From Sulfurimonas autotrophica DSM 16294 (GTDB lineage Bacteria; Campylobacterota; Campylobacteria; Campylobacterales; Sulfurimonadaceae), in assembly GCF_000147355.1 (NCBI RefSeq), contig NC_014506.1, positions 1,984,001 through 2,048,000 of the forward strand: a stretch of 64,000 bases of DNA, given 5' to 3'. Shown piece by piece: positions 1 to 64,000 of the stretch. The notes below the pieces were generated by a model. That model did not search any database. It saw only the letters and a list, made by a program, of their open reading frames with translations, and was not told the origin of the DNA. Position numbers and translations under genes: made by a program. Each line of letters begins with the position of its first letter. Within the stretch, counting starts at the first letter, position 1.

Positions 1-133
1 TTAGTTTATTAAGTTGAAGTAAGATAAAATATAAGTTAAATAAAGGGGAAAGAAGTGGACTTATTTGATACATTTTACCTCAAGCTAAAAATCTCTCTAC
101 ACCTTCTAAAGAAGAAAATGTTGAGAGTGTAAG

Positions 134-1387
134 CTAAGCTCCTTTTTTCAGAAATTCACTAATCGCACTTACATCAGTAAACTTACCCTCGTGCTGTCTC
201 TTATTTTTAACATACTTGTTAAGAGTCGTACTTACATTTCTATGTCCAAGTTGAGAACTTACAGAAACTATCCCTACACTATCTTTTTGTTTATTGATAA
301 GATTAGTCGCAAATGTATGTCTCAGATTATAAAATCTTCTGTAAGGTATTTTACAATATTTTAAATATGATTTCCAAGTACCTTTACTAACCATAGACGG
401 GTTTTTATAGTTCTTTTTCTCTTGTGTTAAAAATACATAATCTGATTCAACATCTTCAAACAATTCATACTGATTTACTAGTAGATTAAATGATTCATCA
501 TTCATATCAATTATTCTCTTACCGCTATAAGTTTTGGTTCCTTTAACTCTACCATTTCTAATAGTTTTGGTAATATCAATTTTCTTATTCACAAAATCAA
601 TATCTGCCCATGTAAGTGCAACCAGTTCTCCACTTCTTATTCCAGTTCCAGCAGATAGGTAAATCATATTCTTTAACTGTCTTCTTGTTCTCGACCAAAC
701 TTTATGAGTTGTTTCATCTATGTAGTCATCAATACTAGTTAAGATTGTTGTCATCTCTGTATCTGTATATACAATCTCATCATCATCCTCTCTAACTGGG
801 TTATATTTTTGAGCATTCACAACTGGATTAACTTTAATATACTCTTTTTGCTTTGCTTGTACTAGAATAATATTCAACACACTTCTAATATCTTTTACGG
901 TTTTTCTCTTAAAGTTCTTCAGAACCCATATCTGCCAATCATCAATATCAGAAGTTTTAATTTTATTAAGCCTATACCCTTTAAAATATGGTGAAATATA
1001 GGCATTGAATTTTTGTTTGTATTCTTTAATTGTATCAATAGATATATTATTTAAAGCCAATTTTTTATCGAATGCTTCTTCATAGAAATCTTCCAAAAGT
1101 GGGATTTTACTCTCCTCATCATCCCCTAACCTTTCTAAATCATATTCTGCTTTTAGATTACTCAAATCCCATAGTAATTGTTTGTCATGTTTTTCTACAT
1201 AGTTAATATTTTTTTTCAGATAATCAAAGCCAGTAGATTTATTTACTTTTTCAGTTTTTCCTCTGAATGTCAATACACCCCTGATGTAAAGTTTTCCATC
1301 CCTTTCTCTAAAACCTATCGTTCCATACTCTCTATCATAAAAAGCTGGGTCCTGAGCTTCAGCTAGTTTTTTCTCTATAGCATCCAT
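134..1387 (-). CDS. Tyrosine recombinase (island integrase)
   Basis: 417 aa phage-type integrase that would insert and excise the island at a tRNA gene. The N-terminal third is a SAM-like/AP2-type DNA-binding region. The catalytic domain shows Arg251 in GIRSGEL, the YNLRHTFATN box (Arg356, His357; the usual first His of this box is Tyr), the LGHRNVSTT motif, and the nucleophile Tyr392 in LNKYV. It is last in a two-gene unit: its ATG overlaps the stop of the upstream gene (TAATG). Length and motifs are normal for integrases of tRNA-borne islands. The matching attachment site is presumably the tRNA-Ser end at 7646-7705, with the intact tRNA left of the window. The family is certain; the target is inferred. 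Confidence 0.93.
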   Translation of the reverse strand: MDAIEKKLAEAQDPAFYDREYGTIGFRERDGKLYIRGVLTFRGKTEKVNKSTGFDYLKKNINYVEKHDKQLLWDLSNLKAEYDLERLGDDEESKIPLLEDFYEEAFDKKLALNNISIDTIKEYKQKFNAYISPYFKGYRLNKIKTSDIDDWQIWVLKNFKRKTVKDIRSVLNIILVQAKQKEYIKVNPVVNAQKYNPVREDDDEIVYTDTEMTTILTSIDDYIDETTHKVWSRTRRQLKNMIYLSAGTGIRSGELVALTWADIDFVNKKIDITKTIRNGRVKGTKTYSGKRIIDMNDESFNLLVNQYELFEDVESDYVFLTQEKKNYKNPSMVSKGTWKSYLKYCKIPYRRFYNLRHTFATNLINKQKDSVGIVSVSSQLGHRNVSTTLNKYVKNKRQHEGKFTDVSAISEFLKKGA

Positions 1388-1665
1388 TATGCAACCCTCC
1401 TTCTTTTTCTTTGTAGTGTATGGTTTATAGATTTGTGAATATAAATCTCGCCATCCATATGTTTGTAGTGTTTGCCAAACTGGTAATTACCACTCTCCAC
1501 GACTCTGTTATACATTTGTCTATAACTTAAATCATTATTTCTTGCTGTATCTGTAATTGAAATCCAATCTGGAAAAAACTCTATAATTTCACTTAGTGAA
1601 ACCATTCTTGTGTATATACTTTCTAACAAATCTCTATCTGAGATATTTATGATATTTGCTTTCAT
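1387..1665 (-). CDS. Small basic protein coupled to integrase (possible excisionase)
   Basis: 92 aa protein whose stop codon overlaps the integrase start, so the two are translationally coupled. The middle (WISITDTARNNDLSYRQMYNRV) looks like a helix-turn-helix for choosing a DNA site, and the C-terminus is strongly basic (QRKRRRVA). I do not recognise a named family. Size, charge and position just upstream of an integrase suggest a recombination directionality factor or a small regulator of the integrase, but this is inference from context. Confidence 0.7.
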   Translation of the reverse strand: MKANIINISDRDLLESIYTRMVSLSEIIEFFPDWISITDTARNNDLSYRQMYNRVVESGNYQFGKHYKHMDGEIYIHKSINHTLQRKRRRVA

Positions 1666-1815
1666 ATCATTTCCTAATATTTGTTACCATCTAGTGGCTT
1701 AATCCCTTTTATTAGTGATACCACCTAAGTCTGTATCTTCACTCATTTTACATTTTAAAATCAGATAATATAGATAAATCCCCTTATTATTAAAAGAATT
1801 AACGGATTTGTTTTT

Positions 1816-2193
1816 TTACCTAACTAGACACTCTCTAACATCTTCTATCGTTGGGGTATAATAATTTAATGTCGTTGATATATTTTTATGAGACATAAGT
1901 GCCTGAGTTAATTTTGGGTTTATTCCATTCATCGACATTTGAGTAATTAAGCCCTTTCTAAAGCTGTGAGTTGAAAATTCTTTACCTAGTACCAACTGTA
2001 TCAACTGGTTAAAATCCTTAGTAAACCCAATATGATTTAAATTTCCTCTCTTGGAATTTCTTTTATGGATAAAATATGAATCTTTATCATCTTCATTTTG
2101 TATCAACTTTTTTAAAGTAGATACAGATTTATTTGAAAGAGGGATATCTTGAATATCTAAAAATGTAGTGTAAGATAACTGTTGAAGAGGGGA
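1816..2193 (-). pseudogene. C-terminal remnant of a second tyrosine recombinase
   Basis: The open frame holds only the end of an integrase catalytic domain: a THSFRKG box (His, Arg), an LMSHKNISTT segment and the nucleophile Tyr in TLNYYTP. The first catalytic Arg region and the whole N-terminal domain are missing. The frame runs back to a stop codon at 2194-2196 with no ATG; the first usable codon is TTG near 2106. It resembles the 134-1387 integrase only in the family motifs, so it is likely the scar of an older element in the same site rather than a duplicate. The catalytic fragment could not recombine DNA on its own. Confidence 0.8.
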
Positions 2194-2251
2194 TTAAATC
2201 TTGTTTAAAGTTATCTTGATTTGAGGGGCATTATTATGAATAAAAATATCT

Positions 2252-3112
2252 TTAATAATATTGACAACTTTTAATAACTTTATAATTATCAAATTCTAAA
2301 TCTATAAAGTTAAACTCTACTAACTTATAAACTTCACTCTTTGTTGCATGTGAAATTATATCTATAAATATAGTTCTAATTTTCTTTTTATTATTGGTGA
2401 TTTTATTTAAATAAATTAAAGGATAATATAGCTGTAATAGCGTGAATGTTTTTCTTGATTTTAAACCTTGCTTAGCTTCAAAAATAATAATTTCATCTTC
2501 ATTTTCTAATACTAAATCTATCTCAAATTGAAAACCTTTATTTATTTTTTTTATACCAAATGTAGTTTTGAATTCTAACTCAAAGTTTGTTTTAATCTTA
2601 CCAAATTGTCCATATAATAATCTTCTATAATTCAATTGTTGTTGAAAAACTGTAATATTATCACTATCTATAAAATCATTAATTATTCCAATTGCCAATG
2701 CTTTATTTAAATAAGCATTTTCATTTTTATGAAAATCTTTTAATGTTAATGGAATAAAAGTGTCTATTTGAGTTAAATATTCAAGATTGATTTTTAAAAA
2801 CTCCACTTCATCTAAATTATAAAATATATTACCTTTAAAAAAGAAAAACTCACCTTGACCACATCGTATGGGCATTAAATCATTTTGTACCAAATAATCT
2901 GATAAATCTTCTCTCTTATACAGAGGAATCCAATTACCAGGTTTTGGTTTATTAAGTAACTTGGAGCTAAATGCATTATGATTTTTATCAAATATATTTA
3001 TATGATTGCTATTTGGACAAAACTTATCATTTGAACTTAAAAAATCATTTATATAGGTTATACTTTTTGTATTAAATATTTCAATAACTTCTATCCAATC
3101 ATTTTTAGCCAT
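2252..3112 (-). CDS. PD-(D/E)XK nuclease-like protein
   Basis: 286 aa protein of no family that I can name with confidence. The C-terminal half has a PD-(D/E)XK nuclease core: FEIDLVLENEDEIIIFEAKQ, giving Asp199 and Glu212-x-Lys214 on adjacent strands, followed by a conserved-looking Gln/Arg region (KQGLKSRK). The N-terminal half has no motif I recognise and may bind DNA or sense the target. It lies 29 bases downstream of the DndC-like gene on the same strand and probably shares its transcript, so the pair may form a modification/restriction unit. Base composition is very AT-rich compared with the core genes, as expected for an acquired gene. Nuclease fold likely; substrate unknown. Confidence 0.72.
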   Translation of the reverse strand: MAKNDWIEVIEIFNTKSITYINDFLSSNDKFCPNSNHINIFDKNHNAFSSKLLNKPKPGNWIPLYKREDLSDYLVQNDLMPIRCGQGEFFFFKGNIFYNLDEVEFLKINLEYLTQIDTFIPLTLKDFHKNENAYLNKALAIGIINDFIDSDNITVFQQQLNYRRLLYGQFGKIKTNFELEFKTTFGIKKINKGFQFEIDLVLENEDEIIIFEAKQGLKSRKTFTLLQLYYPLIYLNKITNNKKKIRTIFIDIISHATKSEVYKLVEFNFIDLEFDNYKVIKSCQYY

Positions 3113-3141
3113 TATTATTTTCTTGAAAGTATTTTATCACT

Positions 3142-4398
3142 TTATGCTACTTTTAAAATTTGATGACGATAACTATGTTCTTTTTGCATTAAGTCTTCTA
3201 TGAGCTTTACAGGAATATTATTTTTTTCACAGATACTCTCTATAAATTTTTTTTCTTGACCATTAAAAGATTTAACTGATTCATAATCTACAAGACGACC
3301 AGCTTGATTAGACATTGTTATTGCTGTTTCAAAAAAATCTCCATCATTAAGCCACTCTTTTTGAATTTGTACTATTTCCTCATCTGAAATTAATTTTTTT
3401 GACCCCATTTTCCCAGCATTAATTAATGTTTGCTCAATTTCTAATAATTCTTCTAAGAATTCCTTTCGTACTGAAAGAAGAAATGGACCAACAGATTTTT
3501 GACCATTTCTACGACGAGGTTGTCTTTTATCATGGTCGTAACGATATTCTTCAAGTTTATTTCTAAAATGATGTAATGGTTCCATCCATTCGTCACCTTT
3601 ATTTCTCATCATATTTTCCATAGATTTATCTTTGCTAACAACAGTACAAACCCAACATCCAAAACGAGTTTTTCCACATGAAGCCGCTTCTGGATTAAGT
3701 GCTATATTACAGTCAGCTTCCCCTGAACCTTTATCATATAAAACCATCATATCATTATGTTTTCCCCATGGAGCAGGATACTTACTTAAATATGTCCATA
3801 CATCAGCATTTGTCCAGTCTTTAACAGGTGAATAAACAAATGCATTAGGAATTTCACTATGCTTTGAAAATCCTCTGTGATTTTCATCTCGTTTTTCTAT
3901 TGATTGAGCACGGGCTTGCGATTCATCAGAACGAACACCAAGAAGCATTAATATTGACTCATTTTTTATTGTAAGAGACTTTAAAAAATTAGTAGCAGGT
4001 TTGATTTTTAGTCTATCAGTACACCAACGAAAATTTTGATTAGGAGATGGGTAACCTTTCCCTAAAAGAAGTGTCCAAAAGCTATCAGTAACTTTTGGTT
4101 TAAGAAGATTAACCTCCATATTAAGTTTTTCTTTTTTGATATATTTGTCAATTTGAGTTAATTTATTTCCTGTATAGTCTTCAATTACTGGCATCTCTAC
4201 ACCAGTATCTGAAGAAACTATGTAAACTTTTTTTGCTTGTTTTTTTTCTGCACGAAGTTCTAGTAACATCTCTGTAACTAACTGAAGAACAGTTGTTGAA
4301 TCTTTTCCACCTGAAAATGTAACTACCCATGGACGAGTATCAGCTAAAAATTCTTTTTTTAATCTATCGATAACTGTTCTTATTTTAGTTTCTAACAT
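3142..4398 (-). CDS. DndC-like sulfurtransferase (PP-loop ATPase/PAPS reductase family)
   Basis: 418 aa protein with the PP-loop SGGKDS at residues 29-34, then SSDTGVEMP, FRWCTDRLK and LLGVRSDES, which are hallmarks of the DndC/SspD branch that activates the DNA backbone for sulfur insertion (phosphorothioation). A cysteine cluster (EADCNI, then ASCGKTRFGCWVC) fits the DndC iron-sulfur cluster. It is shorter than typical DndC, mainly at the C-terminus. No dndB, dndD, dndE, sspB, sspC or cysteine desulfurase gene is present in the island; sulfur could come from a chromosomal IscS-type enzyme (inference). A -10 box lies at 4433-4438. The family is firm; whether it modifies DNA without the usual partners is open. 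Confidence 0.85.
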   Translation of the reverse strand: MLETKIRTVIDRLKKEFLADTRPWVVTFSGGKDSTTVLQLVTEMLLELRAEKKQAKKVYIVSSDTGVEMPVIEDYTGNKLTQIDKYIKKEKLNMEVNLLKPKVTDSFWTLLLGKGYPSPNQNFRWCTDRLKIKPATNFLKSLTIKNESILMLLGVRSDESQARAQSIEKRDENHRGFSKHSEIPNAFVYSPVKDWTNADVWTYLSKYPAPWGKHNDMMVLYDKGSGEADCNIALNPEAASCGKTRFGCWVCTVVSKDKSMENMMRNKGDEWMEPLHHFRNKLEEYRYDHDKRQPRRRNGQKSVGPFLLSVRKEFLEELLEIEQTLINAGKMGSKKLISDEEIVQIQKEWLNDGDFFETAITMSNQAGRLVDYESVKSFNGQEKKFIESICEKNNIPVKLIEDLMQKEHSYRHQILKVA

Positions 4399-4432
4399 AT
4401 GTATATTTAGTACCTTTTTTTATATAAATAGA

Positions 4433-4438
4433 ATTATA
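4433..4438 (-). promoter_or_regulatory. -10 box of the DndC-like/nuclease unit
   Basis: TATAAT on the minus strand, about 34 bases before the start codon of the DndC-like gene, with an AAAAGG ribosome-binding stretch between them. No clear -35 box is seen. Confidence 0.5.
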
Positions 4439-4538
4439 CTTTATTAAGATTAGATTATATTAATAAAATTCTTGAGACATCTTAAATTCTATAAATTCAA
4501 ATTGTATATGCCCTTCAAATTTAATTTAAATATATTCA

Positions 4539-5294
4539 TTACTCTGAAATAATATATACATTTTCAAGTAGTTCTTTGATACTTTCTTGTAGTTTCCCTA
4601 CCCCTGCACTTTTTAAAATATTTCGTATTGTATTTGACTCAACTGCTTCTAATAATGGTAGAAATTCTAAATAATCCTTTTTAGGATTATCTGTTAAAAC
4701 TATACTTTCTTCTCCATCTAGCATAGTTGCTAGTCTAATAACATCTGTAAGGTGTTTCTTGGCATCAGGGTGATTATCTTTTAAAAGATTTATATGAGCA
4801 TGCATTTTTAGAGGGATTAGAACTTCAGGAGTTGCTACATGAAGCCCATCAATATTTGTAGTGTGTTTTATCAGTAACTCAAAATAATCTTTGTCTAAAA
4901 GTATTGCAGATAAATAATCATAGAACTCAGGTGTTTTGATAGGGATAATATGACTATCTTTTAGAATTTCTGAATCTTCTGTATGTATTGCAAACAGTTC
5001 AATTTGCTCAGGATATGTTTTATCCTCACTATCAAGAAATCTAAATAAATTATGTCTAGAATCATTATCGGTTCGTTGCTTAGTTTTGTACCCAGCAACT
5101 TCAATAAACCCAAGTAATTTTTTAATAAACTCTTCATTGTTTTTTGAGATAACAACTAAATCTATATCTTTAGTTGCACGAGCCACAAATCCTAAATCAT
5201 TCATAACCATAGCAGTTGCAAGTCCACCAATAACCACATAGTCTTCGCTGTAATCTTTAAAATAATCTGTAAAATTTACTAAACCTTGAATCAA
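4539..5294 (-). CDS. AbiEii-like nucleotidyltransferase toxin
   Basis: 251 aa protein with the DNA polymerase beta-type nucleotidyltransferase signature: VIGGLATAMV (Gly23-Gly24) followed by Asp43-x-Asp45 in TKDIDLVV. This matches the toxin half of type IV AbiE-like systems, which act on tRNA or nucleotides to stop growth during phage infection (family knowledge). The start overlaps the stop of the upstream winged-helix gene by four bases (ATGA), the usual antitoxin-first order. The C-terminal part is helical with no second catalytic motif. It could also be a plain MNT-family protein, but the partner gene supports the AbiE assignment. Confidence 0.8.
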   Translation of the reverse strand: MIQGLVNFTDYFKDYSEDYVVIGGLATAMVMNDLGFVARATKDIDLVVISKNNEEFIKKLLGFIEVAGYKTKQRTDNDSRHNLFRFLDSEDKTYPEQIELFAIHTEDSEILKDSHIIPIKTPEFYDYLSAILLDKDYFELLIKHTTNIDGLHVATPEVLIPLKMHAHINLLKDNHPDAKKHLTDVIRLATMLDGEESIVLTDNPKKDYLEFLPLLEAVESNTIRNILKSAGVGKLQESIKELLENVYIISE

Positions 5295-6298
5295 TTTATC
5301 ATACCTTTTATATCATTATATAGTTCACTCATAGCATCCATTACTCTACTATCTTCTACACTAACAGTATCTTTAAGAGATAAATATAGAGAGATTTTAT
5401 CCACAATGTCATTTTGAATTTGAAGTGGTGAGTATCGCCATAATTCAAGTTCTATTAGCTCATTATCATACTCTTTTTCATATATAGATATTGGATTGTC
5501 TTGTTTTAGTATTTTATCAAATTGTTTTTTCTCAACCGCATAGATAGGTTTATAGTTTGTAATGTTTGTATAGACTGACAATGCACTATAAGAAGCTTTC
5601 ACTTTTTCCTCAAAATATACTAAATCTTCTTTTTTAATAAAAACTCTATCTTGAACAGGAGATTTTAACTTGTTAAACATATTATCAATTTCAATATCTC
5701 GGTTTAATGAGTATTCATTCTTTCGTCCAATAGACTCTTTAGATAATAGCTCAAACTCAACTAGTTCATTTAAAGCCCTACTTGTACTCATCTTAGTAAC
5801 ATTAAATATGTCGGCACTCTCATTAATATCTAACTCAAAATATCTTTGTGAATAGGCATAAATTAAGATAGTTTGGGCTAATTTAGAGAGTTTTTTATTT
5901 GTACTCTTTTTCTTCTTAGTATTAATATCTTTTAAGTATATCAACAACTGTGGCAAATAAATAGATTCATCTGATATAAAAGAGATAGCATTTTCAATTA
6001 AATATTTTTTAGTAGAACTACTAATATTTTCTATGCTTAAAGCAATAGGTAAAGAGAGAGCTTCTTTAAAGAGCGATAAATGTTTTTTAATACTTTGTAA
6101 GTCTTGTTCATGAGTATGTAAAACAACTACATTAACATTCTCTATCTCAATGGTAAAAATTTCATAATTACTTTTTATCGCAACTGGTAATGATTTCTTA
6201 TACTCTAACTTCATATGGCTTATAGATACATCTAAATGTAATATTTTTTCAAGATATGAAATTAGTTGATTTTTATTCTTCATATCTAATTGTAACAT
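5291..6298 (-). CDS. AbiEi-like winged-helix antitoxin/regulator
   Basis: 335 aa protein with a winged helix-turn-helix in the middle (about residues 140-200: ESADIFNVTKMSTSRALNEL, then LLSKESIGRKNEYSL as the wing). This MarR-like arrangement is seen in antitoxins paired with nucleotidyltransferase toxins. The N-terminal part has several Ile/Ser-rich strands and no catalytic motif. It precedes the toxin with a four-base overlap. The promoter region just upstream has a long inverted repeat (6309-6353), so autoregulation is likely. The pairing is well supported; the exact subfamily is not. Confidence 0.75.
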   Translation of the reverse strand: MLQLDMKNKNQLISYLEKILHLDVSISHMKLEYKKSLPVAIKSNYEIFTIEIENVNVVVLHTHEQDLQSIKKHLSLFKEALSLPIALSIENISSSTKKYLIENAISFISDESIYLPQLLIYLKDINTKKKKSTNKKLSKLAQTILIYAYSQRYFELDINESADIFNVTKMSTSRALNELVEFELLSKESIGRKNEYSLNRDIEIDNMFNKLKSPVQDRVFIKKEDLVYFEEKVKASYSALSVYTNITNYKPIYAVEKKQFDKILKQDNPISIYEKEYDNELIELELWRYSPLQIQNDIVDKISLYLSLKDTVSVEDSRVMDAMSELYNDIKGMIN

Positions 6299-6308
6299 AA
6301 ATTTTATC

Positions 6309-6353
6309 TATGTAACTATAAATAAGTTATAGACATTTAATATATGTTACATA
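6309..6353. promoter_or_regulatory. Inverted-repeat operator upstream of the AbiE-like pair
   Basis: TATGTAAC at 6309-6316 is repeated in inverse as GTTACATA at 6346-6353, with a smaller palindrome CTATAA-n5-TTATAG (6316-6332) inside. It begins 10 bases upstream of the antitoxin start. AbiEi proteins are known to repress their own promoter through inverted repeats, so this is a likely operator. Confidence 0.55.
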
Positions 6354-6667
6354 AAATATTATTTCAGTTAGTTCGAATCTCTAATTATCCTTCGAACTCT
6401 AATCATAAATAGTTGTTTAGAATGATAAATAAATATGAAATTATTTCGCTATAATACTCCCAATATAACAGTTTGTTACAGTAACAAAAATGAAAATTGT
6501 TACAGTAACAGAGTTACCTCATACTTAACTACAAAATACCTCCCTATATAGGTGGTTTGATTGGGTTTATGATGTTATTAAATTGAGTAACTGTAACAAA
6601 TGTATAGAGGGTGTTGAAACCACCAGCTGTAGGGGTGTTGTTTGATATAATTATTACCCAACCATTT
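6354..6667. repeat. Gene-free region with repeated TGTTACAGTAACA palindromes
   Basis: No open frame of note lies between the AbiE-like pair and the HEPN/MNT pair. The region holds two perfect copies of TGTTACAGTAACA (6474-6486 and 6498-6510) and a related GTAACTGTAACA (about 6587-6597). A plus-strand TATAAT lies at about 6450, and an inverted repeat GGTGGTTT/AAACCACC spans about 6551-6624. A short match to a tRNA T-loop (TTCGAATCTCT) lies at 6372-6382. A short untranslated RNA or a regulatory/replication region is possible. The function is unknown. Confidence 0.5.
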
Positions 6668-6695
6668 TTCGAATCTCTGAGGGTCCACCATTTTT
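6668..6695. repeat. Internal att-like repeat (tRNA-Ser 3' end)
   Basis: This stretch reads as a tRNA T-loop to CCA end (TTCGAATCTCTG, then AGGGTCCACCA, then TTTTTA). It matches 7679-7706 except for one base (T for C in the T-stem). It carries only the last part of the tRNA, without the anticodon or variable arm. It is best explained as the right end of one element that inserted into the tRNA gene, now lying inside a larger composite island. Confidence 0.8.
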
Positions 6696-6838
6696 AAACC
6701 CCTAAAATACAAACTTCTAAAACATTTTAAAAACTCAAAAACCAAAATTTTAAGCTTTCAAAAAAACCACTTTCCATCCCATCAATTCATAGCACCCAGT
6801 TAAACTGCATTTATGATTTGAATTTAGGAAAAAATTGA

Positions 6839-7255
6839 CTACAAATTAGACATTTTTGAAATATCAACATCTAGTAATATACATACTTCATTGAAAATTT
6901 TGTTTGCAAAATCAGAAAATTCTTGAGCTTCTTTTATCGTAGGTTTACCATTTGGCAATAACCCCATATCACCAGGGTATCTTGAATCTATATATAAAGT
7001 ATTTGAATCTTCTAATATGTCTTCATTCTCTATTTGCAAATATTTTTCAACTCTGTCTTTTAACATAAGTACATCATGTTTTTTTGGTATTTTTTGAGTA
7101 TTATATTCTAAGAGTGCTTTTAACGATTTTTCTATGGATTGTTGAGCATGAAAAGATGTCATATGCGTAATTAACTCTTCATCTTTAATTTTTTCCAATA
7201 CTAATATATCGCCGTAGGAAGCTTTTAACCACTCTAAAGCTAGTGCAGAACTCAT
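6839..7255 (-). CDS. HEPN-domain protein (HEPN/MNT toxin-antitoxin)
   Basis: 138 aa helical protein with the HEPN core FHAQQSIEKSLKALL (residues 35-49), KKHDVLML, and a DSRYPGD segment near residue 90. HEPN proteins paired with a minimal nucleotidyltransferase form toxin-antitoxin modules, with HEPN as the RNase or its target. The classical R-x4-6-H RNase motif is not obvious here, so the exact activity is uncertain. The start overlaps the stop of the MNT gene by four bases. The pair sits alone between two tRNA-end repeats. Confidence 0.85.
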   Translation of the reverse strand: MSSALALEWLKASYGDILVLEKIKDEELITHMTSFHAQQSIEKSLKALLEYNTQKIPKKHDVLMLKDRVEKYLQIENEDILEDSNTLYIDSRYPGDMGLLPNGKPTIKEAQEFSDFANKIFNEVCILLDVDISKMSNL

Positions 7256-7584
7256 AAAAGAACAATCCCTTTATTTAAAAGTTCTTTTGAAAATGAACTA
7301 TTGAGTTCTACAAATTTTTGATGCATAGTTTTTGTGTGAACAATAAGGTCTATTGCTATATCGCTTCTTAAATCTCTTATTGCTCTTGAGACTTTTTTTG
7401 TCAATGTACTTTTTTCTTTAAAAGTTTGAGGAAGAAAATCATCTTTTGTTACCACATATAAATCGATATCACTATCATCAGTTGGATTTCCATACGCATA
7501 ACTTCCAAAAAGGATTACTTTATCTAGTTTTAATGGTTTTAATCTGATAATAATATTTTGTTTGATTATCTCTAAATCTTTCAT
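7252..7584 (-). CDS. MNT-domain minimal nucleotidyltransferase (antitoxin)
   Basis: 110 aa nucleotidyltransferase with LFGSYAYG (Gly27-Ser28) and DSDID (Asp39, Asp41), the GSx10DxD signature of MntA-type proteins. In the known HEPN/MNT pairs, the MNT protein neutralises HEPN by adding AMP groups to it (family knowledge). It is the first gene of the pair. The -10 box ends only six bases before the ATG and no Shine-Dalgarno is visible, so the mRNA is likely leaderless. Confidence 0.85.
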   Translation of the reverse strand: MKDLEIIKQNIIIRLKPLKLDKVILFGSYAYGNPTDDSDIDLYVVTKDDFLPQTFKEKSTLTKKVSRAIRDLRSDIAIDLIVHTKTMHQKFVELNSSFSKELLNKGIVLL

Positions 7585-7590
7585 AACATT

Positions 7591-7596
7591 ATTATA
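7591..7596 (-). promoter_or_regulatory. -10 box, probable leaderless promoter of the MNT gene
   Basis: TATAAT on the minus strand ends six bases from the ATG at 7584, which places the transcription start on or next to the start codon. ATAATGTTAT is repeated in tandem across it and may be an operator. Confidence 0.5.
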
Positions 7597-7645
7597 ACAT
7601 TATTTTTTCTTTTTTCTTTTTTTGTATTTATAGCTAAATTCATTT

Positions 7646-7705
7646 CTGAAAACCGGCGAGGGTCATACCTCCCAGGGTTCGAATCCCTGAGGGTCCACCA
7701 TTTTT
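7646..7705 (+). pseudogene. 3' fragment of tRNA-Ser(UGA): right end of the island
   Basis: The sequence follows tRNA-Ser(UGA) from the anticodon loop onward: TGA anticodon at 7647-7649, 3' anticodon stem ACCGG, a long variable arm (GAGG-loop-CCTC), T-stem CAGGG/CCCTG with loop TTCGAAT, acceptor strand AGGGTCC, then encoded ACCA and a T-run. The 5' half (acceptor, D-arm, anticodon 5' stem) is absent; the bases before 7646 do not fit a tRNA. This is the pattern left when an island inserts in the anticodon loop, with the intact tRNA remade at the far end, here left of the window. It is not a functional tRNA. Confidence 0.85.
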
Positions 7706-7743
7706 ATTTTAAATTTTCACAAAAAATTACAGCATATATAATG

Positions 7744-7749
7744 TATAAT
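7744..7749 (+). promoter_or_regulatory. -10 box, probable leaderless promoter of hrpB
   Basis: TATAAT ends seven bases before the ATG at 7757, with no Shine-Dalgarno between. It lies just outside the island end, so the promoter is chromosomal. Confidence 0.5.
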
Positions 7750-7756
7750 ACTTTAT

Positions 7757-10264
7757 ATGAGAAACCTGCCCATACATGATGTCTTAGAAAATGTCAAGAA
7801 CTCACTAAAAACCAACAACAGACTCATTTTACAAGCTCCTCCGGGTGCGGGGAAAAGTACTGTTGTACCTATTTCTTTGCTTGATGAGGCTTGGCTTGGT
7901 GATAAGATGATTATTATGCTTGAGCCGCGGCGAGTAGCTACGCGCACTGTTGCTTCCCAGATGGCGAAACTTTTGGGTGAAGAGCTGAGGCAGAGTGTCG
8001 GTTATCAGGTAAAGAGGGACAGCGTATACACGAAGCAAACCAAAATTTTAGTTGTGACAGAGGCTATTTTGGTTCGCAAACTCCAAAGTAACCAAACTTT
8101 GGATGATGTTGCAATGATTATTTTTGATGAGTTTCATGAGCGTAGTATTCATACTGATTTGTCACTTGCTCTGTCTTTACAGGTGCAAGAACTTCTTCGT
8201 GATGATTTAAAAATATTAATCATGTCTGCTACACTTGACTCCAATGAGCTTTCTTCTTTACTCGGTGAAGTTCCGCTCATCACTTCAAAGGGCAGAATGT
8301 ATGAGGTTACAAATAAACATCTTGACATTAAGACAAAACAGCCTGATGCAAGGTCTCTCAACTCCTTACTTTTAAATACAACACTTAAAGCCATTAAAGA
8401 AAATAAGGGAGATATTTTAGTATTTTTAGCAGGAGTTAAAGAGATAAAGAATCTACAAAGTTCACTTTTAAACTCCTTGGGCTATAAAGATATCTTAATT
8501 TTACCGCTCTATTCTTCATTGCCAAAAAACGAGCAAGACAAGGCTTTATCCCCGTCTTCAAAGCGAAAAATCATACTCAGCACAAACATCGCGCAGACAT
8601 CCCTTACTATAGAGGGCGTGAGGGTGGTTATAGACTCCGGCTTAGAGAAACAATCACGATATAACTACTCCAATGCTATGAATCATTTGGAGACGACTTT
8701 TATTTCAAAAGACTCGGCCGTTCAAAGAGCCGGTAGAGCAGGAAGACTCTCCAGTGGAGTCTGTTACAGACTGTGGCATGAGTCAAAACCACTGCAACAA
8801 TCAACAAAACCCGAAATACTTCGAACAGATTTGTCTTCACTTGTGTTAGATTTGGCTTTATGGGGTGTTGAGGAATTTAATGAGCTGAAATTTCTCGATA
8901 TTCCAAATCAAAAAATCATCCAAGAGACAAAAAAAGTTTTAAAAGAGCTCGCTATGCTTGATGACTCATTTAAAATTACCCCTTTTGGAAAAGACGCTCT
9001 TAGCTTAGGTCTTCACCCCAGATTTGCCTATATGATTTTAAAAGCCAATGATTTAGGTTTTGCATATGAAGCCTGTCTACTAGCCTCACTTTTAGGGGAA
9101 AAAGATATTTTCAAAAACTCATCAAAAGAGAGCGATATATTGTCAAGGTACACACATCTGTTTGAAAAAGATTTCAACAGTGAATACATAAATAGATTTA
9201 GGGCCAAAGAGGTTGTAAGCTCAGCAGAATTCTTTTATAAAAAACTCAAAAGTATAAAAAAGGTTGCAAAGAAAAACAGTTCGTTAAACAAAGACATACT
9301 CAGTGTACTACTTCTTTTTGCCTATCCTGACAGGCTGGCAAGGCGCAGAGCGAACAATGACAACAAATACATACTCAGCAATGGCAAGGGCGCGTTGTTA
9401 CATGATGAGGACTCTTTATTTAATCAAGAGTATTTAGTTGTAGCAAATCTCCATGCACATGACAAAGACTCGGTTATAAACCTGGCACTTAGCATAACAA
9501 TGGCAGATATAGAACAATACTTTTCTTCTTTCATTCTCAACAAAGAATCTATAACCTATAACAAAGAAGCGAAGAAGTTTGGCATAAGAAAGGAGACTTA
9601 CTTTTTACAACTGCTGCTGCACTCCAAACCTCTTCAGCCGTCTGCAAAACAAGACTTGACAAAACTGCTTGTAGAATTAATAAAAAAAGAGGGCTTAGAG
9701 ATTTTGACCTGGAGTAAAAAAGCTACAAGATTAAAAAACAGGGTAAACTTTTTAAATCATCATCAGGAATTTACAGACTTTAGCGATGAAGCACTGCTTG
9801 ATTCGCTTGATGATTGGCTAGCACCTTACCTTTCAAACATTACAAGCATCAAAGAGCTTGAAGCCTTGGATGTTTACACAATGCTGCTCTCGCTATTGCC
9901 GTGGGATGCGCAGCAGCTTTTAGATACACAGGCACCTCCAAGTATCAAAGTGCCAAGCGATTCAAACATTTACATAGATTATGCAGACTACGAAAAACCC
10001 TCTTTACATGTAAAGATACAAGAGGTATTTGGTCTGCATGAAACCCCAAAAGTACTGAACAACACTCTGCCTTTGCAAATTCACCTCTTAACCCCGGCGA
10101 TGACGCCTATACAAATCACATATGATTTAAAAAGCTTTTGGGAGAACTCCTACGCCGAGGTTAGAAAAGAAGTAAGAGGAAGATATAAAAGGCACTATTG
10201 GCCGGAGAACCCTTTTGAAGCTGTTGCTACAAATAAAACTAAAAAACACATGATGAAGAGTTAA
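7757..10264 (+). CDS. hrpB: ATP-dependent helicase HrpB
   Basis: 835 aa DEAH/RHA helicase. Walker A APPGAGKST is at residues 27-35 and DEFH (motif II) at 124-127, followed by MSATLD (motif III) and QRAGRAGR (motif VI). The long C-terminal region ends with the HrpB-specific block including RYKRHYWPENPFEA. HrpB proteins are broadly conserved but their RNA target is poorly defined. It is the first chromosomal gene after the island. A TTACATGTAA palindrome lies in frame at 10004 (Leu-His-Val-Lys). Confidence 0.95.
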   Translation: MRNLPIHDVLENVKNSLKTNNRLILQAPPGAGKSTVVPISLLDEAWLGDKMIIMLEPRRVATRTVASQMAKLLGEELRQSVGYQVKRDSVYTKQTKILVVTEAILVRKLQSNQTLDDVAMIIFDEFHERSIHTDLSLALSLQVQELLRDDLKILIMSATLDSNELSSLLGEVPLITSKGRMYEVTNKHLDIKTKQPDARSLNSLLLNTTLKAIKENKGDILVFLAGVKEIKNLQSSLLNSLGYKDILILPLYSSLPKNEQDKALSPSSKRKIILSTNIAQTSLTIEGVRVVIDSGLEKQSRYNYSNAMNHLETTFISKDSAVQRAGRAGRLSSGVCYRLWHESKPLQQSTKPEILRTDLSSLVLDLALWGVEEFNELKFLDIPNQKIIQETKKVLKELAMLDDSFKITPFGKDALSLGLHPRFAYMILKANDLGFAYEACLLASLLGEKDIFKNSSKESDILSRYTHLFEKDFNSEYINRFRAKEVVSSAEFFYKKLKSIKKVAKKNSSLNKDILSVLLLFAYPDRLARRRANNDNKYILSNGKGALLHDEDSLFNQEYLVVANLHAHDKDSVINLALSITMADIEQYFSSFILNKESITYNKEAKKFGIRKETYFLQLLLHSKPLQPSAKQDLTKLLVELIKKEGLEILTWSKKATRLKNRVNFLNHHQEFTDFSDEALLDSLDDWLAPYLSNITSIKELEALDVYTMLLSLLPWDAQQLLDTQAPPSIKVPSDSNIYIDYADYEKPSLHVKIQEVFGLHETPKVLNNTLPLQIHLLTPAMTPIQITYDLKSFWENSYAEVRKEVRGRYKRHYWPENPFEAVATNKTKKHMMKS

Positions 10265-10291
10265 AATAATGTTCTTTCAGCGTCTCTGTGA

Positions 10292-10297
10292 TATAAT
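10292..10297 (+). promoter_or_regulatory. -10 box, probable leaderless promoter of the peroxidase operon
   Basis: TATAAT ends six bases before the ATG at 10304. No ribosome-binding site lies between, which suggests a leaderless transcript for the peroxidase and the downstream GGDEF/EAL gene. Confidence 0.5.
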
Positions 10298-10303
10298 AAT
10301 ATT

Positions 10304-11221
10304 ATGCATAAAACAATAATTATATTTTTTCTTTTCAGTCTTACTCTTTTAATGGCAAGTGAGCCTATCACTCCATTGCCCCAGAATGTAAAAGTCAACC
10401 AAACAAAAGCAAAACTCGGAAAAGAGCTCTTTTTTGACCCTATTCTCTCGCATGATGACACTATCAGCTGTGCAACATGCCACAACTTGCAACAGGGTGG
10501 TGATGATGGACTCAAGTTTTCTTTTGGTATTAAAGGACAAGAGGGGATAGTTAATGCTCCTACTGTCTATAATGCCTATTTTAATTTCCGACAATTTTGG
10601 GATGGCCGGGCAAAAGATCTGCAAGAACAAGCCGCAGGACCTATTGAAAATCCTATTGAAATGGGCTCTTCCTTTGAGGAAGTCATAGCAAAACTCAAAA
10701 AAAGCAAATATAAAAAACTTTTTGATGCACTTTATAAGGAGGGCATTACCAAACAAACCATTAGTGATGCCATAGCAGAGTATGAAAAAACTCTCATTAC
10801 TCCAAATTCTCGCTTTGACAACTATCTCAGAGGCGATGAAAACGCACTCACGCAAAATGAAAAAGAAGGGTATGAGCTTTTTAAGTCAAAGGGATGTGCA
10901 AGCTGTCACCACGGGGAAAATATTGGTGGCAACCTGTATAATAAATTCGGTATTTTTGACGAAACAAACTCAGAATGGCTGGGAAGATACAATATTACTC
11001 ACAAAGAGAGAGATAAATATTTCTTTAAAGTTCCCTCACTTCGTAATATTGCAAGAACCGCGCCCTACTTTCATGATGGACGGACATATAATCTTAAAGA
11101 AGCTGTTCAAATTATGTCTCAGTATCAACTTGGCCGCCATATTACAAAAGAAGAGATTTCAAAGATAACAGCTTTTTTAAAATCACTCAATGGTGAACTT
11201 CCTAAAAATATTGAGCCCTGA
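10304..11221 (+). CDS. Di-heme cytochrome c peroxidase
   Basis: 305 aa periplasmic enzyme that reduces hydrogen peroxide to water with electrons from cytochrome c. The N-terminus is a signal peptide (hydrophobic core IIIFFLFSLTLLMAS). Two c-heme motifs are present: CATCH at residues 56-60 and CASCH at 198-202. The GRAKDLQEQAAGPIENPIEM segment is typical of the CcpA/MauG family. The stop overlaps the start of the next gene (TGATG), so peroxidase and c-di-GMP enzyme are co-expressed. Confidence 0.93.
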   Translation: MHKTIIIFFLFSLTLLMASEPITPLPQNVKVNQTKAKLGKELFFDPILSHDDTISCATCHNLQQGGDDGLKFSFGIKGQEGIVNAPTVYNAYFNFRQFWDGRAKDLQEQAAGPIENPIEMGSSFEEVIAKLKKSKYKKLFDALYKEGITKQTISDAIAEYEKTLITPNSRFDNYLRGDENALTQNEKEGYELFKSKGCASCHHGENIGGNLYNKFGIFDETNSEWLGRYNITHKERDKYFFKVPSLRNIARTAPYFHDGRTYNLKEAVQIMSQYQLGRHITKEEISKITAFLKSLNGELPKNIEP

Positions 11222-14064
11222 TGATAGAGAAATTTAAACAAGCCGACAGAACTACATTTATACTCTTTGTTTTTATTCTCTTTGTCTTCATTATGTTTGC
11301 TAATGGGTACAAAATAAAAGAGAGTATGAGCAATTTTTCCCTGCAAAGTAACAAAATAACAACTCTACAACTTATAGACAAAGAGCTTTACAACTTCACT
11401 TTTACTGCAAACAAATTTACAAACTATGATGAAGTTGTTAAGCAAGAAAAAAAGTTTCAGCAAACGTTTAAGAGCTTAAGCAATGATTTAGAAAAATACA
11501 ATACAGATACTTCTGCTCTTCTAAAAGATATCTCAAAAAATTTTCAAAAGAAAGTCGAAGATTTAGAATATTTTAAAGCACAAAATTCTGCTCTTATCAA
11601 CAGCTCGCACTTTCTTTTTGATCTGCATACAACTATTTCTGATGCTCCTGAAATTTCACTTCAGGCAAAAAACCTCACCAATGAAACTCTTTTTTATATT
11701 TTGAGATATGCTTCAAGTGACTATATCGATAAAAAAAGTATAGATAAAAAACTCAATAAGCTTAAAATCATTACCCATAATGAAAAAAGCCAATATCTAT
11801 ATACTTTTTACAGGCATTCTAAAGTAATGCTTCAAACACTCCAGTCACTCAAAGAGGTTTCACAAGAGATTCAAGCAAATCCTCTTTATGAACAAATAAA
11901 AGCGCTCAAGCTACATATTATACATGACTATGAAAGAAATCTTCAGCACCAAACATGGCTGGTGGGTACTTTTTTCCTCTTTACAGTTTTTATTTTGTTT
12001 GCACTTATTCTCTCTCATCTTGAGTCAAACAAAACAAAAAAAGAACTTTTAGCCTTTAAATATGCCATAGAACATAGTGACAATATTGTTGTTATGACAG
12101 ATGCAGAGAAAAAAATCGTCTATGTCAATGAAACATTTGAAAAAGCAACTGGGTATAAAGCACAAGAAGTTCTTGGGCAAAATCCAAGAATATTAAAATC
12201 AAAACCCCAAGATGAAAATATATATAAAGAACTCAACACCAAACTTGCAAAAGGCGAAAAGTGGGAGGGGCAGTTTATCAACAAGAGAAAAGACGGCACT
12301 CTTTTGTATGAAAAAGCTTCTATTGTTCCCATATTTCTTCAAGGCAAACTCGTCAACTATATTGCTCTCAAGCTTGACATTACGGAGTATATAGAACAAA
12401 ACAAAAAACTTGCCCAAGCTGCTACAGTTTTTGAAAATACAGAAGAGGTCATTATAATAGCTGATGTAGAAGGAAAAGTTGTCTCTGTAAACACTGCATT
12501 TACAAACATATACGGATACACATTGGAGGAAATAAAAGGAAAAAACCTCAGCTTTTTACACTCAGGAGTACAAGAGAAAAGTTTTTATAAAGATACCTGG
12601 AATCAGCTCATAGAATATGGCATATGGAAAGGAAAATTTGTCAATAAAACCAAGTCCGGAGAGATCATTCCTGTCTGGACAACGATTAAAAAAATCACAG
12701 ACAGCAAAGGTGACGTTGTCAACTATATCATAGTGCAAACCGATCTCAGAGAGCTGGAAACTTCACAGGCAAAAGCTGATTATCTTGCTTATCATGATCC
12801 ACTTACGGGGCTTTATAACCGCGTAAATTTTGAGGAATATTTAAAACATGCTTTAGTAGTAGCTCATAGAAACACCTCTCTCTTAGCTATACTGTTCATA
12901 GATCTTGACCGATTTAAAGTCATCAACGATACACTCGGGCACGACATAGGAGATGAAGTGTTAAAAGCTGTTGCTTCAAGGCTTAAAACTACACTCCGAG
13001 AGAGTGACTTTATCTCTCGCTGGGGCGGTGATGAGTTTGTTGTAATTTTAGAAAATCTGGCATCTGCAAGTGATGCGGCAATAATAGCTTCAAATATCAT
13101 AGAAAACCTCGAAGAGCCCATAAATGTAGCCCAACATTCTCTTATCACTACCGCGAGTATCGGTATAGCCCTTTATCCGGAAAATGGGGAAGATTCACAC
13201 ACACTCATAAAACATGCCGACAGTGCCATGTATCTTACTAAAGAGACAGGAAAAAATAATTTCCGATACTATACTAAAGAACTCTCCGAAGGTATACAGC
13301 ATAGACTAGACATTGACATGGCGCTTCGCAGTGCTTTACAAAACAATGAGCTCTATATGGTTTTTCAACCACAATACAAGCTCAGTACAAAAACCATTCA
13401 CTCTGCTGAAGCGCTCATCCGATGGCAGAATCCAACGCTTGGTAATGTTCCCCCTGATGAATTTATTCCTGTCGCTGAAGAGAACGGAACTATAATCCAA
13501 CTCGGGTATTTTGTCTTTGAAGAGTCATGTAAAGCATTTAAAAAGATGAAGCATGCAAACTCCCAAATAAAATATATTGCCATCAATGTTTCTAGTTTAC
13601 AGTTTAAAGAAGCCCATCTTTTAGAAACTTTTTTAGCCATAGCAACAAGACACAATGTCAAACCACATGAGATAGAGATTGAAATCACTGAACGCTTCAT
13701 AATGGAACACACCATTGCCAATATGAATATTTTACAAAACTTCAGAAATCATGGATTTAAAATTTCCATCGATGATTTTGGTACAGGCTACTCATCTATG
13801 TCCTACCTTAAACAACTTCCAACCGACACCATCAAAATAGATAAGTCTTTTGTAGATGACATAGCACATGGAAGTTCAGATAATGTCATTATAGAAGCCA
13901 TTATTGCTCTTTCAAAAACACTCGGTTATGTGATAGTTGCTGAAGGCATCGAAACACAAGATCAAGAAAATTTTCTCAGCAAAGCAAACTGTGACCTCGG
14001 ACAAGGTTATCTTTTCTCGCGACCGGTTACATGTAAGGAGATTATTGAAAATTTTCGCGTTTAA
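11221..14064 (+). CDS. Membrane PAS-PAS-GGDEF-EAL c-di-GMP enzyme
   Basis: 947 aa protein. It has an N-terminal transmembrane helix, a helical periplasmic domain, a second helix at about 245-267, PAS domains at about 281-395 and 400-515, a GGDEF domain with intact RWGGDEF (602-606), and an EAL domain with intact EALIRW (730-732), EITERF, DDFGTGYSS and AEGIET. Both the cyclase and phosphodiesterase motifs look functional, so the net activity cannot be told from sequence. It is coupled to the upstream peroxidase gene, which hints at a redox or peroxide input. TTACATGTAA occurs at 14027 in another frame (Val-Thr-Cys-Lys). Confidence 0.92.
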   Translation: MIEKFKQADRTTFILFVFILFVFIMFANGYKIKESMSNFSLQSNKITTLQLIDKELYNFTFTANKFTNYDEVVKQEKKFQQTFKSLSNDLEKYNTDTSALLKDISKNFQKKVEDLEYFKAQNSALINSSHFLFDLHTTISDAPEISLQAKNLTNETLFYILRYASSDYIDKKSIDKKLNKLKIITHNEKSQYLYTFYRHSKVMLQTLQSLKEVSQEIQANPLYEQIKALKLHIIHDYERNLQHQTWLVGTFFLFTVFILFALILSHLESNKTKKELLAFKYAIEHSDNIVVMTDAEKKIVYVNETFEKATGYKAQEVLGQNPRILKSKPQDENIYKELNTKLAKGEKWEGQFINKRKDGTLLYEKASIVPIFLQGKLVNYIALKLDITEYIEQNKKLAQAATVFENTEEVIIIADVEGKVVSVNTAFTNIYGYTLEEIKGKNLSFLHSGVQEKSFYKDTWNQLIEYGIWKGKFVNKTKSGEIIPVWTTIKKITDSKGDVVNYIIVQTDLRELETSQAKADYLAYHDPLTGLYNRVNFEEYLKHALVVAHRNTSLLAILFIDLDRFKVINDTLGHDIGDEVLKAVASRLKTTLRESDFISRWGGDEFVVILENLASASDAAIIASNIIENLEEPINVAQHSLITTASIGIALYPENGEDSHTLIKHADSAMYLTKETGKNNFRYYTKELSEGIQHRLDIDMALRSALQNNELYMVFQPQYKLSTKTIHSAEALIRWQNPTLGNVPPDEFIPVAEENGTIIQLGYFVFEESCKAFKKMKHANSQIKYIAINVSSLQFKEAHLLETFLAIATRHNVKPHEIEIEITERFIMEHTIANMNILQNFRNHGFKISIDDFGTGYSSMSYLKQLPTDTIKIDKSFVDDIAHGSSDNVIIEAIIALSKTLGYVIVAEGIETQDQENFLSKANCDLGQGYLFSRPVTCKEIIENFRV

Positions 14065-14114
14065 CCAGTATATTTTCAACCCTCAGGCATCTCTATGAAA
14101 AGAAGAGCTTTTTC

Positions 14115-17100
14115 TTAGGTGGCACTATCCAGAGGCTCTTTATAAGAGAGCATATATGCTTCAAAATCTTTGACACACAATGGTTTGGAAAAGTAGTACC
14201 CTTGTATCATATCGCAGCCTTTATCTTTGAGCCACTCATACTGCTCTTTTGTTTCCACACCTTCAGCCAACGTTGTAACATTTAAAATCTTTGCCGTCTG
14301 AAGAATGACATTTACAATTTCTCTGTCTTTTTCATCCTCTAGTATTTTATCAACAAAAGATTTGTCTATTTTGAGTGTGTCAAACTCCATCTCTGTTATT
14401 TGATGCAACGAAGAGTTTGCCACACCAAAATCATCAATCTCTACGGGTATACCCAACTCTTTCATGTGTTGTAAAAATTTCTGTGCCGCTTCATAATTTT
14501 GTACTGCTGTTCTTTCCGTAATCTCTACTGCTATACTCTTGTTATTCAGTCCATACTTTACAATAGTTTGCGCAAAAAAGAGACTAAAGTCTTCATCTTC
14601 AATATCATAAGAAGAGAGGTTAATAGCCACTTTTACATGTAAACCTTTCTGCTGCCATATTTTCTGCTGCATCGCAACATTTTTTGTGACAATTTTTGTA
14701 ATTTTTTTAATGAGACCAAGTTCTTCTGCAACGTGTATCATATACTCCGGTGATATTGGCTTGTTGTTCTCATCTTTAAGCCTGATAAGTGCTTCACAAT
14801 GAACAACTTTTTGTGTTTTTGCATCTACTATAGGTTGATAATAAAACTCAAATTTGTTATGTGCTATGGCATCTATAAGTCTCGTTTCTGTCTCAGCGTG
14901 ATTGTTCAGCATCTCTTTCATTTTATCTTCATAAAATACTGTCTCTTTTTTATCTCTGCTCGCATAAGAAAGCGCTGTCATTGCCAAGTCTTTTATTTGT
15001 GAACTATTGTTACTGTCATCAGGATATTTTGCCATACCAAACCTACAACTGATAGGAATATGCCTTTGTTCTACCATAATGTTGTACGCGCACTCTTTAG
15101 CAATCTTTTTAACTATTTTGTCAAGAATATCTCTTGCTTCTATATTAATAAAAACACAGAATCTATCACCTGACAGATGATAAACTATATCTTCTTTACG
15201 AAGTATCTTTTTAATTATATCAGCTACCCTACAAAGTACTTCGTTTCCAAACTCAAATCCATACAGCAGATTAATGCTTGAAAAAGCGCGTATATTTATC
15301 ATTGCCAGTGCAAAAGGTTTTTTATAATCTTTTATTTTTTCAACAAGAGCATTGGCATTTGGAAAACCGCAGATAATATCAGTGTAAGTCAAATAGTTTA
15401 GTCTTCTTTCATGGAGGAGTGCTTTTAAACCGGTTTCTACATTATTTTTAAAAGCAGTAAAAATATTTTCAAACAGTTCATGTTTTGTTATTTTTGCTTT
15501 TAAATAAAAGTCAATCTCCAATACCTCATCTGCATATGCAACTTCAAGATGCTTTTGCATTTTAAAGTTTGTTGCACTCTCAGGATAACTGTACTTTTTC
15601 CCTGATTGTCTAGTCAAAACAACCTGTTCACAAAATTCACTCTCAACTGTATGCTTACATATATAGAAAAATATTTCTTCTTCATCATTTTGTATCAAAA
15701 AATGTCTGTCAATCTTAGCTATGGCTTTATTTGCCGCTTCATGAAGCTTTAATGTTGTTATTTCATTCCAAAAACCTAAAATATCCTGAAGCATATCATC
15801 CTTGTTTAAATTAATGGCTCTGTTATCAATCCAAATATAGGAGCCGTCTTTACATTCTAAACGGTATTGATGTTCTAAGTAGCCCTTTTGAAAAAGTTCG
15901 CCTTGCGCACTCAAAACTTCTTCTCTGTCTGGCTCATAAATATGTTCTTGCCACCAAGATGGACTTGATTCAACTTCCTTGCGAGTAAAACCTGTCAGCT
16001 TTTCTATAGCATTTGAAACAGTAATTTGATAACTCTCATCTTTAAATATGCGCGTTCTATAGGCTACGAGCGGCAGATAGTGCAGTAACTCCGAAAGTTC
16101 TTCTTTTGTTTTATTTGACTCCGTGTTGTCTATAAATCCGACAATGCCTGCCGGTTTTCCTTTATAGATAATGCTCTGTGAAACAGCGATAACATCCAAA
16201 ACAATACCATTTATGTTCAATTGCAGTTCATAATTTCGGGCTCCGACATCTTTGTTTTTTATTCTTGCGTCTTGCGTTTTTTGAATCTCTTGGCGAATTG
16301 CTTTTGACACACTCTCATCAAGCAGCATATCAGGCGTGTATGAAGAGAGTTTTTTTGCGTCTATTTTAAAATCTTCAAGCGTATAACTGTTCGCATATAA
16401 GATGTTTGGCTGGTATATAAAAATACCTACAGGTACATTGTCAAGTATAAATTTGAGCATTTGTTCATTATTATGCAGTTTATTAACGATGCTTTGTATA
16501 GCATCTGTTAAAGTCTGAAACTCTTGTGCCTCAAACTCAGGCAACGTTTTCACCGTGCCATCAGTAACCATTTCATCAACATTTTTACTTAAACTTGTAA
16601 GTTTTTTTATCATTGGATGTACAAGTATATAAATCAATATTACAGCCAGTGAAGAGATGAACATTATCATTAAAATTGCATAGAGTGTAGAGTAGTAAAA
16701 AGTTTTTAGTACTTCAGGTCTGAGTGTACTTTGTATACAAAAGTGTTTTGTAGCGCCCTCAAATGTGTTACAGAGGATTAATTTGTCAAAATTTTGCAAT
16801 TTGTAACTGTTTTGCTTTGAGCCTCCAATAATATTGACATTCAATATGTTCGTATTTTTAAAATCATCGGCATTGAGTATTTTATAAATTACAAAAAGAC
16901 CATTGCTTTTACCTCTATGAGCGTTCTGTTGTATCGGAACACTTAAAAGTAAAAGAATTTTTCCTTTTTTTACATAATCTATAAGAACTGTTTTCTTTGA
17001 AAGTTTAAGTTTATTCATATATGAAGTTAACAATTGGGGCGTAGCGGCAAGTTCCTTTTCTTTGGAATTATGAACAACTCTTCCATAGAGCATATCATAT

Positions 17101-17429
17101 TTACTATTGAAAAACAGCATAGCATCTATATTTAAATTAATGAGAGTCTCATCACCGCCAAAGTCTGATTGTATGTATTTTTCTCGGCTTATACCTTTTA
17201 CAAAGTTATAAGTCTCATCCCAAATTGCCCAATCTTTTGCAATATGTTCAAGATTATTTTTATATAAGTTTAAACTCTTTTGCAGGTAAGTATTTTGATT
17301 ATTTAAAATTTCATTTGCTATTTTTTGTGTATTTGTTTTATAGTAAACCAATGTAATAGCCAAAGAAATAGATGTCAATAGCACAAAAAGTATAAATAAA
17401 TAGCGTTTCCACTTGCCCAGCAGTGTCAT
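14115..17429 (-). CDS. CHASE4-PAS-GGDEF-EAL protein, degenerate cyclase site
   Basis: 1104 aa membrane protein. It has a transmembrane helix at about 10-30 and a periplasmic CHASE4-like sensor (KDWAIWDETYNFVKG). A second helix near 255-275 is followed by PAS regions, then GGDEF and EAL domains. The cyclase motif reads SGDRF at 753-757 instead of GGDEF, so cyclase activity is unlikely. The EAL domain keeps EALIRL (879-881), EITERT, IDDFGVANSS and AEGVET, so it is probably a phosphodiesterase, with the dead GGDEF perhaps binding GTP as a regulator. It converges on the other GGDEF/EAL gene with a 50-base gap. Confidence 0.92.
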   Translation of the reverse strand: MTLLGKWKRYLFILFVLLTSISLAITLVYYKTNTQKIANEILNNQNTYLQKSLNLYKNNLEHIAKDWAIWDETYNFVKGISREKYIQSDFGGDETLINLNIDAMLFFNSKYDMLYGRVVHNSKEKELAATPQLLTSYMNKLKLSKKTVLIDYVKKGKILLLLSVPIQQNAHRGKSNGLFVIYKILNADDFKNTNILNVNIIGGSKQNSYKLQNFDKLILCNTFEGATKHFCIQSTLRPEVLKTFYYSTLYAILMIMFISSLAVILIYILVHPMIKKLTSLSKNVDEMVTDGTVKTLPEFEAQEFQTLTDAIQSIVNKLHNNEQMLKFILDNVPVGIFIYQPNILYANSYTLEDFKIDAKKLSSYTPDMLLDESVSKAIRQEIQKTQDARIKNKDVGARNYELQLNINGIVLDVIAVSQSIIYKGKPAGIVGFIDNTESNKTKEELSELLHYLPLVAYRTRIFKDESYQITVSNAIEKLTGFTRKEVESSPSWWQEHIYEPDREEVLSAQGELFQKGYLEHQYRLECKDGSYIWIDNRAINLNKDDMLQDILGFWNEITTLKLHEAANKAIAKIDRHFLIQNDEEEIFFYICKHTVESEFCEQVVLTRQSGKKYSYPESATNFKMQKHLEVAYADEVLEIDFYLKAKITKHELFENIFTAFKNNVETGLKALLHERRLNYLTYTDIICGFPNANALVEKIKDYKKPFALAMINIRAFSSINLLYGFEFGNEVLCRVADIIKKILRKEDIVYHLSGDRFCVFINIEARDILDKIVKKIAKECAYNIMVEQRHIPISCRFGMAKYPDDSNNSSQIKDLAMTALSYASRDKKETVFYEDKMKEMLNNHAETETRLIDAIAHNKFEFYYQPIVDAKTQKVVHCEALIRLKDENNKPISPEYMIHVAEELGLIKKITKIVTKNVAMQQKIWQQKGLHVKVAINLSSYDIEDEDFSLFFAQTIVKYGLNNKSIAVEITERTAVQNYEAAQKFLQHMKELGIPVEIDDFGVANSSLHQITEMEFDTLKIDKSFVDKILEDEKDREIVNVILQTAKILNVTTLAEGVETKEQYEWLKDKGCDMIQGYYFSKPLCVKDFEAYMLSYKEPLDSAT

Positions 17430-17511
17430 GATAGGTATCCAAAGATATAAGGTTTCTACATTTTAAGATAAAATTAATAAAAAGGAGTTGAAAGGGAAAT
17501 TTTAAAGAAGT

Positions 17512-17531
17512 TCAAGCCCAAAAGGGCTTGA
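17512..17531 (-). terminator. Hairpin downstream of rplT
   Basis: TCAAGCCC-AAAA-GGGCTTGA forms an 8-bp stem with a 4-base loop, ten bases past the rplT stop. The T-run after it on the minus strand is weak, so it may be an inefficient terminator or an end-protecting stem. Confidence 0.6.
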
Positions 17532-17541
17532 GGGAGGATTA

Positions 17542-17901
17542 TTATTTTGTTAATGCAGCTTTAGAAGCGTCAACAACTGCTGTAAATGCAGCCGCATCGT
17601 TCATTGCCATATCAGCAAGAATTTTACGATCAAGTTCGATACCAGATTTGTGAAGACCATTCATAAAAGTTGAATAGTTCATACCATTTAAACGAGCCGC
17701 TGCATTAATACGGATGATCCATAGTTTACGGAACTCACGTTTTTTCTGCTTTCTGTCACGGAACGCATACATTAATGAGCGTTCTATCTGCTCTTTAGCT
17801 TTTCTGAAATGTTTACGGCGACCGCTGTAAAAACCTTTCGCTAATTTTAGTATCTTTTTGTGTCTTCTTCTACGAACAACACCTGTTTTAACTCTTGGCA
17901 T
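17542..17901 (-). CDS. rplT: 50S ribosomal protein L20
   Basis: 119 aa, full length. The basic N-terminus ([18 protein letters not shown]) and [17 protein letters not shown]-like core are diagnostic of L20, which helps early 50S assembly. It follows rpmI after a 112-base gap on the same strand. L20 is known to repress its own operon by binding leader RNA in several bacteria. Confidence 0.98.
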
Positions 17902-17919
17902 ATCTTTCCTTTTGTTTCT

Positions 17920-17995
17920 TTACCTAGTCACATACATGTAATCAAGGTGCCACATCAATGGTGGACTTGCCCAACTCTATTAAAGAAGTTGGAGA
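17920..17995 (-). promoter_or_regulatory. Structured spacer between rpmI and rplT
   Basis: The 112-base gap holds two inverted repeats, CCA(n6)TGG around 17950-17970 and CCAACT(n10)AGTTGG around 17969-17990. Such a long, structured gap between these two genes is compatible with L20 control of its own mRNA. A near copy of the local palindrome (ATACATGTAA) sits at about 17932-17941. Confidence 0.35.
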
Positions 17996-18013
17996 TTAAA
18001 AATCTATCAGCAC

Positions 18014-18208
18014 TTAGCTGACGATCATTTCCTTAATGTTTTTCTCATCTGATTTAGCAACTACTTTTGGAGTGTTTTGCTCACGACGAGTTTGTGCATC
18101 TTGTTTAGTAAGAATGTGGCTTCTAAACGCAGTTCCGCGTTTAACTTGACCGTTTTTCTTAACTTTAAAACGCTTTACAGCGCCTTTTACCGATTTCATT
18201 TTTGGCAT
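18014..18208 (-). CDS. rpmI: 50S ribosomal protein L35
   Basis: 64 aa, full length, with the family start [20 protein letters not shown] and basic body. It is first in the rpmI-rplT unit: infC, which often precedes it in other bacteria, is not here. A minus-strand TATAAT at 18242-18247 gives a leader of about 27 bases containing AAAAGGA before the ATG. Confidence 0.98.
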
Positions 18209-18241
18209 CGATAATCCTTTTCGTAAAATTTTGGAAGTGCA

Positions 18242-18247
18242 ATTATA
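18242..18247 (-). promoter_or_regulatory. -10 box of rpmI-rplT
   Basis: GGTATAAT on the minus strand, 34 bases before rpmI. It is back to back with the plus-strand promoter at 18281. Confidence 0.55.
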
Positions 18248-18280
18248 CCCAAACTTTTTTAAAATGTTGCTATTTTTTGC

Positions 18281-18286
18281 TATACT
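18281..18286 (+). promoter_or_regulatory. -10 box, probable leaderless promoter
   Basis: TATACT, preceded by TTTTGC, ends six bases before the ATG at 18293, with no Shine-Dalgarno between them. Confidence 0.45.
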
Positions 18287-18292
18287 CTGCCT

Positions 18293-18520
18293 ATGAATTC
18301 AATAAAACATATACAAAACGCCCTCAAAGAGCTTGATGACGAGGTACAAAAAATTTTACTTGACTGGAGTATTCCTCTTAATGAAAAAGACAATCTAATG
18401 CTGCCTATTTTACAGCAAAAAAGAGTGCTTGACCAGACATTAGAAGATTTGACCTACCTCAAAGAGCATCCTCCGACACCGAATCAGCCCTGCGGTATTT
18501 CTAAATATAGAAATGATTAA
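18293..18520 (+). CDS. Small hypothetical protein
   Basis: 75 aa, mostly helical, acidic and Leu-rich ([19 protein letters not shown], then [20 protein letters not shown]), ending in a Pro-rich tail. There is no signal peptide and no motif I recognise. It has its own promoter, divergent from rpmI, and is followed by the SRP RNA promoter. It may be a small coiled-coil protein. Confidence 0.65.
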
Positions 18521-18531
18521 GGAAATTTTGC

Positions 18532-18537
18532 TATAAT
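18532..18537 (+). promoter_or_regulatory. -10 box of the SRP RNA gene
   Basis: TTGCTATAATTTC lies seven bases upstream of the predicted 5' end of the SRP RNA and overlaps no gene. Confidence 0.6.
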
Positions 18538-18543
18538 TTCACC

Positions 18544-18648
18544 GCTTCTCTTTAGACCTGTGCAATGGTATACTGAGGTAATGTGTCAGGGTAGGAATAC
18601 AGCAGCACGCCTTAGTATGCTATGTGCCGCAGCAATCTGGAGAGGGGC
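18544..18648 (+). ncRNA. ffs: Signal recognition particle RNA (small bacterial 4.5S type)
   Basis: This roughly 105-base RNA folds as one long hairpin. The outer stem is CTTCTC near 18544 with GAGAGG near 18640. An inner stem joins GGTATACTGAGG with CCTTAGTATGC. The apical domain carries the conserved SRP elements GTCAGG, GGAA tetraloop and AGCAGC (about 18581-18606), which bind Ffh. It guides membrane protein targeting together with Ffh and FtsY. It has its own -10 box and sits between small genes, as is common. The ends are approximate. Confidence 0.9.
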
Positions 18649-18701
18649 ACCTAAAGCCTAAACTATTATAATAGAGGCTCAGAAAACAAAAAAGAGAAAC
18701 T

Positions 18702-19241
18702 ATGCTTTACATAGTAACCGCTCTCAAACCAGAAGCTCAAGCCTTTGTTGACAAATACAGACTTAAAAAAAATAAACTGCAAAACTACACACTTTTTCAA
18801 AATAAAAATATCAAGCTCATCATAAGCGGCATCGGCGTCAGTAATGCCAGACTTGCAACTCAGACACTCATAAACAATTTTGACATCACAGATGATGATA
18901 TTTACCTCAACGTAGGAATTTGCGCAGCACCAAAAAGTCACAGTATAGGCGAACTTATAGAGGTTGGCGAAATTATATATAAAGATACCTCTTATTTATT
19001 AGGTGCAGATAAACAGACCCTTACATGTAAAGATGAAGAAGTTGCAAGTGAACAAGCAACTATAGTAGATATGGAAAGTTACGGGTTTTATGACGCTGTT
19101 TTCCATAACCCTGCCATTAAAAAATTTCATATTTTAAAAGTAGTAAGCGACCATTTTGAACCAAAAAAGGTAACAAAAGAAGGAACCAAATCACTTTTAT
19201 TTAATGTTATAGATGATATAAATAGTATAACATTTGATTAG
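18702..19241 (+). CDS. Nucleoside phosphorylase/nucleosidase family protein
   Basis: 179 aa, about three quarters the length of MTA/SAH nucleosidase. The N-terminus ILYIVTALKPEAQAF and ISGIGVSNAR, and VDMESYGFYDA near the C-terminus, match the PNP/UDP phosphorylase superfamily; the ME pair and following Asp in a VSDHFEP segment would contact the ribose and base. The short form and position before the cell-wall recycling genes (11-base gap) leave the substrate open. TTACATGTAA occurs at 19021. Confidence 0.78.
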   Translation: MLYIVTALKPEAQAFVDKYRLKKNKLQNYTLFQNKNIKLIISGIGVSNARLATQTLINNFDITDDDIYLNVGICAAPKSHSIGELIEVGEIIYKDTSYLLGADKQTLTCKDEEVASEQATIVDMESYGFYDAVFHNPAIKKFHILKVVSDHFEPKKVTKEGTKSLLFNVIDDINSITFD

Positions 19242-19252
19242 GATTACTTATA

Positions 19253-20935
19253 ATGAAAATATTTTTGCTTTTATTAACCCTTTTTACAGCACTCATTGCC
19301 GCGCAGCCTACAGACACACAACTCAAAAAAATGATAGGCCGCATGCTGATTGTTGGTTTTGATGAAAGTTATATAGAGCCACAATCACAAATAGTGAGTG
19401 ACATTCAGCAGTATGATTTGGGCGGTGTCATTCTGTTTGACAAATTCTATACAGACAGACAAAGAGCAAAAAATATACTCTCTCCCTATCAGTTAAAAAA
19501 GCTGACACAACATTTAAAATATTTTTCAAAAAAACCGCTTTTTATTGCTGTGGATCAAGAGGGAGGAAAGGTAGCCAGACTCAAGCCCAAATACGGATTT
19601 ATAAAAATTCCCTCTGCCTATGCCGTCTCATGCATGCCTTTACAAAAAGCTGAAAAAATTTACGACACACAGGCACAAATACTTGAAGACGCAGGTATAA
19701 ATATGAACTTTGCTCCCGTTGTGGATTTGAGCATTAACCCAAATAACAAAGTCATAGTAGCTCTTGAGCGTTCATATGGCAGTGACCCTAAAGAGGTCGT
19801 AAAATACGCACAGACAATGATAGATGTACAAACAAAGCACAATGTCATCTCTGTTTTAAAACATTTTCCCGGACACGGCTCATCTGTCGGTGACTCACAT
19901 AAAGGCTTTGTGGACATTACACATACCTGGCAGGAAAAAGAGTTAGAGCCGTACAAGCTGTTCATAAATACAGGGAAAGCTGACACTATTATGACAGCAC
20001 ATGTTTTCAACGCCCACTTGGATGACAAATATCCTGCAACACTCTCTTACAAAACAAACACAAAACTTTTACGCAATACCCTGCATTTTAAAGGTGTAAT
20101 CATCAGTGATGATATGCAGATGAAAGCCATCTCGGCAAATTATTCGCTCAAAGATGCCGTGACCTTAGCCATCAACAGCGGTGTAGACATCTTGCTTTTT
20201 GGCAATCAGCTCGCACACAACTCTACAAAAGAGATAGTAGAAACCATTTTCAAACAGGTCAAAAACAAAAAAATTCCACTAGAGCGTATAAAAGAGTCCA
20301 ATGCACGTATAGCAAACTTACATGTAAAGAATGCCATCATCCAAAAACCCATAGTATTTGGTGACAAACGCAAAGAGATGACACGTGCATACATCCAAAA
20401 GCATTACGGCTTACATGTAAAGAACATTACTATAAAACCCAAAGTAATCGTACTGCACTGGACTGCAGTTATGGATTTAACTAACAGTTTTAACAGACTC
20501 TACCCCCAAAAACTGCTTACCGACAGAAAAGACATAGCAAAAGCCTCTGCTTTAAATGTTTCGGCACATTATTTGGTTGACCGTGACGGAACGATTTACC
20601 AACTGATGCCCGATAATGTTATGGCACGTCATGTCATCGGCTTAAATTATTCAAGTATCGGCATTGAAAATGTCGGCGGAGAAGCAAACAAAAAAGAAGA
20701 TTTAACACCTGCTCAGGTACGCTCAAACATAGCGCTTGTAAAGTATCTCAAGCAAAAATACCCAAATATCAGCTACCTCATCGGTCATTATGAATACACA
20801 AAGATGCAAAACAATCCGCTTTGGCTCGAACGCGATGCCGGGTATAGAACAAAAAAAGCAGACCCGGGTGAAGAGTTTATGCAAAAAGTCAGACATGGGG
20901 TAAAAAACTTACACCTCAAGGGTGCGAATGAGTAA
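19253..20935 (+). CDS. Exported NagZ-AmpD fusion (GH3 hexosaminidase + amidase)
   Basis: 560 aa. A signal peptide (KIFLLLLTLFTALIAA) is followed by a GH3 beta-N-acetylhexosaminidase domain with KHFPGHG (203-209) and the SHKGF and DDMQM loops of NagZ. From about residue 395 comes an Amidase_2/AmpD domain (VIVLHWTAV, AHYLVDRDG, GHYEY, KADPGEEF; His, His and Asp as zinc ligands). Together it would cut GlcNAc from muropeptides and remove the peptide from MurNAc. In most Gram-negatives these are two separate cytoplasmic enzymes; here they are fused and appear periplasmic. Two TTACATGTAA palindromes (20318, 20411) lie in the linker region. Confidence 0.92.
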   Translation: MKIFLLLLTLFTALIAAQPTDTQLKKMIGRMLIVGFDESYIEPQSQIVSDIQQYDLGGVILFDKFYTDRQRAKNILSPYQLKKLTQHLKYFSKKPLFIAVDQEGGKVARLKPKYGFIKIPSAYAVSCMPLQKAEKIYDTQAQILEDAGINMNFAPVVDLSINPNNKVIVALERSYGSDPKEVVKYAQTMIDVQTKHNVISVLKHFPGHGSSVGDSHKGFVDITHTWQEKELEPYKLFINTGKADTIMTAHVFNAHLDDKYPATLSYKTNTKLLRNTLHFKGVIISDDMQMKAISANYSLKDAVTLAINSGVDILLFGNQLAHNSTKEIVETIFKQVKNKKIPLERIKESNARIANLHVKNAIIQKPIVFGDKRKEMTRAYIQKHYGLHVKNITIKPKVIVLHWTAVMDLTNSFNRLYPQKLLTDRKDIAKASALNVSAHYLVDRDGTIYQLMPDNVMARHVIGLNYSSIGIENVGGEANKKEDLTPAQVRSNIALVKYLKQKYPNISYLIGHYEYTKMQNNPLWLERDAGYRTKKADPGEEFMQKVRHGVKNLHLKGANE

Positions 20936-22397
20936 CGGTTTTTCCTCTTTGGACTGGTTCGTTTTTGCGGCCTATTTTTTGGTACTTGCCATTAGTTCTT
21001 ACCTCTTTTCTCAATTTAAAGTCAAATCTGCAAGGGATTATTTTGTCAGTTCCAACACTATGCCTATGCTCGCTGTTGCCGTCTCCATCGTTGCAACCTC
21101 TCAGTCAGCCGCTACGTTTTTGGGTGTTCCAGAATTTACTTATGTGCATGATTTTACTTTTATTGGTTTTTACATATCTGCTCTTTTGGCCGTTGTCTTT
21201 ATATCCGTAGTGTTTGTGCCGAAATTTTACAAATACAAGGTCGTAACGGTTTACGAACTTTTACAAACACGCTATGGTGAGAGTGCAAAAAAGCAGGCAG
21301 GGTTAATGTTCTTGCTCGGACGAATCATGGCAAGCGGGGCAAGACTCTACATCGGCGCACTTGCTGTGAGCATGATACTTTTTTTAGACATCAGCTTTAT
21401 GCATATGCTTGTCTCCATCATACTTTTAATACTGGGAGCTTTGGCCTATACTTATTTTGGGGGCATAAAGTCCATCATCTTCAGTGACGTTATTCAGGCA
21501 GCCACATATGTCGGTGCTGGAATTTTAGTCTTTTGGTATTTGTATGTTTCGCTTCATAATGTTGATATTTTACAAGTTCTACAAACCCACAATAAGTTAC
21601 ATGCAATAGACACTTCTCTTGATGGAAAGTTCAGTATTTTGGCACTTTTTAGCGGCTGGCTGCTTTTAAATATAGCGGCTTTCGGACTGGATCAGGATAT
21701 GACACAGCGCGTACTCAGCTGCAAAAACAAAAATGATGCCGCAAAGTCACTCATACTTTCCATAATTTTTACCATTCCCATCGTTTTACTTTTTTTAGGC
21801 ATCGGGGCGCTTCTATTTGTACATTACCAAACAAGTCAGGTCACACAGAACTTTCAAGGTGAAAGCATTACTATTTTTATGTACTACATTTTAAATGAGA
21901 TGCCCTCAGGGCTCAGAGGTCTTGTCACAGTCGGAGCCATCGCCGCTGCACTCTCAAGTACAAACTCTGTTTTAGGTGCTATGGCTTCTGTCACGGTGGA
22001 AGATTTGTACAGACCATGGAAAATGCAAAAAAATCCGAATACTGATGAGGCACACTTTCTAAAAGCCTCACGAAATGCCGTACTCTTGTTCGCCGTCATT
22101 CTCGCGCTCATGGCCATCATAAGTTACTTTTGGCAAAGAGAGAGCGAGCTTTCACTTGTAAGTTTTGCGCTGGGTGTCATGACCTTTGCTTATACCGGAC
22201 TTCTAGGTGTATTTTTCTCGGCGGTTTTTACATCACGCGGGAGTACTAAAGCAGTTCCTTTTGCCTTAATCGGCGGATTTATAAGCGTTTTAGCTCTACA
22301 GCCCTACACTTTCGGTATTCATATAGGTTTTGCATGGCAGATGGTTTTAGGAACGGCTGTTTCTTTTTTGATTATGCAGAGAGACAAAGGAGATTAG
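20928..22397 (+). CDS. SSS-family sodium/solute symporter
   Basis: About 489 aa with 12-14 hydrophobic helices. Family signs are the N-terminal WFVFAAYFLVLAISSYLFS, SARDYFVSSNTMP, ATSQSAATFLGVP and the central ALSSTNSVLGAMASVTVEDLY-type segment. The ATG at 20928 overlaps the end of nagZ-ampD by eight bases; an upstream GTG at 20922 is possible. Its place between nagZ-ampD and anmK suggests that it imports a product of wall breakdown, such as anhydroMurNAc or a muropeptide sugar, in place of AmpG. The substrate is inferred only from context. Confidence 0.88.
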   Translation: MSNGFSSLDWFVFAAYFLVLAISSYLFSQFKVKSARDYFVSSNTMPMLAVAVSIVATSQSAATFLGVPEFTYVHDFTFIGFYISALLAVVFISVVFVPKFYKYKVVTVYELLQTRYGESAKKQAGLMFLLGRIMASGARLYIGALAVSMILFLDISFMHMLVSIILLILGALAYTYFGGIKSIIFSDVIQAATYVGAGILVFWYLYVSLHNVDILQVLQTHNKLHAIDTSLDGKFSILALFSGWLLLNIAAFGLDQDMTQRVLSCKNKNDAAKSLILSIIFTIPIVLLFLGIGALLFVHYQTSQVTQNFQGESITIFMYYILNEMPSGLRGLVTVGAIAAALSSTNSVLGAMASVTVEDLYRPWKMQKNPNTDEAHFLKASRNAVLLFAVILALMAIISYFWQRESELSLVSFALGVMTFAYTGLLGVFFSAVFTSRGSTKAVPFALIGGFISVLALQPYTFGIHIGFAWQMVLGTAVSFLIMQRDKGD

Positions 22398-22754
22398 ATG
22401 GCAAAAAAAAGAAAAAATCAAGAAGATAAAATAGAAAAAGAACAAAGACTCCAAGAGCATAAAGAGAAAAACAGATGGTTTTGGTGGGAAGATGATGTAT
22501 TGGTTTTTAACATATTGGGAAAACCCTCCGCGAAAATCACGAAAATCGGCAAACCTTTTGGAAATCAGCTTAAAATTTCTGTAGCGTGCGCCCCGGTAAA
22601 CGGTAAAGCAACCGATCATCTTGTCAAATTTTTAGCCCATGAGTTTGATGTAAAAATAAAAGATATTGAAGTAGTATTTGGCAGAATGAATGTTAACAAA
22701 CAACTTAGAGTTACAAGACCAAACAAGCTTCCATCTGTTTTTAAAGCAAAATAA
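22398..22754 (+). CDS. DUF167 (YggU-family) protein
   Basis: 118 aa. After a charged, Lys-rich N-terminal tail comes the DUF167 core: ISVACAPVNGKATDHLVKFL and VVFGRMNVNKQLRV. The family is widespread with no established function. The stop overlaps the anmK start by one base (TAATG), so it is translated with the recycling genes. Confidence 0.88.
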   Translation: MAKKRKNQEDKIEKEQRLQEHKEKNRWFWWEDDVLVFNILGKPSAKITKIGKPFGNQLKISVACAPVNGKATDHLVKFLAHEFDVKIKDIEVVFGRMNVNKQLRVTRPNKLPSVFKAK

Positions 22755-23842
22755 TGAAAGAATTGTATATAGGAGTAATGAGCGGGACGAGTCTTGACGG
22801 GATAGACATCGCTTTGTGTGAAATCGGCGACACGACATGCAGACTCCTTAGTGCTCATGAGTATCCGTTTCCACAAGTATTAAAAGAAGAGATTTTAGCA
22901 CTTATATCCTCAAGCGTGTCACTCAAACAAATCGGTGAATGTGACATGAAACTTGGAATGCTTTTTACGGAGTGTATCAATGATTTTATACAAAAAAACG
23001 CTTTACATGTAAAGGATATAACAGCCATTGGTCTGCACGGACAAACACTCTGGCATGCACCGGATTCTGCTTACCCTTTTTCCATGCAGCTTGGTAACGC
23101 CAACATTGTTGCAGCCAAAACAGGCATATCGACTGTGGCTGATTTTCGAGGTATGGACATCGCTCACGGCGGTCAAGGTGCGCCTTTTGCACCAGCATTT
23201 CACAAATTTTTGTTTGCAGACACGAAGCAAAAAATGGCACTTGTAAACATCGGCGGTATGGCAAACATCTCTTTGCTTTTTGGAAAACTTCAAGGCTGGG
23301 ATGTCGGCTGTGGCAATGTTTTAATGGATTTATGGATACAAAAAACACAAGCTAAAGAGTATGATAAAGAGGGAGCTTTTGCAAAGAGCGCGCAAACAGA
23401 TAAAAGCCTGCTTGCAAAAATGCTTATGGATGTCTACTTTCAAAAGCAGCCGCCAAAAAGCACAGGCAGAGAGTATTTCAATGAAGCATGGCTCACACAA
23501 AAACTGCAAGGTTTTGAGCATTTAAGCGATGCACAGGTGCAAAGAACACTTTTAGAACTTACCGCACAAACTATTGCAAATGATGTCAACAACACGCACT
23601 CATCACAGCTCATAGTCTGCGGCGGCGGAGCAAAAAACAGCTTTTTAATGCAGCGGCTCGCTAAGCTCTGTCATGCCGAAGTAAGTCCAAGTGATACACT
23701 AGGCATTAACAGTGATTTTTTGGAGGCGATGGCTTTTGCCTGGTTTGCAAAAAAACGCATACACAAAGAACCTCTAAAACTCCGCAACGTCACGGGAGCA
23801 AAAAAAGATTCTATCGCAGGAGCCGTATATGCAGCAGATTAA
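22754..23842 (+). CDS. anmK: Anhydro-N-acetylmuramic acid kinase
   Basis: 362 aa, full length. The ATP-binding N-terminus GVMSGTSLDGIDIALCEI, GLHGQTLWH, DFRGMDIAHGGQGAPFAP and VCGGGAKNSFLM are diagnostic. AnmK opens the 1,6-anhydro ring and makes MurNAc-6-phosphate in the cytoplasm. It overlaps amgK by 14 bases. TTACATGTAA is at 23003 (Leu-His-Val-Lys). Confidence 0.96.
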   Translation: MKELYIGVMSGTSLDGIDIALCEIGDTTCRLLSAHEYPFPQVLKEEILALISSSVSLKQIGECDMKLGMLFTECINDFIQKNALHVKDITAIGLHGQTLWHAPDSAYPFSMQLGNANIVAAKTGISTVADFRGMDIAHGGQGAPFAPAFHKFLFADTKQKMALVNIGGMANISLLFGKLQGWDVGCGNVLMDLWIQKTQAKEYDKEGAFAKSAQTDKSLLAKMLMDVYFQKQPPKSTGREYFNEAWLTQKLQGFEHLSDAQVQRTLLELTAQTIANDVNNTHSSQLIVCGGGAKNSFLMQRLAKLCHAEVSPSDTLGINSDFLEAMAFAWFAKKRIHKEPLKLRNVTGAKKDSIAGAVYAAD

Positions 23843-24776
23843 AGCGTGGCTCAAACAAACGCCTTTTAAAGATTATGCCATAAGCATTGCCTCCGCCGAT
23901 GCAAGTTTTAGAAAATATTACAGACTCAAAAAAGAGAACAAAAGTGTTATACTCATGGATGCCTCTTTGGAAAAAAGTTCTTTAGCCCCTTTTGTTGACA
24001 TAACACAGAGACTGTTACATGTAAACGTCAAAGCACCTAATATTCTTACACGGAACCTTTCACTCGGGTATTTGATTTTACAAGATTTTGGAAATACAAA
24101 TCTGCTTGATATTTTAAATCAAAAAAATTTTAAAGAGCTGTATGAAAAAGCCATAGATGAAATACTCAAAATGCAAAAAGCAGATGCAAAAAACCTGCCT
24201 CTGTATGACAAAAAATTTCTCCATGCAGAGATGGATTTGATGCAGGAGTGGTTTTTGGAGAAAAAACTAGGCTTACATGTAACCAAAGAAGCAAAAGAGC
24301 TTCTCTCTTCCACGCTTGAGGCAATATCTGAAGTTGTTTTATCACAGCCGCAAAATATTTTTGTACATCGTGATTTTCACTCTCGTAATATTATGCTCAC
24401 ACCGCAAAACAAACTGGGTATTATTGATTATCAAGATGCTATGAGCGGGGCACTGACCTATGATTTGGTTTCACTGTTAAAAGACTGCTATATTGCTTTT
24501 GAGAGAGAGGATATAGAAGAATTGGTACTTTTGTTTGCTCAAAAAAAGGGCTTACATGTAAAAGATGAAGAGTTTTTAAAGTGGTTTGATTTTATGGGGC
24601 TACAGCGGCATATAAAGGTGCTTGGTATTTTTTCACGTCTGTATCTGCGAGACGGCAAGGAAGGGTACTTAAAAGATATTCCTCTCACATTGCGTTATGT
24701 TATTGAGACTGCTTCGCGGTATAATGAGACGAAAGAGTTTGCGGAGTTTTTACGACAACTCAAGCCCAAGTTTTAA
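23829..24776 (+). CDS. amgK: N-acetylmuramate/GlcNAc 1-kinase AmgK
   Basis: 315 aa aminoglycoside phosphotransferase-fold kinase. VHRDFHSRNIML (catalytic Asp, Asn) and IIDYQDAMSG (metal Asp) are intact. Placement between anmK and murU identifies it as AmgK, which phosphorylates MurNAc at C1 for the MurU route to UDP-MurNAc, known from Pseudomonas. It contains three TTACATGTAA palindromes (24015, 24273, 24552), the densest cluster in the window. The family is certain; the role follows from context. Confidence 0.9.
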   Translation: MQQIKAWLKQTPFKDYAISIASADASFRKYYRLKKENKSVILMDASLEKSSLAPFVDITQRLLHVNVKAPNILTRNLSLGYLILQDFGNTNLLDILNQKNFKELYEKAIDEILKMQKADAKNLPLYDKKFLHAEMDLMQEWFLEKKLGLHVTKEAKELLSSTLEAISEVVLSQPQNIFVHRDFHSRNIMLTPQNKLGIIDYQDAMSGALTYDLVSLLKDCYIAFEREDIEELVLLFAQKKGLHVKDEEFLKWFDFMGLQRHIKVLGIFSRLYLRDGKEGYLKDIPLTLRYVIETASRYNETKEFAEFLRQLKPKF

Positions 24777-24788
24777 CCTGGGCTTGAG
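24759..24788 (+). terminator. Strong hairpin at the end of amgK
   Basis: CTCAAGCCCA pairs with TGGGCTTGAG (10 bp, 10-base loop), spanning the amgK stop codon, followed by TTGCTTG. It lacks a long T-run and the recycling genes continue 56 bases later, so it may be an attenuator or mRNA-stabilising stem. It uses the same CAAGCCC stem word as the rplT hairpin. Confidence 0.6.
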
Positions 24789-24843
24789 TTGCTTGAAAAC
24801 CTAAAAGGCAAGCTTGCATTAATATATTTAAGGACAGAACACT

Positions 24844-25500
24844 ATGAATGCTATGATACTTGCAGCGGGACGGGGTGAGCGTATGCGTCCTCTTACCGAT
24901 TCACTGCCAAAACCCTTGTTACCTGTAAAGGGTAAAACACTTATAGAGTGGCATATAGAAAAACTTGCAAAGAACGGTTTTGAAGAGATTATTATCAATA
25001 TAGCCCATTTGGGTTACAAAATAGAGGAGTATGTAAAAGACGGCTCACAATGGGGTGTGAAAATTTACTACTCTGATGAACAAGGTACAGGAGCATTAGA
25101 GAGTGCGGGAGGCATCAAAAAAGCTCTGCCACTTTTGGGCGACGAGCCTTTTTTGGTTGTTAACGGCGATATATTCTGCGATTATGAATTTAATCCCGAC
25201 TTTGAGCTTCAAGGAAAGCTTGCCCATTTGATTTTGGTACCGAATCCTCCTCATAACCCAAAGGGTGATTTTGGGCTGAAAAACGGACATGTTACAAATA
25301 AAGATGATGACATGTACACCTTTTCGGGCATAGGCTATTATCATCCGAATTTTTTTAAAGATGTTGCGTTACAAAAAAGCTCACTCACCCCGATATTACG
25401 AGATTTTATAGACAAAAAGTTCGTCAGTGGCGAAGTGTTTAATAAAATGTGGCACGATATAGGCACACCAAAAAGGCTTCAAGAGATAAATGAAAACTAA
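24844..25500 (+). CDS. murU: N-acetylmuramate-1-phosphate uridylyltransferase MurU
   Basis: 218 aa sugar-phosphate nucleotidyltransferase. The N-terminus MILAAGRGERMRPLTDSLPK is the nucleotide-binding loop, PLLPVKGKTLIEW follows, and VVNGDIFCDY carries the metal Asp. Small size without a LbH domain and the neighbour amgK mark it as MurU, which makes UDP-MurNAc from MurNAc-1-P and UTP and so bypasses MurA/MurB. It overlaps the transglycosylase gene by 11 bases. Confidence 0.9.
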   Translation: MNAMILAAGRGERMRPLTDSLPKPLLPVKGKTLIEWHIEKLAKNGFEEIIINIAHLGYKIEEYVKDGSQWGVKIYYSDEQGTGALESAGGIKKALPLLGDEPFLVVNGDIFCDYEFNPDFELQGKLAHLILVPNPPHNPKGDFGLKNGHVTNKDDDMYTFSGIGYYHPNFFKDVALQKSSLTPILRDFIDKKFVSGEVFNKMWHDIGTPKRLQEINEN

Positions 25501-26470
25501 ACTACTCATAACGTTACTGCTCTTTTCTACATCACTTTTTGCAAAATATGACAACTGCACCTTTCAAAACAAACATTATGAAGATATATGCAAAAAAGTC
25601 GTAAATCACGGTGTCAGTTATGAGTATGCCAATAAATTTCTGCTCTCTTACTTTAAAACACAAAAGTATGATGAAATCAGCTGGAAATACCTACAGCCTT
25701 CAAAAATAAAATACCATAAAGAGAAAGAGAAACAGGCGAACAATGTACTTGTAAGCTATGTTCCAAAAATGGTAAAAAATTTGAAACAATATAAAGATGT
25801 ATATGATTACGCTGAAAAGAAATACGGTGTTAACCGTGAAATAATTGCCGCAATTTTGCTCAAAGAGACAAAACTCGGAAAAATAAAGCCTACACATGAT
25901 GCTTTCATTGTCTTTAATACTATTGTAATGAGAACAAAACCTAATTCACGTAGAGAAAAATGGCTCTTAAAAATGGGAAAAACAAATATGGCGTCTATCA
26001 TTGAGCACTGCTACAAACAAGGTGTGAAACCTGAGCAATGCAATTTACCAAGTTCTTATGCCGGAGCTATCGGCATCCCGCAGTTTATGCCAAACAGTTT
26101 TATTTATACAGATTCATACAAAGGGAAAGTCGCAGATTTAACAAAAATGGAAGACGCTATTCTCTCTGCTGCAAGGTTCTTACATGTAAAGGCAAAGTTT
26201 GACACACTCATAAAGTGGGAAAAAATGCCTAATATCCCTCTTGTAGAGGAACAATGGTATGCTTATGCCTACAAATACGAAAATGCCTCTTTTTGCTACA
26301 AAAAGAGTACAAAAGGCAAAAAACGCTACAAATGCTTTACAAAAGGCAAAAAAAATCTGCAGTACATGAAAAAATATGTAGAAAAAATAATGCGTTATAA
26401 TAATTCCTCAAATTATGCCGTCGGCGTCATTCGTCTTGCTGATGACGCGCATAAACTCCTCAAAAAGTAA
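25490..26470 (+). CDS. mltB: Lytic murein transglycosylase (MltB family)
   Basis: 326 aa exported protein with signal peptide KLLITLLLFSTSLFA. The SLT_2/MltB domain has LLKETKLGK with the catalytic Glu, FIVFNTIV and AIGIPQFMPNSF. It cleaves glycan strands to give 1,6-anhydromuropeptides, the input of the recycling pathway encoded just upstream. It overlaps murU. There is a Lys-rich insert near residue 275. TTACATGTAA is at 26180. Confidence 0.92.
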   Translation: MKTKLLITLLLFSTSLFAKYDNCTFQNKHYEDICKKVVNHGVSYEYANKFLLSYFKTQKYDEISWKYLQPSKIKYHKEKEKQANNVLVSYVPKMVKNLKQYKDVYDYAEKKYGVNREIIAAILLKETKLGKIKPTHDAFIVFNTIVMRTKPNSRREKWLLKMGKTNMASIIEHCYKQGVKPEQCNLPSSYAGAIGIPQFMPNSFIYTDSYKGKVADLTKMEDAILSAARFLHVKAKFDTLIKWEKMPNIPLVEEQWYAYAYKYENASFCYKKSTKGKKRYKCFTKGKKNLQYMKKYVEKIMRYNNSSNYAVGVIRLADDAHKLLKK

Positions 26471-26471
26471 C

Positions 26472-26485
26472 TAAAATATTTTAGT
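26472..26485. terminator. Palindrome between convergent genes
   Basis: CTAAAATATTTTAG, a perfect 14-base palindrome in the 17-base gap between mltB and the convergent GAF gene. It could act as a weak bidirectional terminator. The stem is all AT except its ends. Confidence 0.35.
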
Positions 26486-26487
26486 CT

Positions 26488-26973
26488 TCAGGCTTTGGAA
26501 CTTATAAGTGCAAGTTCCAAACTTCCGCTAACATAATTGGCAAAAAAAGTAAGTGTTTCTAAATCTTCTTCATCAAAGTCTGTTTCTTTATTTAAAAGTT
26601 GTATAACGCCCATAACTTCTCGCTTAGAGTTAAATATAGGTACGGTTATCATATTTTGAGTTATATAACCGCTTTTTTTGTCAATATTTGGCAAAAATCT
26701 TTCATCTTCATAAGGATTATTTACCACCTGAGCTGCTTTACTTGTATAGGTTGCGCCGACTACACCTGCATCAAGAGCAACAACTATTTTACCTATACCG
26801 TCGCTGAGTGTCGTCCAAAGCATTTCATCATCATTATCTACTATAAATATAGAGCATCTTTGTGCCCCGACAAGTTCTTTTGCCTCATCTGCAATCAATT
26901 CAATTGTATTATTCATGTCATCCATAGACATCAGTTTTTTACCAAATTCGGCAATTTTATTGAATTTTTTCAT
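26488..26973 (-). CDS. GAF-domain protein
   Basis: 161 aa, almost entirely one GAF domain (about 20-155): QRCSIFIVDNDDEMLWTTLSDG, VVGATYTSKAA, NMITVPIFNSKREVMGVIQLLNK. Free-standing GAF proteins bind small ligands or act with kinases; no output domain is present. It is a paralogue of the gene just upstream, arising from tandem duplication. Confidence 0.85.
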   Translation of the reverse strand: MKKFNKIAEFGKKLMSMDDMNNTIELIADEAKELVGAQRCSIFIVDNDDEMLWTTLSDGIGKIVVALDAGVVGATYTSKAAQVVNNPYEDERFLPNIDKKSGYITQNMITVPIFNSKREVMGVIQLLNKETDFDEEDLETLTFFANYVSGSLELALISSKA

Positions 26974-26974
26974 C

Positions 26975-27484
26975 CTAGTCTACTCGCTTGTCTTGGTCTA
27001 TATAAGTATGCAATAGTTCTAAAAATCCACTCACATAATGTGCAAAAAATATCATAAATCTTACATCTTCTTCATCAAATCCCTCTTCTTTGTTGAGTAG
27101 TTCCAGCACGCCGATAATCTCTCTTTTTGAGCTAAATATAGGCGCTGTAATAATATTTTTGGTTATATAGCCTGTTGCAGAGTCAATTTCAGGTAAAAAT
27201 TCAGGGTGTTTGTAGGCATCATTTGTCATCACGGGTTTTTTTGCTTTGAGCGTGTAACCGACTAAGCCTTTGTCTGAAGGAAGCGTAATTTTATCGACGC
27301 CGTCAGCAATGGTTGTCCACATTTCATTTGCATTCTCATCATAAATAAATATAGAACACCTCTCTGCACCTATCACATCTTTGACATACTTCGATATCAG
27401 AGGCAGACCGTCTTCAATGGATCTTTTCGTTAATAATTCTCTTGCAAACTCTGCAAGTTTTAATTTTTTATTTTTATATTGCAT
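26975..27484 (-). CDS. GAF-domain protein (tandem paralogue)
   Basis: 169 aa GAF protein: ERCSIFIYDENANEMWTTIADG, GLVGYTLKAKKP, NIITAPIFSSKREIIGVLELLNK. I chose the ATG at 27484 (MQYKNKKLKLAEFA) because a longer reading from 27517 would start inside the -10 box TATAAT at 27517-27522. This start leaves a leader of about 26 bases with AAAAGG. It is followed after one base by its paralogue. Confidence 0.83.
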   Translation of the reverse strand: MQYKNKKLKLAEFARELLTKRSIEDGLPLISKYVKDVIGAERCSIFIYDENANEMWTTIADGVDKITLPSDKGLVGYTLKAKKPVMTNDAYKHPEFLPEIDSATGYITKNIITAPIFSSKREIIGVLELLNKEEGFDEEDVRFMIFFAHYVSGFLELLHTYIDQDKRVD

Positions 27485-27541
27485 AACTAAAACCTTTTTA
27501 TGACTTATTACAGACAATTATAGTGTAAAATTTTAACAAAC

Positions 27542-29098
27542 CTAAGGGTGTAAATGCAAAATCTCTTTATTTATTGTATTTATAAGCTGTTCTCCAGCCT
27601 GTGAAGAGATAATTCCATGTTTCATAGAGTCCTGAATAGAATCTTTCTCTTTAAGAAGCAGTCTTTTAAAAGAGGTTTTAAACTCATAATCTTTTACATT
27701 TGGATCATGCGCAATTTTTTCAATAATCTCTTTTGCTTTGGCTATATCTTTAGAATAATGTTCAGACAAAATTTTATATATATGCCCAGATATAAGCGCC
27801 TCTTTATACATAACTTCAAGCTCTTGTGAAGCCCCGTTTATTGCTATAAGTTTGCCTTTTTCAATTTCGTAGGTATCAAGGTTTTTATCTCTGCCGCCTA
27901 CATGTAAAAAGTCTAAAAGCTTCCCGATTGAGAGTCCCTGCACTATCAGTGAAAAACCGACAACACCAAAAGTCATTACCAAAATTATATCCCGATACTC
28001 ATACTCTTTTGGAATTGCAAGGGCAAGAGCCATGGCCAAGGCACCTCTGACACCTCCCCATATAAAGACTGCCTGCCATTTAAAGCTAATTTTTTTATCA
28101 ACCTGATTTATAAATTGTGTTAAAACCGTTACTGATATTGTTCTTCCTATCAAGACAGCAATAATTGCTATAAGAATGTAGTGTATGTTTGTAAATATAT
28201 TTGTAATACCGACCTCCAGGCCGATAATAAAAAAAACGATAGAATTAATAATAAAAGCAATATAAGCCCAAAAGTCCTTAACCGAAACTCTTGTTGTAGG
28301 ACTCATCCCTATTTTTGTCCCGTAATTTCCGACCATAAGTCCGGCAACTATGACGGCAATAACCCCTGATACATCAAAATACTCTGCAACTATATAAGTA
28401 AGATATGTGACGATTGTTGTGAGTGTTATTTCAATCAAATGGTCATCCACAAGTGCCGTAATTCTTGAAAAAGTAAGCCCGAGTATCGCACCGGTAACAG
28501 CTCCGCCAAAAGCAACTATAACAAACTCTTTAAGCCCGTGTATCAAACTAAAATCACTGTGTGTTGTAATGGCAGCCAAAACAATTCCATAAACTACAAC
28601 TGAGACACCGTCATTAAAAAGACTCTCTCCCTCAATAATTGATGAAAGTCTCACAGGAACGCCAAGCTGCTTAAAAATAGCCAGCACTGATATAGGATCT
28701 GTTGAAGAGATAACCGCACCAAAAAGTAAACAGGCAATAAGAGGCATGGTTGTATCTATATGAAAAAATGAGAAAGAGCTGTGAAGCAGAAATCCGGTAC
28801 TAAGAACCGCTATAATCACTCCAAAAACAGCATAAATCAAAATAGGCTTGATATTTTCTTTTAATTCATGTGCATTGAGATTAAATGCTGCTTCAAAAAG
28901 TAGCGGTGGCAGCAAAACATTGAAAATCAGCTCAGGCGTGAGCCGTATATCCGGAAATATATCAAAAAAACTTAAAAGTATGCCGGCAAAAATCAATGCT
29001 ATGGTATAAGGCAGTTTACTATAATAGCGTACACCCATAGCAACAGATATAATAACCATCAAAAGCAGAATTATCTCAGTTTCTATTGGAGATTCCAT
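27542..29098 (-). CDS. Na+/H+ antiporter, CPA1/NhaP type
   Basis: 518 aa with about 12 membrane helices. The ion-binding SLFNDGVSVVVYG segment (Asn-Asp) and WGGVRGALAMALALAIP are hallmarks of NhaP/NHE exchangers, which expel sodium in exchange for protons. A cytoplasmic helical tail of about 110 residues may regulate it. A near copy of the palindrome (CTACATGTAA, about 27899) codes Leu-His-Val at the start of the tail. Confidence 0.93.
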   Translation of the reverse strand: MESPIETEIILLLMVIISVAMGVRYYSKLPYTIALIFAGILLSFFDIFPDIRLTPELIFNVLLPPLLFEAAFNLNAHELKENIKPILIYAVFGVIIAVLSTGFLLHSSFSFFHIDTTMPLIACLLFGAVISSTDPISVLAIFKQLGVPVRLSSIIEGESLFNDGVSVVVYGIVLAAITTHSDFSLIHGLKEFVIVAFGGAVTGAILGLTFSRITALVDDHLIEITLTTIVTYLTYIVAEYFDVSGVIAVIVAGLMVGNYGTKIGMSPTTRVSVKDFWAYIAFIINSIVFFIIGLEVGITNIFTNIHYILIAIIAVLIGRTISVTVLTQFINQVDKKISFKWQAVFIWGGVRGALAMALALAIPKEYEYRDIILVMTFGVVGFSLIVQGLSIGKLLDFLHVGGRDKNLDTYEIEKGKLIAINGASQELEVMYKEALISGHIYKILSEHYSKDIAKAKEIIEKIAHDPNVKDYEFKTSFKRLLLKEKDSIQDSMKHGIISSQAGEQLINTINKEILHLHP

Positions 29099-29170
29099 AC
29101 ATTTTAACCTTTAAAATTGGACTTTTGTTACTATTATAGTGTAAAATTCTGGGAAAAAAAAGGTGACGGT

Positions 29171-29527
29171 ATGAGTAAAATCACTATATTGCATAATCCA
29201 AGATGTTCTAAATCCCGTGAGGCATTAAAAATACTTGAAGACAACGGTATAACCGCAGATGTCGTCAAATATCTTGAGGAGCATCCAAGTGCAGCGCAGC
29301 TTAAAAACATTGTAAAAATGCTCGGCATCAAAAGCGCAAGAGAGATGATGCGCACAAAAGAAGATATTTATAAAGAACTTGATTTAAAAAATGAACATGA
29401 TGAAGAAAAGCTCATTGAAGCAATGGCAGAACATCCAAAACTTATAGAACGCCCCATCATTATAAAAGGTGACAAAGCGATTATTGCAAGACCGCCGCAA
29501 AAAGCAGAGGAGTTTTTAAAGGTTTAG
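29171..29527 (+). CDS. ArsC-family (arsenate reductase-like) protein
   Basis: 118 aa, starting at the ATG after a GGTGACGGT spacer; an upstream in-frame extension overlaps promoter-like sequence and is rejected. ITILHNPRCSKSREALKIL holds the catalytic Cys, and RPIIIKGDKAIIARPP is the conserved C-terminal ArsC block. The full Arg triad of true glutaredoxin-linked arsenate reductases could not be verified by eye, so YffB/ArsC-like is the safe call. No other ars gene is nearby. Confidence 0.85.
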   Translation: MSKITILHNPRCSKSREALKILEDNGITADVVKYLEEHPSAAQLKNIVKMLGIKSAREMMRTKEDIYKELDLKNEHDEEKLIEAMAEHPKLIERPIIIKGDKAIIARPPQKAEEFLKV

Positions 29528-29953
29528 TTTTTCTATACTTACGCCGTTGTCTTTTAAAAATTTTGAGACAATGTCAGAGTGTGTATGCTCATACTCTTTG
29601 GCATACACTATGCGTTTAATCCCACTGGCTATAAGGTTTTTACTACATTCGCTGCAAGGCTCCAAGGTGACATAAATTGTCGCATCTTCGATGGAAATTC
29701 CCTTTCTCGCCGCCCAGATAATAGCATTCATCTCTGCATGAATTTCGTATGTTTTACTCCATTCGTGATGTTCTTTTGTGTACTCGTCATTCCAATGGTC
29801 ACAGCAGTTCGTATAGCCTGCAGGCGTTCCGTTATAGCCTGTGCTTAAAATACGTCCGTCTTTAACTATAACAGCACCGACCTGTTTTGAAACACATTTG
29901 GATGCCGAAGCTATTTCTGAGGCTATATTTATAAAATTTTTATCGTCGAGCAT
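29516..29953 (-). CDS. dCMP/cytidine deaminase (ComEB-like)
   Basis: 145 aa zinc deaminase with HAEMNAI (zinc His, catalytic Glu) and PCSECSKNLI (two zinc Cys). Additional SKQVGAVIVKDGRILSTGYNGTPAG is typical of deoxycytidylate deaminases that supply dUMP for dTMP synthesis. It overlaps the ArsC-like gene by 12 bases at the convergent 3' ends. Confidence 0.9.
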   Translation of the reverse strand: MLDDKNFINIASEIASASKCVSKQVGAVIVKDGRILSTGYNGTPAGYTNCCDHWNDEYTKEHHEWSKTYEIHAEMNAIIWAARKGISIEDATIYVTLEPCSECSKNLIASGIKRIVYAKEYEHTHSDIVSKFLKDNGVSIEKLNL

Positions 29954-29956
29954 AAT

Positions 29957-30793
29957 TTATTTTGGCAGTCTGATTATATTTATGTCTGCATTATCACGAA
30001 GTCTTGCAAAATAATCACTGAGCACTGCTTCACGTTTGTCTGCCATAATTGCATTCATTATTTGCGGCTTCAAGCTTTTTAAGTCGGTCTCTTTTGATTT
30101 TGCAACAGACTTAATATAAAAACTCATAAACCCGCCTTTACCATCAGATAAAATCGGCGTAAAATGATCTTGCGGTGTTTTTTGCAGTATGTTTGCTAAT
30201 TTTGGTGAAATCTTATTGTAAAAAAGCACTTGTTCCTGCGTTGAAATATCCGGTGCATAAAACATTGGATTGTCTGTTTTCTCTTTTAATCTGCTTTTAT
30301 CTTTTGCTGAGTAAATAATGACAGAAAAAGATTCCGGGTGGTTAAATTTGTCTGTGTGCAGTTTGTAATACTCTTTTATTTCTTCATCGTTTGGCTCTGA
30401 GAGTGAAGACATCGCAATAGCAGCATAAAGTTTTTGACTTAAAAGTTTTTGTTTTATTTTCTCTTTAAACTCTTCAGAGTTCAGTCCGTTTTGCTCTCTT
30501 ATGGCATCATAAAGCTGACTGATTGTCAACCCGTTTGCTTCTGCCATTTTCTTAATGTCATCATACACTTCTGCACTTGAGACCGAAATGTTTCTTTTGG
30601 CAATTTCAAGCTCTTCAAGTTTTTTACGAATCAAAATATCAGAAGCTTTCTTTGCATCCAAATGCTCTGCCTGCATCTCTTTTTGAATATCAAGCAGAGT
30701 AATAGCTTTATCTTCTACAACAACAGCCACACCGTCATATACATCGGCATTTACGAAAGCAAAAAGCATAAGTACTAAAAGTAATTTAACCAT
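29957..30793 (-). CDS. SurA/PpiD-like periplasmic chaperone
   Basis: 278 aa with an N-terminal signal peptide (KLLLVLMLFAFVNA). A SurA_N-like helical domain (VAVVVEDKAITLLDIQKEM) follows, with a C-terminal region that resembles a weak parvulin domain (SFSVIIYSAKDKS). Such proteins escort outer membrane proteins through the periplasm. It is three bases upstream of the deaminase gene on the same strand, so the two are likely co-transcribed. Confidence 0.83.
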   Translation of the reverse strand: MVKLLLVLMLFAFVNADVYDGVAVVVEDKAITLLDIQKEMQAEHLDAKKASDILIRKKLEELEIAKRNISVSSAEVYDDIKKMAEANGLTISQLYDAIREQNGLNSEEFKEKIKQKLLSQKLYAAIAMSSLSEPNDEEIKEYYKLHTDKFNHPESFSVIIYSAKDKSRLKEKTDNPMFYAPDISTQEQVLFYNKISPKLANILQKTPQDHFTPILSDGKGGFMSFYIKSVAKSKETDLKSLKPQIMNAIMADKREAVLSDYFARLRDNADINIIRLPK

Positions 30794-30889
30794 AAAAATC
30801 CATTTTATTAATTTTTAAAAGGTATTTTACCAGCCTTTAACCAACAATTGCCTAAAATTGCAAGAAACTTCTTATATAAAGGCATAATC

Positions 30890-32281
30890 ATGGTTATTAC
30901 ACGTTTTGCTCCAAGTCCTACAGGATACTTACACATCGGCGGTTTACGCACTGCTCTTTTTTCTTACCTTTGGGCGAAAAGAAACAATGGTAAATTTGTT
31001 CTTCGCATAGAAGATACCGATAAAGCAAGAAACTCCGAAGAAGCAACAGAGGCGATTTTAAATGCTTTTAAGTGGCTCGGGCTTGAGGCTGACGGAGAGA
31101 TCACCTACCAAAGTAAACGTGAAAATATCTACAAAAAATATATACAACAGCTGCTTGATGAAGGCAAAGCCTACAAATGCTATATGAGCAAAGAAGAGCT
31201 TGATGCACTGCGCGAAACACAGATGGCAAATAAAGAACGCACAAAATATGATGGAAAATATCGTGATTTTTGTGGTACTGTGCCGGAAGGTATTGAGCCG
31301 GTTATACGCATCAAGGCACCCCTAAGCGGTGAAATTATAGTCCATGACGGCGTCAAAGGAGACATCTCTTTTCAAGCAGAAGATATTTTGGATGATTTTG
31401 TCATCGCCAGAGCTGACGGGAGCCCTACTTATAACTTTGTCGTAGCCGTTGATGATGCCTTAATGGGCATCAATGAAGTCATTCGAGGAGATGATCACCT
31501 CTCAAACACGCCAAAACAGATAGTCGTCTATGAAGCGCTTGGATTTGAAATACCAAAATTTTACCATGTGCCTATGATTCACAATGCTCAGGGCAAAAAA
31601 CTCTCAAAACGTGACGGTGCGACGGATGTTATGGCATACAAAGAGATGGGTTACCTGCCTCAAGCCCTTTTAAACTTTCTCGTACGTCTTGGTTGGAGTC
31701 ACGGCGATCAAGAAATTTTTTCTATGGATGAGATGAAAGAACTTTTTGATCCAAAAGATATCAATAAATCAGCTTCCATTTACAACACAGAAAAGCTCGA
31801 CTGGCTCAATGCCCATTACATCAAAAACACATCAAATGAAGAGCTTGTTGAACTGCTTACTGATTTCGGCGTAGTGCTGAGTTCACATGATAAAAAAGAG
31901 ATTTTACTAGATGCCCTTAAAGAGAGAGCAAAAACATTAAAAGAGCTGGCAGAGCTTACAAATGAGGTCGTTACCACACCTAAATCATATGATGAAAAAG
32001 CATCCAAAAAAGCTTTTAAAGGCAATGCCGTAGAAGTTCTTGAAGTGTTTGCAAACAGATTGGCTGAAGCACAGGAACTGCATCTTCCGGTTGACTATCA
32101 TCACATAATGGAAAAAGTTGTCCAGGAGATGGAAATAGGCTTCGGAAAAATTGGCCAGCCTCTTCGTGTTGCACTTCTTGGTAAACTCAGCGGACCGGGA
32201 CTTGATGTCGTTATGGCAGTCCTCGGACGTGATGAAACACTTTCTCGTATTGCAAACGCTGTACTTGCTCACGCCAACTAA
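30890..32281 (+). CDS. gltX: Glutamyl-tRNA synthetase
   Basis: 463 aa class I synthetase. RFAPSPTGYLHIGGLRTAL holds the HIGH motif (HIGG) and GKKLSKRDGA the KMSKS motif. The ATG at 30890 gives the normal N-terminus; a 14-codon upstream extension is not conserved in the family. Many Campylobacterota carry two glutamyl synthetases with split tRNA-Glu/tRNA-Gln duties, so this may be one of two. A second copy is not in the window. Confidence 0.95.
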   Translation: MVITRFAPSPTGYLHIGGLRTALFSYLWAKRNNGKFVLRIEDTDKARNSEEATEAILNAFKWLGLEADGEITYQSKRENIYKKYIQQLLDEGKAYKCYMSKEELDALRETQMANKERTKYDGKYRDFCGTVPEGIEPVIRIKAPLSGEIIVHDGVKGDISFQAEDILDDFVIARADGSPTYNFVVAVDDALMGINEVIRGDDHLSNTPKQIVVYEALGFEIPKFYHVPMIHNAQGKKLSKRDGATDVMAYKEMGYLPQALLNFLVRLGWSHGDQEIFSMDEMKELFDPKDINKSASIYNTEKLDWLNAHYIKNTSNEELVELLTDFGVVLSSHDKKEILLDALKERAKTLKELAELTNEVVTTPKSYDEKASKKAFKGNAVEVLEVFANRLAEAQELHLPVDYHHIMEKVVQEMEIGFGKIGQPLRVALLGKLSGPGLDVVMAVLGRDETLSRIANAVLAHAN

Positions 32282-32296
32282 TTAAAGCCATAGACA

Positions 32297-33415
32297 GTGA
32301 ACCCTTTACTTTTCACTGTCGCACTGCTTGGAGTTTTTGCACTTTTAAATATGTATATATCAAAGCGCCTTATTGCGCATCTTGATATATCTACAAAACA
32401 TAAACGTAACTTCCGCCTTTTTTTATACATCAATCTTCTAGGTATACTCTTATATGCGCTTGGAAGATACTACATAAATGTTCCGGGATGGCTTTACTTT
32501 CTTTTCAGCCTGCCCATCGGCATTCTCTTTTTACTTTTTTGCACTACTTTGGTTTATGACATTTCAAGAGTTATACTCAACTGCATTCCTCTCTCAAGTA
32601 CAAGAAGAAAGTTCTTTAAACGCTCCCTTGATGCTTCCTCTTTTGCAGTAGCAAGCTCTTTGAGCCTGAGTGCTATTTATGAAGCAAAACACGTAGAAGT
32701 ACAAAAAGTTAGTATCAAAATAAAAAATCTTCAAACACCATACAAAATCATGCAGATAAGTGACACTCACATCGGCGGTCTTATTGACAAAGAGTTCATC
32801 AAAAACATAGTTTTTAAAGCCAATGCCTGCAACCCTGACCTCGTCGTTATAACAGGCGATCTGGTAGACATTGACGTACAAAAAGCAGATCCTATACTTC
32901 AAGAGTTAAAAGCGCTCAAGGCAAAATACGGAACCTACTATATAGTCGGAAATCACGAGTATTTTCACAGCATAGAAAAAATCATAGCAGCAGTCAAATC
33001 TTTAGGCATAAAAGTACTTGAAAATGAAAATATCTACATCGGAGAAAAAGGCCAAGGCTTTAATCTTGCAGGCGTTTACGACCTCTTTGGCTACAGAGCA
33101 AAAAAATATCTTCCCGATATTACCAAAGCCCTGCAAAGCATACAAAATTCACCGACTGTGTTACTTGCCCATCAGCCAAGATTTTTAGAAGAAGTAGCAG
33201 GCGGGGTTGATTTAGTTTTAAGCGGACACACCCATGGCGGACAAATTTATCCATTTAGGTTTTTAGTCTCCCTGCAACAGCCCTACATCAGCGGCCTGCA
33301 TCAACACACAAAAGATTTACAAATCTATGTTAACAAAGGTACAGGTTTCTGGGGTCCTCCAATGCGACTTGGCTCAAGTGCCGAAATAACAGATATTAGT
33401 ATTATGCCTGCTTAA
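32297..33415 (+). CDS. Membrane-anchored metallophosphoesterase
   Basis: 372 aa, probable GTG start. Three hydrophobic segments occupy the first 110 residues, then a basic stretch (RRKFFKRS) and a further hydrophobic patch. The calcineurin-like domain follows: ISDTHIGG, TGDLVD, GNHEY, LAHQP and SGHTHGGQIYP, all metal ligands present. It resembles YkuE/YaeI-type phosphodiesterases. It follows gltX by 15 bases. Confidence 0.9.
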   Translation: MNPLLFTVALLGVFALLNMYISKRLIAHLDISTKHKRNFRLFLYINLLGILLYALGRYYINVPGWLYFLFSLPIGILFLLFCTTLVYDISRVILNCIPLSSTRRKFFKRSLDASSFAVASSLSLSAIYEAKHVEVQKVSIKIKNLQTPYKIMQISDTHIGGLIDKEFIKNIVFKANACNPDLVVITGDLVDIDVQKADPILQELKALKAKYGTYYIVGNHEYFHSIEKIIAAVKSLGIKVLENENIYIGEKGQGFNLAGVYDLFGYRAKKYLPDITKALQSIQNSPTVLLAHQPRFLEEVAGGVDLVLSGHTHGGQIYPFRFLVSLQQPYISGLHQHTKDLQIYVNKGTGFWGPPMRLGSSAEITDISIMPA

Positions 33416-33425
33416 TTTATCTGCA

Positions 33426-33704
33426 TTAAATATCGTCTCTGTAAACATCCGACATATCAAAATCATTTTCCGGCTCAATAGTAGGAATAGAATCTAAATC
33501 ACTTGGATCCACTTCTACAGCTGAGAGATTATAATCTTTGCCCTGATAAAACTTCTGCTCTTTTGCATATTTTTGTTCTCTTTGCATCTGTTCCTTCACA
33601 TGTTTTTGTACCACATCGCTCTTTTTTTGCACTTTAATGCTATCCCCGTTTAATGCCATTACATGTAATCCTACAAGTGTAACTACCAAAAATAACTTTT
33701 TCAT
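33426..33704 (-). CDS. Small secreted hypothetical protein
   Basis: 92 aa with a signal peptide (KKLFLVVTLVGLHVMA) and a hydrophilic, charged mature part rich in Lys/Gln at first and Asp/Glu at the end. I do not recognise it. TTACATGTAA at 33659 falls in the signal peptide (Leu-His-Val-Met). Confidence 0.65.
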   Translation of the reverse strand: MKKLFLVVTLVGLHVMALNGDSIKVQKKSDVVQKHVKEQMQREQKYAKEQKFYQGKDYNLSAVEVDPSDLDSIPTIEPENDFDMSDVYRDDI

Positions 33705-33794
33705 AATCTGTCCTTATGATAATTTTTATAATATATTATACCTGAAATATATTAAAACGTATAATTGTTAACTTTAGAGTCCTGGTTTTTGAGA

Positions 33795-33800
33795 TATAAT
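33795..33800 (+). promoter_or_regulatory. -10 box, probable leaderless promoter of the ABC exporter
   Basis: GATATAAT ends six bases before the ATG at 33807, leaving no room for a Shine-Dalgarno. A longer reading of the gene from 33765 would place the promoter inside the coding frame. Confidence 0.5.
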
Positions 33801-33806
33801 TCCTTT

Positions 33807-35579
33807 ATGAATCAAAAACCTATAACCATTAAATCTATTTTCAAACTGGCATGGCATAAAAAATCTTCTCTCATTAACGGGCAGATTTTTACTGTTTTAG
33901 CCATTATAGTCAGCGTGCCTATTCCTTTGATGCTACCGATTATGGTCGATGAAGTCCTGCTTCACAAGCCTGAGTACATCGTCCCTGCCATTGACAAACT
34001 TTTAGGCAGTGGTTCTGCTTTTTATTATATTTCCCTTGTTGCTTTTGCGGTTATATTTTTACGTTTTTTATATTATTTTCTCGGAGTCCTTAGTACAAAA
34101 ATATTTACTCAAATATCAAAATATGTCACGTTTATGATACGCACACGTCTTTTAAAACATCTGCAAGTCACTTCAATGAATGCCTATGAAACACTTGGAA
34201 GCGGTGCCATTACGGCGAATCTCATCACAGATGTTAATACACTTGATGCTTTTATAATGAGTAGTGCTTCGCGTTTTGTAGCCTCTGTTTTAACACTCGT
34301 AGCCGTAGGTATAGTGATGATAGTCATTAATCCGATTTTAGGTATTTTAATACTTTTTGTACAGCCGCTTATAATGTTTGTCAGCAAAAAAATGTCTGCA
34401 AAAGTCGGAGAGCTCAAAAAAGAAGAAAATCAGGCAATCTCAGAGTTTCAGGAAAATGTCGGCGAAACACTTGAGCTTTTCGGGCAGATAAAAGCCAGCA
34501 ACAAAGAACAGCATTTCTTTTCAAAAGCCATAGAACAGGCGAAAAAAATTCAAGACAAATCCAATGAATTTAGCTTTAAAAGTGTTGCTTTTGAAAAGCT
34601 ATCTTACACAATATTTTTAAGTGTATTTGAACTCATCCGTGCCTCAGGTCTTTTACTTGTCGCTTACAGTGATTTAAGCATCGGTATGATGTTTGCCATG
34701 TTTGGCTACATCTGGTTTATTATGACACCGGTGCAGGACATTCTCTCCATGCAGTACAGCTACGCTTCTGCCAAAGCCGCACTCGCGCGTATCAACAAAG
34801 TTCTAACGCTCAAAACAGAAACAAGCGGAGCAAAAAAGCTCGAATCAGACAGCGTTGACATAGCCTTAAAAGATTTATGTTTTACCTATGCTACAAGTGA
34901 AAAACTCATTCTTAAAGAGATTACCTTTGATGTCAGATACGGTTCTAAAATAGCACTTATCGGTGCAAGTGGAAGCGGAAAAACAACCCTTGCACAGATT
35001 ATTGCCGGTTTTTATGAAAAAACATCCGGTGAGCTTAAATATAATGATATTGCCACAGAAGAGCTTGACAAACACTCAGTGCGTCAAAAAATATTTTTAG
35101 TACTGCAAATGCCTATACTTTTTAATGCTTCTTTGCGTTTTAACATTACGATGGGGCATGAAAATATAAGTGATGAAGAAATTTACAGAGCCCTTGAAAT
35201 CACCCAGCTCTCAGATATGCTCAAAAATATGCCAAGCGGGCTTGAAACTATAGTCGGGCATCACGGCATCAGACTCTCAGGCGGACAGAGACAAAGACTC
35301 AGCATTGCAAGAATGATTATTGCCAATCCGAGTGTCGTTATATTTGACGAATCTACCTCTGCACTTGATGTACACACAGAAGCAAAGCTTTTTGCAGCCC
35401 TTGCGCCTCTGCTTGAGCACAAGACTGTTATTACGATTGCGCACCGTCTGAGCACCGTAAAAAATGCAGACATGATATATGTGCTGAATGAAGGCGAAAT
35501 AGTCCAGCGCGGAAAACATGAAGAACTTGAAGAACAAGAAGGACACTACAGCGAATTTATTCGGGAGCAGTTGTTATAA
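33807..35579 (+). CDS. ABC exporter, fused membrane and ATPase domains
   Basis: 590 aa half-transporter. Residues 1-310 hold six membrane helices, followed by an ATPase domain with Walker A GASGSGKTT, signature LSGGQRQRLSIARM, Walker B VVIFDESTSALD and the His switch ITIAHRLST. It resembles MsbA/type I exporters of lipid or peptide; the substrate is not evident. The end overlaps the open frame of mutY. Confidence 0.9.
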   Translation: MNQKPITIKSIFKLAWHKKSSLINGQIFTVLAIIVSVPIPLMLPIMVDEVLLHKPEYIVPAIDKLLGSGSAFYYISLVAFAVIFLRFLYYFLGVLSTKIFTQISKYVTFMIRTRLLKHLQVTSMNAYETLGSGAITANLITDVNTLDAFIMSSASRFVASVLTLVAVGIVMIVINPILGILILFVQPLIMFVSKKMSAKVGELKKEENQAISEFQENVGETLELFGQIKASNKEQHFFSKAIEQAKKIQDKSNEFSFKSVAFEKLSYTIFLSVFELIRASGLLLVAYSDLSIGMMFAMFGYIWFIMTPVQDILSMQYSYASAKAALARINKVLTLKTETSGAKKLESDSVDIALKDLCFTYATSEKLILKEITFDVRYGSKIALIGASGSGKTTLAQIIAGFYEKTSGELKYNDIATEELDKHSVRQKIFLVLQMPILFNASLRFNITMGHENISDEEIYRALEITQLSDMLKNMPSGLETIVGHHGIRLSGGQRQRLSIARMIIANPSVVIFDESTSALDVHTEAKLFAALAPLLEHKTVITIAHRLSTVKNADMIYVLNEGEIVQRGKHEELEEQEGHYSEFIREQLL

Positions 35580-35590
35580 AAAACATAACG

Positions 35591-36514
35591 CTGGTACAAA
35601 AAGAACTTTTAACATGGTACAACAAACATGGCAGACATGAGCTTCCTTGGCGAAAAACTGATGATATTTATCACATATATCTGAGTGAAATTATGCTCCA
35701 GCAAACCCAGGTAAATCGTGTACGAGATGAATACTACCCACAGTTTTTAGCAAAATTTCCTACGCTTGCATCACTCGCAGAAACTCCGCTTGATGATGTC
35801 TTAGCAGCTTGGAGCGGTCTAGGCTACTACTCACGTGCGAGAAACCTACACAAAACTGCACAACTCTCTCAAAAATCTCTGCCAAAGACATTTAAAGAGC
35901 TTCTTGCTTTACCTGGAATAGGTCAATACACGGCAAGTGCCATCTGTAGTTTCGGCTACGAGCAGAATGTGCCTGTGGTCGATACAAACATTGCAAGAGT
36001 ACTGAAGCGGTATTTTGCTCTCTTACATGTAAAGGACAAAACAGTATGGGAGTATGCGCAAAAACTGCTCAATCATAAAGAGCCAAGAAATCATAATCTC
36101 GCCCTGATGGATTTGGGCTCTATGGTGTGCCTGCCGAAAAATCCAAAATGTGCCGAGTGCCCATTGCAAGCCAACTGTCAGGGAAAAGAAGAAGCCGAGC
36201 TCTATACACAAAAGAAGAAAAAAGAGTATGAATCTCTTGAACTCTTTTATGGTATTTTAGTCCAAGATGATAAAATAGCGCTCACTCCTGCTAGAGGAAA
36301 TATGTACAAAAATATGCTTGAGCTTCCAAGTGTGGAGCCGATTGAAGAGGATTATTTGGGAAGTTTTAAACACGCTTATACAAAATACCGTTTACATGTA
36401 AAGCTCTACAAAATATATACTTGTACTGAAGTTGTTTGGGTCAGTATAGATGAACTCCATAAGGCACCTGTATCGTCTTTAACAAAAAAAGCGCTCTCAA
36501 CAGTTCTCTACTAA
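35591..36514 (+). CDS. mutY: A/G-specific adenine glycosylase MutY
   Basis: Removes A opposite 8-oxoguanine. It shows LLTWYNKHGRHELPWR, IMLQQTQVNRV, the helix-hairpin-helix LPGIGQYTASAI, the catalytic Asp in VVDTNIARV, and a 4Fe-4S loop CLPKNPKCAECPLQANC. The C-terminal NUDIX-like part is short. The conserved N-terminus lies upstream of the first ATG (35693), yet the frame back to the stop at 35528 has no ATG, GTG or TTG; candidates are CTG 35591, ATA 35585 or 35576, ATT 35555. I give the CTG start as a placeholder. It overlaps the convergent cyclase gene by 18 bases. It has two TTACATGTAA copies (36023, 36392). Confidence 0.88.
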   Translation: MVQKELLTWYNKHGRHELPWRKTDDIYHIYLSEIMLQQTQVNRVRDEYYPQFLAKFPTLASLAETPLDDVLAAWSGLGYYSRARNLHKTAQLSQKSLPKTFKELLALPGIGQYTASAICSFGYEQNVPVVDTNIARVLKRYFALLHVKDKTVWEYAQKLLNHKEPRNHNLALMDLGSMVCLPKNPKCAECPLQANCQGKEEAELYTQKKKKEYESLELFYGILVQDDKIALTPARGNMYKNMLELPSVEPIEEDYLGSFKHAYTKYRLHVKLYKIYTCTEVVWVSIDELHKAPVSSLTKKALSTVLY

Positions 36515-38356
36515 AACGACTCTGTTTCTTCCCTTTTCCTTTGCTTCGTACAAAGCCTCATCTGCATTTTTATAAATATTTTTGACATCGCTCTTACTTA
36601 CATCTGAGGAAAAGCATATACCTACAGAGATACTAATAACACCATATGGTTTATTATATAAATGTTCTATCTCTAAATCTTCTACTGCTTTACACATATT
36701 TTCTATATTTTTGAGCACTTCTTCTTTTGTTAAAGCACTACATATAAATCCAAATTCTTCACCTCCCAAACGAAAGAAAAACTCATTTGAGCGTTGTGTC
36801 AGTTCTTCAATTTTCGCGGTAATTTTTTTGAGAACCTCATCTCCGCCATCATGCCCGTAATTGTCATTATAAAGCTTAAAGTGATCTACATCCATTATGG
36901 CAAAGCAAAAGCTTTCTTGTGCCCTTTTTGCTCTGTTAAGCTCTCGCGGAAAAATAGTATTAAAATAACGTCTGTTATAAATACTTGTTAAGGCATCCTT
37001 GATGGAAAGTTCTTCATACTCATGTCTTAGCTTATACAAATCTGTAATGTCGTTAAAAGTTGCCATCACATGCATTGCATTTTCTTCATATATTTTTTTA
37101 ACATACACAGAAAAATAATATTCCTGTCCTAAGTAATATATGCGAACCATTGGTTCTTTCGCCTTGAGGACATCATCTATCCATTCGCCTTCTCCGCTTG
37201 TTATAGTATCTTCATATTTTGATGGTGAAAAAAAGTGGCATATGCAATTATATTCTTGCTTAAACTCTTCTAGTGAAGCATACTCTTTGAAAAAATGAAA
37301 AAATGCTTCATTTGCCTGAATAATTTTTTTACCTGTTGAGATAATAATAATGTTCGGATTTTTTTCATACAATGTTTTAAGATACAGCTCATTTTTAGCA
37401 TGAACTTGCTCAAGTTTTTTTCGCTTGCTTATCTCTTGATGTGTTCCTGAGAGTTCTAAGGCATCACCATTTTCATCTACTTTAGTAACTGCGCCTGAAC
37501 TTTGAATCCATACATATTCACCATTTCTATGCAGCATGCGAAACTCAACCACATAAGGTTTTTTCTTCTTAATAGCTCTTTGTATAATAGGCATAATTCG
37601 TGTATAATCAAAAGGATGTACTCTTGATTCCCAATCACTCTCATGTTTAGAAACCTCATCTGCTTCAAGACCAAGCATCTGTAACCATCGTTCATCTACT
37701 TCATGTTCATGGGTTTGTATATTCCAATGCCAATACCCGAGCCCGGCTCCTTCAAAAGCCAAATCAAGCTTTTGAGTCTGCTCTTTGACTTTGTCCTCAA
37801 GCGTATTACTCAAACGTCTATAGCTTACACTTTTTATTGCCAAAAACCTGATTAGAAAAATAAGTGTAAATGTAAAAGTCGTAAATAAAAGGCTTACTAA
37901 AAAGAATTTCAGCCAGACACTGTTCATCCTGTCTATATAAAAAGCGGCATCCATATCAAGTGCTATGCCATCATAAAAATATTTTAGTCTCTTTGTCTTT
38001 TTGTCTATACTGTAAATATATTTACTAGGTGATTTATCTAAGTTATTTTCTGTATCATCCGTTACTGTATAGTAAAATCCGCTTTGCTGATACTTTTTTA
38101 ACAATGAATGCACTAAAAGATCTGGATCAACTTTTACAAACTCATTATTTTTTTTAACATATAAATTTTTTATATTCTCTGGCAAATTTCGGATATTATT
38201 TATTTCATTATAATGACTCTGTGCCTGTTTGAGCAAATCATTTGTATAGTTTTTTTGTGCATCTACCGCTATAGAGTAAAAATATGCTTCTATAAAAACC
38301 CATACAAGCAAAATAATAATGCCAATCATAAAAAATTTATTTTTTGAGTTCTTCAT
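36497..38356 (-). CDS. Membrane PAS-GGDEF diguanylate cyclase
   Basis: 619 aa with a transmembrane helix at about 8-28, a periplasmic region of about 130 residues, and a second helix near 165-188. PAS domains follow (one PAS_3-like, GYWHWNIQTHEHEVDERWLQM). The C-terminal GGDEF domain has active-site GGEEF at 531-535. Just before it lies RSNE in the place of the RxxD inhibitory site, so product inhibition may be altered. No EAL domain: probably a pure c-di-GMP synthase. Confidence 0.92.
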   Translation of the reverse strand: MKNSKNKFFMIGIIILLVWVFIEAYFYSIAVDAQKNYTNDLLKQAQSHYNEINNIRNLPENIKNLYVKKNNEFVKVDPDLLVHSLLKKYQQSGFYYTVTDDTENNLDKSPSKYIYSIDKKTKRLKYFYDGIALDMDAAFYIDRMNSVWLKFFLVSLLFTTFTFTLIFLIRFLAIKSVSYRRLSNTLEDKVKEQTQKLDLAFEGAGLGYWHWNIQTHEHEVDERWLQMLGLEADEVSKHESDWESRVHPFDYTRIMPIIQRAIKKKKPYVVEFRMLHRNGEYVWIQSSGAVTKVDENGDALELSGTHQEISKRKKLEQVHAKNELYLKTLYEKNPNIIIISTGKKIIQANEAFFHFFKEYASLEEFKQEYNCICHFFSPSKYEDTITSGEGEWIDDVLKAKEPMVRIYYLGQEYYFSVYVKKIYEENAMHVMATFNDITDLYKLRHEYEELSIKDALTSIYNRRYFNTIFPRELNRAKRAQESFCFAIMDVDHFKLYNDNYGHDGGDEVLKKITAKIEELTQRSNEFFFRLGGEEFGFICSALTKEEVLKNIENMCKAVEDLEIEHLYNKPYGVISISVGICFSSDVSKSDVKNIYKNADEALYEAKEKGRNRVVLVENC

Positions 38357-38409
38357 ATAAATATCTTATATCAAAAAAACTAAAACTTATGTTAACAAAA
38401 AAAATTAAT

Positions 38410-38916
38410 TTATATTTTTTTCAAAAACTCCAACAGCCCCTGCATGATTTCTCTCGGACTCGGCGGGCATCCTGTTATGTGATGTGTGATTTTTAGATGC
38501 TTATTTGCAGGAGCTTTTATGGCAAAAGTTTTCTCAAACGGCGCCGCCATTACAGGACAATCCCCGAGTGTGATAACCCATTTAGGCTTGGGTATCTGCT
38601 CATACGCTTCTAGAACATGCGGTGTCATGTTGAAGGTCATCAAACCGCTGAGCAGCATCACATCCGCATGACGCGGACTCGCTACAAAGTAGATACCCAG
38701 ACGCTCTAAATCATAATAGGGATTTGAGAGCGCATTACACTCTGCTTCACAGGCATTACAGCTACCGCTGTCAACCATTCTGATAGCCAGACTGCCTGCA
38801 AATTTTTTCTTGACTTTGTCTTTTATCTCTTTTTGTATGGCTTTTATGTCATCTTCAAACTCTGGGTTTTCCGTCAGTACGCCAAACTTAATGCGTTTAT
38901 TCCAAAATTTCATCAT
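38410..38916 (-). CDS. hyfI: NuoB/HyfI-like iron-sulfur subunit
   Basis: 168 aa small subunit of the complex I/hydrogenase-4 superfamily. Ligands of the proximal 4Fe-4S cluster are present: GSCNACEAEC, then GDCPVMAAP, then GCPPSPREI. It overlaps the large-subunit gene by four bases and is last in the seven-gene operon. With an intact cluster but a partner lacking NiFe ligands, it would pass electrons to or from something other than hydrogen, perhaps quinone (inference). Confidence 0.88.
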   Translation of the reverse strand: MMKFWNKRIKFGVLTENPEFEDDIKAIQKEIKDKVKKKFAGSLAIRMVDSGSCNACEAECNALSNPYYDLERLGIYFVASPRHADVMLLSGLMTFNMTPHVLEAYEQIPKPKWVITLGDCPVMAAPFEKTFAIKAPANKHLKITHHITGCPPSPREIMQGLLEFLKKI

Positions 38917-40280
38917 AAATCATTTCCTGCATAACTTAAATCACAACTTTTATTTATCAGCGGAAAATCAGCAATAATATCATTTCGCATCATTACATGT
39001 AACACCTGCCAGTTCATAAAACTCGCATCCCGCACAAAAAAGCGTTCAATTACTCCGTCCTTTATATCTACAGCCATAAACAGCTCACCGATGGAGCTTT
39101 CAGTAAAACTCATGTACTCACCGTCTTTTACAGCCTCTGGTTCTAAAACAGTCTCATCTTCTTCAAGAAAATTATGCATCATTTTCAGTGAGTTTTTCAC
39201 TTCGGCAATTCTCACTTTAAAGCGCGCGCCTACATCCCCGCTAAGCTCGCTTGCAAGTTCAAAGCCGTGTTTGAGGTAAAACTCATTCACTCTTCTGTCA
39301 ACTGCCAAACCAGAGGCTCTTGCTGCGACACCCACACTGTCATATTTCACAGCTTTTTTCAAAGGAAGTACACCTGTTGTATCGAGCCTGTCCCACAAAG
39401 AAGGAATATCTATAATCCAATCTTCAAAATACTCTATGCTCTCTTGCATACTATCTAACCACTCATGCAGCGAGGCTGTATCGACAAATTTGTTTACAAA
39501 GTCAATGCCTCCAAAACCGAAACGATGCCCCGTAATCTCTTTCATTTTTCTTCGTGCATCTTCAGCCAGTTTTGAACCAAAACTGAGTGCTGCACCAAAT
39601 CCGGCATCATTTGGTATAAATCCCAAATCAGTCAAATGATGAATAATTCTCTCTAACTCAAGCAAAAAAGCATGCCGTTTTTGCAAAGCTTGCGGCAACT
39701 TTTGCTGTGATGAGTGCAGCAAAATATCTCGCCAGCACATCTGATAAGCTATACTCTCATTGCCGCTTATACGCTCAATTATCGATTTTGCTTCTAGAAG
39801 CGTCTTGCCCTCAAGCATTTTCTCAACAGCGCGATATTTGTAAAAATGGCGCACCTCTTGATGGAGCATTTTTTCGCCTGCTTGAGAAAAATGAAAATGC
39901 CCCGGCTCAATAATACCTGCATGAATCGGTCCGACACTGACCTGAAAAACTCCGTCACCGCTGATGACTTCATAATCATACGGTTGAAATTCACTGAACT
40001 CAAGCTCTTGCTTGTCAAAATCTTTGCACATTGGATGCAGGTTTTTTGGAAATTGTTCTTGATGGACTAAAGGACGTTTATCAAAAGCATCTTCAACGAT
40101 AATGCCGAAGTCATCCTGTATTTTTCGCTCGAACCATAAAGCCGCGGGATGCTCATGTGAAAGTGTTTTAATAATCGGTTTTTTTCTATCGACTCGCTCT
40201 ATTTTCATCTCTTCATCATAAAGCGTGACTATCTCAAAAACTCTGCCTCTGTCTTTGGCATATCTGGCAATAAATCTCAT
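38913..40280 (-). CDS. hyfG: NuoCD/HyfG-like large subunit without NiFe site
   Basis: 455 aa. An N-terminal NuoC-like part (HPAALWFERKIQDDFGI) is followed by the large-subunit fold with GPIHAGIIEPGHF (His120). Hydrogenases have CxxC pairs at both ends; here the first reads S-G-N-E at 172-175 (ERISGNESIAYQ) and the C-terminus ends SCDLSYAGNDL, so the four cysteine ligands are lost. This matches the Ehr type (energy-converting hydrogenase-related) rather than a hydrogenase. The hyfG symbol reflects homology only. TTACATGTAA is at 38993. Confidence 0.88.
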   Translation of the reverse strand: MRFIARYAKDRGRVFEIVTLYDEEMKIERVDRKKPIIKTLSHEHPAALWFERKIQDDFGIIVEDAFDKRPLVHQEQFPKNLHPMCKDFDKQELEFSEFQPYDYEVISGDGVFQVSVGPIHAGIIEPGHFHFSQAGEKMLHQEVRHFYKYRAVEKMLEGKTLLEAKSIIERISGNESIAYQMCWRDILLHSSQQKLPQALQKRHAFLLELERIIHHLTDLGFIPNDAGFGAALSFGSKLAEDARRKMKEITGHRFGFGGIDFVNKFVDTASLHEWLDSMQESIEYFEDWIIDIPSLWDRLDTTGVLPLKKAVKYDSVGVAARASGLAVDRRVNEFYLKHGFELASELSGDVGARFKVRIAEVKNSLKMMHNFLEEDETVLEPEAVKDGEYMSFTESSIGELFMAVDIKDGVIERFFVRDASFMNWQVLHVMMRNDIIADFPLINKSCDLSYAGNDL

Positions 40281-41689
40281 GATATTCCTTTTAGATAGTT
40301 CATAACGGGAGGTGTTATCAATGCAACGAGTGCGATTGCAAAAATAACAAGTGAGAAGAGTTCACTTGTATAGACTTTTTTCTCATGTACTCCACCTTCA
40401 TATTTCATAGACTGATAAACCTCTACAAATTTGTAGAATATAATTGACAATAAAATAAGCAAAATCAAAATTGCACCCATCATAGCCAGCAGATGATGCC
40501 CGTGCTTTGCGACATTTATCATCGCACCGAAACCGTAAATTTCACTAAAGAACATCGGACTAGGCGGAAGGGAAATAACAGCAAGCAAAAACAGAGAGAC
40601 CAAAAACCAAAAGAGTGTTCCTTTTTTTCCTCTGTACCCCTTTAATGCTCCCGCAATTCTGTACTTTCCGTTTGATTCAAGCACACCGGTTGAAAGAAAG
40701 AGTGCCGGTTTTAAAAAGGCATGCGCGCCAAAATGAAGCAGTGCGGCAAATGTTCCGCCGCTGACCCAAAAAAGAGCAATAAGCGCCATGTGTTCTACAC
40801 CGCTGAGACTAAATAAACGCATAAAATCTTTTGTGCGAAAAATCAAAAAACTGACTATAAAAATAGTCAGAATCGTATAAATAAATACAAAAGTAAAGAG
40901 ATGGTCGTAATTGACTTCCATCGCAATTTTGCTAAAACGAAAAAAACCTATAATGACGGCTGATTCTAAAATACCGCTAAAAAGCGCTGCAACAGGATAA
41001 AAAGAAGCCCTTTCAATATTTGCAAGCCACAAATTCATAGGAAAAAATCCCATTTTTACAAACATTCCAACACTCACAACCGCAAAACCGATTTCAAAAA
41101 GGAAAGGAGATTTTATCTCTTTTGCATGGGCTAAAAGCAGGTTGAAGTTCATAGCATCTTCCCCCAGAATCGGCTTGGCACTTGCATAAATTAAAATAAT
41201 GCCAAAAAGTATAAAAGAAATGGCAATCGCTCCGACTATCATGTAATTCCATGCCTCTTTATGGGCTGCGTTGGAGTGGTTTGTTTTTATCATATACACA
41301 GTTGAGAGCGTAGCGAGTTCAAGCCCTATCCAGTAAATACCCATATGATTTGAAAGAATGGAAAAAATAAGCCCTACCCAGAATATGGCAAAAAATCTGT
41401 AAAATCTTCTGTAAGCATTTTTTGAGACTTCTACATGCTTGTCCAAAGTCATCAAAGCCAGTGCAACACCGATGCCTACGATACTGGATACAAAAAGAAC
41501 ATAAGCATTTAAATCATCTACTACAAGATAATCCCCAAGCAGATGAAATGGTTTTGGCAGTCTTAAAAGCTGGGCACTCGGCAATAAAATTAAAAAAGAT
41601 ATAAAAGCAAGCGGTTTATGTGTTTTCTCACTTTGTATAAATGAAAGAGAGAATATTATCAGTGCTGGAAGAAGTAATAGCTCAAGCAT
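40277..41689 (-). CDS. hyfF: HyfF/NuoN-like proton-pumping subunit
   Basis: 470 aa with about 14 membrane helices. The antiporter-type signature is seen: YWIGLELATLSTVY with the key Glu, and VKMGFFPMNLWLANIERASFYPVAAL with the key Lys. It belongs to the Mrp/NuoLMN family. It overlaps hyfG by four bases and hyfE by eight, as part of one operon. Confidence 0.9.
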   Translation of the reverse strand: MLELLLLPALIIFSLSFIQSEKTHKPLAFISFLILLPSAQLLRLPKPFHLLGDYLVVDDLNAYVLFVSSIVGIGVALALMTLDKHVEVSKNAYRRFYRFFAIFWVGLIFSILSNHMGIYWIGLELATLSTVYMIKTNHSNAAHKEAWNYMIVGAIAISFILFGIILIYASAKPILGEDAMNFNLLLAHAKEIKSPFLFEIGFAVVSVGMFVKMGFFPMNLWLANIERASFYPVAALFSGILESAVIIGFFRFSKIAMEVNYDHLFTFVFIYTILTIFIVSFLIFRTKDFMRLFSLSGVEHMALIALFWVSGGTFAALLHFGAHAFLKPALFLSTGVLESNGKYRIAGALKGYRGKKGTLFWFLVSLFLLAVISLPPSPMFFSEIYGFGAMINVAKHGHHLLAMMGAILILLILLSIIFYKFVEVYQSMKYEGGVHEKKVYTSELFSLVIFAIALVALITPPVMNYLKGIS

Positions 41690-42278
41690 TTTTCATCCCC
41701 TCGCGGCTAAACAAAAGGTTTATAACGACAATAGCCATCAAAAGATCAAAAAATATACCCAGTTCAACAAGCATAGGCATTCCGTCCGTTGCCGTAATTC
41801 CAAGTAAAAAGAGTGAATTTTCCATACTTAAAAAACCGATGATTTTGGGTGTGACATTTTTATGCTCCATCATCAGTAACAGTGATAAAAATAGAGATGA
41901 GATGCTAATCGCCACATAATTAGAGTTATTTGCTATCATATTTGTAATGGGCTCTGCCAGATAAAATGTAAAAACCAAAATCGCAGGAATAAGCATAATG
42001 GCATACTGCACTTTTATCTCAGGCTGAATTTGCCGTACAAAATGAAACTTTTGAGAAAAACTTTTTAAGAAGTAAGGAATGCCTATAGCTTTTATAACTA
42101 TTGTAGCGACACCTGTTATAAGCATTGCATTATCCTGCAGTTTCATGCCGATAAGCAGTGCCAAAACACCCAAAGTAAATGAATTAAACGAGTACCACAT
42201 CAACAGTCGGTAAAGCCTTGTTGTAAAAAGAGCCGTTATAAGCGAAGCCAAAAACAGACCTATAAAAAAATCAACCAT
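41682..42278 (-). CDS. hyfE: HyfE-like membrane subunit
   Basis: 198 aa, about six membrane helices. The position between the HyfC- and HyfF-like genes and the small size match HyfE, which resembles an NuoK domain with extra helices. The segment LLMMEHKNVTPKIIGFLSMENSLFL carries the Glu residues expected in NuoK-like proteins. Confidence 0.85.
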   Translation of the reverse strand: MVDFFIGLFLASLITALFTTRLYRLLMWYSFNSFTLGVLALLIGMKLQDNAMLITGVATIVIKAIGIPYFLKSFSQKFHFVRQIQPEIKVQYAIMLIPAILVFTFYLAEPITNMIANNSNYVAISISSLFLSLLLMMEHKNVTPKIIGFLSMENSLFLLGITATDGMPMLVELGIFFDLLMAIVVINLLFSREGMKNA

Positions 42279-42281
42279 TTG

Positions 42282-43202
42282 CTACGCTCCCAATACATAA
42301 AATGTTATTAATGATAAAAATGCAAATACTATGGAAATACCCAGCAGATTTGGCACTTTAAAAAGTCTTAATTTTGCAGTATTAACCTCCAATATTGCTA
42401 CAGCTACAGCCACTCCAAAAAGTTTTGCTATAAAAACAACAATTGCAACAGGCGCGGAATATTCCAGCCCGAAAGGAATAAACAAAGAAACAAAAAGTGA
42501 TGCAAAAATCACAAACTTTACAGAAGCCGCCGTCTCGATAATGGCTAAATAAATACCGCTTAAATCAAGTATCATCGCTTCATGCACCATGGTAAGTTCC
42601 AAGTGTGTTTCAGGATTATCCACGGGAATACGCCCGTTTTCTGCTATGAGAAGTATAAAAAAACTGATGCCGGCGAATAAAAAACTTGCCATATGCTCTT
42701 TTGGAAAGTGCTCTGCCAGATTGACACCTGCCTGGCCTACACCCAAATCTCCCGCCATCATAGAGACACTAAATACCGTCAAAACCATGGCAGGCTCTAC
42801 AAGAGCAGATATAAAAGCCTCGCGAGAACTTCCCATACCGCCAAAGGCTGAGGCACTGTCAAGCCCCAGAAGCATAAGAAAAAATGTTGAGAGTGAAATA
42901 AGCCCTGTAATCGTAAAAGCATCCACAAAACTTACATAAAAAGCTCCATGCACAACAGGCGGTAAGAAAAACATTGTCACAAGCAGAGGCGAAAGGACCA
43001 AAAAAGGCGCATAAGTCGTGATAGAACTCGTCTCCTGCGAAATAATCGTCTCTTTTTGCATAAGCTTTGAAAAGTTTCTATAGCCCTGAAACACAGAACT
43101 CGGACGCTTGAAAAGCAGCACCATTTTTAAAGATTTTATAAAAGAGAGCAGCAACGGTGCGAGTAGAAGCAAGACTGCTATAGTTGTTAAATATATAATC
43201 AT
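42282..43202 (-). CDS. hyfC: HyfC/NuoH-like membrane subunit
   Basis: 306 aa with eight predicted helices. NGRIPVDNPETHLELTMVHEAMILDLSG is the characteristic NuoH/HyfC loop whose acidic residues line the quinone or proton path next to NuoB/NuoD. It overlaps the upstream HyfB gene by four bases. Confidence 0.92.
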   Translation of the reverse strand: MIIYLTTIAVLLLLAPLLLSFIKSLKMVLLFKRPSSVFQGYRNFSKLMQKETIISQETSSITTYAPFLVLSPLLVTMFFLPPVVHGAFYVSFVDAFTITGLISLSTFFLMLLGLDSASAFGGMGSSREAFISALVEPAMVLTVFSVSMMAGDLGVGQAGVNLAEHFPKEHMASFLFAGISFFILLIAENGRIPVDNPETHLELTMVHEAMILDLSGIYLAIIETAASVKFVIFASLFVSLFIPFGLEYSAPVAIVVFIAKLFGVAVAVAILEVNTAKLRLFKVPNLLGISIVFAFLSLITFYVLGA

Positions 43203-45082
43203 TTTTTATCTCCGATAATAAGAACTTTTATAGAAATAATTACCACAATGAGTTCTAAAGTAAAAGTCGCCCAAGAAAATTCATGTAAAAAGATTCTATA
43301 GCTGAAAAGCACTAAAAGCATCAAGTTAAATATCATAGCGGCATAACGTGTTTTTTCAAAATGTGCCAGACGATAAACCCAGTAACTCACACTGTTTGTC
43401 AGTTTTTTACTGCTTTCATACAATGAAGCCTCAAAAAGAGGCTTTACATGTACTTCATAATTTGAATCGCTGAACTTTGTTTCATGTTCGCCGATATTTT
43501 CTTTATGAAAATGTTCATTTGACTTATAAAGCCAGTTAAAAAATCGGCGTATCGGTCCTGCAAAACCTGTTGCAGAGTATTGTGTTTTTGCAGATGTTTT
43601 ATAGCCGCAGCCCCATGTATGATAGACTCTTGTCTTTACATGTAACACTTTGTAGGCAAAGAGTAAAAGCAGTGTTACACCAAGTAAAGAGGCAAGGAGT
43701 ATAAGAGGTGAGACAACTCCGCCGTGAACGGCAACAGAGTGCATATTCCAAATACCGTGCGGAAACATTTTTGCATAAACGGAAATATGATGCAGACTCA
43801 CTAAAGTTTTGTCAAACCATGAAATATAAAACGGCGTAAAAAGCATCAGTGAAATAACTACAAGTGACATTAAAATCATCCCTGATTTCATCAAAAAGTT
43901 TACCTCTTTGGCATGCTTGGCATTTTTACTTCTATGAAGTCCCAAAAATGTTATGCCGTATGCTTTAACAAAACAGGCAATGGCTAAACCACCTGTAATT
44001 GCAAGTGCAAAAATCGCAAAAGGAATGGCAAGCTTGAGACTCATGTCTGCTATATTGTACGAGCCGAGCATAGATTGAAAAATCATCCACTCACTCAAAA
44101 AACCGTTACTCGGCGGCAGTGCGGAAATACTGATAGATGCTAACAAAAATGTCAGTGCAGTAACAGGCATCGACTTAATCAAACCGCCGTATTTTTCTAT
44201 ATTTTTTGTATGTGTCTGATGCAACACACTCCCTGCTCCCATAAAAAGCAGAGATTTAAAGCTCATATGGTTAAAGACATGAAAAAGTGCGGCTATAAAA
44301 GCAAAAGTGCTGAGTGTTTTAAGTCCAAGCGAGTCAAATATCATGCCCATACCGAAGCCTATAAGAATAATGCCTATATTTTCTATGGAATGATTTGCCA
44401 ACAGTGCTTTTATATCATGCTCGCTCAAAGCATATAAAACACCGACAATTGAAGAAATCGAGCCAATAACCAAGACAACAATACCCCACTCTAGCGGCCA
44501 GGGATAAAGCACATCAAATAAAAATCGTGCAAACCCGTAAATGGCAACTTTTAGCATTACTCCGCTCATAAGAGCCGACACAGGAGAGGGTGCAGCAGGA
44601 TGGGCATATGGCAGCCATACATGAAAAGGCACAGCGCCCGCCTTGCTTAAAAAACCAAAAACAAGCATAAAAAAAAGCAGTGTCGGGTATTTAAATGCAG
44701 CAGCTATATTTTTCATATCTTCAAAGCTGATATCGAGATTTCCGTTTGTTGCTATAAGAAAAAACAGCAGTAAAAACACAAAACCGAAATGTGTCATAAA
44801 AAAGTAAAAACGAGCTGCTTTTATGGTCTCTTTATCTTCTACTTCCGTTAAAATAAGCTGCCAGCTCGTCAGGCTCATCAACTCCCAAAAAAAGAGAAAA
44901 ACAAGCGCATTACCTGCAACAACAACACCGAGCATCGAGATAATAAAAGCAAAATAGTGTACTTGATAATGCGTTTTTCTTTGAATATGCGGGAGATATC
45001 CAAAAGAGTAAAAAAGATTTGGAATTGCACCTAAAAGAATAAGTGCAACAAAAATAAGTGACAATGTATCAAAGAGAAACAT
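43199..45082 (-). CDS. hyfB: HyfB/NuoL-like subunit, copy 2
   Basis: 627 aa, about 16 membrane helices. Pump motifs are LFFWELMSLTSW (Glu) and LSKAGAVPFHVWLPYAHPAA (Lys, His), with IKALLANHSIENIG and NHMSFKSLLFMGAG. It is closely related to the gene upstream (45245-47134) over its whole length, including the C-terminal part with VLHVKTRVYHTWGCGYK. It has its own promoter and structured leader (45083-45168). TTACATGTAA is at 43636. Confidence 0.93.
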   Translation of the reverse strand: MFLFDTLSLIFVALILLGAIPNLFYSFGYLPHIQRKTHYQVHYFAFIISMLGVVVAGNALVFLFFWELMSLTSWQLILTEVEDKETIKAARFYFFMTHFGFVFLLLFFLIATNGNLDISFEDMKNIAAAFKYPTLLFFMLVFGFLSKAGAVPFHVWLPYAHPAAPSPVSALMSGVMLKVAIYGFARFLFDVLYPWPLEWGIVVLVIGSISSIVGVLYALSEHDIKALLANHSIENIGIILIGFGMGMIFDSLGLKTLSTFAFIAALFHVFNHMSFKSLLFMGAGSVLHQTHTKNIEKYGGLIKSMPVTALTFLLASISISALPPSNGFLSEWMIFQSMLGSYNIADMSLKLAIPFAIFALAITGGLAIACFVKAYGITFLGLHRSKNAKHAKEVNFLMKSGMILMSLVVISLMLFTPFYISWFDKTLVSLHHISVYAKMFPHGIWNMHSVAVHGGVVSPLILLASLLGVTLLLLFAYKVLHVKTRVYHTWGCGYKTSAKTQYSATGFAGPIRRFFNWLYKSNEHFHKENIGEHETKFSDSNYEVHVKPLFEASLYESSKKLTNSVSYWVYRLAHFEKTRYAAMIFNLMLLVLFSYRIFLHEFSWATFTLELIVVIISIKVLIIGDKK

Positions 45083-45168
45083 TTTTTTAACAACTCCAGA
45101 GAAAATTTCTAATGGAGGGCTGTTGTAAATGAGAAAAAAGCAGTCCTGAATTATTTGATGAAATTATA
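45083..45168 (-). promoter_or_regulatory. Promoter and structured leader of hyfB copy 2
   Basis: A minus-strand GATATAAT lies at about 45163-45170. The leader of about 74 bases contains GGACTGC, then CAACAGCCCTCCA, then TGGAGTTG before the ATG. CTCCA pairs with TGGAG (45113-45117 with 45094-45098), hiding the Shine-Dalgarno GGAG, and GGACTGCT can pair with AACAGCCC. The same elements precede hyfB copy 1. Confidence 0.6.
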
Positions 45169-45244
45169 TCAAACTCTTGCTTACAGATGAATAAACACAT
45201 CTAAACTGTATGGTAATTCAAAAACTTATTTTTATTTATCATGT

Positions 45245-47134
45245 CTAGACTGCCTTTTTCTCACCAATTATAAGAACCTTCACAGAAATAGCCATGACAG
45301 ATGCCTCTATGAGCAGTGTCATCCATGAAAATTCATGCGCAAAAATTCTATAACTAAAAAGTACCGTCAATATAAGATTAAATATCATAGCCGCATAACG
45401 GGTCTGCTCAAAATGAGCCAGACGATAGATCCAGTAACTCAAAATATTTGCCAATTTGGCAACGCTGTTATACAAAGAAACTTCAAAAAGCGGTTTTACA
45501 TGTACGGCATAATTGGCATCACTGAATTTGGTCTCATGTTCGCCTATATTTTTTTTCAGTAGCCGTTCATGTGGTTTATAGAGCCATGAAAAAAATCTTC
45601 TCATAGGTCCTGCGAAACCTGTTGCTGAGTACTGTGTCTTGGCAGATGTTTTATAACCACATCCCCATGTATGATAAACTCTTGTCTTTACATGTAACAC
45701 TTTATAGGCAAACAGCATCATAAATGTAGTCGCTAATAAAGTTCCTAAAAGAATAAGAGGCGAGACTATACCGCCGTTATTGCTCAGAGCATACATATTT
45801 ACAATACCTTTTGGAAAAATCTTTGCATAAACAGAAATATGCCCCATTTCTGTAAAAACTTTATCAAACCATGCTATATAAAAAGGTGTAAAAAGCATCA
45901 AAGAGATAATAACACAGGCCATCAAAATCATTCCAGATTGCATTAAAAAATTCACCTCATGGGCATGTTTGGCATTTGTACTTCTGTGCAGTCCTAAAAA
46001 TGTTATACCATAGGCTTTTATAAAAGTTGCGATTGCCAGACCTCCTGTCATCGCAAGGGCAAAAACAGCAAATGGAATGGAGAGTTTGAGACTCATATTT
46101 TCTATATGTGTGGAACCCAGCAGAGATTGAAAAACCATCCATTCACTTAAAAAACCGTTACTCGGAGGCAGAGCTGTAATACAAAGAGCCGCTAAAAGAA
46201 AAGTTATCGCGGTTATAGGCATAGATTTTATAAGCCCTCCATATTTCTCCATATTTTTTGTATGTGTCTGATGCAGTACACTTCCTGCACCCATAAAAAG
46301 CAGAGATTTAAAACTCATATGGTTAAAAACATGAAAAAGAGCGGCTATAAAAGCAAAGGTACTGAGTGTTTTAAGCCCAAGCGAATCAAATATCATCCCC
46401 ATTCCAAAGGCTATAAGTATAATGCCTATATTTTCTATGGATGAATTTGCCAAAAGCGCTTTAATGTCATTTTCATTCATGGCATATAAAATGCCCACAA
46501 GAGCAGAAACGGAGCCAATAATTAAAATAAAAATACCCCACTCTAGCGGCCAGGGATAAAGTACATCAAATAAAAAGCGTGCAAACCCGTAAATGGCAAC
46601 TTTTAGCATTACTCCGCTCATAAGAGCCGACACAGGAGAGGGTGCAGCAGGATGGGCATATGGCAGCCATACATGCAGCGGCACCGCTCCGGCTTTGCTT
46701 AAAAAACCAAGCACGAGCATAAAAAAGAGTAAAGACGGGTAGGCAAACAAAGAAGCTATCTCTTTCATTTGTGCAAAGTTCATATCTAAATTACCGTTTG
46801 TGACAACTAAAAAGAACATCAGTAAAAAAACAAATCCGAAATGTGTCATAAAAAAGTAAAATTTTGCCGCTTTTATAGTCTTGTCTGATTCTATTTCCGT
46901 CAAAATCAGCTGCCAGCTCGTCAGACTCATCAACTCCCAAAAGAAAAGAAATACAAGAGCATTGGAGGCAAGTACAACTCCGAGCATGGAAATAATAAAA
47001 CCAAAGTAGTGAATCAAATAATGTGTCTTTCTTTTTATGTGAGGAAGATAGCCAAAAGAGTAAAAAAGATTTGGAATTGCGCCCAAAAGGATGAGTACAA
47101 CAAAAACAAGTGATAGTGTATCAAACTGAAACAT
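45245..47134 (-). CDS. hyfB: HyfB/NuoL-like subunit, copy 1
   Basis: 629 aa paralogue of copy 2 with the same motifs (LFFWELMSLTSW, LSKAGAVPLHVWLPYAHP, IKALLANSSIENIG). Differences cluster in the loops and the final helices. The two tandem copies could serve as two stacked pump modules in one complex, or one could be an alternative. The first gene of the operon has its own promoter and leader at 47135-47218; 162 bases separate it from copy 2. TTACATGTAA is at 45688. Confidence 0.93.
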   Translation of the reverse strand: MFQFDTLSLVFVVLILLGAIPNLFYSFGYLPHIKRKTHYLIHYFGFIISMLGVVLASNALVFLFFWELMSLTSWQLILTEIESDKTIKAAKFYFFMTHFGFVFLLMFFLVVTNGNLDMNFAQMKEIASLFAYPSLLFFMLVLGFLSKAGAVPLHVWLPYAHPAAPSPVSALMSGVMLKVAIYGFARFLFDVLYPWPLEWGIFILIIGSVSALVGILYAMNENDIKALLANSSIENIGIILIAFGMGMIFDSLGLKTLSTFAFIAALFHVFNHMSFKSLLFMGAGSVLHQTHTKNMEKYGGLIKSMPITAITFLLAALCITALPPSNGFLSEWMVFQSLLGSTHIENMSLKLSIPFAVFALAMTGGLAIATFIKAYGITFLGLHRSTNAKHAHEVNFLMQSGMILMACVIISLMLFTPFYIAWFDKVFTEMGHISVYAKIFPKGIVNMYALSNNGGIVSPLILLGTLLATTFMMLFAYKVLHVKTRVYHTWGCGYKTSAKTQYSATGFAGPMRRFFSWLYKPHERLLKKNIGEHETKFSDANYAVHVKPLFEVSLYNSVAKLANILSYWIYRLAHFEQTRYAAMIFNLILTVLFSYRIFAHEFSWMTLLIEASVMAISVKVLIIGEKKAV

Positions 47135-47218
47135 TTTTTTAACAACTCCAGAGAATTAATCTAATGGAGGGCTGTTATATGAAGAAAAAGCAGTCCTGAA
47201 TTATTTGATGGAATTATA
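47135..47218 (-). promoter_or_regulatory. Promoter and structured leader of the hyf operon
   Basis: A minus-strand AGTATAAT lies at about 47213-47220. As in copy 2, the leader reads CATCAAATAATTCAGGACTGC, with CAGCCCTCCATTAG before CTCTGGAGTTGTT and the ATG. TGGAG (47146-47150 on the complement) can pair with CTCCA (47165-47169), covering the ribosome site. Bases in the loop differ between copies while both stem arms are kept. Confidence 0.6.
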
Positions 47219-47255
47219 CTTTAAAATTGATTAATTTATGTTGAGTGTATGCTCT

Positions 47256-47285
47256 CACAAACACTACACACTAGACTGCTATACT
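47256..47285 (+). promoter_or_regulatory. Copper-regulon promoter of tolC-cusB
   Basis: CACAAACACTACACA, nine bases, then TATACT. The same arrangement precedes cusA and three further copper-region genes with identical 9-base spacing. No -35 box is present, as expected for a promoter that needs an activator such as the CusR-like regulator. Confidence 0.75.
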
Positions 47286-47319
47286 TTGCAAAATCAAAAA
47301 AAAACAAAAGGGATGCTTT

Positions 47320-48498
47320 ATGAAAAGAGTGATATTTGCTATACTTTTGCTTTACAGCAGTGCCTGGGCAATAAGTTTAGAAAGAATTATTGATACTTCT
47401 TTGTCAAAAAATCCTTCACTGGAATCTATCAGTGAAAGAATCCAAGCGAACAAATACAACATAGCAGTTTCTAACCAATTTGCAAATCCTGAGCTGCTCA
47501 TAACCAAAAACACATTGGACTCATCACAGGCAATGAGCAAATCTGTTGTAAGTTTTAAGCAAAAAATTCCTTTTTACAACAAACGCGACACAAACAAAAA
47601 GATTGCACTTGCCGAAGATGCTCTGCTGGATGAAAAGCTCTCTGCCGCCAAAACAAAACTTGTCGAGAAAATAAAGAGTGAAGCCTACACCATTTGGAAA
47701 CTGAACGAACTTTACAAAATCATAAATGAGTATATAACACTTACAAAACAAAACATTGACCTCTACGAATCATACACAAGCATAGATGAAAATCAGCACA
47801 TCGGCATTATGAAAGCAGAACTTTCTCTCTCAGATCTTCGTATTCAAAAAAGTGTACTTCAAGAAAAAATCAACTCTGCTTATGCACAACTCTCCTACCT
47901 GGCTGCATTTAAAGTCAAGCATTTAGACATAGATTTACAAATGAGAGAAAAACCAAACCTCTCAAATCTTCAAAGATCTTTGAGTGAAAATCCCGATATC
48001 AAGATAAAAGATAAAGAAGTGCTCAAACAAAATGCAAAATTAAAAATGGCGGATTTAAATAATTACCCAGACATCAATCTCATTGCAGGGTATGCAATGA
48101 GAGAAAACTTTGACAACTATTTTACGGTTGGCGTCGGTTTGAGTCTGCCAATATACGGTACAGAGGATTACAAAGAAGAAGAGGCACGTGCTATGGTTTT
48201 ATCTGCAGCAAGCCAAAAAGCAGATACACAGATATCTGTCAATGCCGAACTTGAATCTTACTATGCGCAAATGCTCTCTTCATATGATATTTATCATATT
48301 ATTCAAGATGATGCTCTGCCTCAGGTAGCACATATGTTTGAGCTTTCAGGCTCTTCCATTTCTATCGGTGCCGATTTATTTAAATACATTGATGTTTTAT
48401 TTGACAAACTTGATTTGGAGCAAAAGAGCATTAAAGCAGTAACAAATTACAATCTGGCAAAAGCCAAAATAGCACAACTCAAAGGAGAGATGAAGTGA
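47320..48498 (+). CDS. TolC-like outer membrane efflux protein (CusC role)
   Basis: 392 aa with signal peptide (VIFAILLLYSSAWA) and the long Gln/Ala/Lys-rich helices of the OEP family. It is the outer membrane channel of a tripartite pump. Its stop overlaps the cusB-like start by four bases. It is somewhat shorter than E. coli CusC. It reads through GGGATGC before the ATG. Confidence 0.87.
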   Translation: MKRVIFAILLLYSSAWAISLERIIDTSLSKNPSLESISERIQANKYNIAVSNQFANPELLITKNTLDSSQAMSKSVVSFKQKIPFYNKRDTNKKIALAEDALLDEKLSAAKTKLVEKIKSEAYTIWKLNELYKIINEYITLTKQNIDLYESYTSIDENQHIGIMKAELSLSDLRIQKSVLQEKINSAYAQLSYLAAFKVKHLDIDLQMREKPNLSNLQRSLSENPDIKIKDKEVLKQNAKLKMADLNNYPDINLIAGYAMRENFDNYFTVGVGLSLPIYGTEDYKEEEARAMVLSAASQKADTQISVNAELESYYAQMLSSYDIYHIIQDDALPQVAHMFELSGSSISIGADLFKYIDVLFDKLDLEQKSIKAVTNYNLAKAKIAQLKGEMK

Positions 48499-49493
48499 AA
48501 AATTTAAAATTTATACTACTTTTTTTACCATTACTGGTTTTAGCCAAAGAAGCATCAGTAGAACAGCTTTTTTCAGTACAAACCGTAAAGGTACAAAAGA
48601 TTAAAACAAGCCACAGCAAAAAGAACTACGGTTTTGTGAAAGCAAATGAGGCAAGAGTATATGATGTCAGCCCCCGTTTCGGAGGGTTTGTTGAAAAGCT
48701 GTATGCCGATAAAATTTATACATATGTAAAAAAAGGCGAGCCTTTGGCAGTTGTTTACTCTCCTGAGGTTTATAAAGCAAAAGAGGATTATGTCAACTCA
48801 TACAAATATACAAAAAACAGACCAAATAAAGGCATGCTTAAAAGTGCAAAACTTAAACTCTCTTTACTTGAGGTTGCCCCCAATGAAATTTCAAAACTTA
48901 TAAAAGAGAAAAAAATGTCGCCAAATACGACTATTTATGCACCCAAAAGCGGTTATATTTTTATCAAAAACATTAATGAAAGTTCCGCATTCAATGCAAA
49001 GGCAAACCTTTTTGAAATTGTGAACCTTGATGATGTCTGGGTGGAAGTACAGGTATTTGAAGATGATGTAAAATGGCTTAAATATGCGGATGATTTTCGT
49101 GTCAGCTTTAAAACGACTGACAAAACATATGAAACACACTCTAAGTTTCTCTACCCTAATTTGAATCCTAAAGAGGCAACACTTACGCTCAGACTTACGC
49201 TGAAAAACAGAGACAACACACTTTTTCCCGGTATGTATGCTGATGTCATCTCCAAAGACAGACCAAAAGAGTATCTGACCCTGCCTCAAAGTGCAGTTAT
49301 TTTAAAAGACGGCAAATATTATGTATTTGTTGTCGGAGAGTTTGAGGGAGAATATGAACCGATAGAAGTAGATGCAAAACCACTGGACAATAAAACCTAC
49401 ATCATAACAAGCGGTCTTAATGCAGGTGATGAAGTAGTCAACAATGCACTCTTTATGATGGACAGTGATGCACAGATAAACGGACTCTACTAG
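48495..49493 (+). CDS. cusB: CusB-like periplasmic adaptor
   Basis: 332 aa membrane-fusion protein with signal peptide (FILLFLPLLVLA). The lipoyl-like half motifs are YDVSPRFGGFVEKLYADKI and TTIYAPKSGYIFIKNI, then a beta-barrel (VWVEVQVFEDDVKWL) and LFPGMYADV. It joins the inner RND pump to the TolC-like channel. Its partner cusA is not next to it but 7.3 kb downstream. Confidence 0.87.
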   Translation: MKNLKFILLFLPLLVLAKEASVEQLFSVQTVKVQKIKTSHSKKNYGFVKANEARVYDVSPRFGGFVEKLYADKIYTYVKKGEPLAVVYSPEVYKAKEDYVNSYKYTKNRPNKGMLKSAKLKLSLLEVAPNEISKLIKEKKMSPNTTIYAPKSGYIFIKNINESSAFNAKANLFEIVNLDDVWVEVQVFEDDVKWLKYADDFRVSFKTTDKTYETHSKFLYPNLNPKEATLTLRLTLKNRDNTLFPGMYADVISKDRPKEYLTLPQSAVILKDGKYYVFVVGEFEGEYEPIEVDAKPLDNKTYIITSGLNAGDEVVNNALFMMDSDAQINGLY

Positions 49494-49598
49494 CTTCTTA
49501 TTGCACACTATAATAAGCAAAGCCCATTATAATGGCAGGGACTAGAGTCCCTACAACCCCCTAAGGCTACAAAAAAAGAGTTTTTTTGAGATTCTTAA
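49494..49598. terminator. Hairpins between cusB and the convergent MFS gene
   Basis: The 105-base gap holds a palindrome CCATTATAATGG (49524-49535), a perfect hairpin GGGACT-AG-AGTCCC (49538-49551), and A-run/T-run sequences around 49571-49590. Together these could end transcription from both sides. Confidence 0.5.
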
Positions 49599-50873
49599 CT
49601 ACTCCAGTGCTTCGCGTACTTCTTTAGATACTTTTTCTTCATCTACAAAAAAGAGCAGCAGTGCACCGAGAATAAAAAGAATAGAAACCGAAGCGATAGC
49701 AAGTCGTGAATTATGGCTAAAAAGTGCAACAACACCGACTAAAAGAGGTCCTAAAATAACCGCAAATTTTCCAAGCAGATCATAAAAACCGAAAAATTCT
49801 GCCGCATATTGCTGCGGTATCATTTTTGCATAATAAGAACGGCTCAACGCCTGAATACCGCCTTGAACCAGGGAAATAAGCAAAGCAAGTATGTAAAATT
49901 CATACACATCCTGCATCATTGAAGCAAAAATAATAATAAAAATATAAACACTGATGCAAAGATAGATGACTTTTTTTGTATTCCAAATATCGGCAAGTTT
50001 TGCAACAATAAGCGTGGCAGGAAAACCGACAAACTGCACAATAAGCAGTGCCATAATAAGGTTTTTACTGTCAAATCCAAGTGCCATTCCATAATCAACT
50101 GCCATACGAATGATGGTGTCGACCCCGTCAATATAAAGCCAGTATGCCACTAAAAAGAGAAAAAGTCCTTTAAGACTTGTCACTCTTTGAAATGTTTTTT
50201 TAAGCCGCAAATACCCTTCTACCAATAAAATGTTATTTGTATTTTTATCTGCTTTTTTTTCTTCTACAAATAACAAAAGAGGAAGCGAAAAAAGCGCCCA
50301 CCACACAGCTACACTGATAAAAGAGGCTTTGATAGCCAAAGCCTTGTCCGCAAAGCCAAAAAACGAGGGCTCCTGCACCATAAAAACATTCAAGGCAAAT
50401 AAAAGTCCGCCGCCGAGATACCCAAGAGCAAATCCGAGACCTGAGACATAATCGACATTTTTATCATCACTCACAGAGGGGAGCAACCCGTCATAAAAAA
50501 TATTTGAACCCATAAAACCAATGTTTCCCAGAGTGTAAATAAACGCCGCCATCTGCCAATTTCCCTGTTCAACAAGAGAAAGCGAAGCACTCATCAAGAT
50601 GCCTAGAAATGCAAAAAGGAATAAAAAACGCTTCTTCAACGAACCCGCATCGGCAACAGCCCCAAGCAAAGGAGCAATAAGCACAACCACAAAACTTGAT
50701 AGAGAGTTGGCAAAGCCAAGCTCTGCCGTACTTACCGTCGCATCTACACCCACACTATAATAGGACTTGAAAAAAATAGGAAAAAACCCCGCCATAACCG
50801 TAGTTGCATACGCCGAATTTGCCCAATCATACAATGCCCAGGAATAAGTAGATTTTTTTGTGTTGTTTTGCAT
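49599..50873 (-). CDS. MFS transporter, UMF1/Atg22-like
   Basis: 424 aa, about 12 helices. The N-terminal YSWALYDWANSAYATTVMAGFFPIFF is the UMF1/Atg22 signature, with LGFALGYLGGGLLFALN and ALSRSYYAKMIPQQYAAEFFGFY further on. The substrate is unknown; members are linked to amino acid or solute export. It lies in reverse orientation between cusB and the mazEF genes. Confidence 0.88.
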   Translation of the reverse strand: MQNNTKKSTYSWALYDWANSAYATTVMAGFFPIFFKSYYSVGVDATVSTAELGFANSLSSFVVVLIAPLLGAVADAGSLKKRFLFLFAFLGILMSASLSLVEQGNWQMAAFIYTLGNIGFMGSNIFYDGLLPSVSDDKNVDYVSGLGFALGYLGGGLLFALNVFMVQEPSFFGFADKALAIKASFISVAVWWALFSLPLLLFVEEKKADKNTNNILLVEGYLRLKKTFQRVTSLKGLFLFLVAYWLYIDGVDTIIRMAVDYGMALGFDSKNLIMALLIVQFVGFPATLIVAKLADIWNTKKVIYLCISVYIFIIIFASMMQDVYEFYILALLISLVQGGIQALSRSYYAKMIPQQYAAEFFGFYDLLGKFAVILGPLLVGVVALFSHNSRLAIASVSILFILGALLLFFVDEEKVSKEVREALE

Positions 50874-50921
50874 AAGACTATTTTATAGGAAGTTTGGTTA
50901 AAGGGGTGTTAACATCAAAAA

Positions 50922-50955
50922 TTGACTTTTAAATGTAATAACATTATAATTACAT
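50922..50955 (+). promoter_or_regulatory. mazEF promoter and operator
   Basis: TTGACT (50922-50927), 17 bases, TATAAT (50945-50950). A perfect inverted repeat ATGTAAT(n9)ATTACAT (50933-50955) overlaps the -10 box, as expected for autoregulation by a MazE-type antitoxin. AAGGAG precedes the ATG. Confidence 0.75.
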
Positions 50956-50968
50956 AAAGGAGTTAATA

Positions 50969-51229
50969 ATGACAACACTCACAAAAATTGGAAACTCCCA
51001 AGGTATTAGGATTCCCAAGCCTTTAATACAACAGGCACACCTCGAAAATGTCGAACTTGAACTTCAAGTTTTAGAAAATGGCTTACTTATAAAGCCTGTA
51101 AACAACACAGGCAGAGAGGGATGGGAAAAAAACATTGAAGAAGTTATATCTAAACATAAAGGTATGCAAGACGATGGAGTTTTAGAAGACTTGTTAAATG
51201 ACAGTGATTTAGAAGACTGGCAATGGTAG
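50969..51229 (+). CDS. mazE: MazE-like AbrB-fold antitoxin
   Basis: 86 aa. The N-terminal TLTKIGNSQGIRIPKPLI is the swapped-hairpin DNA-binding domain. The acidic C-terminal tail (LEDLLNDSDLEDWQW) would wrap and block the toxin. The stop overlaps the mazF start by seven bases. Confidence 0.9.
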   Translation: MTTLTKIGNSQGIRIPKPLIQQAHLENVELELQVLENGLLIKPVNNTGREGWEKNIEEVISKHKGMQDDGVLEDLLNDSDLEDWQW

Positions 51230-51549
51230 CAGACATAAAACAATACGAAATTCACCTCGTCAGGCTCAACCCGACAGTCGGTTCTGAAATTCAAAAAACA
51301 AGACCCTGCATAGTCATCTCACCAAATGAAATGAATGTTTTAAAGACTGTCATAGTAGTACCCATGACGTCCAAAGGTTTTGATTTTGTATTTCGTCCAA
51401 AAATCAAGTTTGAAAAAAAAGAAGGACTAGTTTTACTCGACCAGATCCGAACTGTTGACAAAACAAGACTAGTAAAAAAACTCGGCGATGTTGACAAAAA
51501 AACAGCACAGGAAATTTCTAAAATGCTTGTAAGGATGTTTGAAAATTGA
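51223..51549 (+). CDS. mazF: MazF/PemK-like endoribonuclease toxin
   Basis: 108 aa. IHLVRLNPTVGSEIQKTRPCIVIS, VIVVPMTSK and LLDQIRTVDKTRL are the conserved strands of the PemK/MazF fold, with the Arg and Thr used in mRNA cleavage. It is full length and coupled to mazE. Confidence 0.92.
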   Translation: MVADIKQYEIHLVRLNPTVGSEIQKTRPCIVISPNEMNVLKTVIVVPMTSKGFDFVFRPKIKFEKKEGLVLLDQIRTVDKTRLVKKLGDVDKKTAQEISKMLVRMFEN

Positions 51550-51655
51550 ATGAGAGAAGAATAAATGACATTTAGACATAAAATTTATTAGACAAACAAT
51601 AAATAGTTATAATAGCAACAACAAATTCTAAATATAAGTCATAAGATAATAAAAA

Positions 51656-52657
51656 ATGAAAAAACTAACACTTCAAGATGAACTCACCGAATTTTTACTT
51701 TACACAACGCCATCAAGTGATGTAAAAATAGAAATTTTTATGCACGATGAAAGTGTATGGCTTCCTCAAAAAAGAATGGCAGAACTTTTTGGCGTGCAAA
51801 GACCGGCTATTACAAAACATCTCAAAAATATATTTGAAAGTGCAGAACTGGAAGAAGATGCAGTTAGTTCCATTTTGGAACATACTGCCGAAGATGGTAA
51901 AAAGTATCGGACAAAATACTATAACCTCGATGCAATTTTATCGGTAGGTTATAGAGTCAATTCATCTCAAGCAACACAGTTTCGTATCTGGGCTACCAAG
52001 GTCTTAAAAGATTACATCATTAAAGGTTTTGCCATGAATGATGACAGACTCAAAAATGGCCAATACTTTGGTAAAGACTACTTTAAAGAGTTACTTGAAC
52101 GCGTTCGGTCAATTCGAGCGAGTGAAAGGCGTATCTACCAGCAAATCACAGATATCTTTGCAGAGTGCAGTTTTGACTATGACAAAAACTCACAAATAAC
52201 AAAAGATTTTTATGCCACCATACAAAACAAATTTCACTTTGCTATTACCGGCAAAACAGCTGCTGAAATAATCTATGAAAATGCAGATATGAAAAAGCCA
52301 AATATGGGTTTAACCTCATGGAAAAACTCTCCTAATGGAAGAATCCTCAAATCAGATACATTTATAGCAAAAAATTATTTGACAGAGGATGAGATTAAAA
52401 AACTTGAAAGAACCATAGGCTCTTATTTTGACTACATAGAAAGGCTCATAGAAAACAGACAAGAGCTAAGTATGGAAAACGTAAGTGACTCTGTAAACAA
52501 ATTTTTGGAATTCAATGAGTTTAAAATCCTTGATGGAAAAGGTAAAATTTCTCATACTTTAGCAAAAGACAAAGCTTCTACTGAGTATGAAGAATTTAAT
52601 AAAATACAAAAAATAGAGAGTGACTTTGATAAAGAAATGAAAAAACTACTTAATTAA
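51656..52657 (+). CDS. RhuM-family protein
   Basis: 333 aa. VWLPQKRMAELFGVQRPAITKHLKNIF forms a helix-turn-helix, and YNLDAILSVGYRVNSSQATQFRIWATKVLKDYIIKGF is the RhuM signature. A C-terminal ISHTLAKDKASTEYEEFN block follows. RhuM was first noted in Salmonella pathogenicity island 3; its function is not clear, though it often sits with Fic/Doc-type toxins. None is adjacent here. Promoter TATAAT is at 51608-51613. Confidence 0.85.
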   Translation: MKKLTLQDELTEFLLYTTPSSDVKIEIFMHDESVWLPQKRMAELFGVQRPAITKHLKNIFESAELEEDAVSSILEHTAEDGKKYRTKYYNLDAILSVGYRVNSSQATQFRIWATKVLKDYIIKGFAMNDDRLKNGQYFGKDYFKELLERVRSIRASERRIYQQITDIFAECSFDYDKNSQITKDFYATIQNKFHFAITGKTAAEIIYENADMKKPNMGLTSWKNSPNGRILKSDTFIAKNYLTEDEIKKLERTIGSYFDYIERLIENRQELSMENVSDSVNKFLEFNEFKILDGKGKISHTLAKDKASTEYEEFNKIQKIESDFDKEMKKLLN

Positions 52658-53031
52658 AAGATATATTTATTATCTTTCTAGCTGCGTTTGCGTTCTTGTT
52701 CCCTAACTCCAGCTTGAAAATACATATAGCAGTTGTTTGGTTTATCATTTAAGCAAGCACATTGTTTAAGTAACAAAGTGTGTTTTTAATGGAATAATTA
52801 CTAAATCAACGAACACTTTATTTAAGTATTTGCCTTAAATACAATAAAAACACATTCAATTTTTAAGAATACTTACTCAAATTTAAAATAATCATTAAAT
52901 ATATGTTGTAAATATAATATATTCTAAAATAAACTAACATTTTCTATGTTCAATAATTATTAGATATGAAGCTGTTTATGCTAAAATAGTAATTAATAAA
53001 GAGTTATACTACAAAATACAGAGGAATCACT
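52658..53031. other. Gene-free region before the cassette array
   Basis: No supported gene. A hairpin CACATTGTT-TAAGT-AACAAAGTGTG sits near 52769-52794, and an imperfect palindrome TTTAAGTA(n6)TTAAATAC near 52832-52850. GTTATAC at 53003-53009 resembles the crossover core seen at the end of the attC-like sites and could be the left boundary of the array. No integron integrase reads here. Confidence 0.45.
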
Positions 53032-53487
53032 TTGCGATATAATTGGAAAAGTTTAAATAAACAACAAGTTGGTGCATTTAGTGAATATTTTGTAAAAATG
53101 GAATTTACGATGTATGGTTTTCAAGTTTATTCAACTGAAGTTGATGACAGAGGAATAGATTTTGTAACTAGATTTGAAAATAATAGTTTTTTAACAATAC
53201 AAGTTAAGTCTATACGAAAGAGTGGTTATGTTTTTATGCAAAAAGACAAATTTAAACTTTCATCAGATTTATATTTAGTGTTAGCAATATTAGATGAACA
53301 TCAAGCACCAAAAATATATATTATTCCATCCACAGAATGGAAAACACCAAACGAATTATTTGTAGATAGAGATTATGAAGGAAAACAAAGTAAGCCGGAG
53401 TATGGATTAAATTTATCAAAAAAAAATATGCATATTTTAAATCAGTATGAGTTTACTAAAATGGTACCAATTTTACAAAAAGTATAA
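53032..53487 (+). CDS. Cassette-borne DUF4365-like nuclease-fold protein
   Basis: 151 aa, TTG start with AGAGGA upstream. The core GAFSEYFVKMEF (Glu18), DDRGIDFVTRF (Asp43) and LTIQVKS (Gln57-x-Lys59) fits the PD-(D/E)XK fold of DUF4365 proteins, often linked with mobile DNA and defence. The stop codon TAA overlaps the first bases of the attC-like site, the compact arrangement typical of integron cassettes. The DNA target is unknown. Confidence 0.75.
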   Translation: MRYNWKSLNKQQVGAFSEYFVKMEFTMYGFQVYSTEVDDRGIDFVTRFENNSFLTIQVKSIRKSGYVFMQKDKFKLSSDLYLVLAILDEHQAPKIYIIPSTEWKTPNELFVDRDYEGKQSKPEYGLNLSKKNMHILNQYEFTKMVPILQKV

Positions 53488-53548
53488 CAAGTACGAGGAG
53501 ACCAATAATTTACCCTAGCGGGAAAATTATCGCTCACGACAGTCGTTA
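53485..53548 (+). repeat. attC-like recombination site 1
   Basis: Starts TAACAAGTACGAGGAG and ends CTCACGACAGTCGTTA. Between them AATAATTTACCC and GGGAAAATTAT form an imperfect stem with loop TAGC. This gives the folded hairpin with outer R boxes (TAAC/GTTA), inner L boxes and unpaired spacer of an integron attC. It is 64 bases long, like sites 2 and 4. Confidence 0.8.
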
Positions 53549-53568
53549 TAAACCAAAAAGGATAATAT

Positions 53569-54480
53569 GTGAAATTCAAATGTTCTAATTGTAATCACAA
53601 TGGAAATATTGGTACTATCAGTAATTTAAAAGAGAATACTGATTTTCTTGTAAAACAATAGTATAAAGATAACAATGGATTAATTCACACATTGTTAATT
53701 TGTTTAGATTGTGGTACATTTCATGATTGTAAAATTTCATTTTTAAAATCACTTTTTAAAAAGCCTTATAAAGTACAAGGTGTTTTAAAAAACAAAGTTA
53801 TAATCGAAAAAGTAAAACTTGCAAAAGAACAAGATTCTGAAAAAACAATAAATGAGCATGCAATATCATTCATGGGCATTGATAACTCTACTTTAGATTT
53901 TCTTATAGAGAAAAAATTATATCCATCTACTTTTTCTATTGATTTCAAAGACGTTGATAATAAAGAAGTTACACATATGTTCTCATCAAAGATGGTTCAT
54001 AATGAACTTTCAAAGATTACAACTTATGACGAATATAAAGACTTAGTATTGTATGCAGTTGATGAGTTGTCAAGAAATTTTCAGGAAATGTTTAATTATG
54101 ACGATACAGAAAAAATAAATAATGTTTTAGCAAATCAATTTGTAAAAAACAGTGATCATTTAGAGTTAAATGAGATTGAGGAAACAAAACATTATGAAAT
54201 ATTACAATTAATACTTACTGAATATGAATATAAAGACTACAACTTTCAAGAAACTTGGAAAAGCTTTATAAAAAGTCTTGATGACTTTTCAAATATACAT
54301 AATCAAACAGATTTTTCTACTAAAGACATGTCTCAAACTATTTTTACTATATCTAAGATGTATGCTACGTATTTATATCCTGAAAAACAAGATTACGAAT
54401 TATTAGATACCACTATGTTATTAGTAGAATGGAATACTTCCTTAGGTATACTTGCTGCCAACCAAAAGAACTTTTACTAG
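53569..54480 (+). pseudogene. Cassette gene with an in-frame amber stop (zinc-ribbon protein)
   Basis: A GTG start 20 bases after attC 1 opens VKFKCSNCNHNG, but codon 31 (53659-53661) is TAG. The frame then continues without further stops to 54480, and the next motif CLDCGTFHDC supplies the second Cys pair of a zinc ribbon, so the two parts belong to one gene of about 303 codons. The remainder is acidic and helical with no motif I know. It is either a recent nonsense mutation or stop read-through. A restart at TTG 53692 would lose half of the zinc ribbon. Confidence 0.7.
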
Positions 54481-54489
54481 AATGGTTTA

Positions 54490-54553
54490 TAACAAGTACG
54501 AGGAGCGCAATAGTTTACCACAAGCGGAAAACTATTGCTCACGACGAACGTTA
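54490..54553 (+). repeat. attC-like recombination site 2
   Basis: Starts TAACAAGTACGAGGAG and ends CTCACGACGAACGTTA. The centre CAATAGTTT pairs perfectly with AAACTATTG around loop ACCACAAGCGGA. Compared with site 1, both arms have changed together so that pairing is kept. Confidence 0.82.
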
Positions 54554-54742
54554 TATTTTGAAATTTGAATATGACTATTTAAGAAAAAAGTTAAAATACC
54601 TTTTGAGGTAGTTCAAAGTTGCTTTCAAACAAAGCCTGAAATATTTAAGATTTTACCAGATGTCTTTCAAAATATAGTTTTTAGAATAGTACAATATAGT
54701 AAGAACTTGACATATAGCAAGCTTTATAAAATAAGGAAAAAT

Positions 54743-55168
54743 ATGATGGAAAAGATGATACTCATTTTAATACTTTGCATTTTTGCAAACGGCACTGCCA
54801 ATGCAGAAGAAGAAACAAGACAATATGTCAAATTTCCTCCAAAGCTTCAATTGAAGCAGCTGTCAAATATGCGTGATCACATGGCTGCACTCAATGGGAT
54901 ATTGGAGAGCCTGGCTTTTGATGAATTAGACGAAGCAGCAGATATTGCAGAAAAACGCCTTGGACTCAAGGCACGTCATTCACATGATACAGGTAATTTA
55001 GCCAAATATATGCCTAAAGGAATGAAACAAGCAGGGTATAATATGCATAGTGCTGCAACTCATTTTGCAGAGGTTGCAAAAAAAGGGAATTTAGAATCAG
55101 CCTATGAGGCACTTATTCCAGTAACACAATCTTGTGTGGAGTGTCATGCGGCTTATCGAACCAGATAA
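54743..55168 (+). CDS. Periplasmic c-type cytochrome (C-terminal heme)
   Basis: 141 aa from the ATG after AAGGAAAAAT; an earlier TTG at 54707 lies in promoter-like sequence (TTGACA). The signal peptide is MILILILCIFANGTANA. One heme motif CVECH at 131-135, close to the C-terminus, and a helical body match the cytochrome c'/class II pattern. It is first of three exported proteins that lie between attC 2 and the half site. Confidence 0.82.
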   Translation: MMEKMILILILCIFANGTANAEEETRQYVKFPPKLQLKQLSNMRDHMAALNGILESLAFDELDEAADIAEKRLGLKARHSHDTGNLAKYMPKGMKQAGYNMHSAATHFAEVAKKGNLESAYEALIPVTQSCVECHAAYRTR

Positions 55169-55203
55169 GTAAAATGTTATAATCTAAAAAATAAGGCAAA
55201 AAT

Positions 55204-55584
55204 ATGAAAATTTTAATATTACTTTTAACATCTGTATTGATATTGTTTGCCAACGAACTCCAATTTGAGCATAATTTTGATAAAGCACTGAAAAAAGCAA
55301 AAGAACAGAATAAAGCAGTGATGATGATGTATTCTGCAGTATGGTGTCCTGAGTGTAATTACATGAAAGAGATTGTATTTAAAGATAAACAAGTGAGTAC
55401 CTATATAGAAAAACATTTTATTGTTTTATCACTTGATATTCAAAAAGATACATTACCTAAGGGTTTTGAGTATCCTGGTATTCCAGTTTTTTTCTTTTTG
55501 GATGACAATGCGAGTGAGAAAGACAAAATTATTGGTGGCAGTAAAGCGAATATCTTTTTAGAAAAACTTAAGTCTGTAAAATGA
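55204..55584 (+). CDS. Periplasmic thioredoxin-fold protein
   Basis: 126 aa with signal peptide (ILILLLTSVLILFA) and a thioredoxin-like domain: AVMMMYSAVWCPECNYMK with CPEC at 48-51, and YPGIPVFFFLD with the cis-Pro. It is likely a SoxW/DsbD-domain-like thiol reductase. It follows the cytochrome by 35 bases and overlaps the next gene by four. Confidence 0.85.
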   Translation: MKILILLLTSVLILFANELQFEHNFDKALKKAKEQNKAVMMMYSAVWCPECNYMKEIVFKDKQVSTYIEKHFIVLSLDIQKDTLPKGFEYPGIPVFFFLDDNASEKDKIIGGSKANIFLEKLKSVK

Positions 55585-56066
55585 AAAATATTATATTATC
55601 AATAATCCTCTGCTCAAACCTACTATTTGCCTTTGATCTCAATGATGTTAAGCAACTTAAAGAAGATGGTGATTGCCCTATGTGTGATTTGAGTTATGCC
55701 AATCTGAGCAGTATGGACTTAAGTATGTCAGATTTAAATGATGCCAATTTATCACATGCCAATCTCACGGACACACTTGCACACAAGGCTAATTTTTCCA
55801 ATTCAGATTTGAGTAACGCACTATTTGTAAGATCCAACATAAAAGGTGCTTCATTTGTCAATACAATATTGCATAATGTAGATTTCACAGAAGCAAGAAT
55901 CTGGAAAGGCAACTTTTCACAAGCAAAAATTGATAACTGTAATTTTAATGATTCAGCATTGGGTTCAGCGATATTTGAAGATAATAATTTAACAAACTCA
56001 ACATTCAAGGGTGCTATATTGTATAAAACGATTTTTAAAAGAAACGTTATGGGTATTCCTCAATAA
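55581..56066 (+). CDS. Exported pentapeptide-repeat protein with CPMC motif
   Basis: 161 aa with signal peptide (NIILSIILCSNLLFA). A short segment with Cys-Pro-Met-Cys (GDCPMCDL) runs straight into about 20 pentapeptide repeats of the A(D/N)LSx type (SYANLSSMDLSMSDLNDANL), which fold as a right-handed beta helix. The CxxC next to a thioredoxin-like gene suggests a redox link. The role is unknown. Confidence 0.82.
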   Translation: MKNIILSIILCSNLLFAFDLNDVKQLKEDGDCPMCDLSYANLSSMDLSMSDLNDANLSHANLTDTLAHKANFSNSDLSNALFVRSNIKGASFVNTILHNVDFTEARIWKGNFSQAKIDNCNFNDSALGSAIFEDNNLTNSTFKGAILYKTIFKRNVMGIPQ

Positions 56067-56070
56067 AATA

Positions 56071-56112
56071 TAACAAATCATAGGAGCGAATAAATTACCA
56101 TCAGGAAAAAGT
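56071..56112 (+). repeat. Half attC-like site (left arm only)
   Basis: TAACAAATCATAGGAGCGAA, then TAAATTACCATCAGG, follows the left half of sites 1, 2 and 4 (TAACAAGTAC-GAGGAG, TTTACC). The right half with CTC and GTTA is missing; in its place the toxin reading frame runs on. It looks like a site broken by deletion or by illegitimate joining. Confidence 0.65.
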
Positions 56113-56427
56113 CCTATTGAAGATTTTCTTGACTCATTATCATCAAAAGAAGCTCAAAAGCTTACTTGGGTGTTGAGTTTAATTGAAGAAATGGAAACTG
56201 TTTCAACTAAGTTTTACAAACAACTTAGCAATTGTGATGGGATTATAGAAGTAAGAGCTCAAATTGGTAAAAACAATTTTAGACTTTTAGGTTTTGAAGA
56301 CAAAGGCACATTTGTTGTCTTAACAAATGGCTTTAAGAAAAAAAATCAAAAAGTTCCTAAATCTGAAATCAATTTAGCACAACAAAGAAAAACTGAATAT
56401 CTTTCAAGAGGAGAGAACCATGAGTGA
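56074..56427 (+). CDS. HigB/RelE-like toxin, start unclear
   Basis: The conserved frame reads KLPSGKSPIEDFLDSLSSK near its start, the usual beginning of phage Gp49-like HigB toxins just after the first strand, then IIEVRAQIGKNNFRLLGF and VVLTNGFKKKNQKVP. The first five or so family residues are replaced by the half attC site and no ATG, GTG or TTG lies upstream of GTG 56170. A start there would drop about 30 conserved residues, so either a rare start (ATA 56080) is used or the toxin is truncated. It overlaps higA by eight bases. Confidence 0.78.
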   Translation, partial: QIIGANKLPSGKSPIEDFLDSLSSKEAQKLTWVLSLIEEMETVSTKFYKQLSNCDGIIEVRAQIGKNNFRLLGFEDKGTFVVLTNGFKKKNQKVPKSEINLAQQRKTEYLSRGENHE

Positions 56428-56695
56428 TTTGAAAAAATATATTGTAAAAAGAAAAAGTATTGATAATGAATTTTCAGAGAATTTTGAAGAAGGTTATCAA
56501 GAGTTTAAAATTGGAGAAATGTTAAAACTTGCTAGAAAAGAGACAGGTTTAACACAGTCAGATATAGCTGAAGCGATGCACACTAAAAAGTCTGCTATTT
56601 CTCGTATAGAAAACCATGCACAAGATATTAGACTCTCAACACTTCAAGCATTTGCTCATATTATGGGTAAAGAACTCAAAATTCAACTCGTATAA
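56420..56695 (+). CDS. HigA-like helix-turn-helix antitoxin
   Basis: 91 aa with a C-terminal HTH_3 domain: IGEMLKLARKETGLTQSDIAEAMHTKKSAISRIENH. This is the normal toxin-first order of higBA-type modules, with an AGAGGAGAG ribosome site inside the toxin end. The stop lies six bases before attC 4, so the pair is a cassette. Confidence 0.88.
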   Translation: MSDLKKYIVKRKSIDNEFSENFEEGYQEFKIGEMLKLARKETGLTQSDIAEAMHTKKSAISRIENHAQDIRLSTLQAFAHIMGKELKIQLV

Positions 56696-56700
56696 AAAGA

Positions 56701-56764
56701 TAACAAGTACGAGGAGACCAATAGTTTACCCTAGCGGAAAAACTATCGCTCACGACAGCCGTTA
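56701..56764 (+). repeat. attC-like recombination site 4
   Basis: Starts TAACAAGTACGAGGAG and ends CTCACGACAGCCGTTA. The centre ATAGTTTACCC pairs with GGAAAAACTAT around a CTAGC loop. It is the last site; the cusA promoter begins 10 bases after it, marking the right end of the cassette array. Confidence 0.82.
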
Positions 56765-56773
56765 CCCCTCCAC

Positions 56774-56803
56774 CACAAACCCTACACACAACCCCGCTAT
56801 AAT
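56774..56803 (+). promoter_or_regulatory. Copper-regulon promoter of cusA
   Basis: CACAAACCCTACACA, nine bases, TATAAT, with the same layout as the tolC promoter. It lets cusA be induced together with tolC-cusB despite the 7.3 kb between them. Confidence 0.75.
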
Positions 56804-56831
56804 TTTTCCAAACTAAAAAAACGGGAAAATT

Positions 56832-59800
56832 ATGATAGAAAAACTCATTGCCTTTAGTATCAAAAACAAATTTATTATCCTTTTAGCCTCTTTGGTCTTG
56901 GTTGCTGCCTCTATTTGGAGTATAAAGAACACACCACTTGATGCACTGCCTGACTTGTCTCCTCCTCAGGTTATTGTACAGATTAACTGGGCGGGACAGT
57001 CTCCCGAGATTGTAGAGTCTCAAGGAACGTATCCGCTTGTGGCACAGTTTTTGGCTATTGCCAACATTGATACGGTTCGCGGGTATTCTACTTATGAGAA
57101 CGGATTGATTTACATCATTTTTAAAGAAGGAACCGACCTTTACTGGGCGCGTAGCCGTGTACTTGAACAGCTTGCTTCCATACAGTCACAGCTTCCTGCA
57201 AATATGAACGTCGCACTCGGTCCTGATGCCAGCGGCGTGGGCTGGGTGTATGAATACGCACTCAAATCAAAAACAAAAAATCTTGCCGAGCTTCGTACAC
57301 TACAAGACTACTATTACCGATATGCACTTATGAGTGTAGACGGTGTCAGTGAAGTAGCGAGCATTGGCGGATTTGTACCAACTTTCCAAGTAACCGTGAA
57401 CAATGACAATCTTGTCCGTTATAACCTCAGCATCCAAGACATCGCCAAAGTTTTAAAGAAAAACAATAACGATACCGGTGGACGCATCGTCATTAAAAAC
57501 GGGTATGAATGGATGGTACAGGCAAAAGGCTACATCAAAAACCTTGATGACATAAGAGGGCTTGTTGTCACTACAAAAGCAGGCACACCTGTCAAACTAG
57601 GCGATATTGCAAGAGTAGAACTCACCCCTGCACCGCGCCGAGGTCTGGCTGACCTTAACGGTGAGGGAGAAGTGGTCGGCGGTATCGTTATGGCACGCTA
57701 TGGCGAAGATGTTTACACCATGATACAACGTGTACAAAAGAAAATGAAAGAGCTTAAAGTTGACGGTGTTGATGTTGTCACTGTTTATGACCGTTCAGGG
57801 CTTATAGACAAAGCGGTAGATACTTTAAAAGATACGCTCATTGAAGAGAGTGTTATTGTTGTTATCATCATCGGACTTTTTCTGATGCACTTTCGCTCTT
57901 CACTCATCGTTATCATTGTTCTGCCTTTAACGGTCGGCTTTACCTTTTTACTGATGAAACTCTTTGGCATAGGCTCAAACATTATGAGTCTCGGCGGTAT
58001 TGCCATTGCCATCGGTGCCATGGTGGATGCATCCATCGTTATGATAGAAAATGCCCACAAAATGCTGCACAAGTTTGAGCACAAAGAGGGAAGAATGCCG
58101 AGCGACAAAGAGCGCATTGCCGTTATACTCAAGTCTTCTCAGCTTGTCGGACGTCCTATCTTTTTCGCTCTTGCGCTCATCGTAGTTTCATTTTTACCTA
58201 TTTTTGCACTCAGCGGACAAGAAGGACTGCTTTTTACCCCGCTTGCCTTTACTAAAACCTTTGCCATGGCTGCCGGAGCACTGCTGAGTATCACGCTTGT
58301 CCCTGCACTTATGATATTTTTTGTCAAAGGTAGAATCCTGCCTGAGAGTAAAAATCCGCTTAACAGATTTTTTATCTGGCTCTATCGTCCCATTATTGTT
58401 TACGGACTCAAAGTAAAATACCTCGTCATTGTTTTGGTTTTACTTTCTCTCGGTTACATGTACCCGCTTTATAAAAGTCTCAAATGGGAATTTATGCCAA
58501 TGTTAAATGAGCAGACTTTTATGTATATGCCCGTCACGCCTTACGGCATCAGTATAGACCAGGCAAAACAGCTCTTGCAAAAGACAGACAAAATCATAAA
58601 ATCATTTCCAGAAGTACAAAATGTTTTCGGTAAAGCCGGACGAGCAGGTACGGCAACCGACCCTGCACCGCTTGGTATGTTAGAGACTATTATCACACTC
58701 AAGCCAAAATCAGAGTGGCCGAAGGGCATGACTTATGACAAACTAAGAGAAGATATGGAAGCCGCTCTACAGGTTCCGGGGCTTACAAATTCATGGACCT
58801 ATCCTATTCGCGGCCGTATCGATATGCTGCTCAGTGGTATACGAACGCCTATCGGCATCAAACTTTACGGTACAGATGCAAAAGGGCTGCAAAAATTCGG
58901 AAAACAGATAGAAGAAAAACTTAGAGCCTATGACAAAACACTCTCCGTCTTTGCAGATCAGGCAAGTGCAGGGTATTATATAGATATTATTCCCGATGAA
59001 GAAAAACTTGCGCGTTACGAAATGAGTAAAGACACCCTCTTAGAGTATACCGCTCTGGCTGTCGGAGGAATGAAAGTCTCCACTATGTATAAAGGGCTGG
59101 AACGCTACCCTATCAGCCTGCGTCTTGAAGGAAGCCAGAGAAGAAGCCTTGAGTCTATCAGAAATATACAGGTGAAAACAAAACTCGGTTTTGTACCTCT
59201 TGGCTCGCTTGCAAAAGTAGCCTACAGACAAAGTGCTTCTGTCATCAAAAGTGAGATGGCAGCACCCGTAACTTTCATTTACATCACACCAAAAGAGGGT
59301 ATAAGTGCAACAGAGTATAAAAAAGGAGCGCAGAAATTTTTAGATGAGATAAAACTTGCGCCCGGATATTACACACAGTGGGCAGGACAGTCAGAGTATC
59401 TTGACTCGGCGATGAAACGCATTGTTTGGATAGTTCCTGCCGTACTTGTTGCAATCTTTTTACTTATATATATGGCACTGAAAAAGCCCGTACCGACTCT
59501 CATCGTCTTTTTTACCCTGCCATTTGCACTTCTTGGAGGACTTATATACATTGACATACTTAACTTTGCTATGAGTATTGCCGTTATCGTAGGTTTTCTA
59601 GCACTGCTTGGAGTGGCCGCCGAGACTGCCATTGTCATGATTATTTACCTGCAGGAGAGTGTAGATGAGTTTAAACAAATGAGAGGGGATGCCTTTGATG
59701 TAAACGACCTCAATGCTGCCATATATGAGGGAGCAGTGCAAAGAGTCCGTCCAAAACTAATGACTGTATTTGCCATTTTGGCAGGTCTTGCACCTATTAT

Positions 59801-59954
59801 GTACACTCATGGAGTCGGAAGTGAAGTAATGCAGCGCATTGCTGCACCTATGCTTGGCGGTGTTGTAAGTTCGGCTGTTTTATCTTTAGTTATTATTCCG
59901 ATACTCTTTGAAATTTACTCAAAACGACAACTTGATAAAAGAGAGGAACTTTAA
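56832..59954 (+). CDS. cusA: Heavy-metal RND efflux pump CusA
   Basis: 1040 aa inner membrane pump with 12 helices. N-terminal NTPLDALPDLSPPQVIVQ and the helix 4 segment GGIAIAIGAMVDASIVMIENAHK (proton-relay Asp/Glu) mark the CusA/CzcA family. The three Met-bearing segments of the copper/silver path can be seen (FMYMPVTPYG, APLGMLETI, DMLLSGIRTP), so monovalent copper or silver is the likely substrate rather than cobalt/zinc. It works with the TolC-like and CusB-like proteins. It converges on the kinase gene with a four-base overlap. Confidence 0.94.
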   Translation: MIEKLIAFSIKNKFIILLASLVLVAASIWSIKNTPLDALPDLSPPQVIVQINWAGQSPEIVESQGTYPLVAQFLAIANIDTVRGYSTYENGLIYIIFKEGTDLYWARSRVLEQLASIQSQLPANMNVALGPDASGVGWVYEYALKSKTKNLAELRTLQDYYYRYALMSVDGVSEVASIGGFVPTFQVTVNNDNLVRYNLSIQDIAKVLKKNNNDTGGRIVIKNGYEWMVQAKGYIKNLDDIRGLVVTTKAGTPVKLGDIARVELTPAPRRGLADLNGEGEVVGGIVMARYGEDVYTMIQRVQKKMKELKVDGVDVVTVYDRSGLIDKAVDTLKDTLIEESVIVVIIIGLFLMHFRSSLIVIIVLPLTVGFTFLLMKLFGIGSNIMSLGGIAIAIGAMVDASIVMIENAHKMLHKFEHKEGRMPSDKERIAVILKSSQLVGRPIFFALALIVVSFLPIFALSGQEGLLFTPLAFTKTFAMAAGALLSITLVPALMIFFVKGRILPESKNPLNRFFIWLYRPIIVYGLKVKYLVIVLVLLSLGYMYPLYKSLKWEFMPMLNEQTFMYMPVTPYGISIDQAKQLLQKTDKIIKSFPEVQNVFGKAGRAGTATDPAPLGMLETIITLKPKSEWPKGMTYDKLREDMEAALQVPGLTNSWTYPIRGRIDMLLSGIRTPIGIKLYGTDAKGLQKFGKQIEEKLRAYDKTLSVFADQASAGYYIDIIPDEEKLARYEMSKDTLLEYTALAVGGMKVSTMYKGLERYPISLRLEGSQRRSLESIRNIQVKTKLGFVPLGSLAKVAYRQSASVIKSEMAAPVTFIYITPKEGISATEYKKGAQKFLDEIKLAPGYYTQWAGQSEYLDSAMKRIVWIVPAVLVAIFLLIYMALKKPVPTLIVFFTLPFALLGGLIYIDILNFAMSIAVIVGFLALLGVAAETAIVMIIYLQESVDEFKQMRGDAFDVNDLNAAIYEGAVQRVRPKLMTVFAILAGLAPIMYTHGVGSEVMQRIAAPMLGGVVSSAVLSLVIIPILFEIYSKRQLDKREEL

Positions 59955-61069
59955 TCCTCTTTTTTTAAACTGAAATATGTTCCTTTTCCAACTTGGGAAT
60001 CTACTGTGATTTTTATATGATATTCATCACAAATTTGCTTCACTATACTTAAACCTATACCAAATCCGCCTGCTATTTCTGATTCTCGTTTATACATCTC
60101 AAAAATCTCATCAAGTTTTCTCTCCTCTATTCCTACACCCTCATCCTTTATAGTAAAAGAATTTTTATCTAGTTTTATAGTTATAGTAGTGTCCGGCATA
60201 GAATATTTGATGGCATTAGAAATAAGATTGGAAAAGAGCAGTTCAGCCCTTGATGGGACTATCTCAAGGTTGACATCTTCAAGCTCTGTTTGTATCTTTA
60301 TATGTTTGGCATCAGTAAGCTCACGGTAGTAGCCGATTGTCTGCTGCAAAATATTTTTCAGGTTCACAGTCTCAGCTTCTTGCTGTTTTTGCTTAAAATT
60401 TAAAAAGGTCAGTGATTTATAGATACTCTCAAGCTGCTTTGTACTTATGGAAATATTGGTAAGTATTTTTTTATCATACACCGCTTTTTTTATTGCCCGG
60501 CTTGCACTCATTTTCAAAGCGGTTATCGGTGTATTGAGTTCATGCGAAACATCTTGAATAAAACTCTCAATCTGCTCCATTCTCTGATGCACAGGCTTCA
60601 TAAAAAGTTTGGCAAGTATAATAGAAATTATGACAATAAAAACGAAACTGATTCCCATAACCAGAAGTACTTGCTTTTTCAATTCTGAGAGCTTCTGAAA
60701 ATATTCATCTGTTTTTACAACAACATATTTAATATTTAAATGCTCCTGCGGTGCATCTGAAATCAAAACTTTATAGCCTTCTTTTTCATAATAGCCTGCT
60801 TTAAAATGTGCGGCTTCATTTGCGGAAATCAAACTGTATTCAAAACCTTTTTCATTTGGAAGATGGAGTATTTTACCTTTCATTTGAGCATTGATGATAA
60901 GTCCTGAGAGTTTATCGGCAATATGGTTGAGCTTATAATATATTGTACTTTCTAACGAGTTTTTTTGCGCACTGTAATACCAATAACCGGATAAAAGCAC
61001 AAATAAAAAGGAGGAAACAAGATAGAGCGTTACAAAAGAGTAAAAAGACTTTTTTTCCAACTCATTCAA
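59951..61069 (-). CDS. Sensor histidine kinase (CusS-like)
   Basis: 372 aa. It has two membrane helices (about 12-30 and 130-155) around a short periplasmic sensor, a H-box VSHELNTPITALK (His176), an N-box NLISNAIKYS and G-boxes DEGVGIE and GGFGIGLSIV. It is encoded directly downstream of its regulator with an eight-base overlap and convergent with cusA. Metal sensing is inferred from the neighbourhood. Confidence 0.9.
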   Translation of the reverse strand: MNELEKKSFYSFVTLYLVSSFLFVLLSGYWYYSAQKNSLESTIYYKLNHIADKLSGLIINAQMKGKILHLPNEKGFEYSLISANEAAHFKAGYYEKEGYKVLISDAPQEHLNIKYVVVKTDEYFQKLSELKKQVLLVMGISFVFIVIISIILAKLFMKPVHQRMEQIESFIQDVSHELNTPITALKMSASRAIKKAVYDKKILTNISISTKQLESIYKSLTFLNFKQKQQEAETVNLKNILQQTIGYYRELTDAKHIKIQTELEDVNLEIVPSRAELLFSNLISNAIKYSMPDTTITIKLDKNSFTIKDEGVGIEERKLDEIFEMYKRESEIAGGFGIGLSIVKQICDEYHIKITVDSQVGKGTYFSLKKED

Positions 61070-61709
61070 ATTTATACCCTTCGCCGCGAATATTTACAAT
61101 ATGCTCTTTGCCGATATGCTTTCTCAAATTTTTCACGATAGTACGAATAGCATCATCACTCGGCATCTCATCATATTCCCAAAAGTTTTGCAGCAGCTCC
61201 TCAGAGCTTACCACGCGATGCCGATTTTTATACAAATAGTGCAGGCAATCACTCTCTTTATGTGTCAGTTTAATTGTTTTATCGACAGTTTTGAGTGTAT
61301 GTGTCTTTGTGTCAAATGTGATGCCCTCACTCAACTTCACTAAACTCTCAAGTCCAAAATGCCTTTTTATATTTTCTATTCTCTGTGCCAGTTCTTCTAA
61401 ATCAAAAGGCTTTTTTATAAAGTCATTTGCACCTGATTCAAAAGCGGATTTAAGATATTTGCTATCATGAAAAGCAGTAATGAAAATAGTCGGCGTCTCA
61501 TCATTAAAATCCCGAAGTTCCCGCAAAAGTGAGATGCCATTACCATCGGGAACATTAATATCAAAAATATAAAGGTCAAATCGTTCATTTTCTGAGAGCT
61601 GTAGTGCTTTTTTCATGCTGTAAGTTTGCACAACTTCATATTCATCTTCCAAAAAATCAACCAAAATATTTGCCAGTGCCGTATCATCTTCAAGTAATAA
61701 TATTTTCAT
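61062..61709 (-). CDS. OmpR-family response regulator (CusR-like)
   Basis: 215 aa. The receiver domain has acidic pair LEDD, phospho-acceptor Asp50 in IFDINVPDGNG and KKPFD. The winged-helix DNA-binding domain ends RTIVKNLRKHIG and IRGEGYKFE. It is the best candidate to bind the CACAAAYNCTACACA operator found at five promoters here. It is 18 bases downstream of the CopZ-like gene and probably transcribed with it. Confidence 0.92.
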   Translation of the reverse strand: MKILLLEDDTALANILVDFLEDEYEVVQTYSMKKALQLSENERFDLYIFDINVPDGNGISLLRELRDFNDETPTIFITAFHDSKYLKSAFESGANDFIKKPFDLEELAQRIENIKRHFGLESLVKLSEGITFDTKTHTLKTVDKTIKLTHKESDCLHYLYKNRHRVVSSEELLQNFWEYDEMPSDDAIRTIVKNLRKHIGKEHIVNIRGEGYKFE

Positions 61710-61727
61710 AGGGCTATTGTAACAAAT

Positions 61728-62207
61728 TTATACTATTTCTTGTATCTCTTTTATGGCTTTGCTCACATCCCCCAGACAACACCCACCGCTGGGATTGAGT
61801 ATTTCACAAGAGCAGCCCGGATTTTGCATTTTTGCTTTGATATCTTCTAACACTGTTGTTTTGCCTGCTGCTTCAAGTTCTGCTTTGATTTTTTCTTTAC
61901 TCCATCCAAAACAGTAACAAACTGTTGCAGGTTCGGCACCCTCTTTAAGACCAACCACAACCTTTACATCATCTTGTGTCAAAATCTCATTATTTCTAAA
62001 GTAAACAACTTTACATGTAGCTGTTTTACAATAATAAAAGCCGTCAAAACAAGAAAGTTTTGCTTTTGCATCGTCTTTCAAAAGATGCTGCAGAGTTTTA
62101 CCGAGTACTCCTTTGGCTTTCTCATGACAACTAGGACATTCCACTTTCCCCTTCGGTTGTGGTGTGCAACAATTATTTTTTTCTTCTGTTTTAAATGCAG
62201 TAAACAT
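61728..62207 (-). CDS. CopZ-like [2Fe-2S]/zinc metallochaperone
   Basis: 159 aa with a Cys-rich N-terminus (NCCTPQPKGKVECPSCHEKAKG), CFDGFYYCKTATCKVVYF, and VCYCFGWSKE followed by a CSCEILNPSGGCCLG end. This matches the N-terminal zinc and [2Fe-2S] domains of Archaeoglobus CopZ, which binds and perhaps reduces copper, but the usual HMA copper domain is missing here. It is divergent from the FixH-like gene, each with the shared operator. Confidence 0.85.
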   Translation of the reverse strand: MFTAFKTEEKNNCCTPQPKGKVECPSCHEKAKGVLGKTLQHLLKDDAKAKLSCFDGFYYCKTATCKVVYFRNNEILTQDDVKVVVGLKEGAEPATVCYCFGWSKEKIKAELEAAGKTTVLEDIKAKMQNPGCSCEILNPSGGCCLGDVSKAIKEIQEIV

Positions 62208-62229
62208 AATTTATCCTTTTATTTATATA

Positions 62230-62259
62230 ATTATATAATTTTTTTGTGTACTGTTTGTG
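62230..62259 (-). promoter_or_regulatory. Copper-regulon promoter of the CopZ-like gene
   Basis: On the minus strand CACAAACAGTACACA, nine bases, TATAAT. One base differs from the common CTACACA half. It probably also drives the response regulator and kinase downstream. Confidence 0.7.
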
Positions 62260-62278
62260 CTGTAATGTACTGCACGCA

Positions 62279-62308
62279 CACAAATGCTACACACTAAAAC
62301 TATATACT
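62279..62308 (+). promoter_or_regulatory. Copper-regulon promoter of the FixH/YtkA-like gene
   Basis: CACAAATGCTACACA, nine bases, TATACT, 20 bases from the oppositely directed copy at 62230-62259. Confidence 0.72.
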
Positions 62309-62338
62309 TTTAGCAACAAAACACAAAAGGATGACACC

Positions 62339-62722
62339 ATGAAAACTCTAGCAAAGATTTTTTTTACACTGCTCTTAGGAGCAACACTTGTTCAGGCGGC
62401 ATTTAGCAAAGATGCAAAATTTAGAACAACAACAGTTCATATTACTGCGGACAAACCGCTTACAACCGGTTCAAACACAATTATTGTAACTATCAAAAAA
62501 AACGGTAAACTTATAACTGATGCAAAAGTGGCACTCAAAGCATTTATGCCGGCAATGCCCGGCATGCCTGCAATGAGTTCAAAAGCAAATGCAACAAATA
62601 TTGGCAGCGGAAAATATAAAGCAACAGTCAATCTTGCTATGAGCGGAACATGGCAGCTGCATATATTTATAACCCCTAAAAAAGGCAAAAGATCTCGTGT
62701 AAAAACAACACTCAACTTTTAA
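62339..62722 (+). CDS. FixH/YtkA-like periplasmic protein
   Basis: 127 aa. The ATG at 62339 follows CACAAAAGG and starts a clear signal peptide (KTLAKIFFTLLLGATLVQA); longer readings would begin inside the promoter. The mature part is an Ig-like beta sandwich with FMPAMPGMPAMSS, a Met-rich loop that could bind copper, and SGTWQLHIFI. YtkA/FixH-like proteins often accompany copper efflux systems. Confidence 0.85.
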   Translation: MKTLAKIFFTLLLGATLVQAAFSKDAKFRTTTVHITADKPLTTGSNTIIVTIKKNGKLITDAKVALKAFMPAMPGMPAMSSKANATNIGSGKYKATVNLAMSGTWQLHIFITPKKGKRSRVKTTLNF

Positions 62723-62734
62723 ATCCGGCACTAA

Positions 62735-63115
62735 AAAGCCAAAAAGGCAGAACCATATAAGTATGATAAAGATTATGTTGTCATATTGTCTGATTATTCC
62801 GATGAAAAGCCCGCAAATATTTATAGAAAACTCAAGCTCTCTCCTGATTATTACAATTTTAATCAAAGAACTGTCGGGGATTTTTAGAGGCTTTTAAAGA
62901 ACGTCAAATGTGGAACGGCGAAAAAATTAGACTCCGTTTTATCAATGCAGCGTCTATGACCTTTTTTGATGTGCGCAAAATGAAAGTTGTTGCGGCTGAC
63001 GGCAATGATATACAACCTGTGAATGTGGATGAGTTTCGCATTGGAGTTGCTGAAACCTATGATGTTTTTACCTAAAGTATTGACAGAAGCGGTTATACTC
63101 TTGGAAAGTCTCCTT
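62735..63115 (+). pseudogene. Decayed CopA/PcoA-type multicopper oxidase
   Basis: Fragments in different frames match the middle of the copper-resistance oxidase: YDKDYVVILSDYSDEKPANI, DYYNFNQRTVGDF then a stop, a second piece with WNGEKIRLRFINAASMTFFD, VVAADGNDIQPVNVDEFRI and AETYDVFT then a stop, and a third piece SIDRSGYTLGKSPF. The N-terminal and C-terminal copper-ligand regions are missing and at least two internal deletions are needed to join the pieces. It cannot encode a working oxidase. Confidence 0.85.
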
Positions 63116-63123
63116 TTTTGACA

Positions 63124-63153
63124 CACAAACGCTACACAAACTCTCACTATAAT
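63124..63153 (+). promoter_or_regulatory. Copper-regulon promoter of the SHOCT/copA unit
   Basis: CACAAACGCTACACA, nine bases, TATAAT. It lies just after the oxidase remnant and 30 bases before the SHOCT gene. Confidence 0.75.
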
Positions 63154-63182
63154 TTTATAAACTTAAAAAATAAGGATTTATT

Positions 63183-63377
63183 ATGCATGAGTGGGGATTT
63201 GGTATGAGTTTTGGATGGATTGTTCCGCTACTTTTTATTTTTGCTCTTTTTTATTTTATCAACAGCAATAATAAAAATGACATAGAATCAGCACAAGATA
63301 TTTTAGACCGAAAGTACGCAAACGGTGAAATAGATGAAGAAGAATACAAACGAAAAAAAGAGCAGCTTAAACATTGA
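63183..63377 (+). CDS. Small membrane SHOCT-domain protein
   Basis: 64 aa: one membrane helix (GWIVPLLFIFALFYFI) then a SHOCT motif (AQDILDRKYANGEIDEEEYKRKKEQL). Such proteins often lie beside copper ATPases; SHOCT is thought to aid oligomerisation. It is 14 bases upstream of the ATPase gene. Confidence 0.85.
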   Translation: MHEWGFGMSFGWIVPLLFIFALFYFINSNNKNDIESAQDILDRKYANGEIDEEEYKRKKEQLKH

Positions 63378-63391
63378 TTTGGAGGTGTATT

Positions 63392-64000
63392 ATGAGTGAG
63401 CAAAACAAAGACGAAGAAAATATTTCTTATACTTGTTCTATGCACCCGGAAATTATTCGTAATGAACCGGGAGACTGTCCGATATGCGGTATGCATCTTG
63501 AGCCTATAACTACTGTAGAGGCAAAAGAAAAAAACGAAGAACTTGATGATATGAGCCGCCGTTTTTGGGTCAGTACCGTCTTGTCAATTCCTCTTTTTAC
63601 ATTAACGATGATTAATGATTTAGCACCCCAATATATTCCATCTTCACTATCAGCGCAAATGATACAGTGGATTGAATTCTTTCTGACAACCCCTGTTGTT
63701 CTTTGGGGCGGCTGGCCTTTTTATGTCAAAGGATATCAGTCTGTAAAAACCTGGAATTTAAATATGTTTACGCTGATTTCTATGGGTGTGGGAGCTGCAT
63801 ACATCTACAGTCTTGTTGCACTTTTTCTACCTGAAATTTTTCCACCCCTTATGCATACAAAGGAGGGTGTCGTACATGTCTATTTTGAAACGGCAGCCAT
63901 CATTACCGCACTTGTTCTTTTAGGACAGGTCCTTGAACTACGTGCAAGGAGTAAAACAAATACAGCCATAAAAACTCTGCTTAATCTTGCACCCAAACAG
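63392..64000 (+). CDS. copA: Copper-translocating P-type ATPase, N-terminal part
   Basis: First 203 codons, cut by the window end. The ribosome site GGAGG lies upstream of the ATG. A heavy-metal-binding domain (YTCSMHPEIIRNEPGDCPICGMHLEP) replaces the HMA type, followed by membrane helices with WGGWPFYVKGYQS and the start of the actuator region (LGQVLELRARSKT). The CPC motif and phosphorylation site would lie beyond the window. It exports copper from the cytoplasm to the periplasm. Confidence 0.93.
   Translation, partial: MSEQNKDEENISYTCSMHPEIIRNEPGDCPICGMHLEPITTVEAKEKNEELDDMSRRFWVSTVLSIPLFTLTMINDLAPQYIPSSLSAQMIQWIEFFLTTPVVLWGGWPFYVKGYQSVKTWNLNMFTLISMGVGAAYIYSLVALFLPEIFPPLMHTKEGVVHVYFETAAIITALVLLGQVLELRARSKTNTAIKTLLNLAPKQ

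Follow-up and report, generated by a model that had tools for sequence, protein, structure and literature searches.

A candidate AmpG-independent operon for sugar-only peptidoglycan recycling in Sulfurimonas autotrophica

A seven-gene cluster of Sulfurimonas autotrophica DSM 16294 probably encodes a peptidoglycan recycling pathway that does without AmpG and recovers only the sugar: muropeptides would be stripped in the periplasm, and the resulting anhydroMurNAc would then be imported by a Na+-driven symporter. We base this reading on the sequence of the window, a 64,000-nucleotide stretch of the chromosome, and on comparison with 298 Campylobacterota genomes.

The putative operon and its NagZ-AmpD fusion, predicted to be exported

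Seven open reading frames at 19253-26470, all on the forward strand, encode in this order a NagZ-AmpD fusion, an SSS-family sodium symporter, a YggU/DUF167 protein, AnmK, an AmgK-like kinase, MurU and an MltB-like lytic transglycosylase. The best Pfam matches of all seven proteins exceed the gathering score. Neighbouring frames overlap or abut, except for a 67-nt gap between the AmgK and MurU genes, and we infer that the seven genes share one transcript. The operon may start one gene upstream, with an MTA/SAH-nucleosidase-like gene (18702-19241, forward strand), which is found in 19 of 27 Campylobacterota loci; its best NCBIfam match is 35.8 bits (cut-off 161), and a Pfam search to E = 1 gave no match. 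Upstream of it lies a small SRP RNA (18549-18646). The YggU/DUF167 protein (22398-22754; PF02594, 63.6 bits) is a probable passenger, present among the fetched loci only in L048 and L117 besides the window itself.

The fusion (19253-20935, 560 aa) combines a GH3 beta-N-acetylglucosaminidase domain (PF00933, 214.4 bits, residues 26-356, 19328-20320) and an Amidase_2 domain (PF01510, 79 bits, residues 395-539, 20435-20869) within one protein in a Pfam profile search, and it is the sole match to either family in the complete 2.15-Mb chromosome. The NagZ motifs KHFPGHGSS..DSH and SDD are invariant in 17/17 sequences, and the fold of this domain is closest to 6k5j (Z 42.7), followed by YbbD (3bmx, Z 41.0), with LpqI (6gfv, Z 36.8) also close. 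The GH3 domain, the His/Asp motif and the fold place it with NagZ, at a score below the cut-off of the NCBIfam equivalog NF003740 (174.6 bits, cut-off 207). H402, H512, K535 and D537, which we take to be the zinc-ligand and catalytic residues of an AmpD-type amidase, are likewise invariant (17/17). This part reaches 31.1 bits against the equivalog NF008758 (cut-off 143), and we therefore call it an AmpD-like amidase rather than AmpD proper. Since NagZ, AmpD, AmgK and MltB all score below their NCBIfam equivalog cut-offs, these names rest on family and motif.

A hydrophobic stretch after the start codon (about residues 1-17, 19253-19303) resembles a signal peptide. By a single sequence rule, signal-like extensions are present in 57/57 distinct Campylobacterota NagZ or fusion N-termini (representing 23 of the 25 genomes with the symporter; NagZ of G218 and G250 was left out), compared with 0/98 of the AnmK, AmgK and MurU proteins that served as cytoplasmic controls. 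The full-length fusion occurs in 9 of the 298 genomes. Separate AmpD proteins carry a signal-like sequence of their own in 20/21 distinct cases (16/16 in genomes with the symporter). The fusion is thus predicted to be located outside the cytoplasm. An earlier note on this DNA had described NagZ and AmpD as fused behind a signal peptide; both domains and the signal-like N-terminus are indeed found in one open reading frame, and the sequence gives no sign of the cytoplasmic location that it had named beforehand as the contrary case.

The sodium symporter, its distribution and its cargo

The open reading frame of the symporter spans 20922-22397, with the ATG at 20928 as the likelier start (20928-22397). 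The protein is a member of the SSS family: it scores 94.6 bits against PF00474 (cut-off 22.8), its fold matches that of the sialic acid transporter SiaT (5nva, Z 41.0, 2.6 Å over 456 residues), and the Na2-site serines Ser345 and Ser346 are invariant in 25/25 SSS sequences. SiaT is also its nearest solved relative by sequence (5nv9, E 1.7e-38, 26% identity). Two of the three SiaT carboxylate-binding residues are kept, Ser60 and Thr63 in 25/25 sequences, and Asn247 is conserved as well. In contrast, the column of Arg135, which forms the carboxylate salt bridge, holds Ala in 25/25 sequences, and Gln82 and Gln250 are likewise not conserved in register. The relationship to SiaT, whose cargo is an N-acetylated sugar acid too, counts for the recycling reading, and the lack of conservation in register at these three residues counts against it.

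The arrangement recurs above chance. AnmK and MurU occur in an identical set of 26 of the 298 genomes, 25 of which have the symporter (E up to 1e-30); outside this set there is only one distant match (28% identity). NagZ and AmpD of the operon type are present in all 25 genomes with the symporter. These counts ignore kinship, and the positives are confined to two families. One genome, G283, has AnmK and MurU without matches to the symporter, NagZ or AmpD. In favour of the recycling reading, G253, of the same genus as the window, keeps the nucleosidase, NagZ and MltB genes and lacks the symporter, AnmK, MurU and this AmpD together. The gene order is NagZ(-AmpD)-SSS-AnmK in family f1, and AmpD-SSS-AnmK, sometimes with intervening genes and with NagZ elsewhere, in family f4, so that in both the symporter gene sits between the stripping enzyme or enzymes and AnmK. 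In the 27 Campylobacterota loci from a scan of named genomes (L032-L058; L073, which ends inside NagZ, was dropped), the symporter gene accompanies NagZ or the fusion in 26 (exception L056), and AnmK lies within 21. AnmK is missing from L035, L047 and L055-L058; L035, L047 and L057 are soon cut by a contig end, and L058 has NagZ-SSS and yet no AnmK over the following 8.5 kb. Neither the symporter nor AnmK was found at any of 52 loci outside the phylum. Both G283 and L058 count against the recycling reading, as does the possibility that the substrate of the amidase is intact wall.

A periplasmic function of the fusion in remodelling the wall or clearing muropeptides, uncoupled from recycling and with AnmK, AmgK and MurU as chance neighbours, is highly improbable. 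Such a role would fit the NagZ relatives with signal-like sequences and no SSS or AnmK in other Campylobacterota, Legionella and Chlorobi. However, in 298 genomes the symporter never occurs without this NagZ and AmpD, AnmK and MurU do so only in G283, and fused and separate gene orders alike join a hydrolase to SSS-AnmK.

We hypothesize that the symporter imports anhydroMurNAc or a related sugar, as the earlier note had suggested; gene position and co-occurrence with AnmK and MurU agree with the role of importer, whereas anhydroMurNAc as the cargo is our inference. An alternative that we regard as unlikely is that GlcNAc, or both sugars, are carried instead. GlcNAc is the other product of a periplasmic NagZ and might be salvaged by the AmgK-type kinase, which NCBIfam names a MurNAc/GlcNAc kinase, and the lack of conservation of Arg135 in register also speaks for this cargo. 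But AnmK and MurU, whose names both refer to MurNAc, are accompanied by the symporter in 25 of 26 genomes, its gene precedes AnmK in the gene orders of both families, and without it the AnmK substrate has no recognised entry. Import of free MurNAc, mainly for scavenging environmental wall debris and with AnmK serving a side stream, seems quite unlikely. Exported hydrolases could attack outside material, and the Tannerella forsythia MurNAc transporter MurT is assigned to the sodium symporter superfamily in the introduction of one report and to the major facilitator superfamily in its discussion (PMC5790795). Against scavenging, AnmK is present in 25/25 genomes with the symporter, and the f1 operon includes a lytic transglycosylase-like gene, which would yield anhydro ends. 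Import of MurNAc and of anhydroMurNAc are compatible, and the scavenging reading differs mainly in emphasis.

Other entry routes and cytoplasmic salvage

The profile TIGR00901, which detects 5 of 14 controls including E. coli, finds no AmpG candidate in the complete genome of the window (G000) and no AmpG-like match in any of the 26 genomes of the phylum with AnmK and MurU, in agreement with the earlier note, which saw no AmpG permease and had named an ampG homologue elsewhere as a refuting case. Because TIGR00901 puts no genome of the phylum above its cut-off, this exclusion by itself carries little weight (0/26 observed against 2.9 expected; p 0.04). For E. coli AmpG, the disaccharide portion is given as the minimal requirement (PMC7670621); a periplasmic NagZ would destroy this portion. 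From the sequence data, both AmpG and cytoplasmic NagZ and AmpD, the marks of AmpG-dependent Gram-negative recycling, appear to be lacking.

Entry of muropeptides through another importer, for example an Opp- or Yej-type ABC transporter, with the symporter as a passenger, is very unlikely. The genome encodes one SBP_bac_5 binding protein, and Agrobacterium is reported to use YejBEF-YepA. But a search of the genome for OppC (OppC_N) gave no match, no second GH3 or Amidase_2 protein is available to process imported muropeptides, and no ABC permease is evident, by eye, among the open reading frames adjoining the SBP_bac_5 gene; that gene overlaps a HAD phosphatase gene, and the next protein upstream is DUF945-like, below cut-off. 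The best score for the Mpl ligase (TIGR01081) in the genome is 59.2 bits (cut-off 388.7). With no Mpl and no OppC match, the stem peptide is left without a recognised route of reuse.

AnmK (22754-23842; PF03702, 437.4 bits; NF007139, 460.7 bits, cut-off 367) and MurU (24844-25500; PF00483, 93.3 bits; NF045761, 298.5 bits, cut-off 250) both exceed their NCBIfam cut-offs, as expected for Pseudomonas-type UDP-MurNAc salvage. The AmgK-like kinase (23829-24776; PF01636, 78.3 bits) has NF045759 as its best match, though under the cut-off (258.5 bits, cut-off 550). The MltB-like protein (25490-26470; TIGR02282, 72.8 bits, cut-off 281.4) has a clear SLT_2 domain (PF13406, 113.8 bits) and a signal-like N-terminus, as do 18/18 of its distinct relatives. 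MupP has no gene within the operon and none assigned genome-wide, a further point against the recycling reading. Two HAD proteins match the MupP model NF009696 with 63.9 and 97.6 bits (cut-off 359); the better one scores 117.3 bits to phosphoglycolate phosphatase, and its orthologue also occurs in family members without the pathway. The earlier view that the operon covers every step from MltB to UDP-MurNAc is not borne out, since MupP is missing from it.

Proposed pathway and its implications

In the pathway that we propose, lytic transglycosylases, the MltB-like protein among others, would free GlcNAc-anhydroMurNAc-peptides in the periplasm. There, the NagZ part of the fusion would take off GlcNAc and the AmpD part the stem peptide, and the free anhydroMurNAc would enter the cytoplasm with Na+ through the SSS protein. 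AnmK would convert it to MurNAc-6-phosphate, a putative phosphatase would carry out the MupP step to give MurNAc, and AmgK followed by MurU would yield UDP-MurNAc. The activities and their order are presumed from the gene content.

Parts of this scheme have precedents in the exported NagZ of Gram-positives and mycobacteria and in Tannerella MurT. AnmK, an AmgK-like kinase and MurU leading to UDP-MurNAc are shared with Pseudomonas-type anabolic recycling (AmpG, NagZ, AmpD, AnmK, MupP, AmgK, MurU), from which the present system differs in the exported and fused NagZ and AmpD, the SSS protein in place of AmpG, and the lack of an assigned MupP and of Mpl. NagZ outside the inner membrane is known from Bacillus subtilis YbbD and mycobacterial LpqI; here the cell is Gram-negative and the route is AnmK-AmgK-MurU. 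B. subtilis uses a separate AmiE amidase and a PTS for sugar uptake, in contrast to the fused Amidase_2 and SSS protein here. LpqI is described as a lipoprotein (PMC6572805). In Tannerella MurTKQ, which also has a transporter for a free wall sugar, the cargo is MurNAc and the route MurK/MurQ, rather than the anhydroMurNAc proposed here; T. forsythia also has AmpG, and AnmK is not predicted (PMC7670621). Agrobacterium likewise is reported to have recycling enzymes and an alternative importer without AmpG, but YejBEF-YepA is an ABC importer of muropeptides and not a sugar symporter.

In textbook accounts of wall recycling by Gram-negative bacteria, disaccharide muropeptides enter by AmpG-type import. 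The topology proposed here, as the earlier note anticipated, would differ from this: the signal-like fusion and the lack of an AmpG match support stripping before import. With somewhat less confidence, we favour the broader view that a Gram-negative lineage recycles muramic sugar alone, with a fused NagZ-amidase taking muropeptides apart completely in the periplasm and a dedicated Na+ symporter being the first 1,6-anhydroMurNAc-specific importer and replacing AmpG throughout the Campylobacterota with AnmK-AmgK-MurU. The near-perfect co-occurrence of the symporter with AnmK and MurU makes the proposal directly testable. If it is correct, the compartments are swapped, with hydrolysis before import and a single small sugar as cargo, a candidate family of anhydroMurNAc importers has been named, and the use of AnmK, AmgK and MurU by bacteria lacking AmpG is accounted for. 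Anhydro-muropeptides would then be predicted to stay out of the cytoplasm, and the usual intracellular muropeptide signal would consequently be absent.

Operon content and the fused hydrolase

The genome that carries the window is complete (single contig, 2.15 Mb), and its nearest named relatives are Sulfurimonas, with the best locus sharing 83% identity across residues 16-560 of the fusion. The cluster described by the earlier note at 19253-26470 was confirmed as seven genes on the + strand with clear Pfam families. It encodes, in order, a GH3 and Amidase_2 fusion, an SSS symporter, a YggU/DUF167 protein, AnmK, an AmgK-like kinase, MurU and an MltB-like transglycosylase. Neighbouring genes overlap or directly adjoin one another, the one gap being 67 nt ahead of murU. 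AnmK and MurU pass the NCBIfam equivalog cut-offs, which the NagZ, AmpD, AmgK and MltB matches miss. The YggU/DUF167 gene (22398-22754), located between those for the symporter and AnmK, is present in only two other fetched loci (L048 and L117).

A nucleosidase-superfamily-like protein of 179 aa is encoded at 18702-19241, ending 11 nt before the fusion. It has no Pfam match and is below all NCBIfam cut-offs; its gene is kept in the cluster at 19 of the 27 Campylobacterota loci of the named-genome scan. Upstream of this gene and the operon is a small SRP RNA (18549-18646, + strand; RF00169, 60.4 bits, gathering 40), which is probably served by the promoter-like site at 18508-18537. Directly after the operon, on the opposite strand, are two adjoining single-GAF-domain genes (26488-27517, - strand).

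The NagZ-AmpD fusion (560 aa, 19253-20935) is present at full length in 9 of the 298 Campylobacterota genomes, seven of the same genus (the source genome included) and two of another genus of the family; the other 17 genomes with both proteins encode NagZ and AmpD as separate genes. The named-genome scan found the fusion in one open frame of >500 aa at 17 loci, 16 from Sulfurimonas and one from an Epsilonproteobacteria bacterium. The NagZ motifs and probable amidase zinc ligands are invariant in all 17 aligned fusions, the window's included, in an alignment that leaves out locus L037 (unread letters). The predicted model of the fusion (mean pLDDT 79.0, with a weaker amidase part) matches GH3 glucosaminidases with Z up to 42.7 (6k5j, 2.0 Å over 322 residues). 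The GH3 domain filled the VIA-align match list, which contains no amidase and is uninformative on the AmpD part.

The AmpD part of the window's fusion shares 61-74% identity with the separate AmpD proteins of family f4, the second Campylobacterota family bearing AnmK and MurU, versus 54-56% with separate AmpD proteins of its own genus, in family f1. Trees of the AmpD part, the NagZ part and the symporter are compatible with either of two histories, a single fusion in f1 followed by losses, or two fusions. The symporter tree places the f4 sequences on one side (93/89), and the trees allow either order of fusion and separation within f1.

Predicted export of NagZ and AmpD

Six proteins of the Campylobacterota loci were subjected alike to one signal rule, which asks for a start codon followed within 15 residues by a ten-residue stretch of mean hydropathy of at least 2, before the domain core; identical N-termini were counted once and proteins with unplaceable cores skipped. 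The earlier claim that the fusion is exported behind a signal peptide is upheld as a prediction, with signal-like N-termini in 57/57 distinct NagZ or fusion sequences, a set that does not include NagZ of two symporter-bearing genomes (G218 and G250). Separate AmpD (20/21) and MltB-like proteins (18/18) likewise scored as signal-bearing, versus none of the control proteins (AnmK 0/35, AmgK 0/33, MurU 0/30). These controls matter because the rule chooses whichever start codon favours a signal. In the single AmpD below the threshold (L153), the hydrophobic stretch reaches 1.65; this protein comes from a genome without the symporter (G290). Five NagZ relatives from outside the phylum, separate from the 57, have no hydrophobic N-terminus (L059, L066, L081, L102 and L111).

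Structural comparison places an extension at the same end of the protein. Single-domain NagZ structures from Salmonella, Vibrio, Neisseria, Burkholderia and Pseudomonas, which are cytosolic proteins, start aligning at model residues 23-29, and the first ~20-25 residues of the fusion are therefore an extension; the exception is NagZ structure 5g2m, which aligns from model residue 19 with its residue -1. Since NagZ and AmpD also carry signal-like N-termini where they are separate proteins, a periplasmic location of both activities would be independent of the fusion. Two f4 AmpD proteins (L138 and L139) carry LSGC and LTAC motifs like those of lipoproteins, suggesting membrane-anchored forms.

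Muropeptide import and the candidate symporter

The fusion is the only GH3 and the only Amidase_2 protein in the complete source genome. The earlier note saw no AmpG permease, and a search of this genome with TIGR00901 likewise gave no candidate. AmpG-like matches occur in 33 of the 298 phylum genomes, none of them above the profile cut-off, and in 0 of the 26 genomes with AnmK and MurU (2.9 expected; p 0.04, relatedness ignored). AmpG is more sporadic in Epsilonproteobacteria according to a passage in a review (PMC11382707). Mpl scores no higher than 59 bits in the source genome (cut-off 389).

Muropeptides might instead enter through an ABC importer, and YejBEF-YepA is described, in an excerpt of the literature, as an alternative importer in AmpG-less bacteria. 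One SBP_bac_5 protein is indeed encoded in the source genome (L175:6406-8563), but it stands alone: OppC_N has no match in this genome, and no ABC permease was evident when the ORFs beside the gene were read by eye. The gene overlaps that of a HAD phosphatase and is preceded by a DUF945-like gene (below cut-off). We consider the ABC importer a weak rival to import by the symporter. By these searches, the source genome has neither an importer of the types looked for nor another set of enzymes from these families that could process muropeptides in the cytoplasm. The minimal requirement of E. coli AmpG is the disaccharide portion, as stated in part of one study (PMC7670621); an exported NagZ would remove this substrate, which fits the absence of AmpG.

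The symporter is most similar, among solved sequences, to the Na+/sialic acid symporter SiaT (E 1.7e-38), and its predicted model (mean pLDDT 81.7) superimposes on 5nva with Z 41.0 (2.6 Å over 456 residues). Sialic acid and anhydroMurNAc are both N-acetylated sugar acids. With the SiaT site residues taken from sections of the structural paper (PMC5931594), the Na2 serines are conserved in all 25 symporter sequences, as are Thr57, Asp182 and Ser346 of the Na3 site (SiaT numbering); Ser345 of that site is Asn in 24/25. Ser60, Thr63, Gly81 and Asn247 of the SiaT cargo site are kept in 25/25, whereas Arg135, Gln82 and Gln250 are not. Invariant arginines (25/25) are found at A2 positions 132 and 139, three and four residues off the Arg135 column. 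We regard the protein as a candidate importer of free anhydroMurNAc.

Co-occurrence with AnmK and MurU, and the proposed route

AnmK (PF03702) is present in 26 of the 298 genomes, and MurU (NF045761, E up to 1e-40) in the same 26. The symporter (E up to 1e-30) occurs in 25 of these, all of which carry this NagZ and this AmpD; the association of AnmK with the symporter has a Fisher value of 1.6e-35, with relatedness ignored and with positives from two families of one order. The sole further genome with a symporter match, G050, has a 28%-identity relative that was left uncounted, and G287 has a 28% relative and a fragment besides its own symporter. This AmpD occurs without the symporter in five genomes. 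The single exception to the co-occurrence is an f4 genome (G283; L178, G283:C140) that encodes AnmK and MurU and has no NagZ, AmpD or symporter match; the 678 bases ahead of AnmK do not encode a symporter on the same strand.

Gene order in f1 is (nucleosidase)-NagZ(-AmpD)-SSS-AnmK-AmgK-MurU-MltB, and in f4 AmpD-SSS-AnmK-AmgK-MurU, with NagZ elsewhere. Extra genes are inserted into the cluster in some relatives of both families, and in G233 the symporter is on a different contig from AmpD and AnmK, all being present. The same-genus genome G253 still has nucleosidase, NagZ and MltB together and lacks the symporter, AnmK, MurU and this AmpD, as if these had been lost as one block. In a Legionellaceae genome (UBA6148), genes resembling those for AmgK and MurU lie ~3 kb away from that of a signal-bearing NagZ relative (L103:9917-15726), with neither symporter nor AnmK at this locus.

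The proposal that the operon encodes every step from MltB to UDP-MurNAc was not borne out, as no MupP, required in the Pseudomonas route according to part of one report (PMC5371407), was assigned in the operon or the source genome. Neither the operon nor the inserts interrupting it in 14 relatives showed a HAD phosphatase when the N-terminal 60 residues of all ORFs of at least 110 aa were inspected visually; six of the insert proteins were then scanned with Pfam. The source genome has 10 HAD_2 places, and four proteins were scored against NCBIfam; we did not adopt the best as MupP, because its orthologue is present in same-family genomes both with and without the pathway (40/43 have some match). 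Two HAD proteins of the source genome, encoded at G000:C1:1004673-1005302 and 1928516-1929046, may be considered for the MurNAc-6-phosphate phosphatase. Two of these six insert proteins, each encoded between the symporter and AnmK at an f4 locus, are signal-bearing calcineurin-like metallophosphoesterases (L142:6547-7869 and L144:7688-9007; 47 bits, cut-off 21.5); since they are predicted to be exported and occur only there, they are probably not MupP.

We hypothesize that a lytic transglycosylase would release muropeptides, on which the periplasmic NagZ-amidase would act, and that the anhydroMurNAc would be imported in a Na+-driven manner. AnmK, a MurNAc-6-phosphate phosphatase (no gene assigned), AmgK and MurU would then act in succession.

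Elements of this route have precedents. Extracellular NagZ is known in some Gram-positives, and in mycobacteria as the lipoprotein LpqI (excerpts of PMC6572805). The Tannerella MurNAc transporter MurT is assigned to the sodium symporter superfamily in one place and to the major facilitator superfamily in another of the available text of PMC5790795. Among the matches listed in the open-licence literature, neither a NagZ-AmpD fusion nor anhydroMurNAc import by an SSS protein had been described, which is not proof of absence; a review of prokaryotic SSS transporters from 2021 does not contain the words MurNAc, muramic or peptidoglycan. The novelty lies in the combination within a Gram-negative cell: predicted full periplasmic stripping by a fused enzyme, together with a candidate anhydro-sugar symporter, linked to AnmK-AmgK-MurU in two Campylobacterota families.
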